From contig NZ_FZON01000034.1 in NCBI RefSeq assembly GCF_900188425.1, positions 1 to 52,610 of the forward strand: 52,610 bases of DNA, given 5' to 3'. Every line of letters starts with the position of its first letter. Position 1 is the first letter of the stretch. Positions 1 to 52,610 of this stretch are shown in pieces. The DNA comes from Antarctobacter heliothermus (GTDB lineage Bacteria; Pseudomonadota; Alphaproteobacteria; Rhodobacterales; Rhodobacteraceae). The translations under genes were made by a program, and so were the position numbers. The notes under the pieces are model-generated. The model did not search any database. It saw only the letters and a list, made by a program, of their open reading frames with translations, and was not told the DNA's origin.

Positions 1-148
1 GCGGCTGCCGGCCTCGCTTGCCGGTCGGCGGTGGCACCCAGACCATGTCCGGGTCGAACCAGATCGTCAGGGAGCCGCGCTGCTTCAGCGCTTCGTTGTA
101 GGCCGGCCAGTTCTTGGTCTTGTAGCTCGGCGGGATCGGTCTGCTCAT
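1..148 (-). CDS. IS5-family transposase, N-terminal fragment
   Basis: ATG at 148–146 on the minus strand opens a frame starting MSRPIPPSYKTKNWPAYNEA, followed by a segment with LTIWFDPDMVW and a basic PPPTGKRGRQP. This is the typical N-terminus of IS5/IS903-type DDE transposases. Only 49 residues are inside the window; the DUF4372/DDE catalytic part lies to the left. Whether the copy is intact cannot be judged here. Confidence 0.8.
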   Translation of the reverse strand, partial: MSRPIPPSYKTKNWPAYNEALKQRGSLTIWFDPDMVWVPPPTGKRGRQP

Positions 149-213
149 GCAGGACAGCTACCACGCTGGATTCACGAGATGAATCCCTCAACCAGCCTTT
201 GCGCAACAAAGCC
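1..213 (-). mobile_element. IS5-family insertion sequence, left end (runs off window)
   Basis: The end of an IS5-family element. Read on the minus strand, the outer end begins GGCTTTGTTGCGCAAAGG (196–213), which resembles the terminal repeats of the IS903 subgroup (GGCTTTGTTG...). The transposase start lies 65 nt inside. The other end and any target duplication are outside the window. The boundary at 213 is inferred from the terminal repeat. Confidence 0.75.
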
Positions 214-368
214 GTCCGGGACTACAATCGCTGACCGAAACCGAGCACATGGAATTCCCTATACGTTGGGTTACATATTATCCTTGCTTGCAAATGACAC
301 AAAATAACAGTTGAAGTTGCATGGAAACGGCTCAAGAAAGTAACGTCCGAAAATAATGGAGAAGAAAC

Positions 369-677
369 ATGGATATTGATCTGGAGAAACTCTCTCGAGA
401 GGAACTTATGCAATTGATCGCGGATGCGCAGAAGGCGCTCAAGACGGTCGAGACGCGCAAGCGGGCAGAGGCAAAACGCGCAGCGGAGTTGGCTGTAAAA
501 GAGTTCGGCTTTTCGTTGGACGAGGTGTACTCGGCCAATGTGAAGGGCAGCAAAGGCGCACCAAAATACGCCAATCCCGCAGACGCCTCTCAAACCTGGA
601 CCGGGCGTGGTCGCAAACCCAACTGGGTGATTGCTGCGCTGGACGGGGGCAAGACCCTCGACGATCTCGCGATCTGA
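369..677 (+). CDS. H-NS family DNA-binding protein (HvrA-like)
   Basis: 102-residue nucleoid-associated protein. The N-terminal half (about 1–45) is a charged helix suited to dimerisation. The C-terminal domain carries [11 protein letters not shown] (about 76–86), the H-NS AT-hook-like loop that enters the minor groove of AT-rich DNA. Size and arrangement match the alphaproteobacterial HvrA/H-NS group, known in Rhodobacter capsulatus as a regulator of photosynthesis and nitrogen-fixation genes. The upstream 150 nt is notably AT-rich against the rest of the window, so self-binding is possible. Stop and the deoD start are 1 nt apart (TGACATG), so the two may be co-translated. The target genes here are unknown. 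Confidence 0.88.
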
Positions 678-678
678 C

Positions 679-1383
679 ATGACGATTCATATCGGGGCTG
701 CCGCAGGCGATATTGCCGAAACCGTGCTGATGCCCGGGGATCCACGGCGGGCAAAGTGGGCCGCTGAAAAGTTTCTGGATAATGCTCTTTGCGTGAACGA
801 AACGCGTGGAATGCTTGGATTTACCGGCACCTGGAAAGGGCACCGCGTTTCAATCCAGGGTTCGGGCATGGGAATGCCTAGTCTGTCAATCTATGCCAAT
901 GAATTGCTGCGCGACTACGGGGCAAAGACGCTGATCCGGATTGGATCCTGTGGCGCGATGCAGGAACATGTCGGATTGCGCGACATCGTCATTGCAATGA
1001 CGGCAACGACCCTGTCCACACCATCAAAGGGCTTGTTCCGGGAATTGAGTTTTGCGCCTTGCGCGGATTTCGGGTTGCTTGAGGCCGCAGTCGCAGCGGC
1101 GCGCGAGCATGGGGCGACAACCCATGTGGGCGGGATCTATTCGTCGGACGTTTTCTATGACGAACGGCAGGACCTGAATGAGCAGATGGTCAGGCACGGC
1201 GTTCTGGCGGTCGAAATGGAAGCCGCAGAACTATATACTGTCGCCGCCCGTCACAAAGCGCGAGCGTTGGCCGTGTTGACCGTTTCCGATCACCTGACAA
1301 CCGGGGCCGCGCTGCCAGCCGAAGACCGTGAAAGATCATTCGGCGAAATGGTCGAGATCGCGTTGGAAGCGGCCTTTGCCTAG
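679..1383 (+). CDS. deoD: Purine-nucleoside phosphorylase, DeoD type
   Basis: 234 residues, the normal size of hexameric trimeric-dimer PNPs. It cleaves purine (deoxy)nucleosides with phosphate to free base and (deoxy)ribose-1-phosphate in purine salvage. Visible family marks: [12 protein letters not shown] near the N-terminus (phosphate site), RIGSCGAM (substrate site), VEMEAAELY (ribose/base contacts) and TVSDH with the catalytic Asp near the C-terminus. I take ATG 679 rather than an upstream in-frame start at 631, because the N-terminus [16 protein letters not shown] matches the family and the upstream start lies inside the H-NS gene. Confidence 0.93.
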
Positions 1384-1392
1384 CCGAACGCT

Positions 1393-1414
1393 GGCGGGGT
1401 AATCCCCGCCCTAC
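1393..1414. repeat. Hairpin ending in CTAC between convergent genes
   Basis: GGCGGGG–TAAT–CCCCGCC (1393–1410) followed by CTAC. It lies between the convergent deoD and DUF1989 genes and overlaps the latter's TAG stop, so it could terminate or stabilise transcripts in either direction. A hairpin of the same style with the same CTAC tail is at 24233–24255. Confidence 0.55.
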
Positions 1415-2256
1415 AGACCATGCGTCCGGTCATAACCATTGGGCGGCGGGCTTTGCCAGCCGCCCAATGCACCATTCTCCGGGGCAAGCACCTCAATCTT
1501 CAGCGGGTGGCAGGGTGCCGTGTCTGAACTGTGCTGGGCCGAACAATCGCCGCCCGGACAGGCGCTGAGCGCACCCAAGAGATCAATCTCGGCAAAAAAT
1601 GTGATCTGGTCTCCGGGCCGGACCGGGCTTGCCTTCATGAAATACTGGCCAGTATCGCGGGTGAACCCGGTGCACATAAAGACGTTGAGCACATCGTGGA
1701 TATGGGTTTCTGCCTCTTCCACGGACATCTGACGCGCCGATGCCAAGGCGCGCGTCAGGTTGGAGTGGCAGCAGTGATGGTATTGCGTGCCTGCCAGCAA
1801 ATTGCCGGTGTAGGGATCACAGCGGGTGCCGATCACATCGTGCACGGACCCTCCAAAAGCGTCGATGCCGTACCAGTCCAGGCTGTCCTCGACAATGGTT
1901 GCCATGGGCCGCAGGTTTGGAAAACTGGACCAAAGACGCTCCCCGGTGGTGACATGGGTGCCGTGCAGGGCGCGAGTCTTGCCGGAATAGAACCGCTCGG
2001 ACAGGTCGTGCGCATTCCACAGGTTCAGATCGCCAACCTGCGGACCTTCGACGGAAGAAATGCGGAAGAAATGCCCGGCAGGCACTGAAAAGGTGCAGGC
2101 GTTGCGCGGCTCTGCCAGAACCGTATCCCTGACCTCTGCGGACTCCAACGCCGCGCGGAAAACAGACAGGTCGGGCTGCGGCAGCGTCTCATTGGGGTAA
2201 CAGATCACCGGCGGTATGGCGCGGCGGGCCTCAGCGTCAGCGGGCGGTATCGTCAT
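1411..2256 (-). CDS. DUF1989 / urea carboxylase-associated family protein
   Basis: 281 residues, one DUF1989 domain (about 45–250). Family marks: FSVPAGHFFRI, VGDLNLWNAHD, the FSGKTRALHGTHVTTG-type stretch, GTRCDPYT and HHCCHSNL. The Cys/His-rich segments (CDPYT, HHCCHSNL, FMCTGF) are likely metal ligands. Related proteins (UAAP1/UAAP2) work with urea or guanidine carboxylases, some as carboxyguanidine deiminase subunits. Here no carboxylase or second subunit is nearby, so the substrate is unknown. A good Shine-Dalgarno (AAGGAGA) precedes the ATG at 2256. Confidence 0.8.
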   Translation of the reverse strand: MTIPPADAEARRAIPPVICYPNETLPQPDLSVFRAALESAEVRDTVLAEPRNACTFSVPAGHFFRISSVEGPQVGDLNLWNAHDLSERFYSGKTRALHGTHVTTGERLWSSFPNLRPMATIVEDSLDWYGIDAFGGSVHDVIGTRCDPYTGNLLAGTQYHHCCHSNLTRALASARQMSVEEAETHIHDVLNVFMCTGFTRDTGQYFMKASPVRPGDQITFFAEIDLLGALSACPGGDCSAQHSSDTAPCHPLKIEVLAPENGALGGWQSPPPNGYDRTHGL

Positions 2257-2337
2257 GGCGCGTCTCCTTTTTCTGGCAGTGAACCCCCGAGGCCCGCGGA
2301 AGGCAAGAGGAGCCCGTCCACGCTCTCTTCACGAGTG

Positions 2338-2541
2338 TCAGCGGCGGGCTTGCGCGTCCGGCCAGTGGCATTCGCGCGGAGGTTGCCCAATGGCGCCTGG
2401 CACCTGCGCACCGCAATGCACACAGGTCCATGTGCTGACCCCGTCTTTCCGCCGCTCGCGCCATCGGCAAAGGCGGGTGGCACGGTTGGAAAACACGGCA
2501 ACGAGGACAAAGGCGATGATAAGGCCGACGACGACAAACAT
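2338..2541 (-). CDS. Small membrane protein with a Cys-rich tail (hypothetical)
   Basis: 67 residues from the ATG at 2541. One N-terminal transmembrane helix (about 1–17, FVVVGLIIAFVLVAVF) is followed by a basic stretch and a cytoplasmic tail with CVHCGAQ plus a later Cys (PRECHW), which may form a small zinc site. There is no clear Shine-Dalgarno. An upstream TTG at 2580 could add 13 residues. It precedes the DUF1989 gene on the same strand. I do not recognise the family. Confidence 0.5.
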   Translation of the reverse strand: MFVVVGLIIAFVLVAVFSNRATRLCRWRERRKDGVSTWTCVHCGAQVPGAIGQPPRECHWPDAQARR

Positions 2542-2650
2542 GGAGAACGTGTAGCGGTCGCAGTCGAGCAGGAAAAGCAACTGGTCGGGCCTCGAAAGCT
2601 TTCGGGGGTACGGTTCCGCGTATCAGGCCCGCTGCGCCCGTCGCACAGAC

Positions 2651-2678
2651 AAAAGCGCCCGGTCCAAAGGGCCGGGCG
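2651..2678 (-). terminator. Rho-independent terminator of the 43-residue gene
   Basis: Ten-base-pair GC stem (2656–2665 with 2669–2678) and an AAA loop, followed on the minus strand by CTTTTGT. It starts 15 nt after the stop of the small gene at 2693–2824. Confidence 0.7.
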
Positions 2679-2692
2679 AATTCAACCTGGTG

Positions 2693-2824
2693 TCATGCGG
2701 CCAAAGGTAGATCCTCATAGACCGGCACCGTGCATTCGGGTCGTCGTTCAGGGGTGTAGTAGGCCCAAGCCTGATTGAGGGCTTCAAGGGCGGCGTTCGC
2801 CTTGCTTTTCTGGTTCTCTTTCAT
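2693..2824 (-). CDS. 43-residue conserved-looking small protein (hypothetical)
   Basis: ATG at 2824 opens MKENQKSKANAALEALNQA, continuing WAYYTPERRPECTVPVYEDL and ending PLAA before TGA. An AAAGG Shine-Dalgarno lies about 8 nt upstream and a terminator follows, so it is a complete transcription unit. The body (ALEALNQAWAYYTPE...YEDLPLAA) resembles short uncharacterised proteins I recall in other roseobacters (xALNQAFAYYTPE...). No signal peptide, membrane segment or metal motif is visible. Function unknown. Confidence 0.6.
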   Translation of the reverse strand: MKENQKSKANAALEALNQAWAYYTPERRPECTVPVYEDLPLAA

Positions 2825-2950
2825 GGGGTTGCCTTTCGATCTACAGCGACCCCCTCCCTGTCGTGCAACCTAGTCCACCGCAGCAGCCGTGACACCCATC
2901 AAAGCCGCAACCGCGTGTTGCGCGCAATGCAAGGGAAGTTACGTCACCCG

Positions 2951-2988
2951 AACAAATGCGCCCCGGCCGCGCCAAGGCAGCCGGGGCG
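2951..2988 (-). terminator. Terminator of the sdh operon
   Basis: CGCCCCGGC (2959–2967) pairs with GCCGGGGCG (2980–2988). On the minus strand the stem is followed by CATTTGTT. It lies 35 nt after the sdhB stop and is well placed to end the sdhCDA…B transcript. Confidence 0.65.
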
Positions 2989-3023
2989 TTTATCCAATTG
3001 ACGCGCGTCGACAAACCGTCCGA

Positions 3024-3803
3024 TCAGACCGCGCGATCAACCATCATTTTCTTGATCTCGGCAATCGCCAGCGCCGGGTTCAGCCCCTTTGGGCAGGTCT
3101 TGGCGCAGTTCATGATGGTGTGGCAGCGGTACAGCTTGAACGGATCTTCAAGCTCATCCAGGCGTTCCCCCGTTGCCTCGTCCCGGCTGTCGATGATCCA
3201 GCGGTAGGCGTGCAACAAGGCCGCCGGTCCAAGATAGCGGTCACCATTCCACCAGTACGACGGGCAAGCCGTCGAGCAAGAGGCACACATAACGCACTCA
3301 TACAGTCCGTCCAGCTTTTTGCGGTCCTCGATGGACTGCTTCCACTCCTTGGCGGGGCGGTTGGTCTTGGTCTCCAGCCACGGCATGATGCTGGCGTGTT
3401 GGGCGTAGAAATGCGTCAGGTCCGGGATCAGGTCCTTGACCACAGGCATGTGGGGCAGCGGGTAGATCTTCACGTCGCCCTTGACCTCGTCCAGGCCGTA
3501 GATACAGGCCAGCGTGTTGATCCCGTCGATATTCATCGCGCAAGAACCACAGATCCCTTCACGGCAAGACCGGCGGAACGTCAGCGTCGGGTCGATCTCG
3601 TTCTTGATCTTGATCAGCGCGTCCAGAACCATCGGACCGCAGGTGTCCATGTCGATGAAATAGGTGTCGACCTGCGGGTTCTTTCCGTCATCCGGATTCC
3701 AGCGGTAGATGCTGAACTTGCGCAGGCTCTTGGCTCCCTTCGGCTTGGGCCAGGTCTTGCCGGTCTTGATCTTTGAATTTTTGGGGAGCGTGAATTGTAC
3801 CAT
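3024..3803 (-). CDS. sdhB: Succinate dehydrogenase iron-sulfur subunit
   Basis: 259 residues. It carries electrons from FAD in SdhA to quinone in SdhCD on the inner face of the cytoplasmic membrane. All three clusters have their ligands: [2Fe-2S] in CREGICGSC plus a later Cys (NTLAC), [4Fe-4S] in [12 protein letters not shown], and [3Fe-4S] in CHTIMNC followed by CPKG. I choose ATG 3803 (MVQFTLPKN) with GAGAGA just upstream; the open frame continues upstream without a family-like sequence. It is the last gene of the sdh cluster, separated from sdhA by three unrelated genes. Confidence 0.97.
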
Positions 3804-3813
3804 TTCTCTCTCC

Positions 3814-4131
3814 TTAGCGAAGCAAGGCTGGCAGGCCATTGATGGCCAGGCAGCGGAGGGTTTCGGGTTTGGACGCAATGTCCTTTGCGATCTGAAGCGT
3901 ACTTTCGGTCGGACCCAGCACGGCGTCGGCCGCCAGCGCGCGGATTTGTTGCGCATTGGCGTTGTCGATGAGGCAATCCAGAGCAGGTTGCAGCGGCACG
4001 CCGGGAAACTGTTCGGACACCACGGGGGTCAGGGCACTGCGCGCGGCGTTTCGGGCAATCTGATCCTGCGCCTGCGGAGTGCAGGCAACAAGGATCGCCA
4101 GCGCGGCCGCGACAAGGCTATGGCGGATCAA
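3814..4131 (-). CDS. Small putative lipoprotein inside the sdh operon
   Basis: 105 residues if it starts at TTG 4131, which overlaps the TGA of the preceding gene. The N-terminus [20 protein letters not shown] is a lipoprotein signal with lipobox LVAC. The mature part is helical and Ala/Leu-rich with two more Cys ([15 protein letters not shown]). It ends 10 nt before sdhB. The start codon is uncertain because no strong Shine-Dalgarno precedes it. I do not recognise a named family. Its position between sdhA and sdhB resembles small hypothetical genes I recall in this place in Rhodobacter. Confidence 0.65.
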
Positions 4132-4526
4132 TCGAAACAATAAAGCGTGCCTCGGTACATGCGCGGAGCGCCGGGGTAACAGCCGACAGGTGCCGGAACC
4201 ACCACAACGGGCTTGCGATAAGTCCGGCGAGGCGCGGGCGCGGCTTGTCGGCTGCGGCAGTCGGACAACGCCCATTGGTAGCGATCTGCATAGCCAGATT
4301 TGGCCCCAGTGTAGGCGTAGTCATGCGCCAATGCCTCACAATTGCGGGCTGTTTGACCATAACCATCCGCAAAAGCAGGCATCGCCACAGCAACGAAAAG
4401 AGACGTGGCAATCATCGACCGGATTGATGGTCGATCAAAAGGGACCGAACGCGTCTTTGCAACGGCACCGCACGCATGTTTCCCTTTGTTGGCCAGCGTC
4501 AGCGGTCTATTCGAAGTTTCGCACAT
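4128..4526 (-). CDS. Small exported Cys-containing protein inside the sdh operon (hypothetical)
   Basis: 132 residues from ATG 4526, which directly follows the TAA of the sulfotransferase gene and has GGTGGAG 5 nt upstream. A hydrophobic segment, MIATSLFVAVAMPAFADG, starts at residue 38; ATG 4415 would make this a plain signal peptide, so the start is open. The mature part holds four Cys (NCEAL, DCRSR, GCYPG, LYCFD) that could form two disulfides, plus a Pro/Arg linker. Function unknown. It overlaps the next gene by 4 nt. Confidence 0.6.
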   Translation of the reverse strand: MCETSNRPLTLANKGKHACGAVAKTRSVPFDRPSIRSMIATSLFVAVAMPAFADGYGQTARNCEALAHDYAYTGAKSGYADRYQWALSDCRSRQAAPAPRRTYRKPVVVVPAPVGCYPGAPRMYRGTLYCFD

Positions 4527-5375
4527 TTACTCCACCCTCCCATAGGCAGCAGGCGACCCACCATCCGTCAGGTCCGAATGCATGGTCAGCAAGACATCGA
4601 CGGCCCTGAGCGGCCGTTCCTTGTCAAATCCAATTGCGTTGATCCTGTGGACATACTCCAACAGATCATCAGGGATGCCGACATTGGTGACCGGCGCAGG
4701 CGGCATTGTGGCAATGACCTTGTCTGCAATACCTACGAGCCTGAGGATCGGAGCCTCCAAGAGGTCTTTGGACTGCTTTTCCGTCTTCATGTCCAGAAAA
4801 ACGCCATTGGCGCCCAGGAACTCCCGAGTATCAAAGATCAATTGTGAAAGGGTCTCTGCCGATCCGACACGACGTGCCCTAGTGTCAAAATCCTCACTGA
4901 CACTACGCAATTTGACACCGTAGCGGTAGGCCGAACGCAAATGGGTCTTTGGGTCACGGGTATAGACGACCCATCGTGGATCATACCGCTCAAAGGCTTT
5001 TTGCAGCGCCTTGATTGGCTGTTTCGGACCACGATCAAAGGAGAGCGGGAAAATATTGCGGCTGCCCCAGCCCAACAGATTTTCGTCCGTGATCAGGATA
5101 CTGTCGCGGCCCTGCGTAGTGGGGCGGGCGCGCAATTGGCGCGCCGCCTTGTTCAGTTTGGCCTTGCGCCATGGGCTGGGGCCGTGTCGTGCAATTGTTT
5201 TTGCACGCATCTTGTAACCCCGCGTGACATCCTTTTGGAACAGGGTCGCGCCGGCGCCTTCGATGATGCCACGAGACGCCCCGGCGCATTCCTGAAAGGC
5301 CGTCGAGCCCGTCTTGGGCAGGCCAAGATGCACGATCACACGCTTGGATGCCAAAGAAACAGGCTCTGTCATCAT
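4527..5375 (-). CDS. Sulfotransferase-like protein inserted in the sdh operon
   Basis: 282 residues with a P-loop sulfotransferase fold. GLPKTGSTAFQ (about 18–28) is the 5'-phosphosulfate-binding loop for PAPS, and YTRDPKTHLRSAY (about 137–149) fits the 3'-phosphate-binding Arg…Ser motif. Such enzymes move sulfate from PAPS to a hydroxyl of a sugar, lipid or small molecule; the acceptor cannot be read from sequence. The ATG overlaps the sdhA TGA by one base (TGATG), so translation is probably coupled to sdhA. This gene is not a normal sdh component. There is no signal peptide, so it is probably cytoplasmic. Confidence 0.75.
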   Translation of the reverse strand: MMTEPVSLASKRVIVHLGLPKTGSTAFQECAGASRGIIEGAGATLFQKDVTRGYKMRAKTIARHGPSPWRKAKLNKAARQLRARPTTQGRDSILITDENLLGWGSRNIFPLSFDRGPKQPIKALQKAFERYDPRWVVYTRDPKTHLRSAYRYGVKLRSVSEDFDTRARRVGSAETLSQLIFDTREFLGANGVFLDMKTEKQSKDLLEAPILRLVGIADKVIATMPPAPVTNVGIPDDLLEYVHRINAIGFDKERPLRAVDVLLTMHSDLTDGGSPAAYGRVE

Positions 5376-7177
5376 CAGAAGGTCCGTGCCTTGGGCGCAA
5401 TGCGCTGGAGCGAAATGCCGCCCTGCTCTTCCGTCGAGAGAGGGTCAACGACAACGGGGCGATGGCTGAGATCGACCTTGTTGCCCTCGACGCGGGCGAT
5501 GGTGTGCACGCGCCAGTTTTCATCGTCACGGGTCGAGAAATCCTCATGCGCGTGCGCACCGCGGCTTTCCTTGCGCGCCTCGGCACCGACGATGGTCGCC
5601 AGTGCGTTGGGCATCAGGTTGGTCAACTCAAGGCTTTCCATCAGGTCCGAGTTCCAGACGAGGCTGCGGTCAGTGACCTTGATGTCATCCATCTTGCCCG
5701 CGATGGCGGTCATCGCCTCAACCCCTTCGGCCATGGTTTTGGCGGTCCGGAAGACGGCAGCGTCGCGTTGCATCGTCTTTTGCATCTCTAGCCGCAACTC
5801 GGCTGTGGGCGTGCCACCATTGGCATTGCGAATACCATCAAAGCGATCAAACGCCTTTGTGATCTGGTCCTTGGGCGCGGTCGGCACGGCAGTGTCAGGG
5901 TCAACCACCTTGCCAGCACGGATCGCGGCAGCGCGGCCAAAGACAACGAGGTCGATCAGTGAGTTGGACCCAAGACGGTTGGCACCGTGGACGCTTGCGC
6001 AGCCAGCCTCACCGACAGCCATCAGACCGGGAACAACCGCGTTGGCATCGGCTTCGGTCGGGTTCAGCACTTCACCCCAATAGTTCGTGGGGATGCCGCC
6101 CATGTTGTAGTGAACAGTGGGCAGAACCGGGATCGGTTCCTTGGTCACATCCACACCGGCAAAGATCTTGGCCGACTCCGAAATACCCGGCAGACGTTCA
6201 GCCAGAGCTTCGGCAGGCAGGTGCGACAGGTTCAGGTGGATATGATCTCCTTCGGCGCCAACGCCCCGGCCTTCGCGGATCTCCATGGTCATGGAGCGGC
6301 TGACGTAGTCGCGCGGTGCGAGATCCTTGTAGGTGGGGGCATAGCGTTCCATGAAACGCTCTCCCTCGGAGTTGGTCAGATAGCCGCCCTCGCCTCGTGC
6401 CCCTTCGGTAATCAGGCAGCCGGAGCCGTAGATGCCGGTTGGGTGGAACTGGACAAATTCCATGTCCTGTAGGGGCAGGCCGGCTCGGGCCACCATTCCA
6501 CCGCCATCGCCGGTGCAGGTATGCGCCGAGGTCGCCGAGAAATAGGCGCGGCCATAGCCGCCGGTGGCCAGCACGACCATCTTGGCGTTGAAGACGTGGA
6601 AAGTGCCGTCGTCGAGCTTCCAGCAGAGCACGCCTTTGCAGACGCCGTCCTCCATCAGCAGGTCGATTGCGAAATACTCGATGTAGAATTCAGCGTTGTT
6701 CTTGAGCGACTGACCGTACAGCGTGTGCAGGATGGCGTGGCCTGTGCGGTCGGCCGCGGCGCAGGTGCGCTGCACCGGGGGGCCTTCACCGAATTCGGTG
6801 GTGTGGCCGCCAAAGGGACGCTGATAGATCTTGCCTTCTTCTGTGCGGCTGAACGGGACGCCGTAGTGTTCCAGCTCATAGACCGCCTTGGGCGCCTCAC
6901 GGGCGAGGTATTCCATGGCGTCGGTGTCGCCCAGCCAGTCAGAGCCTTTGACGGTGTCGTACATGTGCCACTGCCAGTGGTCGGGCCCCATGTTCGACAG
7001 CGATGCGGCGATGCCACCCTGAGCGGCCACGGTGTGCGAGCGTGTCGGAAAGACCTTGGTCACGCAGGCGGTGCGCAGCCCCTGTTCGGCCATACCGAGC
7101 GTGGCGCGCAGCCCTGCGCCCCCGGCCCCGACGACCACGACGTCATAATCATGCGTCTCGTATTCGTATGCTGCCAT
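5375..7177 (-). CDS. sdhA: Succinate dehydrogenase flavoprotein subunit
   Basis: 600 residues. It oxidises succinate to fumarate with covalently bound [16 protein letters not shown] (about 14–26) is the dinucleotide-binding motif; the His in [10 protein letters not shown] (about residue 48) carries the flavin. [11 protein letters not shown], the Arg in PRDYVSR and [11 protein letters not shown] are the conserved substrate and flavin contacts. It lies 81 nt after sdhD; that gap contains a hairpin repeat (7209–7229). Its stop overlaps the sulfotransferase start. Confidence 0.98.
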
Positions 7178-7208
7178 TGGAATGTACCTGTCGATCTGAA
7201 GCGGGAGG

Positions 7209-7229
7209 CGATTTTTCGGCGAAAAATCG
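7209..7229. repeat. Palindromic repeat CGATTTTTC–N3–GAAAAATCG, copy 1
   Basis: Perfect 9-bp arms and a GGC loop in the sdhD–sdhA gap, followed by TC(A)CTGG. A second copy with loop GTC and TC(T)CTGG is at 43009–43029. In RNA it forms a stable hairpin and might set the relative levels of sdhCD and sdhA mRNA. Confidence 0.7.
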
Positions 7230-7258
7230 TCACTGGCGGATGGGTCTGGCGCGTCGTC

Positions 7259-7630
7259 TCAGAGGGCGATGCGGGCGATGGCGAAAACGCCGACTGCGGC
7301 GGCGCCGTAACTGAGGCAGGTCATGACCAGGATCAGGATTTTCTCCATGACTCCATGCACATAATCTTCGATCAGCACCTGCACTCCCATGTTGAAGTGG
7401 TGAAACCCCACAAGGATGGTCAACGCAGCGACGATCGCCGGGAACGGTCGGCTGTAGTAGGCCAGCACCTCTTCATAGGTGCCGCCCAACGCGCCACCAA
7501 AGGTGAAAATGAAGAAGGGGACAAGGAAGAGCAGCGCAACAGAGCTTTTCTTCATGGCCCAGTGGTGCTCGGTTCCGGATTTGGCTGCGCCCCAGCCTAC
7601 TGCGCGCTTGCGATCGGTCAGAAATGCCAT
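7259..7630 (-). CDS. sdhD: Succinate dehydrogenase membrane anchor subunit D
   Basis: 123 residues with three transmembrane helices (about 29–48, 63–82 and 95–118). The His-containing second helix (VGFHHFNMGVQVLIEDYVH) supplies the haem b/quinone-site residues typical of alphaproteobacterial SdhD. It anchors SdhAB to the membrane together with SdhC. It starts 12 nt after the sdhC stop. Confidence 0.93.
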   Translation of the reverse strand: MAFLTDRKRAVGWGAAKSGTEHHWAMKKSSVALLFLVPFFIFTFGGALGGTYEEVLAYYSRPFPAIVAALTILVGFHHFNMGVQVLIEDYVHGVMEKILILVMTCLSYGAAAVGVFAIARIAL

Positions 7631-7642
7631 GTTCGGGCCTCC

Positions 7643-8026
7643 TCAGACAACGATGATGGTAAAGAGGGTCAGCAAGACGGAGCCGATGATCACACCCCAC
7701 CCCAGCATTTCGGCGGCGTCGATCTCCAGCATCTTTGCCTCATCCCAGATCATGTGACGCACACCGGCCAGCAGGTGATACCAGATCGCCCAGACAGAGC
7801 CGAGCATCACCAGATCGCCGAACCATGAACGCACAACTGCGTCGGCGGTCGCGAAATACTCTGGCGAGGTCGCGGCAGCGAGGAACCACCACACGATCAT
7901 CAACGCGGCCAACAAAAGCGCGTTGCCGGTGATGCGGGTGAGGATGGAGGAAATCGAGGTAAGCTGCGGGCGATAGACCTGCAGATGCGGAGAGAGCGGG
8001 CGATTGCCCCGGTTTACGTCGGCCAT
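7643..8026 (-). CDS. sdhC: Succinate dehydrogenase cytochrome b556 subunit
   Basis: 127 residues from ATG 8026 (MADVNRGNRPLSPHLQVYRP), with AAAGGA upstream. The N-terminus with RPLSPHLQVYR and SILTRITG is the family signature. Three membrane helices follow. The His in WYHLLAGVRHM lies in the haem-binding helix. First gene of the sdh operon; the paired palindromes at 8144–8174 lie 117 nt upstream of its start. Confidence 0.95.
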   Translation of the reverse strand: MADVNRGNRPLSPHLQVYRPQLTSISSILTRITGNALLLAALMIVWWFLAAATSPEYFATADAVVRSWFGDLVMLGSVWAIWYHLLAGVRHMIWDEAKMLEIDAAEMLGWGVIIGSVLLTLFTIIVV

Positions 8027-8143
8027 GGATGATGTCCTTTCGGGTCCGTTGCCTCTTGTTCTACTTCTTTCACGCGGCGTGTCACGGGGGTGGTCCCGAA
8101 AATCCTGCGGTTTTTTGGCGCAACGGGCGGGATTTTCGTGGTT

Positions 8144-8174
8144 TGTGATCACGCTTTTGGAATGTGTGATCACA
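8144..8174. promoter_or_regulatory. Paired palindromic operators upstream of sdhC
   Basis: Two copies of the palindrome TGTGA|TCACA: 8144–8153 (one mismatch, TGTGATCACG) and 8165–8174 (perfect). Their centres are 21 bp apart, two helical turns, so both would face the same side of DNA. The same pair with the same spacing precedes sucC (15640–15670). A dimeric regulator bound in tandem is the natural reading. The regulator is not identified. Confidence 0.7.
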
Positions 8175-8182
8175 GTTTCGCG

Positions 8183-8854
8183 CTAACGTACGCTCTGAGT
8201 TGCCGCTGTTTGTTTGGTCAATTCGCGCAGGAGTTTTTGACGGATTCTGTCGGGATACTCGGCATAATTGTTTGCTGTGGCAACAAAGGCACCGGGGCCA
8301 ACAATGACGTTCTCAAAGAAATAGGCCGTGAGGTCGCCCGCCTGTGCGCCTTCTATGGCCAGCGCGTTCACGATAATTCCCCGATCGCCAATGTCCGTGC
8401 GAAGCGCGGCCGGAGGCAGCCCCTCATTGGACATTCCATCGCCGGACAGGTCGATCACCCGGCGACGGCAATGTGGAACGCTGTCAAACAGACTGGCCGA
8501 CACGCGCAGCGCTTCTCCGATCGCAGTCGAAAAATGGCGCCAGGCGCGCGGGGCGTTCGCAATCTCATCAGCCAGCGCGCGGGTGTCGGCAAAGCTGCGG
8601 ACCTCACGCCAGGGCAACGTCACTTGTTGGCGCGAACTCCCGGTCCATTGCACAAGCGCCACCTGCGCGCGTCCCCGGATCAACGCCTCGGCCACGGCAC
8701 TGTCGCCAAGCGCCAGGGCAAGCCCCTGCATCTGGGTCTCATATTCCTGTGTATCCACAGAACCCGAAACATCGACCGCCAATATCAGCGCGACCTCGCA
8801 GGCGATCAGGCGCGCGGGCAAAAGACAGAGGGCAATGACCAAACCAAGACGCAT
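8183..8854 (-). CDS. DUF1194 domain protein, VWA-like, exported
   Basis: 223 residues from ATG 8854. A signal sequence (MRLGLVIALCLLPARLIAC) is followed by a von Willebrand A-like domain: ALILAVDVSGSVD holds the metal-site DxSxS motif, and VIDLSGDG is the later strand. DUF1194 proteins are common, uncharacterised periplasmic proteins in Rhodobacterales. LIAC would also serve as a lipobox. The stop lies just 8 nt beyond the sdhC operator pair, so sdh probably has its own promoter. Confidence 0.8.
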   Translation of the reverse strand: MRLGLVIALCLLPARLIACEVALILAVDVSGSVDTQEYETQMQGLALALGDSAVAEALIRGRAQVALVQWTGSSRQQVTLPWREVRSFADTRALADEIANAPRAWRHFSTAIGEALRVSASLFDSVPHCRRRVIDLSGDGMSNEGLPPAALRTDIGDRGIIVNALAIEGAQAGDLTAYFFENVIVGPGAFVATANNYAEYPDRIRQKLLRELTKQTAATQSVR

Positions 8855-9067
8855 AGGCACAAACAGAGCGTGACCGACGGGGGCGCGCAAGTCACGTCAG
8901 GGTGACATCGCCGCGTATTCCCTCACCGGCACCGATTGTCGTTCCTGAATCCGGGATAGCGCAAATCAACTGTCACATGCGTCCCAAAAGATGCTGATCC
9001 GACGCTTTGGCTGCTGCGGGCCCGTCTTATCCAGAGGCCGGACGGGCCTGCGATTCGGTCGTTGGGA
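8855..9067. other. Intergenic stretch between mch and the DUF1194 gene
   Basis: About 210 nt. It holds an imperfect inverted repeat, GCGGGCCCGTC (9016–9026) with GACGGGCCTGC (9041–9051), just after the mch stop on the minus strand. It lacks a T-run, so its role as terminator is weak. No gene is seen. Confidence 0.3.
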
Positions 9068-10096
9068 TCAGACCGGCATCAACGCCCAATAGTCCAGGTC
9101 CAGCAGCACGTCCGGGAGATACTTGCCGTCCGGCCCCTTCAACTCGAACGGCGCGCCGCCTTTGGTCGCGACCAGGCGCAGGCGGATCGCGCCAACGCCG
9201 GGGGCTGCGGTCTCTGCCTTGTCCAACACCTCGGACCACGCCTTGACAGTGTTGCCAGCAAGGCAAGGGTTGGCGTGGGCCCCTGCGTTCAACCCGACAA
9301 TGATCTGCGCGTTGGCAAGGCCATTGAATGACAGCGCGCGCGCCATCGAAATGACATGCCCGCCATAGATCAGGCGCTGATCCGGGCGTGCCGTGACATC
9401 GAAATGTACCTTTGAGGTGTTCTGCCACAGGCGCGTGGCCATCATGTGCTCGGCTTCTTCGATGGTGACGCCGTCGACATGGTCGATGGTCTCGCCCACC
9501 TCGTAGTCCGACAGGCGGTGCTTTTCGCCCGCCAACGTGAAATCGTAGTGCGAGAAATCCAGCCCGTCGGGGATCACGAGGTCAGACGGCTCAAGGCTCT
9601 TCTTGAGATCGGGGATAACAGGCTCAGGCGCGGGCGCGTCCATGTCGCGTTTGCGCAGCATCACCCAGCGCGCATATTCCATGACAATCTCGTCCCGCTG
9701 GTTCAGCCCGCGAGAGCGGACATAAACCACGCCGGTGCGGCCGTTGGAGTTCTGCTTGACCCCGATCACCTCGGACTGCGACCGGATCGTATCCCCCGGC
9801 CAGACAGGCCTTAGCCAGCGTCCCTCAGCATAGCCCAGATTCGCCACAGCGTTCAAAGAGACATCCGGGACCGTCTTGCCAAAGACGATGTGAAAAGCGG
9901 CAAGATCGTCAATGGGTGCCGCTGACAACCCACAGCTGCGCGCAAATTCATCCGAGGAATAGAGCGCGTGGCGCATGGGGTAGAGCGCGTGATACAGCGC
10001 CCGCTCACCGCCTGAAACGGTGCGCGGCACGGCATGGTCTATGACCTCGCCCACGGTGTAGTCTTCGAAAAAACGACCCGGATTGGTCTTGGCCAT
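9068..10096 (-). CDS. mch: Mesaconyl-CoA hydratase (β-methylmalyl-CoA dehydratase)
   Basis: 342 residues, a double hot-dog MaoC-like enzyme. It interconverts mesaconyl-C1-CoA and β-methylmalyl-CoA in the ethylmalonyl-CoA pathway for C2 assimilation. Visible: FFEDYTVGEVIDHAVPRTV at the N-terminus, an N-terminal domain (about 1–160) and a C-terminal domain (about 180–342) with its own DYEVGETIDHVDGVTIEEAE. Length and the neighbouring mcl2 agree with the known Rhodobacter enzyme. It starts 3 nt after the DUF1737 stop. Confidence 0.9.
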   Translation of the reverse strand: MAKTNPGRFFEDYTVGEVIDHAVPRTVSGGERALYHALYPMRHALYSSDEFARSCGLSAAPIDDLAAFHIVFGKTVPDVSLNAVANLGYAEGRWLRPVWPGDTIRSQSEVIGVKQNSNGRTGVVYVRSRGLNQRDEIVMEYARWVMLRKRDMDAPAPEPVIPDLKKSLEPSDLVIPDGLDFSHYDFTLAGEKHRLSDYEVGETIDHVDGVTIEEAEHMMATRLWQNTSKVHFDVTARPDQRLIYGGHVISMARALSFNGLANAQIIVGLNAGAHANPCLAGNTVKAWSEVLDKAETAAPGVGAIRLRLVATKGGAPFELKGPDGKYLPDVLLDLDYWALMPV

Positions 10097-10099
10097 ATG

Positions 10100-10303
10100 T
10101 CACTGCTCTCCAAGTTTGATGTCGGGGGAATAGGTGCCGGGGGCGTCCTTGACCACCGCCTGACCGCAGCGCATGACGCCGTTGGCGGCGTCGAATGCAT
10201 AGGTCGGCCCGCCGTGCAGAACCCATCCGGCATTCAGGGCGGCGGTGACCTTGTGGCAAAAGACAGACGTGTCGTCGCTCGACAGGAAACGGTACAATTT
10301 CAT
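10100..10303 (-). CDS. DUF1737 domain protein
   Basis: 67 residues from ATG 10303 (MKLYRFLSSDDTSVFCHKVT). The family core is LNAGWVLHGGPTYAFD, a small α/β fold of unknown role, usually 50–70 residues. It lies between the NnrU-like gene (4 nt) and mch (3 nt), clearly one operon. A longer start at 10339 would overlap the NnrU gene and lacks family support. Confidence 0.8.
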   Translation of the reverse strand: MKLYRFLSSDDTSVFCHKVTAALNAGWVLHGGPTYAFDAANGVMRCGQAVVKDAPGTYSPDIKLGEQ

Positions 10304-10307
10304 AAAC

Positions 10308-10865
10308 TTATCCAAACGCCGGATAGCCGAGAAGGCCATGGACGTAGCCGATCACTGCCAGCAAGACGACAGAGGCGGCCAAAAAGATCGCGTCCTTCTT
10401 GATCGCGCCTTTGGGATTTGGCGTCCAGTTCGGCTCTGCCCGGTTGATCACAGCCATCTCGACCAGCGCCCAGACACCCAGACCACCAAAGAGCACAAAA
10501 CTGGGCACGTCGCCGTTCACCAGCAGGTGCGCTGCGGTCCACAGGAAAAAGCCGGTCAGCATCGGGTGCCGCATCTTGTAGAACAGCGCGCCTTTGGACG
10601 GTCCCGGCGAGGTCAGGTACAAGGCGAAGATCATGATCAGGTTGTTGATGCCCACGGTTGCCGGGTGGCGGCCCCAGAAAAAGGCGCCGTCCGCCATGCG
10701 GTACCCAAAGATCATCAAAACGATGCTGGCGACGATCGCCAGCGCCACAACGCCTTTGCCCTTGTCGCCCATGGGTGCGCGCACGCCGGGGGCGACACGT
10801 TTGAACAGATGCGCCCCCCACCAGAGTGCGACGCCGAGAATCAATAGCAGCATTTTGGCCTCCAT
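10308..10865 (-). CDS. NnrU-like integral membrane protein
   Basis: 185 residues with about five membrane helices and the NnrU core: WWGAHLFKRVAP, FALYLTSPGPSKG and KMRHPMLTGFFLWTAAHLL. The RHPM motif also occurs in isoprenylcysteine methyltransferase-like proteins. NnrU was first linked to denitrification in Rhodobacter, but no nir/nor genes are near; here it belongs to the mch–mcl2 operon. The true role is unknown. ATG 10853 is an alternative start. Confidence 0.82.
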   Translation of the reverse strand: MEAKMLLLILGVALWWGAHLFKRVAPGVRAPMGDKGKGVVALAIVASIVLMIFGYRMADGAFFWGRHPATVGINNLIMIFALYLTSPGPSKGALFYKMRHPMLTGFFLWTAAHLLVNGDVPSFVLFGGLGVWALVEMAVINRAEPNWTPNPKGAIKKDAIFLAASVVLLAVIGYVHGLLGYPAFG

Positions 10866-10886
10866 GGTTTCGGCGTGAACCTGCGT

Positions 10887-11735
10887 TTATTCGGCCAGCG
10901 CTGCAATGGCTTCGGCCTTGGCGAGCATCTTTCGGGCGGTTTCAACGTGCAGATTCTCGACGATCTTGCCATCGACCACGGCAACCCCCTGCCCGGCTTT
11001 GGCCGCCTCCTCGAACGCGTCGATCTGGCGGCGGGCAAGGTCGATCTCGTCCGAACCGGGGGCGAAAGCGGCATTGGCGATCGCGACCTGCGCGGGATGG
11101 ATCAGCGTCTTGCCGTCCATGCCCATGTCGCGGCCCTGCACACACTCGGCCTGCAACCCCTCATCGTCCTTGAAGGCGTTGTAGACACCGTCGACGATGG
11201 TGACGCCATGCGCCTTGGCGGCCAGAACACACAGGCCAAGGCCGGTCAGCATCGGCAGCCGGTCGGCGCGAAAGCGGGAATTGAGCTCTTTGGCAAGGTC
11301 GTTGGTGCCCATGACCATGCCGGCCAGACGCGGATGTGCCGCGATCTGGTTTGCCGCCAGCATCCCGGCCGGCGTTTCCATCATCGACCAAAGCGGTTTG
11401 TCGGTCAGAGCCGCCAGCGCATCCAGTTGCTCGGTGGTTTCGACCTTGGGCAGCAGGATCGCATCGCAGTCCATCACGGCGGCGGCGCGGGCGTCCGCCT
11501 CGCCCCATTCAGTGTCAAAACCGTTGATCCGCACGATCCGGGTGCGGTTGCCGTAAGGGCGCGACAGCGCCTCTGCCAGCGTGTCCCGGGCGGCGGTCTT
11601 TTCCGACGGCGAGACGGCATCTTCGAGGTCGAAGATGATCGCGTCGATAGGCAGGGCACGGGCCTTTTCCAGCGCGCGCTCCTTGGACGCGGGGATATAG
11701 AGTACGGAACGGTAAGGGCGCGTGCGCAGGTCCAT
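10887..11735 (-). CDS. mcl2: (3S)-malyl-CoA thioesterase (Mcl2-like, CitE superfamily)
   Basis: 282 residues from ATG 11735 (MDLRTRPYRSVLYIPASKER, GGAG upstream); ATG 11747 is possible. TIM-barrel of the CitE/malyl-CoA lyase family: FDLEDAVSPSEK, VRINGFDTEW, LPKVET, METPAGMLAA and GMDGKTLIHPAQ are the metal and CoA/substrate motifs. In Rhodobacter sphaeroides the Mcl1 lyase is longer and elsewhere, while the shorter paralogue next to mch hydrolyses malyl-CoA to malate. Size and linkage favour that assignment; lyase activity is not excluded by sequence. Confidence 0.8.
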   Translation of the reverse strand: MDLRTRPYRSVLYIPASKERALEKARALPIDAIIFDLEDAVSPSEKTAARDTLAEALSRPYGNRTRIVRINGFDTEWGEADARAAAVMDCDAILLPKVETTEQLDALAALTDKPLWSMMETPAGMLAANQIAAHPRLAGMVMGTNDLAKELNSRFRADRLPMLTGLGLCVLAAKAHGVTIVDGVYNAFKDDEGLQAECVQGRDMGMDGKTLIHPAQVAIANAAFAPGSDEIDLARRQIDAFEEAAKAGQGVAVVDGKIVENLHVETARKMLAKAEAIAALAE

Positions 11736-12076
11736 CAGAGTCTCCATCAAGGTCTTCGCCCGAGTCATCCAGCGAAATTTTATTGCGCGGAAATGCGCAT
11801 TTTTTGCCGGATAATTCAAGACCGAATACGCCGCGCCGCAGCAAATCTGCGTGTTTTTGTGTCACGCAGTCCGCCAAATTCCGCGGATTCGACGCAACGC
11901 TCGGTGCATTAACCCAATCTAAGCGGCGTCAGGCGGACTATCGGGACATGTCGTTGAACGCGGCAACGGGGCAAAAGGCCACAAGGATGGCGCCCCGGAC
12001 CAGAGGGGACATACCCTGTGCCGGGCTCGCGGAAAACCCGCCAAATCCGCCCGGCACGCAGCCGAAAGGTGACACT
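11736..12076. promoter_or_regulatory. Divergent intergenic region (mcl2 / exported protein)
   Basis: 341 nt without a convincing gene; a plus-strand frame crosses it but has no family-like sequence. Two inverted repeats stand out on the mcl2 side: TGCGC–N6–GCGCA (11784–11799) and CTGCGTG–N9–CACGCAG (11847–11869), candidates for operators of the mcl2–mch operon. The regulator is unknown. Confidence 0.4.
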
Positions 12077-12397
12077 ATGACGGAGAAATATTTCAAGCTG
12101 ACGCTGCTTTCGGCGGGCTTGCTGTTGGGCGCGGCCACCATCGTAGAGGCGGAGACACCGCGCCACTGCGCTCCGCGCCATGAGGTGGTCGACCGACTGG
12201 CCGCCAAGTTTGGCGAAACCCGGCAAAGCATGGGGCTTGGCGCAAACAACGCGGTGATGGAGCTTTTCGCCTCACCCGATTCCGGATCCTGGACCATTAC
12301 AGTGACCATGGCCAATGGCATCACCTGCCTTGTCGCCAGCGGTCAGGCGTTTGAGGAACTGGCCGAGGCACTGCCCCCCAAGGGGGATGATGCTTGA
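12077..12397 (+). CDS. Small exported protein (hypothetical)
   Basis: 106 residues from ATG 12077, with GAAAGGTGA upstream. The signal peptide MTEKYFKLTLLSAGLLLGAA ends near EA|ETPRHC. The mature part (RHEVVDRLAAKFGETRQSMGL, then NAVMELFASPDSGSWTITVT and GITCLVASGQAF) is a compact domain with two Cys. It looks like the family of short periplasmic proteins common in Rhodobacteraceae with the LA..FGE…ELFAS..GSWT pattern; no function is known. Confidence 0.75.
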   Translation: MTEKYFKLTLLSAGLLLGAATIVEAETPRHCAPRHEVVDRLAAKFGETRQSMGLGANNAVMELFASPDSGSWTITVTMANGITCLVASGQAFEELAEALPPKGDDA

Positions 12398-12463
12398 ATT
12401 CCCAGGAATCGGTTCTTCACAGCAGGATCGGTTCCTGAAACACCTCGCCTCGCCTACCCAAAG

Positions 12464-14341
<1,878 letters not shown>

Positions 14342-14370
14342 ACGGTTCAGCCGGTTTGAAATACTTGATT

Positions 14371-14399
14371 GCGCGCCCTTGGGCGCGCATTCTTTTTTT
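14371..14399 (+). terminator. Rho-independent terminator after mdh
   Basis: GCGCGCCC (14371–14378), a TT loop, GGGCGCGC (14381–14388), then ATTCTTTTTTT. It directly precedes the start of the next gene. Confidence 0.85.
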
Positions 14400-14401
14400 C
14401 C

Positions 14402-15595
14402 ATGATGTTATTTCGCACAAGCTTATTGGCCCTGACCTTTTCGGCAAGCGTTGCTGCCGCGCAGGACATCGACCTGACGCCGCTGGTTTCAAGCGTCGGA
14501 TTGACTGACACGATCGTGGCGCTGGAAAACGATCCGCCCGGCCCAGGGCGCGACTTTGCCCTTGGCGGCATGCTTTTTCTGCGTGGCATCGAAAAGTCAT
14601 TGCAACTGCGGTATCGCCACAACGCCGATTTTGGAAAATTGGGTCTGCCGGTGCTGCGCCTGCCCCTGCCCGCAAATCCTGACGCCGCGCCCTTCTACCC
14701 CGCGCTGGTGACCGATCTGTTCCACGACCTTGGCACGGACATGCAGGGCGCGCGCGCCGTACTGACCGGGGCCGAGGGCGATTTCGGCGTGACTCTAGAC
14801 CTGACCCGCGTCTGGTTCGACATCAATGAAAACGGGGCGCGGGATGCCGGTGAGGGTCTGATGTCAGCCGCCGGATCCGCCTTTGGCCGCGCCGCGCCGC
14901 AGAGCGATCTGAACAGTCTGGTGGTACGATTTGATACGGCGGATGCCGCATGGCTGACGGCATACACGCACCTGCTAGAGGCGTTTACCAATGTCTTCCT
15001 CGCGTTTGACCCGACCGAGGTCATCGCCGAAGTCGGCCACAGCATTGATGCCATGTCCGATCTGAGAGGCGCGGAGCCAAACACCCGCCAAAGCTATCTG
15101 CGCGGGTTCGAAAGCTGGATCGACACATTTGCGATGTTCTATGGCGCGCTGAACCGGCAACCGGATCCGTTACACACCCGCGCCCTGCGAGAAAACCTGT
15201 TGGCGATGGTCGCCCAAAACCGGCGGTTCTGGGATCTTCTGGCGCTTGAAACCGACAATGACCGAGAGTGGATTCCCGGCGCGGGGCAGGTTTCGGCCAT
15301 GGGCATCGAATTGCCCAAAGACGCGGGTCCGCTGTGGATGAAAGTTCTGGATGACGCCGAAGGTGTGTTGGAGGGGCGCCTTCTGGCGCCCCACTGGCGG
15401 GTCGAACCGGCAGCGGGTGTCAATGTCGCGCGGCTGTTGCAGGACCCCATTCCGGTGGACATCGTGACGTGGGTTCATGGCCACGGCCTTTTGCCTTACA
15501 TGGAAAAGGGGCCACTTGTGGACGACGGCAACCTGCGTCTGTTTGAGCAGATGTTCCGGGGGGATGCTCTCCTCTTCATGGTCTGGCTGAACTGA
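14402..15595 (+). CDS. Exported protein of about 400 residues (hypothetical)
   Basis: 397 residues from ATG 14402; ATG 14405 is equally possible. Signal peptide MMLFRTSLLALTFSASVAAA with cleavage before QDIDL. The mature part has an acidic EF-hand-like stretch (DINENGARDAGEG) that may bind calcium, then a largely helical C-terminal half with many aromatic residues. No known enzyme motif is visible. It starts 3 nt past the mdh terminator, so readthrough or an overlapping promoter would be needed; regulation unclear. Confidence 0.75.
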   Translation: MMLFRTSLLALTFSASVAAAQDIDLTPLVSSVGLTDTIVALENDPPGPGRDFALGGMLFLRGIEKSLQLRYRHNADFGKLGLPVLRLPLPANPDAAPFYPALVTDLFHDLGTDMQGARAVLTGAEGDFGVTLDLTRVWFDINENGARDAGEGLMSAAGSAFGRAAPQSDLNSLVVRFDTADAAWLTAYTHLLEAFTNVFLAFDPTEVIAEVGHSIDAMSDLRGAEPNTRQSYLRGFESWIDTFAMFYGALNRQPDPLHTRALRENLLAMVAQNRRFWDLLALETDNDREWIPGAGQVSAMGIELPKDAGPLWMKVLDDAEGVLEGRLLAPHWRVEPAAGVNVARLLQDPIPVDIVTWVHGHGLLPYMEKGPLVDDGNLRLFEQMFRGDALLFMVWLN

Positions 15596-15639
15596 TAGCG
15601 CTCACCGCGAATCACTTTGCGCACATGGCCTTGGTAATT

Positions 15640-15670
15640 TGTGATCACAGTTTTCGGGGGTGTGATCACA
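15640..15670. promoter_or_regulatory. Paired palindromic operators upstream of sucC
   Basis: Two perfect copies of TGTGA|TCACA at 15640–15649 and 15661–15670, centres 21 bp apart, flanked outside by T-rich/A-rich bases (TTTGTGATCACA and TGTGATCACAAA). They lie 112 nt before the sucC ATG. Copy number, spacing and distance match the pair before sdhC. Each palindrome has GATC at its centre. Confidence 0.75.
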
Positions 15671-15782
15671 AATGTCGGAAACCTGCCCCCAAAACCGCCC
15701 ATGCGGCAAAATAGCGGTTCAAACCCGCGCCAGACCCTGAATAGGTAGGGCAAATCCGCAGCAAAACGGGGACAGTCGACCC

Positions 15783-16976
15783 ATGAACATCCACGAATAC
15801 CAGGCCAAGGCCCTACTTCGCAGCTACGGGGCGCCTGTCTCGGACGGCCGCGTCGTCCTGAAAGCCGAAGAGGCGAAAACCGCAGCTGGCGCGCTTGACG
15901 GCCCGCTCTGGGTGGTCAAGGCGCAGATCCACGCCGGTGGCCGCGGCAAAGGCTCTTTCAAAGAGGCCGATGCAGGCGAAAAAGGCGGCGTCCGCCTCGC
16001 CAAATCCGTCGAAGAAGCCGAGATGGAGGCCAAGCGCATGCTGGGCCGCACGCTCGTGACCAAACAGACCGGCGATGTCGGCAAGCAGGTCAACCGCATC
16101 TACATCGAAGACGGCTCTGGCATCGAAACCGAACTGTACCTGGCCCTGCTCGTCGATCGTCAGACCAGCCGCGTGTCCTTTGTCGCCTCGACCGAGGGTG
16201 GCATGGACATCGAGGAAGTCGCCGAGTCGACCCCCGAAAAGATCCTGTCGTTCAGCGTTGACCCGGCCACAGGCTATCAGGCGTTCCACGGTCGCCGCAT
16301 CGCCTTCAACCTTGGCCTGACCGGCAAGCAGGTGAAGCAATGCGTCGCCCTGATGGGCACGCTGTACCAGATCTTTGTCGAAAAAGACGTCGAGATGCTG
16401 GAGATCAACCCGCTGATCGTCACCGACTCTGGCGACCTGAAGTGTCTCGACGCCAAAATGAGCTTTGACGGCAACGCGATCTACCGCCACGCCGATATCG
16501 CCGAACTGCGCGACACCTCCGAGGAAGACTCCAAGGAACTGGAGGCGTCCAAGTACGACCTGAACTACATCGCGCTCGACGGTGAGATCGGCTGCATGGT
16601 GAACGGCGCGGGCCTTGCCATGGCGACGATGGACATCATCAAGCTGTACGGCGCAGAGCCTGCCAACTTCCTTGACGTGGGCGGCGGCGCGACCAAGGAA
16701 AAGGTCACAGAGGCGTTCAAGATCATCACCTCTGACCCGCAAGTTAAAGGCATTCTGGTGAACATCTTCGGCGGCATCATGCGCTGCGACGTCATCGCCG
16801 AGGGCGTGATCGCCGCGGTCAAGGAGGTCGGCCTGCAGGTTCCGCTGGTTGTGCGTCTGGAAGGCACCAATGTCGAAAAAGGCAAAGAGATCATCTCGAC
16901 CTCTGGCCTCAACGTCATTGCCGCTGACAATCTGTCAGACGGCGCCGAGAAGATCGTGAAAGCGGTCAAGGGGTAA
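15783..16976 (+). CDS. sucC: Succinyl-CoA synthetase β subunit
   Basis: 397 residues. With SucD it makes succinate and ATP or GTP from succinyl-CoA. [19 protein letters not shown] starts the ATP-grasp domain; HAGGRGKG binds nucleotide, and EINPLIV and [11 protein letters not shown] with NFLDVGGGA form the CoA-ligase part. First gene of the suc operon, preceded by GGGGA. Confidence 0.97.
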
Positions 16977-16981
16977 GCGCA

Positions 16982-17003
16982 AGGGGCGGGCCTTCGGCCC
17001 ACC
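16982..17003 (+). other. Intercistronic hairpin after sucC
   Basis: GGGG-C-GGGCC–TTC–GGCCC-A-CCCC with one mismatch, 5 nt after the sucC stop and 30 nt before the sulfotransferase start. No T-run follows, so it may stabilise the sucC mRNA 3' end rather than terminate. Confidence 0.45.
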
Positions 17004-17033
17004 CCGTCCGCCCATGCTGGAACACCAAGGTTC

Positions 17034-17918
17034 ATGCCAGACGCAATTCTTCATATCGGCTTCAACAAATGCGGCTCGACCGCGCTTCAACAATGGTTGA
17101 GCGCTCAAGAGGACGCGTTGCTGGCGCAAGGCATCTGGTATCGCAGGATGGATCCGCGGACGGACGTGGTCTGCACCAACCCGCACCTCCAAGTGCTGGC
17201 CTTTACCCTTGCGGATCAGCCGGTGCCCAGCCGTCCAATGAATGCTGTGCTGGGTATTCCAGAGGGGGACCGGGTCGCTCAAGATGCGGTTGCACATGCG
17301 TTTCGTGAACAATTCGAGGCGCAGGTAGCCAATGGCGGGTTCAAAACATGGGTCGGATCCAGCGAGGCACTGGTGTCACGCTTCATGACCCCCGAAGCGA
17401 TATCAGCACTGGCCGATTGGTTGTCGGGCCTCTTTGGGAACGTACGCTACGTCGCGTATGTTCGCCGCCCGGAAACTTGGCTGGTCAGCTTGTTTGGTCA
17501 CCAACTGCGCAAGACTGCCAGTCCCGAAGATCTGACTGCCTTTGTTGATCGCTTTGGCCCGGCACCTTTTGCGCGTTTGCTGGACATGTGGCGCACTGCC
17601 GTGGGTCAAGAGGCACTGGACGTGCGCCTCTTTGAAGAAAGCTGGCTCGGCGGTGGCGGGCTTGTCAGAGATTTCCAGACGGTCCTCGACCTTCCTGCCG
17701 GAACTCTGCCTACGCGCTCGAAACGTGTGAATACCACGTTCCGCAACCGCATGAATCCATGGTCACGCGCCCCGAAACGCCCCGTTTTGTCAGCGCAGAC
17801 CCGCGACATGATCGCCCAGAGCAACGCAGAGGGTATGGGCTGGATCGAAAGCACCTTTTTCGCCGACCGCCAGACGGAATTCCGGAGCTGGGCGGCGGGA
17901 TCGGAGACGCGGTGCTGA
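17034..17918 (+). CDS. Sulfotransferase-like protein inserted between sucC and sucD
   Basis: 294 residues. [11 protein letters not shown] (about 9–19) is a PAPS 5'-phosphosulfate loop and [13 protein letters not shown] (about 142–154) the 3'-phosphate motif. The rest is helical, as in bacterial sulfotransferases acting on polysaccharides or lipids. The acceptor is unknown. It differs strongly from the sulfotransferase in the sdh operon (only the motifs align by eye), so it is not a recent duplicate. SucC and SucD are normally adjacent; this gene splits them. Confidence 0.78.
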
Positions 17919-18018
17919 TACATCCGTCGTCCCCTACCCACAGTTTCGCCTGTTCGCAGGCACAACCTAACGCCGCGCAGCCGCGCCGCACTTAACCGAA
18001 GCAAAGACAGGAAAGCAC

Positions 18019-18900
18019 ATGGCCGTCCTCGTAGACGAAAATACCAAAGTCATCTGTCAGGGCCTCACCGGCTCGCAGGGCACTTTTCACACCGAACAAG
18101 CAATTGCCTACGGCACCAAGATGGTCGGGGGCGTGACCCCCGGCAAAGGTGGGCAAACCCATCTGGACCTGCCAGTCTTCAACTCAGTGCATGAGGCCAA
18201 GGCCGTGACCGAGGCGAACGCATCGGTGATCTATGTGCCGCCGCCCTTCGCAGGCGATTCAATCCTAGAGGCAATCGACGCCGAGATGGAGTTGATCATC
18301 TGCATCACCGAGGGCATCCCGGTGCTGGACATGATGAAGGTCAAGCGCGCGCTGGAAGGCAGCAAGAGCCGTCTGATCGGCCCGAACTGCCCCGGCGTCA
18401 TCACGCCTGACGCCTGCAAGATCGGCATCATGCCCGGTCACATCCACAAGCGTGGCAGCGTTGGCGTGGTGTCGCGTTCGGGCACGCTCACCTATGAGGC
18501 GGTCAAGCAGACGGCTGACATCGGTCTGGGCCAGTCGACGGCCGTTGGCATCGGTGGCGACCCGATCAAAGGGACCGAGCATATCGACGTGCTGGAGATG
18601 TTCCTGGCCGACGATGAGACTCAGTCGATCATCATGATCGGTGAGATCGGTGGCTCTGCCGAGGAAGAAGCGGCGCAGTTCCTGGCCGATGAGCGCAAGA
18701 AGGGCCGTTGGAAGCCGACGGCTGGCTTTATCGCGGGCCGCACCGCCCCTCCGGGACGTCGCATGGGCCACGCGGGCGCGATTGTTGCCGGCGGCAAAGG
18801 CGATGCAGAGAGCAAGATCGAAGCCATGAAAGAGGCAGGTATCGTGGTCGCTGACAGCCCTGCAACGCTGGGTGAGGCCGTTCTGAAGGCCATCGGCTAA
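18019..18900 (+). CDS. sucD: Succinyl-CoA synthetase α subunit
   Basis: 293 residues. [20 protein letters not shown] opens the CoA-binding Rossmann domain ([10 protein letters not shown]). [10 protein letters not shown] and the phospho-His in [10 protein letters not shown] are the catalytic marks. A 100-nt gap before it follows the sulfotransferase gene; GACAGGA lies upstream of the ATG. Confidence 0.97.
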
Positions 18901-18904
18901 GGCA

Positions 18905-19606
18905 ATGGCGCGCCTGGTGCCCCTCCTTGCTGCTACTGCCGTCGCGCTGTCAGGCGCGGGGGCGGCGGCGTGGTGGCTGACGCAGTCCGGATCTGACGCA
19001 CCTGACACACCGCAGGGCGCCTTCATGGCGCTCTGCAACACGGCCATGCCGCTGGCAGAGGCAGATCCGCTGATCCGTCAGATCGGTTGGGTCTCGCTGG
19101 ATGCCACCGGACAGGACGCCCTTTTGGATGCCACCGGCACTTTTCACGTTGCCTCTCGTGTTGCCTTGGGCGGGCCGTTCGACGCCGAACAGGAACGCGC
19201 GGTCTATGACGCTCAGATCGCTGACATGCGCGAGGATCTGGCAAAAGACGGTGTCATGGCCTACGGTTTTGACGACGACGCCATGCTTGCCGTTTACAAC
19301 AGCGATGCAGACGGTCTGCCCAATACCGCCTTTTGCGCCCTGTTTATCGCCGACGAAGGCCAGAGCGACTGGTACTACAGGATGATCGACGCCTTTCCTT
19401 ATGTCACTCATGTACATGCTTGGGCCTCGTCCGTGTCAACTGACGGTCAACAACCGCGTCCCGGCCTGTGGGTCGCAACCCTGGCCCTGATCCGCAAGGA
19501 CGGCGGATCATCTGCGGAATGGCAGCAACTCACAGACATGCTGGGGGCAGAACCAAAGTACCGAACCCTGTCGCGCAATGGCTTTCGTGGGGAGTTGTCG
19601 AAATGA
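18905..19606 (+). CDS. Exported or membrane-anchored protein (hypothetical)
   Basis: 233 residues, 4 nt after sucD. The N-terminal helix (LVPLLAATAVALSGAGAAAWW) is a signal sequence or anchor. The rest is soluble, acidic, with two Cys (ALCNTAM, AFCALFI) and WYYRMIDAFPYVTHVHAW. No family is recognised. It may be a periplasmic accessory protein that simply travels with suc in this group. Confidence 0.7.
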   Translation: MARLVPLLAATAVALSGAGAAAWWLTQSGSDAPDTPQGAFMALCNTAMPLAEADPLIRQIGWVSLDATGQDALLDATGTFHVASRVALGGPFDAEQERAVYDAQIADMREDLAKDGVMAYGFDDDAMLAVYNSDADGLPNTAFCALFIADEGQSDWYYRMIDAFPYVTHVHAWASSVSTDGQQPRPGLWVATLALIRKDGGSSAEWQQLTDMLGAEPKYRTLSRNGFRGELSK

Positions 19607-19708
19607 CCTGCTCACCTGTTGGCTTGTCTCCTCCGTCCGTGTCCCGATGTTTGCTGACACGTTGATCAGAACCCATCCCCCCATGCCCTTCTTCGAAAGG
19701 CCAGCCTC

Positions 19709-22681
19709 ATGAACGACCAAAGCCCCAACGACCTCTTCCACGCCTCCAGTTTCATGCAGGGGCACAACGCGGAATACCTCGAACAGATGTACGCCCGCTA
19801 TGCCGCCGATCCGAACGCGGTCGATGACGCATGGGCGGCGTTCTTCAGCCAGCTTGGCGATGCCGAGATGGACGTGCAGAAAGAGGCGCAAGGCCCCTCT
19901 TGGGCGCGCAAGGACTGGCCGCCGCAGCCCGACGACGATCTGACCGGCGCGCTGACCGGCGAATGGCCGATGCCCGCCGTTCCGGCAGAGGCCAAAGGGG
20001 CCGCCAAGAAGATCAAGGACAAGGCCGAGGCCAAGGGCGTCACCGTCAGCGACGAGGCGATCCAGCGCGCCGTTCTGGACAGCATCCGCGCGTTGATGAT
20101 CATCCGCGCCTTTCGCATCCGGGGCCATCTGGCCGCCGATCTGGACCCGCTGGGCCTGCGCGATACGTCGAACCACCCGGAACTGGACCCGAAAAGCTAT
20201 GGCTTTACCGAAGGGGACATGGACCGGCCGATCTTTATCGACAACGTGCTGGGCCTGCAGATCGCCTCGCTGCGCGAGATCCTGTCGATCGTGAAACGCA
20301 CCTACTGCGGCACCTTTGCGTTGCAGTACATGCATATTTCCGACCCCGAGCAGGCCAGCTGGCTGAAAGAGCGGATCGAGGGCTTTGGCAAAGAGGTCAA
20401 GTTCACCCGCGAAGGCCGCAAGGCGATCCTGAACAAGATGGTCGAGGCCGAGGGTTTCGAGAAGTTCCTGCATGTGAAATACATGGGCACCAAGCGGTTC
20501 GGCCTTGATGGCGGCGAAAGCCTGATCCCCGCGATGGAACAGATCATCAAGCGCGGCGGCAATCTGGGCATCAAGGAAATCATCATCGGGATGCCGCACC
20601 GCGGTCGTCTGTCGGTGCTGGCGAACGTGATGGGCAAACCCTACAAGGCGATCTTCAACGAATTTCAGGGCGGCAGCTTCAAACCTGAGGATGTCGATGG
20701 CTCTGGTGATGTGAAATACCACCTCGGCGCATCGTCCGACCGTGAGTTTGACGGCAACAGCGTCCACCTCTCGCTGACCGCCAACCCCAGCCACCTGGAG
20801 GCGGTGAACCCGGTGGTTCTGGGCAAGGTCCGCGCCAAGCAGGACCAGTTCAATGATGCCAGCCGCACGCAGGTCATGCCGATCCTGCTGCACGGCGACG
20901 CGGCCTTTGCCGGTCAGGGTGTCGTGGCCGAATGTTTCGCCCTGTCGGGTCTGCGCGGCCACCGCACCGGCGGCACCATGCACATCGTGGTGAACAACCA
21001 GATTGGGTTCACCACCGCGCCGCACTTTTCGCGCTCGTCACCCTATCCCACCGACAACGCGCTGGTGGTTGAGGCACCGATTTTCCACGTCAACGGAGAC
21101 GACCCCGAGGCCGTGGTGCACGCCGCCAAGGTCGCGACCGAGTTCCGCCAGAAGTTCGGCAAGGACGTGGTGCTGGATATCTTCTGCTACCGCCGGTTTG
21201 GTCACAACGAGGGCGATGAGCCCATGTTCACCAACCCGATCATGTACAACCAGATCAAGAAGCATAAGACCACGCTGACCCTGTACACCGAACGTCTGGT
21301 CAAGGACGGGCTGATCCCCGAAGGCGAGATCGAGGACATGAAGGCCGCGTTTCAGGCGCAGCTGAATGAGGAATTCGAGGCTGGCAAGGTCTACCGCCCC
21401 AACAAGGCGGACTGGCTGGATGGCCGCTGGTCGCATCTCGACAAGCAGAAAGAGGGCAAATACCAGCGCGGCAAGACCTCATTATCCAAAGAGGCCATGC
21501 AGGACATCGGCAATGCGCTGACGCGGGTGCCGGACGGCTTTCCGATCCACCGCACGGTGGGCCGCCTGATCGAAACACGGGCCAAGATGTTCGAGACCGG
21601 CGAAGGGTTCGACTGGGCCACGGCGGAATCGCTGGCCTTTGGGTCGCTGCAACTCGAAGGGTATCCGGTGCGTCTGTCCGGGCAGGACAGCACGCGCGGT
21701 ACGTTCTCGCAGCGGCATTCGGCCTTTATCAACCAAGAGACGGAAGAGCGCTATTATCCGCTCAACAACATCCGTGAGGGCCAGGCCCGCTATGAGGTGA
21801 TCGACTCTGCGCTGTCGGAATACGCTGTGCTGGGCTTTGAATACGGCTATTCGCTGGCGGAACCCAACGCGCTGACCCTGTGGGAGGCGCAGTTTGGTGA
21901 CTTTGCCAACGGCGCGCAGATCATGTTCGACCAGTTCATCTCTTCGGGTGAATCGAAATGGCTGCGGATGTCGGGCCTTGTCTGCCTGTTGCCGCACGGG
22001 TTCGAGGGCCAGGGGCCGGAACACTCCTCCGCGCGTCTGGAGCGGTTCCTGCAAGCCTGCGGTCAGGACAACTGGATCGTGGCGAACTGTTCGACGCCCG
22101 CCAACTATTTCCACATCATGCGCCGCCAGCTGCACCGGACCTTCCGCAAGCCGCTGATCCTGATGACGCCCAAGTCGCTGCTCAGGCACAAACTGTGCGT
22201 CTCGACCGCCAAGGATTTCACCGGCGGGTCGTCATTCCACCGCGTCCTTTGGGACAGCGCGGAATCCGGCGAGTCCGACACCAAGCTGGTGGCCGACGAC
22301 AAGATCAAGCGGGTGGTGATGTGTTCGGGCAAAGTCTACTACGACCTGCTCGAGGAACGCGACGCGCGCGGCATCACCGATGTCTACCTGCTGCGGGTCG
22401 AACAGTTCTACCCCTTCCCGGCGATCAGTCTGGTCAAGGAGCTGGAACGCTTCAAGCAGGCCGAGATGCTGTGGTGTCAGGAAGAGCCCAAGAACCAGGG
22501 TGCCTGGAGCTTTATCGAGCCCAATATCGAATGGGTGCTTGGCCGTATCAAGGCCGACCACCCGCGCCCGCGTTACGTGGGCCGCGCCACATCGGCCAGC
22601 CCTGCGACGGGTCTGGCCAGCATGCACAAAGCACAGCAAGAGGCGCTCGTGAACGAAGCGCTGACGATGGAAGGAAACTGA
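19709..22681 (+). CDS. sucA: 2-oxoglutarate dehydrogenase E1
   Basis: 990 residues. ThDP-dependent decarboxylation of 2-oxoglutarate. The N-terminal helix ([20 protein letters not shown]) is the E2-docking segment. [20 protein letters not shown] and the ThDP motif region [18 protein letters not shown] are typical. [20 protein letters not shown] marks the pyrimidine domain. Length and all blocks match normal OdhA. A GAAAGG Shine-Dalgarno precedes the ATG. Confidence 0.98.
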
Positions 22682-22685
22682 GATC

Positions 22686-24221
22686 ATGACCGAAGTGCGT
22701 GTTCCCACGCTTGGGGAATCGGTGACCGAAGCAACGGTCGCAACCTGGTTCAAAAAGCCCGGCGATGCCGTGGCGGTGGACGAAATGCTCTGCGAACTGG
22801 AGACTGACAAGGTCACGGTCGAGGTGCCCTCGCCCATTGCCGGCACCCTGTCGGACATTGTGGCCGCAGAGGGAGAGACGGTTGGCGTGGACGCCTTGCT
22901 TGCCAATATCTCCGAGGGGGACAGCGGATCGGATGCCGCGCCCAAACCCAAGGCAAAAGACGCCTCTGCCGACGCTCCCAAGGCGGATGCGGACGCAGGA
23001 GGGGCCAGCGTTGACGTCATGGTGCCCACGCTGGGCGAATCCGTGACAGAGGCGACCGTTTCCACATGGTTCAAGAAGGTCGGCGATCAGGTCGCGCAGG
23101 ACGAAATGCTGTGTGAGCTGGAAACCGACAAGGTGTCTGTCGAGGTGCCCGCCCCAGCCGCAGGCACGTTGACAGAGATCATCGCCAACGAAGGCGACAC
23201 CGTGCAGGCCGACGCCAAGCTGGCGGTTCTGTCCTCGGGCGGCGGTGCCGCGCAGGCAGCCAAATCAGAGGCTGCGGGCGGCACTCAGTACCATACCCCG
23301 GCCGCGGGCAATGGCGGTCCGGGCAAGGACATCAAGGACGGTCCCGCCGCTGAAAAAGCGATGGCAAAGGCCGGGGTCCAGCGCGACGCCGTGACCGGAA
23401 CCGGCCGCGATGGCCGCGCGACAAAATCCGATGTCGCCGCCGCCGTGGCCGCCGCCAGCGCCGCGCCCAAATCTGCGGCCCCGGCCTCTGCACCGCGCGC
23501 GCCGGTCCCCGCCGACGATGCCGCGCGTGAGGAACGGGTCAAGATGACCCGCCTGCGCCAGACCATCGCCCGCCGTCTCAAGGACGCGCAGAATGCCGCC
23601 GCGATCCTGACCACCTACAATGAGGTGGACATGACGGAAACGATGGCGCTGCGGAAGGAATACAAGGATCTGTTCGAGAAGAAGCACGGCGCGCGCCTTG
23701 GCTTTATGTCCTTCTTCACCAAGGCCTGCTGCCATGCGCTGAAAGAAGTGCCGGAAGTGAACGCCGAGATCGACGGCACTGACATTGTCTACAAGAACTT
23801 TGTCCACATGGGCATCGCGGCGGGCACGCCGCAGGGTCTGGTGGTTCCGGTTATCCGCGACGCCGACAAGATGTCCTTTGCCGAGATCGAAAAGGCGATT
23901 GCCGAAAAGGGCAAGCGCGCCCGCGACGGCAAACTGTCGATGGCGGAAATGCAGGGCGGCACCTTTACCATCTCGAACGGTGGTGTTTACGGCTCGCTCA
24001 TGTCCTCGCCGATCCTCAACCCGCCGCAGTCCGGTATTCTTGGCATGCACAAGATCCAGGACCGCCCTATGGTCATCAACGGTGAGATCAAGATCCGCCC
24101 GATGATGTATCTGGCCCTGTCCTACGATCACCGCATCGTCGACGGCAAAGGCGCTGTGACCTTCCTTGTGCGGGTCAAAGAGGCGCTGGAAGATCCACGC
24201 CGGTTGCTGATGGATCTGTGA
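22686..24221 (+). CDS. sucB: 2-oxoglutarate dehydrogenase E2 (dihydrolipoyl succinyltransferase)
   Basis: 511 residues with two lipoyl domains in tandem (about 2–77 and 109–184); each has ELETDKV with lipoyl Lys at about 42 and 149. Then a Pro/Ala linker, an E1/E3-binding domain ([20 protein letters not shown]) and the catalytic core ending [12 protein letters not shown] with the active His. Many SucB proteins have a single lipoyl domain, so the duplication is notable but occurs in relatives. Starts 4 nt after sucA. Confidence 0.97.
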
Positions 24222-24232
24222 TTCTTTTCGAG

Positions 24233-24255
24233 GGCCGGGCTGAAGCCCGGCCTAC
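24233..24255. repeat. Hairpin ending in CTAC after sucB
   Basis: GGCCGGGC–TGAA–GCCCGGCC (24233–24252) followed by CTAC. Same design as 1393–1414. It lies 12 nt after the sucB stop and may protect the transcript end or partly terminate before the glycosyltransferase gene. Confidence 0.55.
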
Positions 24256-24324
24256 GCCTGCTTATTGAACAGGTGCGCAGTCATTGCGCACCTTGCCCAC
24301 CTCACCGAATTGCGCCCGTCCCTC

Positions 24325-25323
24325 ATGAGCGATGCCCAAGACAAAACGTCCTATGCGCGGCGCATCGCCCTTGCCGCCTGTATGCGCAACGAAGGCATCT
24401 TTGTGCTGGAATGGCTGGCGCATCACCGCGCGCTTGGCTTTGACCCGGTGATCGTTGTCACGAACGACATCACCGATGGCTCTGACACGCTGCTGGATGC
24501 GCTTGCCGCCAAGGGGCTTGTCACCCATATCGCGCAGACCGTGCCCGCAGGGGCCGCGCCACAGGACAGCGGCATGGACCGTGTCCTGCGCCATGCCCGC
24601 GACAGGGGCATCAGCCATATCCTGCACATCGACAGTGACGAATTTCTGGCCCTGCTGGACGGCTCTTTGGCTGACTTGATGACGCGCACAGAACAGGCCG
24701 ATGTGGTCGCCGTTCCGTGGCGGGCGTTTGGGGATTCAGGCGTCACGCACTGGTCCCCCGGCGATCTGGTGACAGAGCGGAACACCCATGCCGAAGCCGC
24801 CCCCGTGCCGCGTGAGACCAAGACCAAATGCCTGTTCCGGGTGGCCAGCTTTGCCCGCGCCACCGATCACAATCCGCTGGACCCGCAGGTGGATGACCCG
24901 GTGGTGATGACCCCGGACGCCGAACTGTTGGACAACCGCACGCTGTATAACGCCAAGAGCGCGCGCTTTCGCCCGCACTACATTGCCGCCCGTCCGAAGA
25001 CCGCGCAATTGTTTCACTACGCGATACGGGCGCAAGATTGTTTCCTGATGAAGAACGATCGTGGCGACGGCCAAGGCCGACAGGGCGAGGCCAAATACCA
25101 CCTGAACAGCGCGTGGCACCGCAAGGCAAACCGCAACGAGGTTGAAGAGCGCGCTTTGGCCGACTGCGCGCCTGCGCTGCGCAAGACCCTGGCAGAGTGG
25201 CGCGCCGACCCGGCTATCGCCAAGGCCGAAAAAGCCTGTCAGGACTGGTTCATCGCCCGCCGCGCGCAGTTGCTGACGCCGGAAAACCGGGCGGCGTGGA
25301 CCCGTGGAAAGGTGAGTATATGA
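24325..25323 (+). CDS. Glycosyltransferase family 2-like protein in the suc operon
   Basis: 332 residues from ATG 24325 (MSDAQDKTSYARRIALAACM). The GT-A fold is marked by MRNEGIFVLEWLAHHRALG and the DxD motif in ILHIDSDEFLAL (about 99–110). The related Glyco_tranf_2_4 group transfers sugars in surface glycans. Basic C-terminal half, no membrane helix. No Shine-Dalgarno is obvious; a start at 24265 is possible. It sits between sucB and lpd, not a usual place for such a gene. Confidence 0.78.
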   Translation: MSDAQDKTSYARRIALAACMRNEGIFVLEWLAHHRALGFDPVIVVTNDITDGSDTLLDALAAKGLVTHIAQTVPAGAAPQDSGMDRVLRHARDRGISHILHIDSDEFLALLDGSLADLMTRTEQADVVAVPWRAFGDSGVTHWSPGDLVTERNTHAEAAPVPRETKTKCLFRVASFARATDHNPLDPQVDDPVVMTPDAELLDNRTLYNAKSARFRPHYIAARPKTAQLFHYAIRAQDCFLMKNDRGDGQGRQGEAKYHLNSAWHRKANRNEVEERALADCAPALRKTLAEWRADPAIAKAEKACQDWFIARRAQLLTPENRAAWTRGKVSI

Positions 25324-25387
25324 CCACTGTGACACCGTATGATGCCAACCATGAGGTCCCGGGTCCGGCCCGGGACGGGGGGATGCT

Positions 25388-25798
25388 ATGACCCCCGAAC
25401 TGACGGCCCTCACCCTCGCCGCGCTGTTGCAGGTGGTGCAATATGTGCTGATGTCGGTGCCCGCCAATCTGGAACTGGGTCCGGGCAAGACCATGAGCCC
25501 GCGCGACCGCGCCCGGCTGGGCGGATCGCTAGAGGACCAACTGTCACCGAAAACCGCGCGGCTGGTGCGGGCGCTGAACAATCACTTTGAAGGGCTTATC
25601 CTGTTTTCGATCGCCGTCTTCGTGATTACCTTTTCGGATCAGGGCACCGGGATCACCGCAGCCCTGTCCTTTGTCTATCTGCTGGCCCGCCTGCTGTATG
25701 TCCCGGCCTATTACTTTGGCTGGACGCCGTGGCGGTCGCTGATCTGGCTGGTGGGCTTTGGTGCCACCGCCCTCTTGCTTTTGCTGGCTTTGATATGA
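25388..25798 (+). CDS. MAPEG family membrane protein
   Basis: 136 residues with four membrane helices. NLELGPGKTMSPRDRARLGG and LVRALNNHFEGLILFSIAV are the MAPEG core (membrane-associated eicosanoid and glutathione metabolism fold); ARLLYVPAYYFGW is the third-helix signature. Bacterial members are mostly of unknown function, some glutathione transferases. Between the glycosyltransferase and lpd genes on the same strand. Confidence 0.85.
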   Translation: MTPELTALTLAALLQVVQYVLMSVPANLELGPGKTMSPRDRARLGGSLEDQLSPKTARLVRALNNHFEGLILFSIAVFVITFSDQGTGITAALSFVYLLARLLYVPAYYFGWTPWRSLIWLVGFGATALLLLLALI

Positions 25799-25914
25799 GC
25801 CTTTGGAATCGCGCCACACCCTGCCCTGACCGGGCTGACCATACCTATGCGGAGTCTGCCCCTTGCAGACGGGGGCAGCGCCCCCTTCGCCGCTGACAAC
25901 GAAAGGAACATACC

Positions 25915-27309
25915 TTGGCACAATACGATCTTATCGTCATCGGTTCTGGCCCCGGCGGTTATGTGGCCGCAATCCGCGCCGCCCAACTGGGGCTGAAGAC
26001 CGCCTGCGTCGAAGGCCGTGACACTCTGGGCGGCACCTGTCTGAACATCGGCTGCATCCCGTCCAAGGCGCTGCTGCACGCGACCCATTCGCTGCACGAG
26101 GCAGAGCACAACTTTGCCAAGATGGGTCTGAAGGGCAAGTCGCCGTCGGTCGATTGGGACCAGATGAAGGCCTACAAGGACGACGTTGTCGGTCAGAACA
26201 CCAAGGGGATCGAGTTCCTGTTCAAGAAGAACAAGGTCGACTGGCTCAAGGGTTGGGGATCCATCCCCGAGGCGGGCAAGGTCAAGGTGGGCGATGAGGT
26301 CCATGACGCCAAGAACATCATCATCGCCTCGGGGTCAGAGCCGTCGTCGGTGCCGGGCGCCGAGGTGACGATTGACGAAAAGATCGTCGTGACCTCGACC
26401 GGGGCGCTGGATCTGCCGAAGGTGCCGAAGAAGATGGTTGTGATCGGCGCCGGTGTGATCGGGCTGGAAATGGGGTCCGTCTACAAGCGTCTGGGGACCG
26501 AGGTGCATGTGATCGAGTTCCTCGATCATATCACGCCGGGCATGGATGGCGACATGCAGAAGGGTCTGCTGAAAATCCTCAAGAAGCAGGGGATGGAGTT
26601 CACTCTGGGTGCGGCGGTGTCCAAGGTCGAGACGCTGAAGACCAAGGCCAAGGTGACCTACAAGCTGCGCAAGGATGACAGTGAACACACCGTGGATGCG
26701 GATGTGGTTCTGGTGGCGACAGGTCGCAAACCCTACACCGACGGGCTGGGACTGGACGCGCTCGGGGTCGAGATGAGCCAGCGCGGCCAGATCAAGACCG
26801 ACGGCAAGTGGCGCACCAATGTGCCCGGCATCTACGCCATTGGCGACGCCATTGACGGCCCGATGCTGGCGCACAAGGCCGAGGATGAGGGCATGGCCGC
26901 CGCCGAGGTGATCGCGGGTCGACACGGCCATGTGAACTATGGCGTGATCCCCGGCGTGATCTACACCACGCCCGAAGTCGCCTCTGTCGGGAAGACCGAA
27001 GAGCAACTGAAGGAAGAGGGCGTTTCCTACAAGGTTGGCAAGTTCTCATTCATGGGGAACGGCCGGGCCAAGGCCGTGTTCCAGGGCGACGGGTTCGTCA
27101 AGCTGTTGGCGGACAAGGAAACGGACCGCATTCTGGGCTGTCACATCATCGGCCCGGCGGCGGGCGATCTGATCCACGAGATCTGTGTCGGCATGGAATT
27201 CGGAGCCTCTGCCGAGGATATCGCGCTGACCTGTCACGCGCATCCGACGTTCTCGGAAGCGGTGCGTGAGGCGGCGTTGGCCTGTGGTGACGGCGCGATC
27301 CATATGTAA
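25915..27309 (+). CDS. lpdA: Dihydrolipoyl dehydrogenase (E3)
   Basis: 464 residues. It reoxidises lipoyl groups of SucB with FAD and [14 protein letters not shown] (about 9–19) binds [16 protein letters not shown] holds the redox Cys pair (42, 47); [16 protein letters not shown] binds [16 protein letters not shown] has the catalytic His-Glu. The start is TTG 25915 with GAAAGGA upstream; no ATG fits the N-terminus [12 protein letters not shown]. The weak start codon may lower E3 output relative to E1/E2. Confidence 0.96.
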
Positions 27310-27361
27310 GCCAGCGTGGGCGGTGGGGGCCGAGCGGGGGTTTCACTCCCCCGCACCCCCG

Positions 27362-27391
27362 TGGGGTATTTTTGCAGAAAAGAAGCTGGGG
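27362..27391 (+). repeat. Short repeat GTATTTTT…AAGAAGCTGGGG, copy 1
   Basis: GGGGTATTTTTGCAGAAAAG followed by AAGCTGGGG. A second copy is at 49228–49256 on the minus strand; about 22 of 29 positions agree, with TATTTTT and AAGAAGCTGGGG identical. Both sit upstream of a gene start. Confidence 0.6.
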
Positions 27392-27456
27392 ACGAACGTG
27401 TTTTTCAGGATTTTCGCCCCATCGCTGCGCAAACCGGATGCTGGGCAGAGGTCTTG

Positions 27457-27984
27457 GTGAACAAGATCATCCTGAGTGCCATCGTCGTCGTTGGCGGAGC
27501 TGTCGGCTACATGGCCGGGGGGCTGATATGGGCCCCGCCGCCCAGAGACAAGAGGATTGCAACCCTGTTCGAAGAGGTCTGCGTCACGCAGGCGTTTGGT
27601 GAGGAATTGGCGACACCCCCCTATCGGGGACTGGTGCGGATAAAGTCCTTTGAGGGCATGCGCATGTGGGTCGACCCGGTGTCGGCCAGTTTCCTGGAAA
27701 TGTCCGACGCCCGGTGCGAGATCATGACCCATGACCCCAATGCGCTGAGCCGCAGAGACGCGGAGAAACTGGCTGCGCGGATCGAACCGATCGTTTTGGA
27801 CAGTTTTCCCGATCTGGCGTTTGATCCAGACGTGACCTTGGGTGACGGCACGGTTTCACGCGGCTGGATGCGCGGTGAGGCCTTTACCAATGAGCGACGG
27901 GGCGTGGTTTTCTTTGCCTATCCCGAGATGGAGGACGGTGCGGGCAGCTCTTTGACCCTCTTTTATCCCGACCCGCCGGACTGA
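27457..27984 (+). CDS. Membrane-anchored protein (hypothetical)
   Basis: 175 residues if it starts at GTG 27457 (AGAGG 5 nt upstream); the frame is open further upstream but crosses a repeat. One N-terminal membrane helix (KIILSAIVVVGGAVGYMAGG) then a periplasmic domain with two Cys (VCVTQ, RCEIM) and VFFAYPEMED. No family recognised. Confidence 0.65.
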   Translation: MNKIILSAIVVVGGAVGYMAGGLIWAPPPRDKRIATLFEEVCVTQAFGEELATPPYRGLVRIKSFEGMRMWVDPVSASFLEMSDARCEIMTHDPNALSRRDAEKLAARIEPIVLDSFPDLAFDPDVTLGDGTVSRGWMRGEAFTNERRGVVFFAYPEMEDGAGSSLTLFYPDPPD

Positions 27985-27991
27985 GCGGCGA

Positions 27992-28597
27992 CTACCACAT
28001 CCTGGGTTTGGCGGATTCCGGATAGGTGCGGTCGTAGTCCTTGCCGCCGTGTGCGCCGTTTGACATGTCGGCGAGGATTTCGCCGCTTCTTGGCAGGCCC
28101 TCGGAAATGTCGCCGCAAGTCCAGAGGGCGGAGCGCATCAGCGCCTTGGCGCATTGGGTGTAGACCTCTGCCACCTCGATCACGATGACCGTGGCGGGCA
28201 GCTTTTCGCCCTTGGCAAAGCTCTGGCGCAGTTCGGCATCGTCGGTCAGGTACGCGCGGCCATTGACGCGCACAGTGGTGTTGGTTCCCGGCACCAGGAA
28301 CAGCATCGCCGCGCGCCCGTCCTGTACGATGTCGCGCAGGCAATCCAGACGGTTGTTGCCCCACCAGTCGGGCATCATCAGCGTCGTTTCATCGCTCACG
28401 CGCACCACCGGGCCGTCATCGCCGCGCGGCGAGCCGTGCACGCCCTCTGGCCCCACGGTGGACAATACAGCAAAGCGTGCGCCCTCTATCCAGCGGCGAT
28501 AGAGCGGTGTCAGGTGAGTGGCGACCTTGCTGAGCGACGCGGGCACAGGGGCGCCATACAGCGCGTGCAGATCATCGAGTGTTTCAAGCCTTCGCAT
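27992..28597 (-). CDS. FMN-binding pyridoxamine 5'-phosphate oxidase-like protein
   Basis: 201 residues, split-barrel fold of the MSMEG_1061/PNPOx-like type. FAVLSTVGPEGVHGSPRGDDG and TLMMPDWWGNNRLD are the flavin-site blocks, and AMLFLVPGTNTTVRVNGRAY follows. Probably an F420/FMN-dependent reductase or oxidase of unknown substrate. Its start overlaps the plsC 3' end by 14 nt, so the two are co-transcribed. Confidence 0.82.
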   Translation of the reverse strand: MRRLETLDDLHALYGAPVPASLSKVATHLTPLYRRWIEGARFAVLSTVGPEGVHGSPRGDDGPVVRVSDETTLMMPDWWGNNRLDCLRDIVQDGRAAMLFLVPGTNTTVRVNGRAYLTDDAELRQSFAKGEKLPATVIVIEVAEVYTQCAKALMRSALWTCGDISEGLPRSGEILADMSNGAHGGKDYDRTYPESAKPRMW

Positions 28598-29306
28598 CGA
28601 AGCCAGCCTCTTTCATAAGCGCGTCAGAGGCGGTTTCGACCTCGTCCCGCAGGCGTTCCAGAAACTTGTCGCGGCCCAGCCCCGGTTCGATCCTCGGCAG
28701 GAATTCGACCACGGCAAGGCCCGGTTTGCGGTAGATCCCCTTGCGCGGCCAGAACACGCCCACGTTGGTGGCCGCCGGCACGCAGGGTTGGCCGGTCTGT
28801 TCATAGAGCAGCGCGGTGCCGATCTTGTAGGGGGCCACGACGCCGGGGGCGATGCGGGTGCCTTGGGGATAGATGATCAGCTGGCCGGGATCAGCGGCGC
28901 CATGGTTCACGTCGCTGAGCATCTTGGCGATGGCCTGCCCGCGTTTGCCGCGCGCCACCGGCACGCAGCCGATGCGCAATGCGTACTGGCCGATGACAGG
29001 CGCCCACATCAGTTCGCGTTTCATGATGAACTTGCCCGCCGGGATCGCGCCAAAGATCAGGATGATGTCGAGAAAGCTCTGGTGTTTGGCGGCGATCAGC
29101 ACCTCATCCTGTGGCACCGGGCCACGCACCTCGGTCCGCAGTCCCACCATCAGCCGCGCGGTCAGGCGCACCCAGCAGCAGTAGGTCTTGCAGGCGACGC
29201 GCGCGCCGCGTTTGGACACCAGCGCCCAAGGCAGAAAAACAATCCCGATGACCGCCATCATGGCGTACATCTGCACGACAAAAAGAAGCGACATCACCCA
29301 GCGCAT
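28584..29306 (-). CDS. plsC: 1-acyl-sn-glycerol-3-phosphate acyltransferase
   Basis: 240 residues. Acylates lysophosphatidate to phosphatidate at the membrane. An N-terminal helix (about 4–30) precedes KHQSFLD (H75–D80, the HX4D motif), the FIMKREL block and YPQGTR (147–151), where the usual PEGTR has Gln for Glu. CVPAATNVGVFW is the later block. ATG 29306 overlaps the ftsX stop by one base. The longer frame to 29402 has no family support. Confidence 0.92.
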   Translation of the reverse strand: MRWVMSLLFVVQMYAMMAVIGIVFLPWALVSKRGARVACKTYCCWVRLTARLMVGLRTEVRGPVPQDEVLIAAKHQSFLDIILIFGAIPAGKFIMKRELMWAPVIGQYALRIGCVPVARGKRGQAIAKMLSDVNHGAADPGQLIIYPQGTRIAPGVVAPYKIGTALLYEQTGQPCVPAATNVGVFWPRKGIYRKPGLAVVEFLPRIEPGLGRDKFLERLRDEVETASDALMKEAGFDAKA

Positions 29307-30211
29307 CAGGCCAGTTCCCCCAGGACACGGCGCGCGGCCAGTTCGGTTGCCACAAAGGCCACGGCCGCAGCCGATAGCGGCACCAGCAGCGGCCAGAGCC
29401 ATTGCAGCCCGCCGAAACGCAGGCCCGTGAGGATGCCGCCGGTGTCCCCGGCAGAGGGCATCAGCAGCAGCACAATGAGACCGGCAAAGGTGCCCACCGC
29501 CGCCCCGGTCAGCGTGCGCAGGGTAAAGCGGCGCACAAAGGCGCCCGCGATATAGCCGTCTGTCGCGCCAACCAGCCGCAGCACGGCAATCACCTGCGCA
29601 TTGGCGGCCAGTGCGGCATGGGCGGCCAGCGTGACCATCGCCCCGGTGGCCGCGCCGATCAAGCCGATCGCCACCCAGCCCAGCAGCCGCAGCCGCCCCG
29701 CCGCCGCCACCAGCGGCCTGCGCCAGCGGTTGTGTTCATCCAGCACAGCGCCCGGTGCCTCTGCCTGCAGGCGAAGGCGCAAGCCGTCGGCGTCATAGCC
29801 GCCCTTTGCCTCCTGCACCTCGACGATCTGCGGCATAGGCAGGCTTTCCAATGGCAGATCGGGGCCGAACCACGGCTCCAGCAGGGCGCGTTGTTCATCT
29901 GTCGTCAGAGCACGGGCGGAGTCGATCCCCGGTGTCTGTTCCAGCACCCGCAGGACGGTGGCGGTCTGCGCCGCCAATTGTCCCTCGGGCGCGGAAATGC
30001 GGATCGTCGAGGCACGGGCCAGTTCCTCTCCCCAGGTGCTCGCCAGTCGCCCGGCGGCCAGGCTGAGGGCGAGCGCAAAAACCGTGAGAAAGGCCATGGC
30101 GGCGGCCGTGAACAGCGTCAGGCGCACGGTGAACCCGGCCGGAGGCACCACACGGTCGGCGCCTGCGTCGCGCGTGATCAGTCCCTTGAACCGGGCCAGC
30201 AACATGTTCAC
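29306..30211 (-). CDS. ftsX: Cell-division protein FtsX (permease)
   Basis: 301 residues. Membrane partner of FtsE that relays division signals to peptidoglycan hydrolases. Helix 1 (about 30–55), periplasmic domain (about 56–175, with ISAPEGQLAAQTATVLRVLE), then three helices ending near the C-terminus; QVIAVLRLVGATDGYIAGAF is the conserved inter-helix block. The GTG at 30211 overlaps the ftsE stop (GTGA); ATG 30205 is an alternative. Confidence 0.92.
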   Translation of the reverse strand: MNMLLARFKGLITRDAGADRVVPPAGFTVRLTLFTAAAMAFLTVFALALSLAAGRLASTWGEELARASTIRISAPEGQLAAQTATVLRVLEQTPGIDSARALTTDEQRALLEPWFGPDLPLESLPMPQIVEVQEAKGGYDADGLRLRLQAEAPGAVLDEHNRWRRPLVAAAGRLRLLGWVAIGLIGAATGAMVTLAAHAALAANAQVIAVLRLVGATDGYIAGAFVRRFTLRTLTGAAVGTFAGLIVLLLMPSAGDTGGILTGLRFGGLQWLWPLLVPLSAAAVAFVATELAARRVLGELA

Positions 30212-30885
30212 AGATCTGCCCCCGCCGATTGCAGCGTGCCACCCGCGATGCGCAGAATGCGGGCGGGCACCAGGCTTTTGGCGGCGCGGATCAGCATCAA
30301 ATCGTGGGTGGCGATCATCACCGTCTTGCCCATCTTGTTCAGCTCGACCAGCAGGCGCAGCAGGCGTTGCGACATTTCCCAGTCGACGTTGCCGGTGGGT
30401 TCATCGGCTAAAATCACATCCGGGCTGAGAATCAGCGCACGGGCCAGCGCGGCGCGCTGACGCTCGCCTCCAGACAGTTCGGGCGGCAGGGCGTCGGCCT
30501 TGGCGGTTAGTCCGACCCAGGTCAGCAGTTCGCGCAAATTGTCCACCTGATCCACCGACGCCTGCCCGGTCACGGTCAGCGGCAGAGCCACGTTTTCCGC
30601 CAGCGGCAAGTGGTCGAGGAACTGACAGTCCTGATGCACGACACCGATGCGGCGGCGCGCAAAGGCCACGGCATCACGGTCCATGTCTGCGACATCGGTG
30701 TCAAACACCGACACCCGTCCCTCTGTCGCCCGCAACGCGCCGTAGCACAGTTTCAGGAAGGTCGTCTTGCCGGATCCCGACGGGCCGGTCAGGAAATGGA
30801 ACGATCCGGGCGCCAGTTGCAGGGACAGGCCCGAAAACAGCGCTGCACCGCTGTAGGAATAGGCCACGTTGTCCAGCTCGATCAC
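30208..30885 (-). CDS. ftsE: Cell-division ATP-binding protein FtsE
   Basis: 225 residues from GTG 30885 (AGAGGCAG upstream). Walker A GPSGSGKTT (34–42), signature LSGGERQRAALARAL and Walker B VILADEPTGNVD (Val for the usual Leu before D). The frame extends upstream to 31182 but without FtsE-like sequence. Operon ftsE-ftsX-plsC-FMN protein on the minus strand. Confidence 0.94.
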   Translation of the reverse strand: MIELDNVAYSYSGAALFSGLSLQLAPGSFHFLTGPSGSGKTTFLKLCYGALRATEGRVSVFDTDVADMDRDAVAFARRRIGVVHQDCQFLDHLPLAENVALPLTVTGQASVDQVDNLRELLTWVGLTAKADALPPELSGGERQRAALARALILSPDVILADEPTGNVDWEMSQRLLRLLVELNKMGKTVMIATHDLMLIRAAKSLVPARILRIAGGTLQSAGADL

Positions 30886-31071
30886 GGGGGCTCTGCCTCT
30901 GTTGTTGGCGTTCTGGACGCAGTTTTGCCTTAGGTATCGCGCCGTTGCAACGCGCGGGCCGCAGAATTGGACTTTTCCCGCCGAAACGGGCAGCTTAAGG
31001 TTCAGGCGGACGCCCCGGAGGGGCATCGCAAAAGACGACACATGCAGGACGAGACAGGGGATCGAGACGGA

Positions 31072-31926
31072 ATGCGGCTGGTTTGCCCAAATTGCGGCGC
31101 GCAATATGACGTGCCCGTCGAAGTGATCCCCGAGGCGGGCCGCGATGTGCAATGCTCGAACTGTGGACATACATGGTTTCAAAAGCGGGTGGCGCCGTCA
31201 CCAGAGGCGCACTCGGCGCCTGCGCCAACCCCGGAACCGATCGCGATACCGGAACCGCCCGATCCGGACCTGCCCGCCCCAAAGAAAAGCATCGACCCGG
31301 AAATGGCCGAACTGTTCCGCGAAGAGCGCGAATTCGAGGCGCGCCAGCGCGCTTCCGAGGGCCTGGAAACACAGCCGGATCTGGGGCTTGAACCCCCCGC
31401 CGAAGATGAAAGGACGCGCCGCACCCGTGAGAGTCGCGAACGCATGGCGCAGCTCAAGGGCGAAGAAATTGCCCAAGGGTCAGACCGCCCGGTGCCTGCC
31501 CCTGCCCCGGCAGATGCTGAACTGCAGGCTGCGGCGGTGGCGGCCGCCGCCGCGTCGCGGCGCGAATTGCTGCCCGATGTGGACGAAATCAACCAGACCC
31601 TGCGCGCCTCGTCCGAGCCGCGCGTCATCGACCGCGAGGCCGGGACGCCATCCCGTGGCGTGCCGCGCCAGACAGGCAATCCCTTTGCGCGCGGCTTCAT
31701 GCTTGTCGTGCTGTTGGCGGTGATCGGCGTGGCCCTTTATGTCAGCGCCCCGAAACTGTCACAGCAGGTGCCGCAAGCGGCCCCCTACCTCGATACCTAT
31801 GTTGCGACGGTGGACAAGGGGCGCGTCTGGCTGGACGTTCAGGTCAAGGCGCTGCTGTCACAACTTGACCAGTTCAGTTCTGAGGCCGCAGCCCCCGATC
31901 CGGTGGCCCCAGATTCAACCAACTGA
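31072..31926 (+). CDS. Zinc-ribbon membrane protein (MJ0042 type), divergent from ftsE
   Basis: 284 residues from ATG 31072. MRLVCPNCGAQYDVP and DVQCSNCGHTWF form a four-Cys zinc ribbon (about 1–40). A long Pro/Glu/Ala-rich, charged linker follows, then one membrane helix (about 229–248, FMLVVLLAVIGVALYVSAPK) and a short periplasmic tail. So the zinc domain is cytoplasmic. This layout is common in alphaproteobacteria but has no set function. The neighbourhood of ftsEX suggests, without proof, an envelope role. Confidence 0.88.
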   Translation: MRLVCPNCGAQYDVPVEVIPEAGRDVQCSNCGHTWFQKRVAPSPEAHSAPAPTPEPIAIPEPPDPDLPAPKKSIDPEMAELFREEREFEARQRASEGLETQPDLGLEPPAEDERTRRTRESRERMAQLKGEEIAQGSDRPVPAPAPADAELQAAAVAAAAASRRELLPDVDEINQTLRASSEPRVIDREAGTPSRGVPRQTGNPFARGFMLVVLLAVIGVALYVSAPKLSQQVPQAAPYLDTYVATVDKGRVWLDVQVKALLSQLDQFSSEAAAPDPVAPDSTN

Positions 31927-31989
31927 TCGAACCAACGGCCCTACTGACAGACCCCGCGGTCCTGGTGCCTGTTCCGGGTTGGTGGGCTA

Positions 31990-32017
31990 AAACGCAAAAA
32001 CGCGCCCAAGGCGCGCT
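31990..32017 (-). terminator. Terminator of the tau operon
   Basis: CGCGCC (32001–32006) pairs with GGCGCG (32010–32015), extended by two weaker pairs. On the minus strand it is followed by TTTTTGCGTTTT. It lies about 85 nt after the tauC stop. Confidence 0.65.
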
Positions 32018-32100
32018 CTGCGGGACGGCGGGCGGGGCGATGTTCCGGCCAAAGGCCGGGACGAGCGCCGTACGGCGTCTCGCCCCAACATTTACCGCCG

Positions 32101-33366
32101 TCAGGTTCGGCCTTTCCACGGCACCAGGGCCTTTTCCGCCATACGCATCAGAATATCGATGCCAAAGCCGATCACGCCAATCAGAATAATGCCCATCAGC
32201 ACGATGTCGGTCTGCTGGAACTTTGATGCCACCATGATCATCATGCCCGCGCCTTTTTCCGCCGCCACCAGTTCAGCGGCCACCACGGTGCCCCAACAGA
32301 CGCCCATCGCCACACGCGCGCCGGTAAAGATCTCCGGCAAGGAGTTGGGCATGATCACATGGCGCATGATCTGGAACTTGGACGCGCCCAGCGAATAGGC
32401 CGCGTGGACCTTGGAAATCGACACGCCCGACACACCTGCGCGGGCGGCAATGGCCATGATCCAGAGCGCCGCAAGAAACAGCAAGATGATCTTGCCCACT
32501 TCGCCAATGCCCGCCCAGATGATCACCAGCGGGATCAGCGCCAGTGGTGGCACCGGCCGCATGAATTCGACGATCGGATCGAACCAGCCGCGAAACCAGT
32601 TCGACAGGCCCATGGCAAAACCCAGCGGGATGCCGACCAGCGCCCCAAAGACAAAGCCCACGACAACGCGAAACAGCGAATAGCCAAGGTGCTCCAATAG
32701 GGTGAAGCTGCGATAGCCTTCGGTGGCGATCTCACCCACACGGACCCAGACCGCCTCTGGTGCAGGCAGCCAGATCGGCTCCATCTGCCAGCCTTTTGCA
32801 GGCTCAAAGTTCAGCGTCCCCTTTGGCGACATGCCGACACGACCGAACTTGGTAAACACGGATTGCCCCGGCGCAATGGGTTCGCCATTCACCGCGATCA
32901 CCTCATGCCCGTCATCGCGGCCAAACTCATCGTTGCTGTCCACCCGGATCAGGCCAGAACGCCACGCACCGACGGTGTCGACATCGTTCTTGGCCCAGCC
33001 GTCGCCGGGATCAACGACCGGCTGTTCGACCTCTGTTCCGACCTCAAAGACACGGATGGTCACAGTGGCGTCGTCGGGGGCCTGCCCCGCTGCCTGCGCG
33101 GTGTAGGTAAAGGTCGCGTCACCGATAAAGGGACCCGGCGCGTGCAGGAACCCTGGCACAAGGGTCGATCCGGTGAAGGCGGCCCAAAGCAGAAAGATCG
33201 ACAGAACAGAGACCACACTGGCGATCCGGTTCGGGGTGACCGCGCTTTCGTCGCCAAAGGTCACGGTCTTGAGCGAGGTGTAATCGGTCGCCGCGCGGTG
33301 GACGACAAATTTGACCACAAAGAATGAGATTACAAAGATCGCGAAGTAGATGGCAAAGACGATCAT
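32101..33366 (-). CDS. tauC: Taurine ABC transporter permease TauC
   Basis: 421 residues, longer than ordinary TauC (about 275). The normal permease domain fills about 225–415, with the EAA loop YSLGASKFQIMRHVIMPNSL. In front is an extension of about 220 residues: two membrane helices (about 3–22 and 47–66) and a soluble, likely periplasmic part of about 140 residues rich in Asp, Gly and Val. ATG overlaps the tauB stop (ATGA). Taurine specificity is inferred from tauA/tpa linkage. Confidence 0.88.
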   Translation of the reverse strand: MIVFAIYFAIFVISFFVVKFVVHRAATDYTSLKTVTFGDESAVTPNRIASVVSVLSIFLLWAAFTGSTLVPGFLHAPGPFIGDATFTYTAQAAGQAPDDATVTIRVFEVGTEVEQPVVDPGDGWAKNDVDTVGAWRSGLIRVDSNDEFGRDDGHEVIAVNGEPIAPGQSVFTKFGRVGMSPKGTLNFEPAKGWQMEPIWLPAPEAVWVRVGEIATEGYRSFTLLEHLGYSLFRVVVGFVFGALVGIPLGFAMGLSNWFRGWFDPIVEFMRPVPPLALIPLVIIWAGIGEVGKIILLFLAALWIMAIAARAGVSGVSISKVHAAYSLGASKFQIMRHVIMPNSLPEIFTGARVAMGVCWGTVVAAELVAAEKGAGMMIMVASKFQQTDIVLMGIILIGVIGFGIDILMRMAEKALVPWKGRT

Positions 33367-34169
33367 GCGCTTTCCTCCGTGCGGCCCATAATTTCCTCTT
33401 CCATGTCCCAGATCATGCTAAGGATCTCTTCGCGTTTTTGCCCGAAATCCGGGTGTTTCTTGACCTCTCGCAGGTCGGCGTTCACGCCCATGTCGGCAAA
33501 GGGCAACCGGTATTCACGGTGGATGCGCCCCGGACGCGGGGCCATGACCAGCAGGCGTTCGCCCAGCAACAGCGCCTCTTCGACGGAATGGGTGATCAGG
33601 ATGATGGTCTTGCCAGTCTCTTTCCACAGCTTCAGCACCAGGCCCTGCATCTTTTCCCGCGTCAGCGCGTCCAGCGCGCCCAGCGGTTCATCCATCAGGA
33701 TCACATCCGGGTCATTGGCCAGACAGCGGGCCAGGGCAACGCGCTGTTGCATGCCGCCCGACAGTTCATAGACCGCCTTTTCCTTGAAGTCGCGCAGGCC
33801 GACCACGTCCAGCAGGTGGTCGACGTGGGTGCCCCAGTCACGTTCGCGCTTGCCCGCCATGCGGGGGCCAAAGCTGACGTTTTCCCGCACGCTCATCCAT
33901 TCGAACAACGCGCCCTGCTGGAACACCATGCCGCGTTCGGCATCGGGGCCTTTCACGCGATGGCCGTTGAGGGTGATCGTGCCGTCGGTGGGCGCCAGAA
34001 AGCCCGCGACGATATTCAACAGCGTGGTCTTGCCGCAGCCCGAGGGGCCCAGCACGCTGAGCAGCTCGCCTTCGGCGAGTTGCAGCGATACGTCCTTGAG
34101 CGCCTGAACGGAGGATCCGTTTGGCAGGTCGAAACGCATGGAGATCTTTTCGATGGTAAGTCCGCTCAT
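33363..34169 (-). CDS. tauB: Taurine ABC transporter ATP-binding protein TauB
   Basis: 268 residues from ATG 34169 (MSGLTIEKIS). Walker A GPSGCGKTT (41–49), signature LSGGMQQRVALARCL, Walker B VILMDEPLGALD, H-loop ITHSVEEAL. This is the ATPase of the SsuB/TauB type that drives sulfonate import. Confidence 0.93.
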   Translation of the reverse strand: MSGLTIEKISMRFDLPNGSSVQALKDVSLQLAEGELLSVLGPSGCGKTTLLNIVAGFLAPTDGTITLNGHRVKGPDAERGMVFQQGALFEWMSVRENVSFGPRMAGKRERDWGTHVDHLLDVVGLRDFKEKAVYELSGGMQQRVALARCLANDPDVILMDEPLGALDALTREKMQGLVLKLWKETGKTIILITHSVEEALLLGERLLVMAPRPGRIHREYRLPFADMGVNADLREVKKHPDFGQKREEILSMIWDMEEEIMGRTEESA

Positions 34170-34294
34170 GGCCTCCGGTCTTTCACTGGATGTTACAGGA
34201 GGGGGAAAGGCGTCTTTGGACACCTTGCATCAGGTTGGGCAAAAAACCTGTCGGCCCGGCACACCCTTTGGGCATGTGCCGGGCCGTTGCGTGC
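34170..34294 (-). other. tauA–tauB intercistronic hairpin with T-run
   Basis: 12-bp perfect stem, CGGCCCGGCACA (34252–34263) with TGTGCCGGGCCG (34275–34286). On the minus strand it is followed by ACAGG and then TTTTTTG. Placed after the binding-protein gene, it is well suited to partial termination or 3'-end protection that raises TauA over TauBC. It begins 9 nt after the tauA stop. Confidence 0.7.
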
Positions 34295-35302
34295 TTACAT
34301 GCCGTTTGCGGCTGTCAGCGGATCGACATTCACGTTGTCGGCGTAGCTGTCGAGCGCGGCATCGATGGAACCTGCCTCGACAAAGACATCTGCGACGCCC
34401 TTCATAAATTCCTGCGCGCCGCCGCCGAGCCATTTGGCCGTGAGCTGGTCAGCGACGGTCGGGAAGATGAAGGTCGAGATGGTGGCCATGGTGGCATCCG
34501 GGTCCATGCCGGCATCCTTGGCAATCACAGGCAGCATCTTGTCGTGGTTGGCCTCATCCGCCCACATGGCGTTGGCCTCTGCGGTGACCTTGAGGAACGC
34601 GGTCACCACGTCAGAGTTTTCCGCAACCCAGCCCGCCGGGCCGGAGGTGACGTCAAAGACCAGAATGCCCAGCTCTTCCTTTTCGGTGCCTGTCAGCAGG
34701 ATGTTGCCGTGTTCCAGCATGCGGCGCAGCGACCCGCCCCATCCGCAGGCCATGTCAACCGATCCCTGTGCAAGGGCGGCGGCGCCATCGGGCGGCGCCA
34801 TGTCGACAACTTCCATCGTGCCGATGTCGACGCCAAAGTGGCCCATCTGCTTGAGGAAACCGTAATGCGCGGCGGTGCCCAGCGGCACGGCAACCTTTTT
34901 GCCTTCCAGCTCAATCGCCGAATCCTTGTCGATCTCCAGCGCCTCCAGCACGACGCAGTTGTCGTTTTCCGAATAGGTGACCGCAACGTCGAGGATCTGT
35001 AGATCCTGACCGGCGCTGGTGGCCACCACGAAGGGCGGAACACCCTGCGACACGCTGAGTTGCACATCACCAGAGGCCATCGCCGCCGACATCGCCGTGC
35101 CGGTGTCAAAGCTGACCCAGTTGATGGTGACGCCCATGGCCTCATCATACATGCCAGTCGCCTTGGCGTACTGGAACGGCATCGGCCATTCGAGGAAATA
35201 GCCCACAGTGATCTCACTGTGGCCCGCGGCATAGGCGGTCTGGGTTCCGGCCAGCACGGCCAGCGCCGCGGCGGCCCCTTTGAGAGTGGTCTTGATCATC
35301 AT
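34295..35302 (-). CDS. tauA: Taurine-binding periplasmic protein TauA
   Basis: 335 residues. Signal peptide MMIKTTLKGAAAALAVLAGT… cut near AYA|AGHSEITVGYF. Mature part is a type II solute-binding fold of the NMT1/SsuA type: FLEWPMPFQYAKATGMYDEA, INWVSFDTGTAMSAAMASGD and VSQGVPPFVV. Preceded by GGGAG. First gene of tauABC, divergent from tpa. Confidence 0.9.
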   Translation of the reverse strand: MMIKTTLKGAAAALAVLAGTQTAYAAGHSEITVGYFLEWPMPFQYAKATGMYDEAMGVTINWVSFDTGTAMSAAMASGDVQLSVSQGVPPFVVATSAGQDLQILDVAVTYSENDNCVVLEALEIDKDSAIELEGKKVAVPLGTAAHYGFLKQMGHFGVDIGTMEVVDMAPPDGAAALAQGSVDMACGWGGSLRRMLEHGNILLTGTEKEELGILVFDVTSGPAGWVAENSDVVTAFLKVTAEANAMWADEANHDKMLPVIAKDAGMDPDATMATISTFIFPTVADQLTAKWLGGGAQEFMKGVADVFVEAGSIDAALDSYADNVNVDPLTAANGM

Positions 35303-35670
35303 AGTTGGTCTCCCTGTTAGCAGTCCGCCACATTGGCGGATCGGTCCGTACGCACGGGGTCGCGCGTTTGGCGGCGCCTCGTGCCGGGCGCTCTGGCCAA
35401 TTCGGACCGGAAAACAGGCAACGGATCAACGGTTTTTCCCGATGTTTCCCCGGATTTCACCGCAACAGTTGTTCCTTTCCAGAAAGCCAAATCTATCTAT
35501 CGTGCTGAAAATGTTTGAAAACGCGTTGAGGGGCCGTCGTGGATTCGGCGAAACCCCGCGACTTTGGACTTATATGCGCGCAAAATCTGGACCTAACGAC
35601 TGCCCATAAAACTGGCCCATGTGGTAGTATCCCTACGCAAATCGCGCGACGGCCACAGGAGAGCAACAGA
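35303..35670. promoter_or_regulatory. tauA–tpa divergent control region
   Basis: 368 nt without a gene. It must hold both promoters. It contains the TauR-type direct repeats at 35564–35596 and, downstream of them, a TAGTAT box (35625–35630) that could serve as a −10 for tpa. An AT-rich stretch with CTATCTATCG lies near 35491–35501 toward tauA. Confidence 0.6.
35564..35596 (+). promoter_or_regulatory. TauR-type direct-repeat operator upstream of tpa
   Basis: TTGGACTTAT (35564–35573) and CTGGACCTAA (35587–35596), starts 23 bp apart. The second fits exactly the CTGGACYTAA repeat described for the MocR/GntR-type activator TauR before tpa in Rhodobacter capsulatus; the first differs at two positions. 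The tauR gene itself is outside the window. Confidence 0.75.
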
Positions 35671-37062
35671 ATGGACGGCACCTATTCCAAGAACGACCTC
35701 AGCCATGTTGTCGAGGCCGACAAGGCCCACGTCTGGCATCATCTGGTCCAGCACAAGGGGTTCGCAAGCAAGGACCCCAATATCATCATCGAGGGCAAAG
35801 GCATGCGCGTCTGGAATCAGGCGGGCAAGGAACACCTCGACGCGGTGTCCGGCGGCGTCTGGACCGTCAACGTCGGCTACGGACGGGAACGGATCGCCAA
35901 GGCAGTCTACGACCAGCTGCTGCGCATGAACTATTTCGCCGGGGCCGCCGGGTCGGTGCCCGGTGCGCTGTTCGCCGAAAAGCTGATCGACAAGATGCCC
36001 GGGCTGACGCGGGTCTACTATTGCAACTCTGGCTCCGAGGCGAACGAGAAGGCGTTCAAGATGGTGCGCCAGATCGCGCACAAACGGTACGGCGGCAAAA
36101 AGCACAAGATCCTGTACCGCGACCGCGATTACCACGGCACCACCATCGCCTGTCTGTCGGCGGGCGGTCAGGATGAACGCAACGCGCAATACGGCCCCTA
36201 CACCCCCGGATTCGTGCGCGTGCCGCACTGTCTGGAGTATCGCAAACACGAACAGGCCGGCGCTCCGGACGAGAACTATGGCCTGTGGGCGGCAGAACAG
36301 ATCGAACAGGTGATCCTTGCCGAAGGGCCGGACACCATCGGCGCGCTGTGCCTGGAGCCGGTGACAGCGGGCGGCGGCGTGATCCCTGCCCCCGACGGCT
36401 ATTGGCAGAAGGTGCAAGAGATCTGCCGCAAGTACGACATCCTGCTGCACATCGACGAGGTGGTCTGCGGGCTGGGCCGGACCGGCACATGGTTCGGCTA
36501 TCAGCACTACGGAATCGAGCCGGACTTTGTGACCATGGCCAAGGGTGTGGCCTCTGGCTATGCGGCGATTGCCTGCTGTGTGACCTCTGAACGGGTGTTC
36601 GACCTGTTCAAGGACGATGCCAGCGATCCGATGAACTACTTCCGCGACATCTCCACCTTTGGCGGTTGCACCGCCGGTCCGGCGGCGGCGATCGAGAACA
36701 TGGCCATCATCGAGGATGAGAACCTGCTGGACAACACCGTGGCCATGGGCGACTACATGCTTGATCAGCTGGGCGCTCTGGCCGACCGCCATGCGGTGAT
36801 CGGTGACGTGCGCGGCAAGGGTCTGTTCCTGGGCGCGGAACTGGTTTCGGACCGGCAGACCCGCGACCCGGTGGCAGAGGCGCAGGTACAGGCCGTCGTT
36901 GGCGACTGCATGGCACAGGGTGTCATCATCGGCGCCACCAACCGCTCGGTCCCCGGTCGCAACAACACGTTGTGTTTCTCGCCGGCGCTGATCGCTACCC
37001 AAGACGACATCGACGAGATCATTTCGGCGGTGGACGGCGCGCTTGGCCGCGTCTTTGGCTGA
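35671..37062 (+). CDS. tpa: Taurine–pyruvate aminotransferase
   Basis: 463 residues from ATG 35671 (MDGTYSKNDLSHVVEADKAH), AGGAGAG upstream. Class III PLP transaminase: taurine + pyruvate to sulfoacetaldehyde + alanine. YCNSGSEANEKAFK, DRDYHGTTIACLS, LHIDEVVCGLGRTGTWFG and the PLP Lys in FVTMAKGVASGYA are in place. Next to tauABC and the TauR-type operator. Sulfoacetaldehyde acetyltransferase (xsc) is not in the window. Confidence 0.93.
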   Translation: MDGTYSKNDLSHVVEADKAHVWHHLVQHKGFASKDPNIIIEGKGMRVWNQAGKEHLDAVSGGVWTVNVGYGRERIAKAVYDQLLRMNYFAGAAGSVPGALFAEKLIDKMPGLTRVYYCNSGSEANEKAFKMVRQIAHKRYGGKKHKILYRDRDYHGTTIACLSAGGQDERNAQYGPYTPGFVRVPHCLEYRKHEQAGAPDENYGLWAAEQIEQVILAEGPDTIGALCLEPVTAGGGVIPAPDGYWQKVQEICRKYDILLHIDEVVCGLGRTGTWFGYQHYGIEPDFVTMAKGVASGYAAIACCVTSERVFDLFKDDASDPMNYFRDISTFGGCTAGPAAAIENMAIIEDENLLDNTVAMGDYMLDQLGALADRHAVIGDVRGKGLFLGAELVSDRQTRDPVAEAQVQAVVGDCMAQGVIIGATNRSVPGRNNTLCFSPALIATQDDIDEIISAVDGALGRVFG

Positions 37063-37065
37063 GGG

Positions 37066-37770
37066 ATGGACCATCGTCTGAACGAGTACGGGCAGCCCAT
37101 CGGGTTGCCCGTCGACCTGCCCCTGCCCCGACCGCGTCCACCGCATCAGGTCTTGCGCGGACAGTATGCCGTGCTGGATCCACTGTCCGTGGATCATGCC
37201 GACGGGTTTTTCGACGTCTTCACCGACCCCGCCGGCTGGACCTATCTGGGCGAAGAGACGCCGTTTGAAGACCGCCGACATGCGCGGAACTGGACGGCGG
37301 GCAAAGCCCCCAGCCGCGACCCGCTGTTCTATACCGTCCTTGTTCAGGAGCGCCCCGTGGGGTTCCTGTCGCTGCTTCGGATCAACCCGCAGGCCGCGTC
37401 GATCGAGGTGGGATTCATCCATTTCTCCCCTGCCTTGCAGGGGACCCGCGCCGCGACCGAAGTACAATATCTGCTGATGCGCCACGTCTTTGAAGACCTC
37501 GGCTATCGCCGGTATGAATGGAAATGTGACGCGCTGAATGCGCCGTCGCGACGGGCGGCGCTGCGGTTGGGGTTTTCCTTTGAGGGCATCTTTCGGCAGG
37601 CGTTGATTTACAAGGGACGCAACCGCGATACGGCGTGGTATTCGATCGTGGACAGCGAATGGCCCGCCTTGCGCCAAGGCTTTGAACCTTGGCTGGCACC
37701 TGAGAATTTCGATACGCAAGGCCGACAGCGGCAATCCCTAAGCGCACTGATCGAGTCCGCAAAAGCCTGA
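37066..37770 (+). CDS. GNAT family N-acetyltransferase (RimJ/RimL-like)
   Basis: 234 residues, 3 nt after tpa. PVGFLSLLRINPQAASIEVG and HFSPALQGTRAATEVQYLLM hold the acetyl-CoA site, and RRYEWKCDALNAPSRRAALR with LGFSFEGIFRQ is the RimJ-type C-terminal block. Acceptor unknown. Tight spacing to tpa suggests co-transcription, not necessarily a taurine role. Confidence 0.88.
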   Translation: MDHRLNEYGQPIGLPVDLPLPRPRPPHQVLRGQYAVLDPLSVDHADGFFDVFTDPAGWTYLGEETPFEDRRHARNWTAGKAPSRDPLFYTVLVQERPVGFLSLLRINPQAASIEVGFIHFSPALQGTRAATEVQYLLMRHVFEDLGYRRYEWKCDALNAPSRRAALRLGFSFEGIFRQALIYKGRNRDTAWYSIVDSEWPALRQGFEPWLAPENFDTQGRQRQSLSALIESAKA

Positions 37771-37898
37771 CGCTGCGCGAAACGCCTGCAATCTTAGCGG
37801 TTCGCCCCTCTGTTCAGGGTTTGGAAACCCTTTCCGTGACAACAATCGGCATCCGGGCTGGTCAAACCCATGCGCCATTTGTCGAAGCGGAGATTTCC

Positions 37899-38495
37899 AT
37901 GCCGCCCAAATACCCCTGCTATGCCTACGTCGAACCTCAGTCGACCGGCGTCAGCAACGCCGAGATTGAAGAGATCATTGATGATCTTGTGTCTCAGTCT
38001 CCCGGCATGTCGCTGCCCCATGGCGATCCGATGGACCCGATCTGTCGGGCGCTGAATGTCGACATCGAATACTCCAATCCACCACATGAAATCCTGCTGG
38101 ACGTGCCGCTGGGCAAAAAGTCCTGCATCTGGTTGCCGAAACAGGGCAAGCCACGTCAGGATCGCTTTATGGCGGCGATGGGGGTCGGTCACTGGATACT
38201 GCACGTCCCCGCAACGCGTGAGGCGCACCCGGGCTGCGGAATCCAGGCGCTGCTGCGTCCGACCGACCGCGCCGCGCAGGCAGAGGCCGTTCGTTTTGCC
38301 CGCATCCTGTTAATGCCGCGCGAGGTTTTTTGCAGTCTCTGGTACGAAGGGCGCGCAAACCTGGTGGCCGAAACACTGAACGTGCCCACGCAGGTGGTCT
38401 ATGAACGCGCCGCCATGCTGGATATTCCCACTGACGATGGTCAGGGCAACAAGTTCGAATGGAAGTCACGCGCGCAGGTCGCTGGCGGATACTGA
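37899..38495 (+). CDS. ImmA/IrrE family protein with degenerate metalloprotease motif
   Basis: 198 residues from ATG 37899 (GGAG 6 nt upstream). The fold fits ImmA/IrrE peptidases: a helical N-terminus, AMGVGHWILHV (93–103), EAVRFARILLMPREVF (129–144) and the helical SPxAVxxRL-type end (NVPTQVVYERAAML). But HExxH reads MGVGH (M94, G95, H98), and the third-ligand Glu position appears as Gln (Q127). So zinc binding and peptidase activity are probably lost, leaving a binding or regulatory role. No XRE-type partner gene lies next to it. Confidence 0.72.
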   Translation: MPPKYPCYAYVEPQSTGVSNAEIEEIIDDLVSQSPGMSLPHGDPMDPICRALNVDIEYSNPPHEILLDVPLGKKSCIWLPKQGKPRQDRFMAAMGVGHWILHVPATREAHPGCGIQALLRPTDRAAQAEAVRFARILLMPREVFCSLWYEGRANLVAETLNVPTQVVYERAAMLDIPTDDGQGNKFEWKSRAQVAGGY

Positions 38496-38529
38496 CACCG
38501 CCGCCCTTCCCATCCCGGAAACCCGGCAA

Positions 38530-38557
38530 AGAAAAAGGGCCGCCAAAGCGACCCTTC
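38530..38557 (-). terminator. Terminator of the HU gene
   Basis: AAGGG-C-CGC (38535–38543) pairs with GCG-A-CCCTT (38548–38556) with one mismatch; on the minus strand TTTCTTTGC follows. About 30 nt after the HU stop. Confidence 0.65.
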
Positions 38558-38587
38558 GTTCCTGTGTCTCCGGTCAGATGCCGGGGA

Positions 38588-38875
38588 TCAGGCGTTCACG
38601 CTGTCCTTGAGCGCCTTGGCAATGGTCACTTTGACCTGCTTGTCGGCCTCTTTCTTGAACTGCGCGCCGGTTGCCGGGTTGCGCACCATACGCTCGGGGC
38701 GTTCGCGGCAATAGACCTTGCCGACGCCGGGCAGGGTCACGGCACCGCCTGCCGCCACTTCGGATGTGATGATCTCGGTGATCGCGTCCAGCGCAGCACC
38801 GGCCACTTTCTTGTCCGCATCCATCTTTTCAGCCAGTGCAGCCACCAGCTGGGTCTTTGTCATGGGTTTCGCCAT
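38588..38875 (-). CDS. HU family DNA-binding protein
   Basis: 95 residues from ATG 38875 (MAKPMTKTQLVAALAEKMDA). LPGVGKVYCRERPERMVRNP is the β-arm region with the conserved GxG and RNP tip that enters the minor groove. It bends DNA as a dimer. Longer than E. coli HU only by a few residues. GGAGA lies upstream. Confidence 0.93.
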   Translation of the reverse strand: MAKPMTKTQLVAALAEKMDADKKVAGAALDAITEIITSEVAAGGAVTLPGVGKVYCRERPERMVRNPATGAQFKKEADKQVKVTIAKALKDSVNA

Positions 38876-39007
38876 TTCATGGTCTCCTTCACTGCCCGTC
38901 ACACTTAGGGCCTCTCGATCGCAATAAAACCGGATGTTGGGCAAAACACAACGATTAGGGCCCCGGCACATATGCCATTTGTGCATTTTGTGCTGGTTTC
39001 CGCCGCG

Positions 39008-40492
39008 TCAAAGGAACGCGGTTTCCTCGAAACTGCGGAGTTTCCGACTATGAATGCGTTCCAACGGCATCTCGCGCAGCGTTTCCATGGCGCGAATCCC
39101 GATGCGCAAATGGCGGCTGACTTGCGATCTGTAGAAATCAGAGGCCATGCCCGGCAGCTTCAACTCGCCATGCAGCGGCCTGTCTGACACGCACAGCAGC
39201 GTCCCGTAAGGCACCCGGAACCGGAATCCATTGGCGGCGATCGTGGCGCTTTCCATGTCCAGCGCGATGGCGCGCGACTGGCTGAGACGTTTGACCGGGC
39301 CGCTCTGTTCACGCAGTTCCCAGTTGCGGTTGTCCAGCGAGGCGACGGTCCCTGTGCGCATCACACGCTTGAGGTCGAACCCGTCCAGCTGGGTTTCCTC
39401 GGCCACTGCATTTTCCAGCGCGATCTGGATTTCGGCCAGCGCCGGGATCGGCACCCAGACCGGCAGATCGTCGTCCAGCACCTTGTCTTCCCGCAGGTAG
39501 GCATGGGCCAGCACATAGTCACCCAGCGATTGTGAGTTGCGCAGCCCCGCACAGTGCCCGACCATCAGCCAGGCATGTGACCGCATGACCGCGATATGGT
39601 CCGTCGCGGTCTTGGCGTTCGACGGCCCCACGCCGATGTTGACCAGCGTGATGCCGGCCTGCTTGGGCCGCTTGAGGTGATAGGTGGGCATCTGCGGCAT
39701 ACGGTCCGGCGTGTGCAGTACCGCGCTGGGATCGGTGATCTCGGCGTTCCCGGTGCTGACAAAACTGGTGTAGCCACTGTCGGGATCGGCCAACATCGCG
39801 CGGGCATAGGCCTCGAACTCATCGACATAGAACTGGTAGTTGGTAAACAGGACGTGGTTCTGGAAATGCTCCGGATCTGTCGCCGTGTAGTGCGACAGCC
39901 GCGCCAGCGAATAATCCACCCGTTGCGCCGTGAACGGCGCCAACGGCAAGGTGCCATCGGGCGCGGGCTGTGCTTCACCGTTGACGATGTCGTCGTTGGT
40001 GGTTGTCAGGTCCGGCACGTCAAAGACATCCCGCAGGGCGAAACTGGCGGCCCCCTCTTGCGGGACATTGACGTTGGGGAAATTCGCCACCGCAAAATGC
40101 ACCGGCATCGGTGTGTCTGACAGTCCGATGCGCACTTTGACGCCGTGGTTGCCCAGCAAAAGATCGATCTGCTGCATCAGGTAGTTGCGGAACAGATGGG
40201 GCCGCGTGACCGTGGTGGCATAGGTGCCCGGCTGGGTCACATGGCCAAAGCTGAGGCGGCTGTCGATCTTGTCAAAACGTGTCGTGGTCAGGCGGATTTC
40301 TGGATAAAAGGCGCGCAGCCGGGTGCCGGGATGGCCCGTGGTCATGGCCTTCAGGAAACCGTCGCGCAAGAAAACCGCCGCCGTGTCGTAAAGATCGATC
40401 AGGCGCGCAACCGCTGTCTCTGCATCGTCAAAGCTCTCTTCACCAGGGACCTCCGGCGTGATAATCTCTAGATTTTCTGCCGTGTCCTGCAT
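39008..40492 (-). CDS. amn: AMP nucleosidase
   Basis: 494 residues. Splits AMP to adenine and ribose-5-phosphate, controlling adenylate pools. N-terminal AMN domain (about 20–175, with HPGTRLRAFYPEIRLTTTR) then the nucleoside phosphorylase fold (about 280–490) with GHCAGLRNSQSLGDYVLAHA and ALDMESATIAANGFRFRVPY, the nucleoside-site Glu. Single gene; divergent from the VOC gene, 79 nt apart. Confidence 0.94.
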   Translation of the reverse strand: MQDTAENLEIITPEVPGEESFDDAETAVARLIDLYDTAAVFLRDGFLKAMTTGHPGTRLRAFYPEIRLTTTRFDKIDSRLSFGHVTQPGTYATTVTRPHLFRNYLMQQIDLLLGNHGVKVRIGLSDTPMPVHFAVANFPNVNVPQEGAASFALRDVFDVPDLTTTNDDIVNGEAQPAPDGTLPLAPFTAQRVDYSLARLSHYTATDPEHFQNHVLFTNYQFYVDEFEAYARAMLADPDSGYTSFVSTGNAEITDPSAVLHTPDRMPQMPTYHLKRPKQAGITLVNIGVGPSNAKTATDHIAVMRSHAWLMVGHCAGLRNSQSLGDYVLAHAYLREDKVLDDDLPVWVPIPALAEIQIALENAVAEETQLDGFDLKRVMRTGTVASLDNRNWELREQSGPVKRLSQSRAIALDMESATIAANGFRFRVPYGTLLCVSDRPLHGELKLPGMASDFYRSQVSRHLRIGIRAMETLREMPLERIHSRKLRSFEETAFL

Positions 40493-40571
40493 GCGTGCCC
40501 CCTGATTTTGCGCGGAGATTGACAGGTCCGGGAGCCGTGTTCAAGCTGGGGTTAAGGTCATAGGGGCTGAC

Positions 40572-40991
40572 ATGGATTACGAAACCGTCCCGGCCGGGGA
40601 ATTTGGGGCATCGTTGCACGGGCTGGGGTTGAACCTGCTGGTTCGGGACGTGCGCAGCTATTGCACGATGCTGGAGGCCGTTTTTGGCATGACGACCCAC
40701 CGCGTCAGTGCCGATTTCGCAATTCTTCGCTACGGCATGTCGGTGTTTCAACTGCACGCCGACGGCACTTACCACGCCAACCCCTACCTGTCCTATCTGC
40801 CAGAGGCCGGCCCGCGCGGCGCGGGTGCTGAACTGCGGCTGTATGACAGCGACCCCGACTCGGCGGCGGCATTGTCAGAGGCGCAGGGGATGCACATTCT
40901 CCAGCCCCCCACGGACAAGCCGCACGGGCTGCGCGAATGTTATCTGATCTGCCCGGACGGGTATGCCTGGGTGCCCTCACGCCCGCTGTGA
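40572..40991 (+). CDS. VOC/glyoxalase-like protein
   Basis: 139 residues, one βαβββ repeat pair of the VOC fold: LHGLGLNLLVRDVRSYCTML and HGLRECYLICPDGYAWVPS. The ligand pattern (His 16, Glu near 88, the late Glu in LRECYL) is compatible with a metal site. Substrate unknown. Confidence 0.75.
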   Translation: MDYETVPAGEFGASLHGLGLNLLVRDVRSYCTMLEAVFGMTTHRVSADFAILRYGMSVFQLHADGTYHANPYLSYLPEAGPRGAGAELRLYDSDPDSAAALSEAQGMHILQPPTDKPHGLRECYLICPDGYAWVPSRPL

Positions 40992-41063
40992 TCTGTTTGC
41001 ATGCGGCGGTGATGCGGCTAGTCTGGGACTGTGATTTCGGTAACCCAAAATCGGACAGGGCCA

Positions 41064-41546
41064 ATGACGTTTCGTTTTCCGGCGACTCTGGCTGCGGCGC
41101 TTTGCGCCGCTCTGCCGCTTGCCGCCCAGACAGAGATTCACCGCAACGACCGCCTGACCAACTGGTCGCTGTTCGATGATGACGGCTATTGCTGGATCGC
41201 GACCAATGCGCGCTTGCCGGGCCGGGACCGTCTGTTGCTGACAGTGGACCTGGAGGGCAGCGTGGCGCTGTTCATCGATACGCAATCCGGCGCAGTGTTC
41301 GACGACACGGCGGATCATCTGATGGCCCTTGGCCTGCGCGAGGTGCCGTTTCTCTCACGCGGGGTCTGGGCCTGGACACGGCACGAGTCGCCCGAACGAC
41401 TGTTGGACACGATCCTGACCAGCGACACCATCGGCTATGAGGTCTTTGTCCTTGAGGGCGGCCAGCGCCGTGCCCTGCGCGGTCAGTGGGACACCGAAGA
41501 GGCGCAACAGGCCTACGACACATTGCGCGAGGACTGCGGGCGCTGA
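41064..41546 (+). CDS. Small exported protein (hypothetical)
   Basis: 160 residues from ATG 41064. Signal peptide MTFRFPATLAAALCAALPLA, cleaved near LAA|QTEIHRN. The mature part has two Cys (DDDGYCWIAT, LREDCGR) likely joined as a disulfide, and WSLFDDDGYCWIATNA resembles small periplasmic proteins of Rhodobacteraceae. No named family. Confidence 0.75.
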   Translation: MTFRFPATLAAALCAALPLAAQTEIHRNDRLTNWSLFDDDGYCWIATNARLPGRDRLLLTVDLEGSVALFIDTQSGAVFDDTADHLMALGLREVPFLSRGVWAWTRHESPERLLDTILTSDTIGYEVFVLEGGQRRALRGQWDTEEAQQAYDTLREDCGR

Positions 41547-41583
41547 TAGGCTCTGCGCAAACGTGCCAACCCCGGAGCCCCCC

Positions 41584-42339
41584 ATGAACGCACCGCAAAA
41601 CATCGCCAATATCGACCATTGGCAAGAACGGGTCGACCTTGCCGCCGCTTTCCGCTGGACCGTCCGGCTGAACATGCATGAGGCCGTGGCCAACCATTTC
41701 AGCCTGTCGATCAACGAGGACGGCACAAAGTTCCTGATGAACCCGGACCGGGTGCATTTCTCGCGGATCAAGGCGTCTGACCTGCTGGTCGTCGATGCCA
41801 ACGATCCGGAAACGCTGGACCGTCCCGGCGCACCGGACCCGACAGCCTGGGGCCTGCATGGCGGATTGCACCGGGCCTGCGCGCACGCGCGGTGTGCGAT
41901 GCATGTGCATTCGATCAACGCCACCGTGCTGGCCTGTCTCAAGGACAAACGCCTGCCGCCGCTGGATCAGAACGCGGCGATGTTTTTCAACCGTCAGGCG
42001 GTCGATGATCAATACGGCGGATTGGCGTTCGAGGAAGAGGGCATTCGCTGCGCGCAGTTGATGTCCGATCCCAAGGTCAAGACGCTGGTGATGGGCAACC
42101 ACGGCATAATGGTGATCGGCGACACCGTGGCCGACACCTTTAACCGGATGTACATGTTCGAACGCGCGGCGCAGGTCTATATCACCGCATTGCAGACCGG
42201 GCTGCCGTTGGACATCCTGTCCGATGAAGTGGCCGAAAAGACCGCGCGCGAGATTGAGGACTACCCCGGCGGCGACCATCACCATTTGGACGAGTTGAAA
42301 AAGCTCCTCGACGAAGAAGGGTCTGACTATGCCAGTTGA
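41584..42339 (+). CDS. Class II aldolase/adducin family protein
   Basis: 251 residues from ATG 41584 (MNAPQNIANIDHWQER). FSLSINEDGTKFLMNPD, LHRACAHARCAMHVHSINAT (HVH zinc ligands) and GNHGIMVIGD are the aldolase II core. Members split sugar phosphates (fuculose, ribulose) or act on hydroxy acids; substrate is open here. A GGAG lies upstream. Confidence 0.85.
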   Translation: MNAPQNIANIDHWQERVDLAAAFRWTVRLNMHEAVANHFSLSINEDGTKFLMNPDRVHFSRIKASDLLVVDANDPETLDRPGAPDPTAWGLHGGLHRACAHARCAMHVHSINATVLACLKDKRLPPLDQNAAMFFNRQAVDDQYGGLAFEEEGIRCAQLMSDPKVKTLVMGNHGIMVIGDTVADTFNRMYMFERAAQVYITALQTGLPLDILSDEVAEKTAREIEDYPGGDHHHLDELKKLLDEEGSDYAS

Positions 42340-42344
42340 GGATG

Positions 42345-42977
42345 TCAGACCCGGGTGAACGTCACCACCTGGCTGAGATCCCCGGAATGCGGGCCGGACG
42401 CCTCTGGCCCGTAGATCCGGACAGCGCGCAGGGACAGATCGGCGATCCGGTCGCCCAACGCGTCGAACCGCGCGGCAAAGCCTTTGGCCGCCCAGTGTTC
42501 GGCATTGATCGACAGCGCCACCATACCGCCGGGCCGAACCACGCGCAGCACCTCGTCCAGCGCCTGCGGGCCGACATGACCGTGGGTGAAGGTGCCGGAA
42601 CTGACCGCGCCCGCATAGGCCCCGTCGTCCACCGGCAGCCGGTCCAGCAGGTCGCCGGTAAACAGTCGGTCATACAGGCCCTTCTTCGCGGCCACATCCA
42701 GCATGTCCTGCGACAGGTCCGTGGCCTCGACCGGGCCAACACCACAGCTGCGCAGTGCGGCCCCCAAAAGGCCGGTGCCCGCGCCCAGATCAATCACAGG
42801 CCCCTGCCCACCCGCCGCGACATAGGCCTCGGCGACGTGCAGGGGCAGCATGTAATCCATGTCCACTGCAAATTCATCGTCATAGGTCGCCGCCCATTGC
42901 GCATAGAGCCTGCGATTGTCGTCGGGGGTTTCCAGCCCGTAGGCGGCTTCCAGATCGGGATCATCCTGCATGACCAC
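42345..42977 (-). CDS. Class I SAM-dependent methyltransferase
   Basis: 210 residues. Motif I VIDLGAGTGLLG (about 61–72), acidic loop ATDLSQDML and GMVALSINAEHW later. Resembles WBSCR27/UbiE-like small-molecule methyltransferases. Substrate unknown. Converges with the aldolase gene, stops 6 nt apart. Confidence 0.85.
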   Translation of the reverse strand: MVMQDDPDLEAAYGLETPDDNRRLYAQWAATYDDEFAVDMDYMLPLHVAEAYVAAGGQGPVIDLGAGTGLLGAALRSCGVGPVEATDLSQDMLDVAAKKGLYDRLFTGDLLDRLPVDDGAYAGAVSSGTFTHGHVGPQALDEVLRVVRPGGMVALSINAEHWAAKGFAARFDALGDRIADLSLRAVRIYGPEASGPHSGDLSQVVTFTRV

Positions 42978-43008
42978 AGACTAGACGCGAATCCCCTGTC
43001 GCGTGAAC

Positions 43009-43029
43009 CGATTTTTCGTCGAAAAATCG
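43009..43029. repeat. Palindromic repeat CGATTTTTC–N3–GAAAAATCG, copy 2
   Basis: Same 9-bp arms as 7209–7229, loop GTC. It lies 9 nt after the transglycosylase stop on the minus strand and 31 nt before the methyltransferase start, so it may serve as a terminator-like hairpin for the former. Confidence 0.7.
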
Positions 43030-43037
43030 TCTCTGGT

Positions 43038-43520
43038 TCAGCCGGGACGCAATCCGGTCTCGACCAGCAGACCCTTGCGCTTGGCCTCATAGTAGTAGCC
43101 GCGCGCGTACCATTTGATCGAATTGTCCCAGTTGCCGCCCGCAACCACATAAGCACCGCGTAGGTACTTCAGCCCGTATTTCAGGTTGGTGTCGGCATCC
43201 AGCAGATCCGAGTTCTTGCCCTGAAAGCCCATGGTGCGCGCGGTTTGCGGCAGGATCTGCAGCAGACCCCAATACGGCCCGGCACGTGCCTTCGGATTGT
43301 GCGTGCTTTCGCGAATGGCAAGCCTGTGCACCAGACCGCGCGGCAATTCGTAGTGGTCCGCCCACTTGTTGATCTTGGCGCGCAATTCGGGCGTCTCATT
43401 GGGGTGCAGCGGCAGCGCCGTTGGTGCGGGATCGCCCCCGGCACGAGTCTCCCGCGGGGCGGTGGAACACCCTGCAACGGCGGCAAGGGCGGTGAGCAGA
43501 AAGGCGCGACGGGCCAGCAT
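43038..43520 (-). CDS. Lytic transglycosylase domain lipoprotein
   Basis: 160 residues. Twin-arginine-like and lipoprotein signal MLARRAFLLTALAAVAGC with lipobox Cys 18. SLT domain: LAIRESTHNPKAR with catalytic Glu 71, YWGLLQILPQTARTMGF and LKYGLKYLRGAY. It cleaves peptidoglycan glycan strands, releasing anhydro ends. Smaller than Slt70; only the catalytic domain. Confidence 0.9.
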   Translation of the reverse strand: MLARRAFLLTALAAVAGCSTAPRETRAGGDPAPTALPLHPNETPELRAKINKWADHYELPRGLVHRLAIRESTHNPKARAGPYWGLLQILPQTARTMGFQGKNSDLLDADTNLKYGLKYLRGAYVVAGGNWDNSIKWYARGYYYEAKRKGLLVETGLRPG

Positions 43521-43709
43521 GTCGGAAACTCCGGAAGGAACGGATGTGTCCTAGCCCGCGCTGTCCATCCGCGCGAGTCCGCGCCGAACCGATCGGCGAA
43601 ACGTCGCCCGAGTCGCGCAACAGAGCGGCGCCCGTCCGCGCGCCGTTTCTCCTCCTGCGACATTGCGTCAAGACTTGCAACTTGACGCCCGCAGCGCCAA
43701 CTAAGGCCA

Positions 43710-44573
43710 ATGACCAATACTCTGCTCTCACTTGGCCACGGATTTTCCGCGAGCGCCCTGGCCGATGTGCTGCTGCCCGAGGGCTGGCAGGTGATTGGCA
43801 CAACCCGCAGCGCCGACAAGCTGGAACGGCTTGCCGCCACCGGGGTCACCCCGATCCTGTGGCAGGCGGACGCGGTGGCAGAGGCGCTGGAACGCGCGAC
43901 CCACCTGTTGATCTCGGCCGCCCCGGACGCCGAAGGCGATCCGGCCCTGCGCCTGATCGGTCCGCAAATCGCCCGCCGCGCGCCTGCTCTGAAATGGGCG
44001 GGGTATCTGTCGACCACCGGCGTCTATGGCGACCACGCGGGCGGTTGGGTGGATGAGGAAACGCCGCTGGCCCCGTCCAGCCGTCGCGGCCAGATGCGGG
44101 TCTCCGCCGAACAGGCTTGGGCGGGCATCCCTGGCTTGCCGCTGCACATCTTCCGTCTGGCGGGCATCTACGGTCCCGGGCGCGGCCCCTTTGCCAAGCT
44201 GCGCAAAGGCACCGCGCGGCGCATCATCAAGCCGAACCAAGTGTTTTCACGCATCCATGTCGAAGATATCGCGCAGGTGTTGCGGGCCTCGATCGCGCGG
44301 CCTAAACCCGGTGCTATCTATAACTTGTGCGACGACGCCCCCGCACCGCCGCAGGACGTGATCGCCTGTGCGGCGGAAATGCTGGGCATGCCCGTCCCCC
44401 CCGAGGTCCCCTTTGATGAGGCAGAGATGTCTCCTATGGCCCGCAGTTTTTATGGCGAAAGCAAGCGCGTGTCGAACACGCGCATCAAAAAGGAGCTGGG
44501 CGTGACCCTGCGTTATCCCGACTACCAGAGCGCGCTTGCCGCGATCCTTGCGGCTGAACAGGCCCCGGAATGA
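43710..44573 (+). CDS. NAD-dependent epimerase/reductase-like protein (SDR, YeeZ-like)
   Basis: 287 residues. GHGFSASALAD (about 9–19) is a variant dinucleotide motif; YLSTTGVYGDHAGGWVDEET and FRLAGIYGPGRGPF are extended-SDR blocks. YNLCDDAP follows. No classic YxxxK is present, as in the YeeZ group. Substrate unknown. Its TGA overlaps the exoD ATG, so the two are coupled. Confidence 0.85.
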   Translation: MTNTLLSLGHGFSASALADVLLPEGWQVIGTTRSADKLERLAATGVTPILWQADAVAEALERATHLLISAAPDAEGDPALRLIGPQIARRAPALKWAGYLSTTGVYGDHAGGWVDEETPLAPSSRRGQMRVSAEQAWAGIPGLPLHIFRLAGIYGPGRGPFAKLRKGTARRIIKPNQVFSRIHVEDIAQVLRASIARPKPGAIYNLCDDAPAPPQDVIACAAEMLGMPVPPEVPFDEAEMSPMARSFYGESKRVSNTRIKKELGVTLRYPDYQSALAAILAAEQAPE

Positions 44574-45214
44574 TGACCGCCGACCCCGAAACGACACCGC
44601 CCGCGCTGCCGCCCGCGCCGCCGCCCGCGCGCAGCCCTCTAAGCCTGGGTGAGCTGCTGGAAGCCATGCGCCCGGGTGAGGGCGACACGCATGTCTCAGT
44701 CGGCGATGTGCTGAACCGTATCGGCGATCAATCCTTTGCCGCCGTGATCCTGGTGCCCGCAATTGTTCTGGTCTCGCCGATTTCCGGCATTCCGGGCAGT
44801 CCGACCATCGGCGCGTTGATCACCATGCTGGTGTCGATCCAGGCGCTGCTTGGGCGGCGGCATCTATGGTTGCCCGGTTTCCTGCGCCGTCGCGGTGTCA
44901 GCGCGAAAAAGATGACCAAGGCGATCGACTGGCTCAGCAAACCTGCGGGCTGGATGGATCGGCACAGCAGCGGGCGGCTCAAGCTGCTCAGTTCGCGCGC
45001 GCTGCGTCCCTTTGCCTTTGCGGCGGTGACGCTGATCGCGCTGTCCTGGCCGTTCCTGGAGATCCTGCCGTTTGTGACTTCGTTTTTTGCCGGGGCCGTG
45101 GCGATGATGATGTTCGGCGTGATGACGCGCGACGGAATCTACCTGCTGGCGGGCTATACGCAGGCCGGGCTGGTCACACTGGCCTTGATCTCGATCTGGT
45201 CGGGCCTGATCTGA
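44570..45214 (+). CDS. exoD: ExoD family membrane protein
   Basis: 214 residues. Pro-rich N-terminus (about 8–22), then SLGELLEAM and DVLNRIGDQSFAAVILVPAI, the ExoD signature, followed by four helices including SPISGIPGSPTIGALITML. ExoD of rhizobia affects exopolysaccharide production; the mechanism is unknown. ATG overlaps the preceding stop. Confidence 0.88.
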   Translation: MMTADPETTPPALPPAPPPARSPLSLGELLEAMRPGEGDTHVSVGDVLNRIGDQSFAAVILVPAIVLVSPISGIPGSPTIGALITMLVSIQALLGRRHLWLPGFLRRRGVSAKKMTKAIDWLSKPAGWMDRHSSGRLKLLSSRALRPFAFAAVTLIALSWPFLEILPFVTSFFAGAVAMMMFGVMTRDGIYLLAGYTQAGLVTLALISIWSGLI

Positions 45215-45234
45215 CCTGATCTGGTGCAACAGAG

Positions 45235-45254
45235 GCGGGCCTGCTCAGGCCCGC
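45235..45254. other. Hairpin between convergent exoD and dxs
   Basis: GCGGGCCT–GCTC–AGGCCCGC, overlapping the 3' end of dxs and 20 nt past exoD. It has no clear T-run on either side; a bidirectional 3'-end structure is likely. Confidence 0.45.
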
Positions 45255-47170
45255 TTGTCCAGCACCTTTACGCCCAGTACCTCCAGCACTTTCGCCTCTA
45301 TGTCCGCCGCGTTCATCTTGGCGGCGGCGTACATATCGCTTGGGCTGGCATGGTCGATAAAGGTATCAGGCAGCACCATCGAGCGGTATTTCAGGCCGCG
45401 GTCAAAGACGCCCTCTTCGGCCAGCAACTGCGCCACGTGGCTGCCAAAGCCGCCAATGGCCCCCTCTTCGATGGTGATCAGCGCCTCATGGTCTTGCGCC
45501 AGTTGCAGGATCAGATCGCGGTCCAGCGGTTTGGCGAAACGGGCGTCGGCCACGCTGGGGGACACGCCGCGCGCCTCCAGCGCCTCGCACGCCTTCATCA
45601 CCTCGGACAGACGGGTGCCAAAGGACAGGATCGCAACGCCCTTGCCCTCGCGCATCATGCGGCCCTTGCCGATCTCCAGTACCTCGCCGCGTTCCGGCAT
45701 CTCAACGCCAACACCCTCACCGCGCGGATAGCGAAAGGCGATGGGCCCCTCATCATGCGCCGCTGCGGTGGCGACCATGTGTTTCAACTCTGCTTCATCG
45801 GCGGCAGCCATCACGACGAACCCCGGCAGATTCGCCAGATAAGCGACATCAAAGCTGCCCGCATGGGTCGCGCCGTCGGCCCCGACCAGCCCCGCGCGGT
45901 CGATGGCAAACCGCACCGGCAGGCGCTGGATCGCCACGTCATGCACAACCTGATCATAGCCGCGTTGCAGAAAGGTCGAATACATCGCGCAGAACGGCCG
46001 CATTCCGCCAGCCGCCAGTCCGGCGGCAAAGGTGACGCCATGCTGTTCGGCAATCCCCACGTCGAAACACCGCGACGGATAGCGTTCTGCGAACAGGTCC
46101 AGCCCGGTGCCGTCCGGCATCGCCGCCGTCACCGCGCAGATGCGCGGATCGTCCGCGGCCTGCTGCAACAGCGCCTGAGCAAAGACCTTGGTATAGCTGG
46201 GCGCGTTGGACGGCGCCTTTTTCTGCTTGCCAGTGACCACATCGAACTTGGCCCGCGCGTGCCCCTTGTCCGGGGCATGTTCGGCATGGCTATAGCCCTT
46301 GCCCTTTTTCGTCAGCACATGCAGCAGGATCGGCCCGGTGGCGCGCTGGCGTACCGTGCGCAGGACCGGCAACAGCTGGTCCAGATCGTGCCCGTCCAGG
46401 GGCCCGAGATAGGAAAACCCCAGTTCCTCGAACAGCGTCCCGCCCACGGTCATGCCCTTGAGCATCTCCTTGGCCCGCCGCGCCCCTTCGCGGAACGGTT
46501 CCGGCAGGAACGACACCGCGCCCTTGGCGGCGGCCTTGAGATCCTGAAACGGGGCCTCGGCGTACAGACGGCTGAGGTAGGAGGACAGCGCGCCGGTCGG
46601 GGGTGCGATGCTCATCTCATTGTCGTTCAGGATCACGATCAGCCGCTTGCCCAGATGGCCCGCGTTGTTCATCGCCTCAAAGGCCATGCCCGCACTCATC
46701 GCACCGTCGCCGATCACCGCGATGGCGTCGCCGTGCCCGGTTTCACACAGCCCCCCCAGATCGCGCGCCACGGCAAAGCCCAGCGCCGCGCTGATCGAGG
46801 TGCTGGAATGCGCCGCGCCAAAAGGATCGTAGGGCGATTCCGACCGCTTGGTGAACCCCGACAACCCGTCCTTTTGCCGCAAGGTGCGGATGCGGTCACG
46901 CCGCCCGGTCAGGATCTTGTGCGGATAACACTGGTGGCTGACGTCCCAGATGATCTTGTCACGCGGACTGTCAAAAATCGCGTGCAGCGCCACCGTCAAT
47001 TCAATCACGCCAAGACCCGCGCCAAGGTGGCCGCCGGTCTCGGACACGGCAGAGATTGTCTCTGCCCGCAGTTCTTCAGCCAGCTGCTCAAGCTCGGCAT
47101 CGGAAAACTGCTTGAGGTCCGCCGGGGACGATACCCGGTCAAGCAAGGGGGTCTGGGGCCGATCGGTCAT
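45245..47170 (-). CDS. dxs: 1-deoxy-D-xylulose-5-phosphate synthase
   Basis: 641 residues. First step of the MEP isoprenoid pathway, from pyruvate and glyceraldehyde-3-phosphate. [18 protein letters not shown] is the ThDP motif, [12 protein letters not shown] and [17 protein letters not shown] the N-terminal blocks, [20 protein letters not shown] holds the catalytic Glu. Full length. Last gene of the HDAC–xseB–ispA–dxs operon, 18 nt after ispA. Confidence 0.97.
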
Positions 47171-47188
47171 GGGGCAGCCTCCGTCTGG

Positions 47189-48061
47189 TCAGGTCCGCCG
47201 CACAATAACGAAGCGCGCGGCCTGCTGCAAGTTGATCGCCTCTGCACCATACACAGATAGGCAATCGCACGCCTCGGCCACAAGGGTTTGTGCGCGGCGT
47301 TTCGCCCCGTCCAGCCCCAGCAGGCTGACAAAGGTCGCCTTGCCCCGGTCCGCGTCCTTGCCCACCGCCTTGCCCATCTGCGCGGCGTCGCCTTCGACGT
47401 CCAGAATGTCATCGGCGATCTGAAAGGCAAGTCCCAGCCGCTGCGCATAGGCGGTCAGCGGTGCCAGATCAGCACGGGCCAGCCGCGCGCCCGCCTCTGC
47501 CGACCAGCAGATCAACGCGCCGGTCTTGCCCGCCTGCAGGTCCGTGATCTGATCCAGTGTCAGCGGCGTTTCGGCCTGTTCGGCGGCCATGTCCAGCGCC
47601 TGCCCCAATACCATACCCTTCGCGCCAGAGGCGCGCGCAAGGCTCAGCGCCAGATCGGCCCGCACCGCCGGATCGTCGTGACATTCCGCCCGCGCCACCA
47701 GTTCAAACCCGAGGGTCTGCAACGCGTCGCCGGCCAGCACGGCGGTCGCCTCGTCCCACTTGCGATGCACCGTGGGCAGGCCCCTGCGCAGATCGTCATC
47801 GTCCATGCAGGGCAGATCGTCATGCACAAGGCTGTAGGCATGGATCGCCTCGATCGCACAGGCGGGCCAAATGGCACGGGCCGGACCCACGTTATGCAGG
47901 CGCGCGCCTTCCAGCACCAGATAACCGCGCAGACGCTTGCCGCCCGCGACCGCATAGCCCATCGCATCGGTGACCGGCAGCGCGGGAAACCCGGCCAGCA
48001 CCTTGGCCAGATGCCCACGAATCTGAGCCTCTGCTGCCGCCAGACCGTCTTCGAAACTCAT
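47189..48061 (-). CDS. ispA: Farnesyl/geranyl diphosphate synthase
   Basis: 290 residues, normal for IspA. Condenses IPP with DMAPP and GPP. GGKRLRGYLVL, first Asp-rich motif DDLPCMDDDD (81–90) and second DDILD. The aromatic residues upstream of the first motif fit short-chain products. Its ATG overlaps the xseB TGA by one base. Confidence 0.95.
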   Translation of the reverse strand: MSFEDGLAAAEAQIRGHLAKVLAGFPALPVTDAMGYAVAGGKRLRGYLVLEGARLHNVGPARAIWPACAIEAIHAYSLVHDDLPCMDDDDLRRGLPTVHRKWDEATAVLAGDALQTLGFELVARAECHDDPAVRADLALSLARASGAKGMVLGQALDMAAEQAETPLTLDQITDLQAGKTGALICWSAEAGARLARADLAPLTAYAQRLGLAFQIADDILDVEGDAAQMGKAVGKDADRGKATFVSLLGLDGAKRRAQTLVAEACDCLSVYGAEAINLQQAARFVIVRRT

Positions 48062-48303
48062 CAGAGGCCCTCGACCGGCTTCGTCCCCACAGGATTGCCG
48101 TCCGCGTCCAGCGTGATCAGCGCCACCTTTTCCTCAGCTTCCTTCAGCTTTTGCTCGCAGCGCTTTTTCAAGGCAGCGCCGCGTTCGTACAACGTGATCG
48201 ACTCCTCCAGCGCCACATCGCCACGTTCCAGCATTCCCACGACCTTTTCCAATTCGGTCATGGCCTGCTCAAAACTCATCTTTTCGACCGGGGTCTCGCT
48301 CAT
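48061..48303 (-). CDS. xseB: Exodeoxyribonuclease VII small subunit
   Basis: 80 residues: SFEQAMTELEKVVGMLERGD and LEESITLYERGAAL are the family blocks. It partners XseA (not here) in single-strand DNA degradation. Overlaps both neighbours, as is usual in this alphaproteobacterial operon. Confidence 0.94.
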   Translation of the reverse strand: MSETPVEKMSFEQAMTELEKVVGMLERGDVALEESITLYERGAALKKRCEQKLKEAEEKVALITLDADGNPVGTKPVEGL

Positions 48304-49223
48304 TGGCCTGCCTCCATCAGAATTTCCACATGCGCCTTGCCACTGGTGCTGAGCGCGCCGAGGTCATAGCCGCCTTCGAGGCAGGACACCACGCGCCCAC
48401 CGCAAACATCCGCCCCCAAATCGCACAATTCGCGGGTGATCCAGCGGAAATCGTCCACGGTCCATTCCAGTTGCGCCAGTGGGTCATCCTGATGCGCGTC
48501 GAAACCGGCAGAGATGATCAGCAATTCCGGCTGAAAGGCACGAATGCGGGCCAAGGCCGGCTCCCATGCAGCGCGCATCTCGGTCCCGCCCGATCCCGGT
48601 GCCAGTGGCAGGTTCTGCACGTTGTCATGCGCGCCACGATCCTCCACCCAGCCGGTGCCCGGCCAAAGCGGCATCTGGTGCGAGCCGATGAACAGCGCGC
48701 GCGCCTCGTCCCACAGCAGATCCTGCGTGCCGTTGCCGTGATGCACGTCGAAATCGACCACCGCCACGCGGCCTAGCCCATGCGCCTCCAGCGCATGTTT
48801 CGCCGCAATGGCCGCGTTGCCGAACAGGCAAAAGCCCATCGGCGTCTCTGTCTCCGCATGGTGGCCCGGCGGGCGCATGGCGCAAAACGCATTGGCCACC
48901 CGCCCCTCCAGCACCGCATCCACCGCCGCGACAGCCGCACCTGCCCCGCGCAATCCGGCCCGGAATGAACCGGGCGACAGCCAGGTATCCGCGTCCAGCT
49001 GAAACTGGCCGCTGTCCGGCACCGCCGCGCGAATCCGGTCGATGTAGCGTTGCGGATGGCACAGCCGCAACTGCGCCTCTGTCGCCTCGGGCGCAGTTTC
49101 GCGCTCAAGGTCCAGCCCGGCCAGCGCGTGCAACAGATGTTCGATCCGCGCGACCCGTTCCGGGTGCCCCTCGGGCGTTACATGATCCAGTGCATCCGCA
49201 TGGGTAAAGAGTGCCGTTGCCAT
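48300..49223 (-). CDS. Histone deacetylase family (zinc amidohydrolase)
   Basis: 307 residues from ATG 49223 (MATALFTHADALDHVTPEGH). MRPPGHHAE holds the active-site His pair; VVDFDVHHGNGTQ and AGFDAHQDDPL give the Asp-His-Asp zinc ligands. In bacteria, members deacetylate acetylpolyamines, acetoin-pathway enzymes or other acetyl-lysines; substrate unknown. The longer frame to 49499 runs through a repeat and into petR and is rejected. Confidence 0.88.
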   Translation of the reverse strand: MATALFTHADALDHVTPEGHPERVARIEHLLHALAGLDLERETAPEATEAQLRLCHPQRYIDRIRAAVPDSGQFQLDADTWLSPGSFRAGLRGAGAAVAAVDAVLEGRVANAFCAMRPPGHHAETETPMGFCLFGNAAIAAKHALEAHGLGRVAVVDFDVHHGNGTQDLLWDEARALFIGSHQMPLWPGTGWVEDRGAHDNVQNLPLAPGSGGTEMRAAWEPALARIRAFQPELLIISAGFDAHQDDPLAQLEWTVDDFRWITRELCDLGADVCGGRVVSCLEGGYDLGALSTSGKAHVEILMEAGQ

Positions 49224-49227
49224 CGTG

Positions 49228-49256
49228 CCCCCAGCTTCTTCTTGGTAAAAATACTC
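49228..49256 (-). repeat. Short repeat GTATTTTT…AAGAAGCTGGGG, copy 2
   Basis: On the minus strand GAGTATTTTTACCAAGAAGA then AGCTGGGG, ending 4 nt before the deacetylase ATG; its GGGG run may act as the ribosome site. Partner of 27362–27391. Confidence 0.6.
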
Positions 49257-49335
49257 ACAGCCGCGACCAAGTACTGGACGCCACGGGCCGACCAAATCGC
49301 GAAACGCCCGCCGCCGCAACCTGTCAATCGGGCTG

Positions 49336-50037
49336 TCAGTCTGGCGCCAGCATGTATCCCGCGCCGCGCACCGTCTGCAAATAGCGCGGCTGTTTCGGGT
49401 CGGCCTCCATCTTGCGCCGTAGCCGGGTGATTTGAACATCGACCGCGCGTTCCTGCGCCTGCCCCTTGTCCCGGCCCAGTTCCTCGACCAGTTTGGCACG
49501 GCTCAGCGGCTCTCCCGGACGGGCGGAGAAAATCCGCATCAACTGGCTTTCTGTCGCGGTCAGACGCACCATGTCCTCGCCCTGCCACATCTCGCCGCGT
49601 TCGATGTCATAGCGGATGTCACCCAGCGTCAGCAGCTTGGGCACGCTGGCCTCGGCGGTGGTTTCCGGCATCCGGCGCAGGATCGCGTTGATCCGCAGCA
49701 ACAGTTCCTTGGGTTCAAACGGCTTGGCCAGGTAGTCGTCAGCCCCTGCCTCCAGTCCCTTGATCCGGTCTTCGGTTTCGGAGCGGGCCGTCAGCAACAG
49801 CACCGGCGTCTGCGAGGTTTCGCGAATGCCCTTGGTCAGGCTGACCCCGTCCTCACCCGGCATCATCACGTCCAGCACGATCATGTCGAAATCCAAGCCC
49901 GACAACAGCCGCCGCGCATGGGCGGCATCGCGTGCAGCACTGACAAGAAATCCGTTCCGGATCAGGAATTTCTGCAGCAGCCCCCGAATCCGCTCATCGT
50001 CATCGACGATCAGCAGATGGGCGTCGTTTTCGCTCAT
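49336..50037 (-). CDS. petR: Response regulator, OmpR/PhoB type (PetR-like)
   Basis: 233 residues. Receiver domain: acidic pair DDD (12–14), phospho-Asp D56 in IVLDVMMP, K105 in YLAKPFEP. Winged-helix domain with RLTATESQLMRIFSA and QITRLRRKMEADPKQPRYLQ. Paired with a MarR-type gene with 4-nt overlap, as in petPR of Rhodobacter capsulatus. No histidine kinase is nearby. The symbol rests on this pairing. Confidence 0.82.
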   Translation of the reverse strand: MSENDAHLLIVDDDERIRGLLQKFLIRNGFLVSAARDAAHARRLLSGLDFDMIVLDVMMPGEDGVSLTKGIRETSQTPVLLLTARSETEDRIKGLEAGADDYLAKPFEPKELLLRINAILRRMPETTAEASVPKLLTLGDIRYDIERGEMWQGEDMVRLTATESQLMRIFSARPGEPLSRAKLVEELGRDKGQAQERAVDVQITRLRRKMEADPKQPRYLQTVRGAGYMLAPD

Positions 50038-50537
50038 CCCCGGCCCTCCCTCAGCCTTTGGTACTGCCTGCGCATCTCCGGGTCCATCATCGCCTCCAGC
50101 ACACGGCGAAAGCCCGCGACAGCCTCTGGCCCCGCATCGCGAAAGGCCGCGCGCATCCGCATCCGTTGTGCATCCGACAACTGTCGCTCCAGCGCATCGC
50201 CCGCCTCTGTCAGGTACAGGTGGCGTTCACGCTTGTCGACGCGGCCCACCCGGCTTTCAACCAGACCGTCCTCAATCATTGTGCGCAGCACCCGGTTCAG
50301 CGATTGTTTCGTGACCCCGAGAATGTTCAGCAGGTTGTTCACCGTCGTACCCGGCGCGGTATGAATGAAATGCAGCGCGCGGTGGTGCGCACGACCGTAG
50401 CATAACCCGTCCAAGATACGATCAGGATCGGCGGTAAAGCCCCGGTAGGCAAAGAACATCGCCTCAGCCCCCTGCCGCAACTGTTCATCCGTGAGGTAAA
50501 GCAGGGTCTCTCCCTGTGCTGTACGCCCCTCTGTCAT
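50034..50537 (-). CDS. petP: MarR-family regulator (PetP-like)
   Basis: 167 residues. Winged helix-turn-helix: TVNNLLNILGVTKQSLNRVL is the recognition region and GLVESRVGRVDKRERHLYLT the wing. In Rhodobacter capsulatus the petPR pair lies before petABC; petABC is absent from this window, where a deacetylase operon follows instead. Probably controls petR and itself through the upstream inverted repeat. Confidence 0.8.
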   Translation of the reverse strand: MTEGRTAQGETLLYLTDEQLRQGAEAMFFAYRGFTADPDRILDGLCYGRAHHRALHFIHTAPGTTVNNLLNILGVTKQSLNRVLRTMIEDGLVESRVGRVDKRERHLYLTEAGDALERQLSDAQRMRMRAAFRDAGPEAVAGFRRVLEAMMDPEMRRQYQRLREGRG

Positions 50538-50573
50538 ATGTCATCGCCCTTGTCTGGCCCGGAGGCAGTTTAA

Positions 50574-50612
50574 GTCAGCCTTGTTGACATTCCAAGAGTG
50601 AACTGGTAGCGA
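50574..50612 (+). promoter_or_regulatory. petP / ilvE divergent region: inverted repeat and promoter
   Basis: GTCA–N7–TGAC (50574–50588) is a candidate MarR-type operator. It overlaps a plus-strand promoter, TTGACA (50584–50589), 17 nt, TAGCGA (50607–50612), that could serve the aminotransferase gene. Both are read by eye only. Confidence 0.35.
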
Positions 50613-50703
50613 TTCGCAGATTTGACGCAACTTTATGTCCGTTTCGGACGCAAGAAACGCAATAATCGAAAAAATCGACCTACTGCATGTGAGGAGAACC
50701 AAG

Positions 50704-51576
50704 ATGGCAGATGGCGCATATGACGATCGCGACGGCAAGATCTGGCTGGATGGCCAGATGGTGGACTGGCGGGCGGCCAATGTGCATGTACTGACCCACG
50801 GTCTGCACTACGCAAGTTCGGTTTTCGAAGGCGAGCGGTGCTACAACGGCAAGATCTTCTTGTCGCGCAAACACTCCGAGCGGTTGCATTTCTCGGCCCG
50901 CGAACTGGATTTCGAGATCCCCTATACCGTTGATGAGATCGAGGCCGCCAAGATCGCGGTTCTGGCCGCCAACGGGCTGACCGATGCCTATGTGCGCGCG
51001 GTGGCGTGGCGTGGGGCGGGACCGGACATGGGGGTCGCCTCGGCACGCAACCCGGTTCGCCTGGCCATCGCGGCCTGGTCCTGGGGCAACTACTACGGCG
51101 ATGCCAAGATGAAGGGCGCCAAGCTGGACATTTCCAAATGGAAACGCCCCTCACCCGAAACGATCCCGGTGCACGCCAAGGCCGCCGGTCTGTACATGAT
51201 CTGCACCACGTCGAAACACGCGGCAGAGGCCAAGGGGTGTTCGGATGCGCTGTTCATGGACTATCGCGGCTATGTGGCCGAGGCGACAGGCGCCAACATC
51301 TTTTTCGTCAAGGACGGAGAGGTACACACGCCCAAACCTGACTGCTTCCTCAATGGGCTGACCCGCCAAACCGTGATCGGGATGCTGGAAGACAAGCAGA
51401 TCAAGGTGCACGAGCGCCACATCATGCCCGAAGAGATGGAAGGCTTTGAGCAGTGCTGGCTGACCGGCACCGCGGCCGAGGTCACGCCGGTGGGCCAGAT
51501 TGGCGACTTCAATTTTGAGGTTGGCGCGCTGACACGCGAGATTTCCGAAGGGTACGAAAAGCTGGTGCGCAGCTGA
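50704..51576 (+). CDS. ilvE: Branched-chain amino acid aminotransferase
   Basis: 290 residues from ATG 50704, GAGGAGA upstream. Class IV PLP transaminase for Leu/Ile/Val: LTHGLHYASSVFEGERCYNG, PLP Lys in IPVHAKAAGLYM, VAEATGANIFFVKDG and LTRQTVIGMLED are the family blocks. The frame upstream to 50635 lacks family support. Alternative: D-amino-acid transaminase, less likely from the blocks. Confidence 0.92.
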   Translation: MADGAYDDRDGKIWLDGQMVDWRAANVHVLTHGLHYASSVFEGERCYNGKIFLSRKHSERLHFSARELDFEIPYTVDEIEAAKIAVLAANGLTDAYVRAVAWRGAGPDMGVASARNPVRLAIAAWSWGNYYGDAKMKGAKLDISKWKRPSPETIPVHAKAAGLYMICTTSKHAAEAKGCSDALFMDYRGYVAEATGANIFFVKDGEVHTPKPDCFLNGLTRQTVIGMLEDKQIKVHERHIMPEEMEGFEQCWLTGTAAEVTPVGQIGDFNFEVGALTREISEGYEKLVRS

Positions 51577-51603
51577 ACGTTCGTTGCTCCACCAGGCTTT
51601 CTC

Positions 51604-51630
51604 AACGGCAGGGCCACAGGCTCTGCCGTT
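51604..51630 (+). terminator. Hairpin after the aminotransferase gene
   Basis: AACGGCAGGGCC (51604–51615), loop ACA, GGCTCTGCCGTT (51619–51630), a 12-bp stem with one G·T pair. TCGCATTT follows, a weak T-run. Confidence 0.55.
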
Positions 51631-51782
51631 TCGCATTTGACCTGCCCCGGCACTGCAAAAAGGGCCCTTGAACCGCCGCCTTGCTGTGATGTCAGGGCCT
51701 TTGTCCCGCAAAGGTTGATCAGACTCTCTGTGGCCGACCAAATCACCGATTCGCTTGGTCGCGATACGCCGGGAAGGCACGC

Positions 51783-52259
51783 CTAAAGCATAGAACGCAA
51801 CATCCCGGTATTGCTCTGTATGACAGCGTTCAATTCGACCATGCGGGCGAGCCGTTGTTCGATTTCCCTCTGACATTCGTCGAGTTGTTCGACGATGCCG
51901 GTCAGCGCGGTGCCTGATCCTGAAAGGCTGGCACTCTCGATCTTGCACATCATGCGGGTCGAGCTGAGACCCGTGACATACCGCTTCATGTCCAGGACGC
52001 TGCGGGCGAAACGCTTGGCCTCGGATTCTACCCGGTCCAGCGTCGCGACGGTGTCGCGCAGAACCCCCTCTCTATGCCGTTCAACCTCGGCGATCTCGAA
52101 CGCGATGTCGAAGCCGTCAGGGTAGTCATTGGCCTTGTTTCCGAAACACGCGACCATTTCCTGTTCGACTGAGGTCGCAAAGCTCAGGAATTGGCCGCGC
52201 AGGATCGCGTCCCGAATGCGGGCAAAAACACATGTTTCGCCTTCGACAAAGGTCTTTAC
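51783..52259 (-). pseudogene. C-terminal fragment of a chemotaxis/sensor-like protein, cut by IS66
   Basis: Minus-strand reading from the IS66 boundary: HVKTFVEGETCVFARIRDAI, then a charged helical body with LRDTVATLDRVESEAKRFAR, STRMMCKIESASL and EQLDECQREIEQRLARMVEL, ending LRSML. The helical pattern and STRMMCKIESA resemble the C-terminal signalling part of chemotaxis-like proteins in Rhodobacteraceae, but this is a weak assignment. About 158 residues remain; no start codon exists before the IS end, though internal ATG 52157 could give 124 residues. Confidence 0.55.
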
Positions 52260-52610
52260 GTGAGGCTCCGGCGGGGGCCGTCTGACTTCGGCTACGATCC
52301 GATGATAAGTCCGACCTTATGTCTGATTTCATTTACCGCCCTCAAATCGAAGTTCTCTCCGCGGCCGATGGCGTTCGCCGTCGGCGATGGTCGGATAAGG
52401 ACAAGCTCCGGATTGTCGAGGAAAGTTTTGTCGGCCACCGGCAAGTTTCGGTCACGGCGCGGCGGCATGGCATTTGCCGATCGCTGTTGACGATCTGGCG
52501 TCGGCAGTATCGAAACGGTGAGCTTGGTGCGGCCCGCCCGGTATCCTTCGCCCCGGTGACCGTGACGCAGGATGTCCCGACCTCTCGGCCCGGGCCGGTT
52601 GATCCCCCTG
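52260..52610 (+). mobile_element. IS66-family insertion sequence, left end (runs off window)
   Basis: Begins near GTGAGGCTCCGG (52260), where the interrupted gene stops being coding-like; the first bases are similar in type to IS66 termini (GTAAGC/GTGAG…). A non-coding leader of about 60 nt precedes its first gene. The exact edge and target duplication need the other end. Confidence 0.6.
52319..52610 (+). CDS. tnpA: IS66-family accessory protein TnpA, N-terminal part
   Basis: ATG 52319 opens MSDFIYRPQIEVLSAADGVR, then RRRWSDKDKLRIVEESF and VTARRHGICRSLLTIWRRQY, the helix-turn-helix of IS66 OrfA (TnpA). It is one of three genes of these elements; TnpB and TnpC would follow beyond the window. 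Open to the window end, 97 residues visible. Confidence 0.82.
   Translation, partial: MSDFIYRPQIEVLSAADGVRRRRWSDKDKLRIVEESFVGHRQVSVTARRHGICRSLLTIWRRQYRNGELGAARPVSFAPVTVTQDVPTSRPGPVDPP

Follow-up and report, generated by a model that had tools for sequence, protein, structure and literature searches.

In Antarctobacter heliothermus, two short palindromes lie close together upstream of sdhC, and a second pair lies upstream of sucC. This raises the question of whether the pairs are operators for one regulator shared by oxidative TCA operons and, if so, which protein binds them. A first-pass annotation, made from the letters of this DNA, had proposed a shared and possibly undescribed regulator, on the view that sites of the AkgR type differ. 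We consider it highly probable that the pairs are instead double operators for AkgR, encoded in this genome by the gene that we call L020, through which AkgR would activate sdhCDAB and sucCD-sucAB; a single palindrome at the regulator's own gene would serve autorepression. Throughout, the window means the whole stretch of DNA that was analyzed, 52,610 nt, which is contig C51 of a 5.17-Mb genome assembled in 159 contigs.

Two palindrome pairs in the window

The letters upstream of sdhC agree with the original description: one copy of TGTGATCACG and one of TGTGATCACA, 21 bp apart from center to center, stand 117 nt from the sdhC ATG (8024-8026, minus strand) (Table 1). The claim that the same architecture precedes sucC also held, as both copies there are perfect, their centers are again 21 bp apart, and the pair ends 112 nt before the sucC ATG at 15783. 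The core GTGATCAC is present ahead of both target operons, sdh and suc, in the window sequence that we read. Gene order suggests that sucAB and sucCD form one transcript here. Two open frames, one between sdhA and sdhB (4527-5375, minus strand) and one between sucC and sucD (17034-17918, plus strand), have similar beginnings, and their openings, LPKTGST and FNKCGST, respectively, recall sulfotransferases; a Pfam search at E 0.001 gave no match for either frame.

Table 1. Features of the sdh and suc regions, in window coordinates
Feature	Position	Strand	Remarks
Palindrome TGTGATCACG, sdhC-proximal copy of sdh pair, predicted AkgR operator	8144..8153	.	letters and coordinates checked
Palindrome TGTGATCACA, distal copy of sdh pair, predicted AkgR operator	8165..8174	.	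letters and coordinates checked
Palindrome TGTGATCACA, distal copy of suc pair, predicted AkgR operator	15640..15649	.	letters and coordinates checked
Palindrome TGTGATCACA, sucC-proximal copy of suc pair, predicted AkgR operator	15661..15670	.	letters and coordinates checked
GTGACA, putative -35 box of sdhC promoter, 58 nt past the pair	8080..8085	-	GTGAC conserved; -35 role predicted
sdhC	7643..8026	-	Pfam Sdh_cyt
sdhD	7259..7630	-	Pfam Sdh_cyt
sdhA	5375..7177	-	Pfam FAD_binding_2 and Succ_DH_flav_C
sdhB	3024..3956	-	Pfam Fer2_3 and Fer4 domains; open frame probably starts 5' of true start
sucC	15783..16976	+	Pfam ATP-grasp_2 and Ligase_CoA
sucD	18019..18900	+	Pfam CoA_binding and Ligase_CoA
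sucA	19709..22681	+	Pfam E1_dh and OxoGdeHyase_C
sucB	22686..24221	+	Pfam 2-oxoacid_dh and Biotin_lipoyl

Single copies of the decamer are only mildly enriched in the window, where 4 occur with one mismatch or fewer against a mean of 1.32 in shuffled sequence, and 7 of 100 shuffles reach 4. The pair is far above chance expectation: with up to three mismatches it occurs at two places in the whole genome, before sdhC and before sucC, and nowhere else, and the reversed control gives 0. We found the exact single decamer at 10 places (reversed control, 0), 3 of them inside the two pairs and 7 elsewhere; judging from the open frames that we read, six of the unpaired copies apparently lie in coding sequence and one (L032) is intergenic. 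Near-identical coding stretches at the end of contig C117 (L036) and the start of contig C126 (L037) each hold a coding copy of the decamer, and they may represent a duplicated gene that broke the assembly.

Conservation across Rhodobacteraceae

We looked for the pair in a family sample of 198 genomes, each with a separate genus code. With up to two mismatches it is present in 163 of the 198, while the reversed control is found in none of them, and two copies of the core GTGATCAC with a spacer of 6-30 occur in 175 of the 198 (control, 0). Among the 75 core-pair places listed, the spacing is 21 in 63, 20 in 6, and some other value in 6. The palindromes could in principle be chance repeats, since coding sequence too holds single decamers, but these family counts against the reversed pattern, together with the fixed place of the pairs ahead of the same genes, refute that reading, and we give it practically no weight.

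A family-wide scan for the paired motif and its downstream genes, as the first-pass annotation had suggested, gave mostly sucC and sdhC at the loci that we read. In all 20 regions that we picked for having both pairs on one contig (19 of 19.9 kb and one of 13.1 kb), one pair stands ahead of sucC and one ahead of sdhC. Together, the window and loci L039-L087 hold 73 sites with up to three mismatches, and 72 of them lie 95-190 nt before sucC (45 sites) or sdhC (27 sites); some genomes enter this tally twice, and one promoter contributes a third, overlapping palindrome. The idea that oxidative TCA operons share an element linked to their promoters is thus upheld: the pair is retained in relatives, and it is neither at chance frequency nor detached from promoters. 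The 73rd site (L055, in genome G177) lies 134 nt before sucA. In three genomes (G001, G063, and G093) sdh and suc are distant from each other or on separate contigs, and both still carry the pair. Genome G042 has an additional pair (L242:1993-2023), 123 nt before the class II fumarase gene fumC (from 2147), which indicates that the regulon can extend to fumC. A further paired match, L243 in genome G115, sits in an apparent gene and was taken as chance.

Beyond the family, the pair was found in 1 of 380 genomes of the class, and the reversed control was likewise found in 1 of 380. This sole extra-family pair (L236:991-1021, in genome G539 from another family of the class) precedes a GntR/FCD gene; it may be a chance occurrence, because the reversed control also gives one genome.

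The candidate regulator and its own gene

AkgR, which we take to be RSP_0981 of R. sphaeroides, reportedly activates TCA genes directly, a result credited to Imam in 2015. The core GTGATCAC was identified among AkgR binding sites, according to the part of the source available to us (PMC6365646), so that the core reported for the R. sphaeroides regulon is the same as here, contrary to the earlier view that AkgR-type sites differ. The targets are also the same as here, sucCD, sdh, and sucAB: as far as the available part of the second source goes, RSP_0981 is described as a GntR regulator whose predicted targets are sucCD, sdh, and the 2-oxoglutarate (alpha-ketoglutarate) dehydrogenase genes (PMC4344238).

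Our own genome yielded 26 GntR-type hits, 24 of which were taken as proteins, with L025 and L026 left out of the set. One of the 24, L020 (contig C106, about 74,340-75,020), carries both PF00392 (GntR) and PF07729 (FCD) and is 75-78% identical to the GntR gene that lies beside sdh in genome G051. This genome is very probably R. sphaeroides, because over 111 residues the PDB 4l9y chain, which we take to be R. sphaeroides malyl-CoA lyase, matches it at 100% identity (the runner-up of 394 genomes reaches 95%), and because its gene order agrees with the published tags, its GntR gene lying a few genes past sdhA, as RSP_0981 should. It is from this gene order that we equate the GntR gene of G051 with RSP_0981. 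Like A. heliothermus, G051 has the pair before both sucC and sdhC. Sequence comparison thus points to L020 as the AkgR orthologue of A. heliothermus, a GntR/FCD protein. The two genomes differ in that the regulator gene here lies on a different contig from sdh and suc; in some other genomes (e.g., G154, G197, G010, and G013) the suc genes have a relative of L020 no more than about 20 kb away. Of 371 genomes outside the family, 5 have relatives of L020 at E values up to 1e-35, with 36-40% identity, so that AkgR proper, like the pair, is largely a feature of the family.

If the protein encoded by L020 binds the pairs, the two should occur in the same genomes. We counted a genome as L020 positive if its best match was below 1e-50, a cut-off picked after we had seen the gap between the weakest positive (1.1e-58) and the strongest negative (4.8e-47). 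The core pair is present in 172 of the 177 genomes with L020 versus 3 of the 21 without it, and the 21-bp pair with up to two mismatches is present in 160 of 177 versus 3 of 21 (p = 3e-13). Seventeen L020-positive genomes lack the latter, and the 11 of these that we read before sucC have either a 20-bp-spaced pair (10 genomes) or a 21-bp pair with three mismatches (1 genome). The exceptions to the association are G019, G096, and G114, where the pair is present but a strong L020 match is not, and five genomes with L020 in which the core pair was not found. In 13 of 13 L020-negative genomes the core was not found in the 300 nt before sucC, nor was it found before sdhC in the three that were readable there; G109, which is among these genomes, carries a decamer with one mismatch. 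Since a tree of SucC alone was too weakly supported, we placed both traits on a six-protein tree of 41 genomes, where each changes 6 times, with 4 of the changes forced by starred branches. All four independent comparisons on this tree agree (p = 0.125); with just four of them, relatedness may contribute to the association.

The gene for the regulator itself carries the palindrome. A single copy of the core (L020:1715-1722, contig C106) sits at the start of L020, directly after a TTGAC box, and L020 is the only one of the 24 own GntR genes with a core between -200 and +90 relative to the open-frame start; it was not found in that interval in the other 23. This own-gene site ties the palindrome to the L020 protein independently of the literature. 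Two sets of close relatives were read, and 78 of 80 loci have it in the first and 29 of 30 in the second. Of 20 more distant genomes, taken from further down the L020 match list, 9 have it, as do 4 of 8 loci chosen otherwise. The reversed control gave 0 each time, and the site lies just ahead of the conserved part of the protein. Among the distinct upstream sequences of the close-relative sets, 96 of 102 have it; in 81 of these 96 a TTGACN box precedes its start by 11 nt, and 81 of 96 have an in-frame start codon 7-9 nt beyond it. From these distances, the palindrome would cover the expected -10 region. In A. heliothermus it falls inside the annotated open frame of L020, ahead of an in-frame ATG, which is probably the true start, the annotated frame beginning too early. 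The palindrome before the regulator's own start is a second difference from G051, where it is absent, and the sequences suggest that autoregulation of akgR is common, not universal.

Taken together, the published motif and targets, the orthologue, the co-occurrence, and the own-gene site indicate an AkgR regulon, known in kind, and the regulator once presumed undescribed is very probably AkgR. The alternative that a different, undescribed regulator binds the pairs can appeal to the three genomes in which the pair occurs but L020 has no strong match and to the fact that AkgR binding in A. heliothermus is a prediction from sequence. We nevertheless consider it unlikely, given that the motif and the same target operons are already reported for AkgR, that the pair tracks the L020 protein across genomes, and that the palindrome precedes L020 and none of the other own GntR genes tested. 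Less probable still, and to our minds very improbable, is that the operators are those of the GntR paralogue L024, alone or together with L020. This paralogue shares 38% identity with L020 and shows a weak association with the pair (84 of 94 genomes versus 79 of 104, p = 0.015), but in the same table the association is far stronger for L020, 79 genomes have the pair without a strong match to L024, and the core site was not found near the L024 gene start.

A CRP site is TGTGA-N6-TCACA, with a 6-bp spacer. CRP-like or CceR-type sites are almost certainly not what we see here: the TGTGA/TCACA halves resemble those of CRP, but they abut without the spacer, as the first-pass annotation had observed in setting CRP aside, and R. 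sphaeroides is not predicted to have CRP-analogous proteins (available part of PMC4344238). The same source predicts that CceR (RSP_1663) acts on central carbon genes of R. sphaeroides, sdh among them, and gives its motif as GTT N6-8 AAC, which has no match in either intergenic region (8027-8182 and 15596-15782). CceR is a LacI-family protein. A more distant likeness is PS417_07240 of Pseudomonas simiae, a GntR-like regulator of deoxyribonate genes that is 32% identical to AkgR and has the conserved palindrome GTGATCAC, although its targets are different and its site is near the start codon (-47 to -40), with no upstream pair described in the part of the source available (PMC6365646).

Predicted mode of action of AkgR

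Under the AkgR reading, one AkgR dimer would bind each palindrome, and because the centers are two helical turns apart (21 bp, or 20 in some genomes), two dimers would be neighbors on the same DNA face. The fixed spacing suggests cooperative binding. Promoters were compared with repeated sequences and two overlapping third palindromes set aside. Of 23 distinct regions upstream of sdhC, 16 have GTGAC 56-59 nt past the pair, versus a maximum of 2 in 200 shuffles. If the GTGACA at 8085-8080 is the -35 box, the sdh palindromes would lie near -97 and -118. At that distance, sites paired on the same face of the DNA would suit an activator that reaches RNA polymerase from upstream. Of the 32 upstream regions of sucC, 12 have a CGTTT starting at 42-45 and 9 have a TATA at 68-71, where shuffled sequences gave at most 3 and 7, respectively; for the sdhC upstream regions, the -10 test did no better than shuffles. 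Dimers bound about 100 nt upstream of the transcription start would activate sdhCDAB and sucCD-sucAB, and a dimer on the single copy over the expected -10 region of akgR would let AkgR repress itself, here and in many relatives.

The 20/21-bp spacing rule, its breadth, and the own-gene site are possibly novel. A literature search on the full decamer returned no related paper by title, and among the papers within the scope of our search, which lay outside the primary AkgR paper, we found nothing on pairing or autoregulation.

By tying the motif to AkgR, our results remove a supposed orphan regulator and offer a family-wide view of the AkgR regulon, which consists mostly of two operons, sdh and suc, with sucA or fumC added in single genomes. 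In many Rhodobacteraceae, AkgR may have two modes. From about 100 nt upstream, two dimers stacked at the fixed 20/21-bp spacing would switch on sdh and suc, joined in single genomes by sucA or fumC; a single dimer over the -10 region would shut down akgR, a feedback nearly universal in the roseobacter relatives and lost in R. sphaeroides and in about half of the more distant genera. We regard this fuller scheme as evenly poised between right and wrong. Loss of the feedback in R. sphaeroides would mean that it escaped notice in the species where AkgR was studied, and the palindrome at the regulator's own gene provides a candidate autoregulatory site that is easily testable in a roseobacter.
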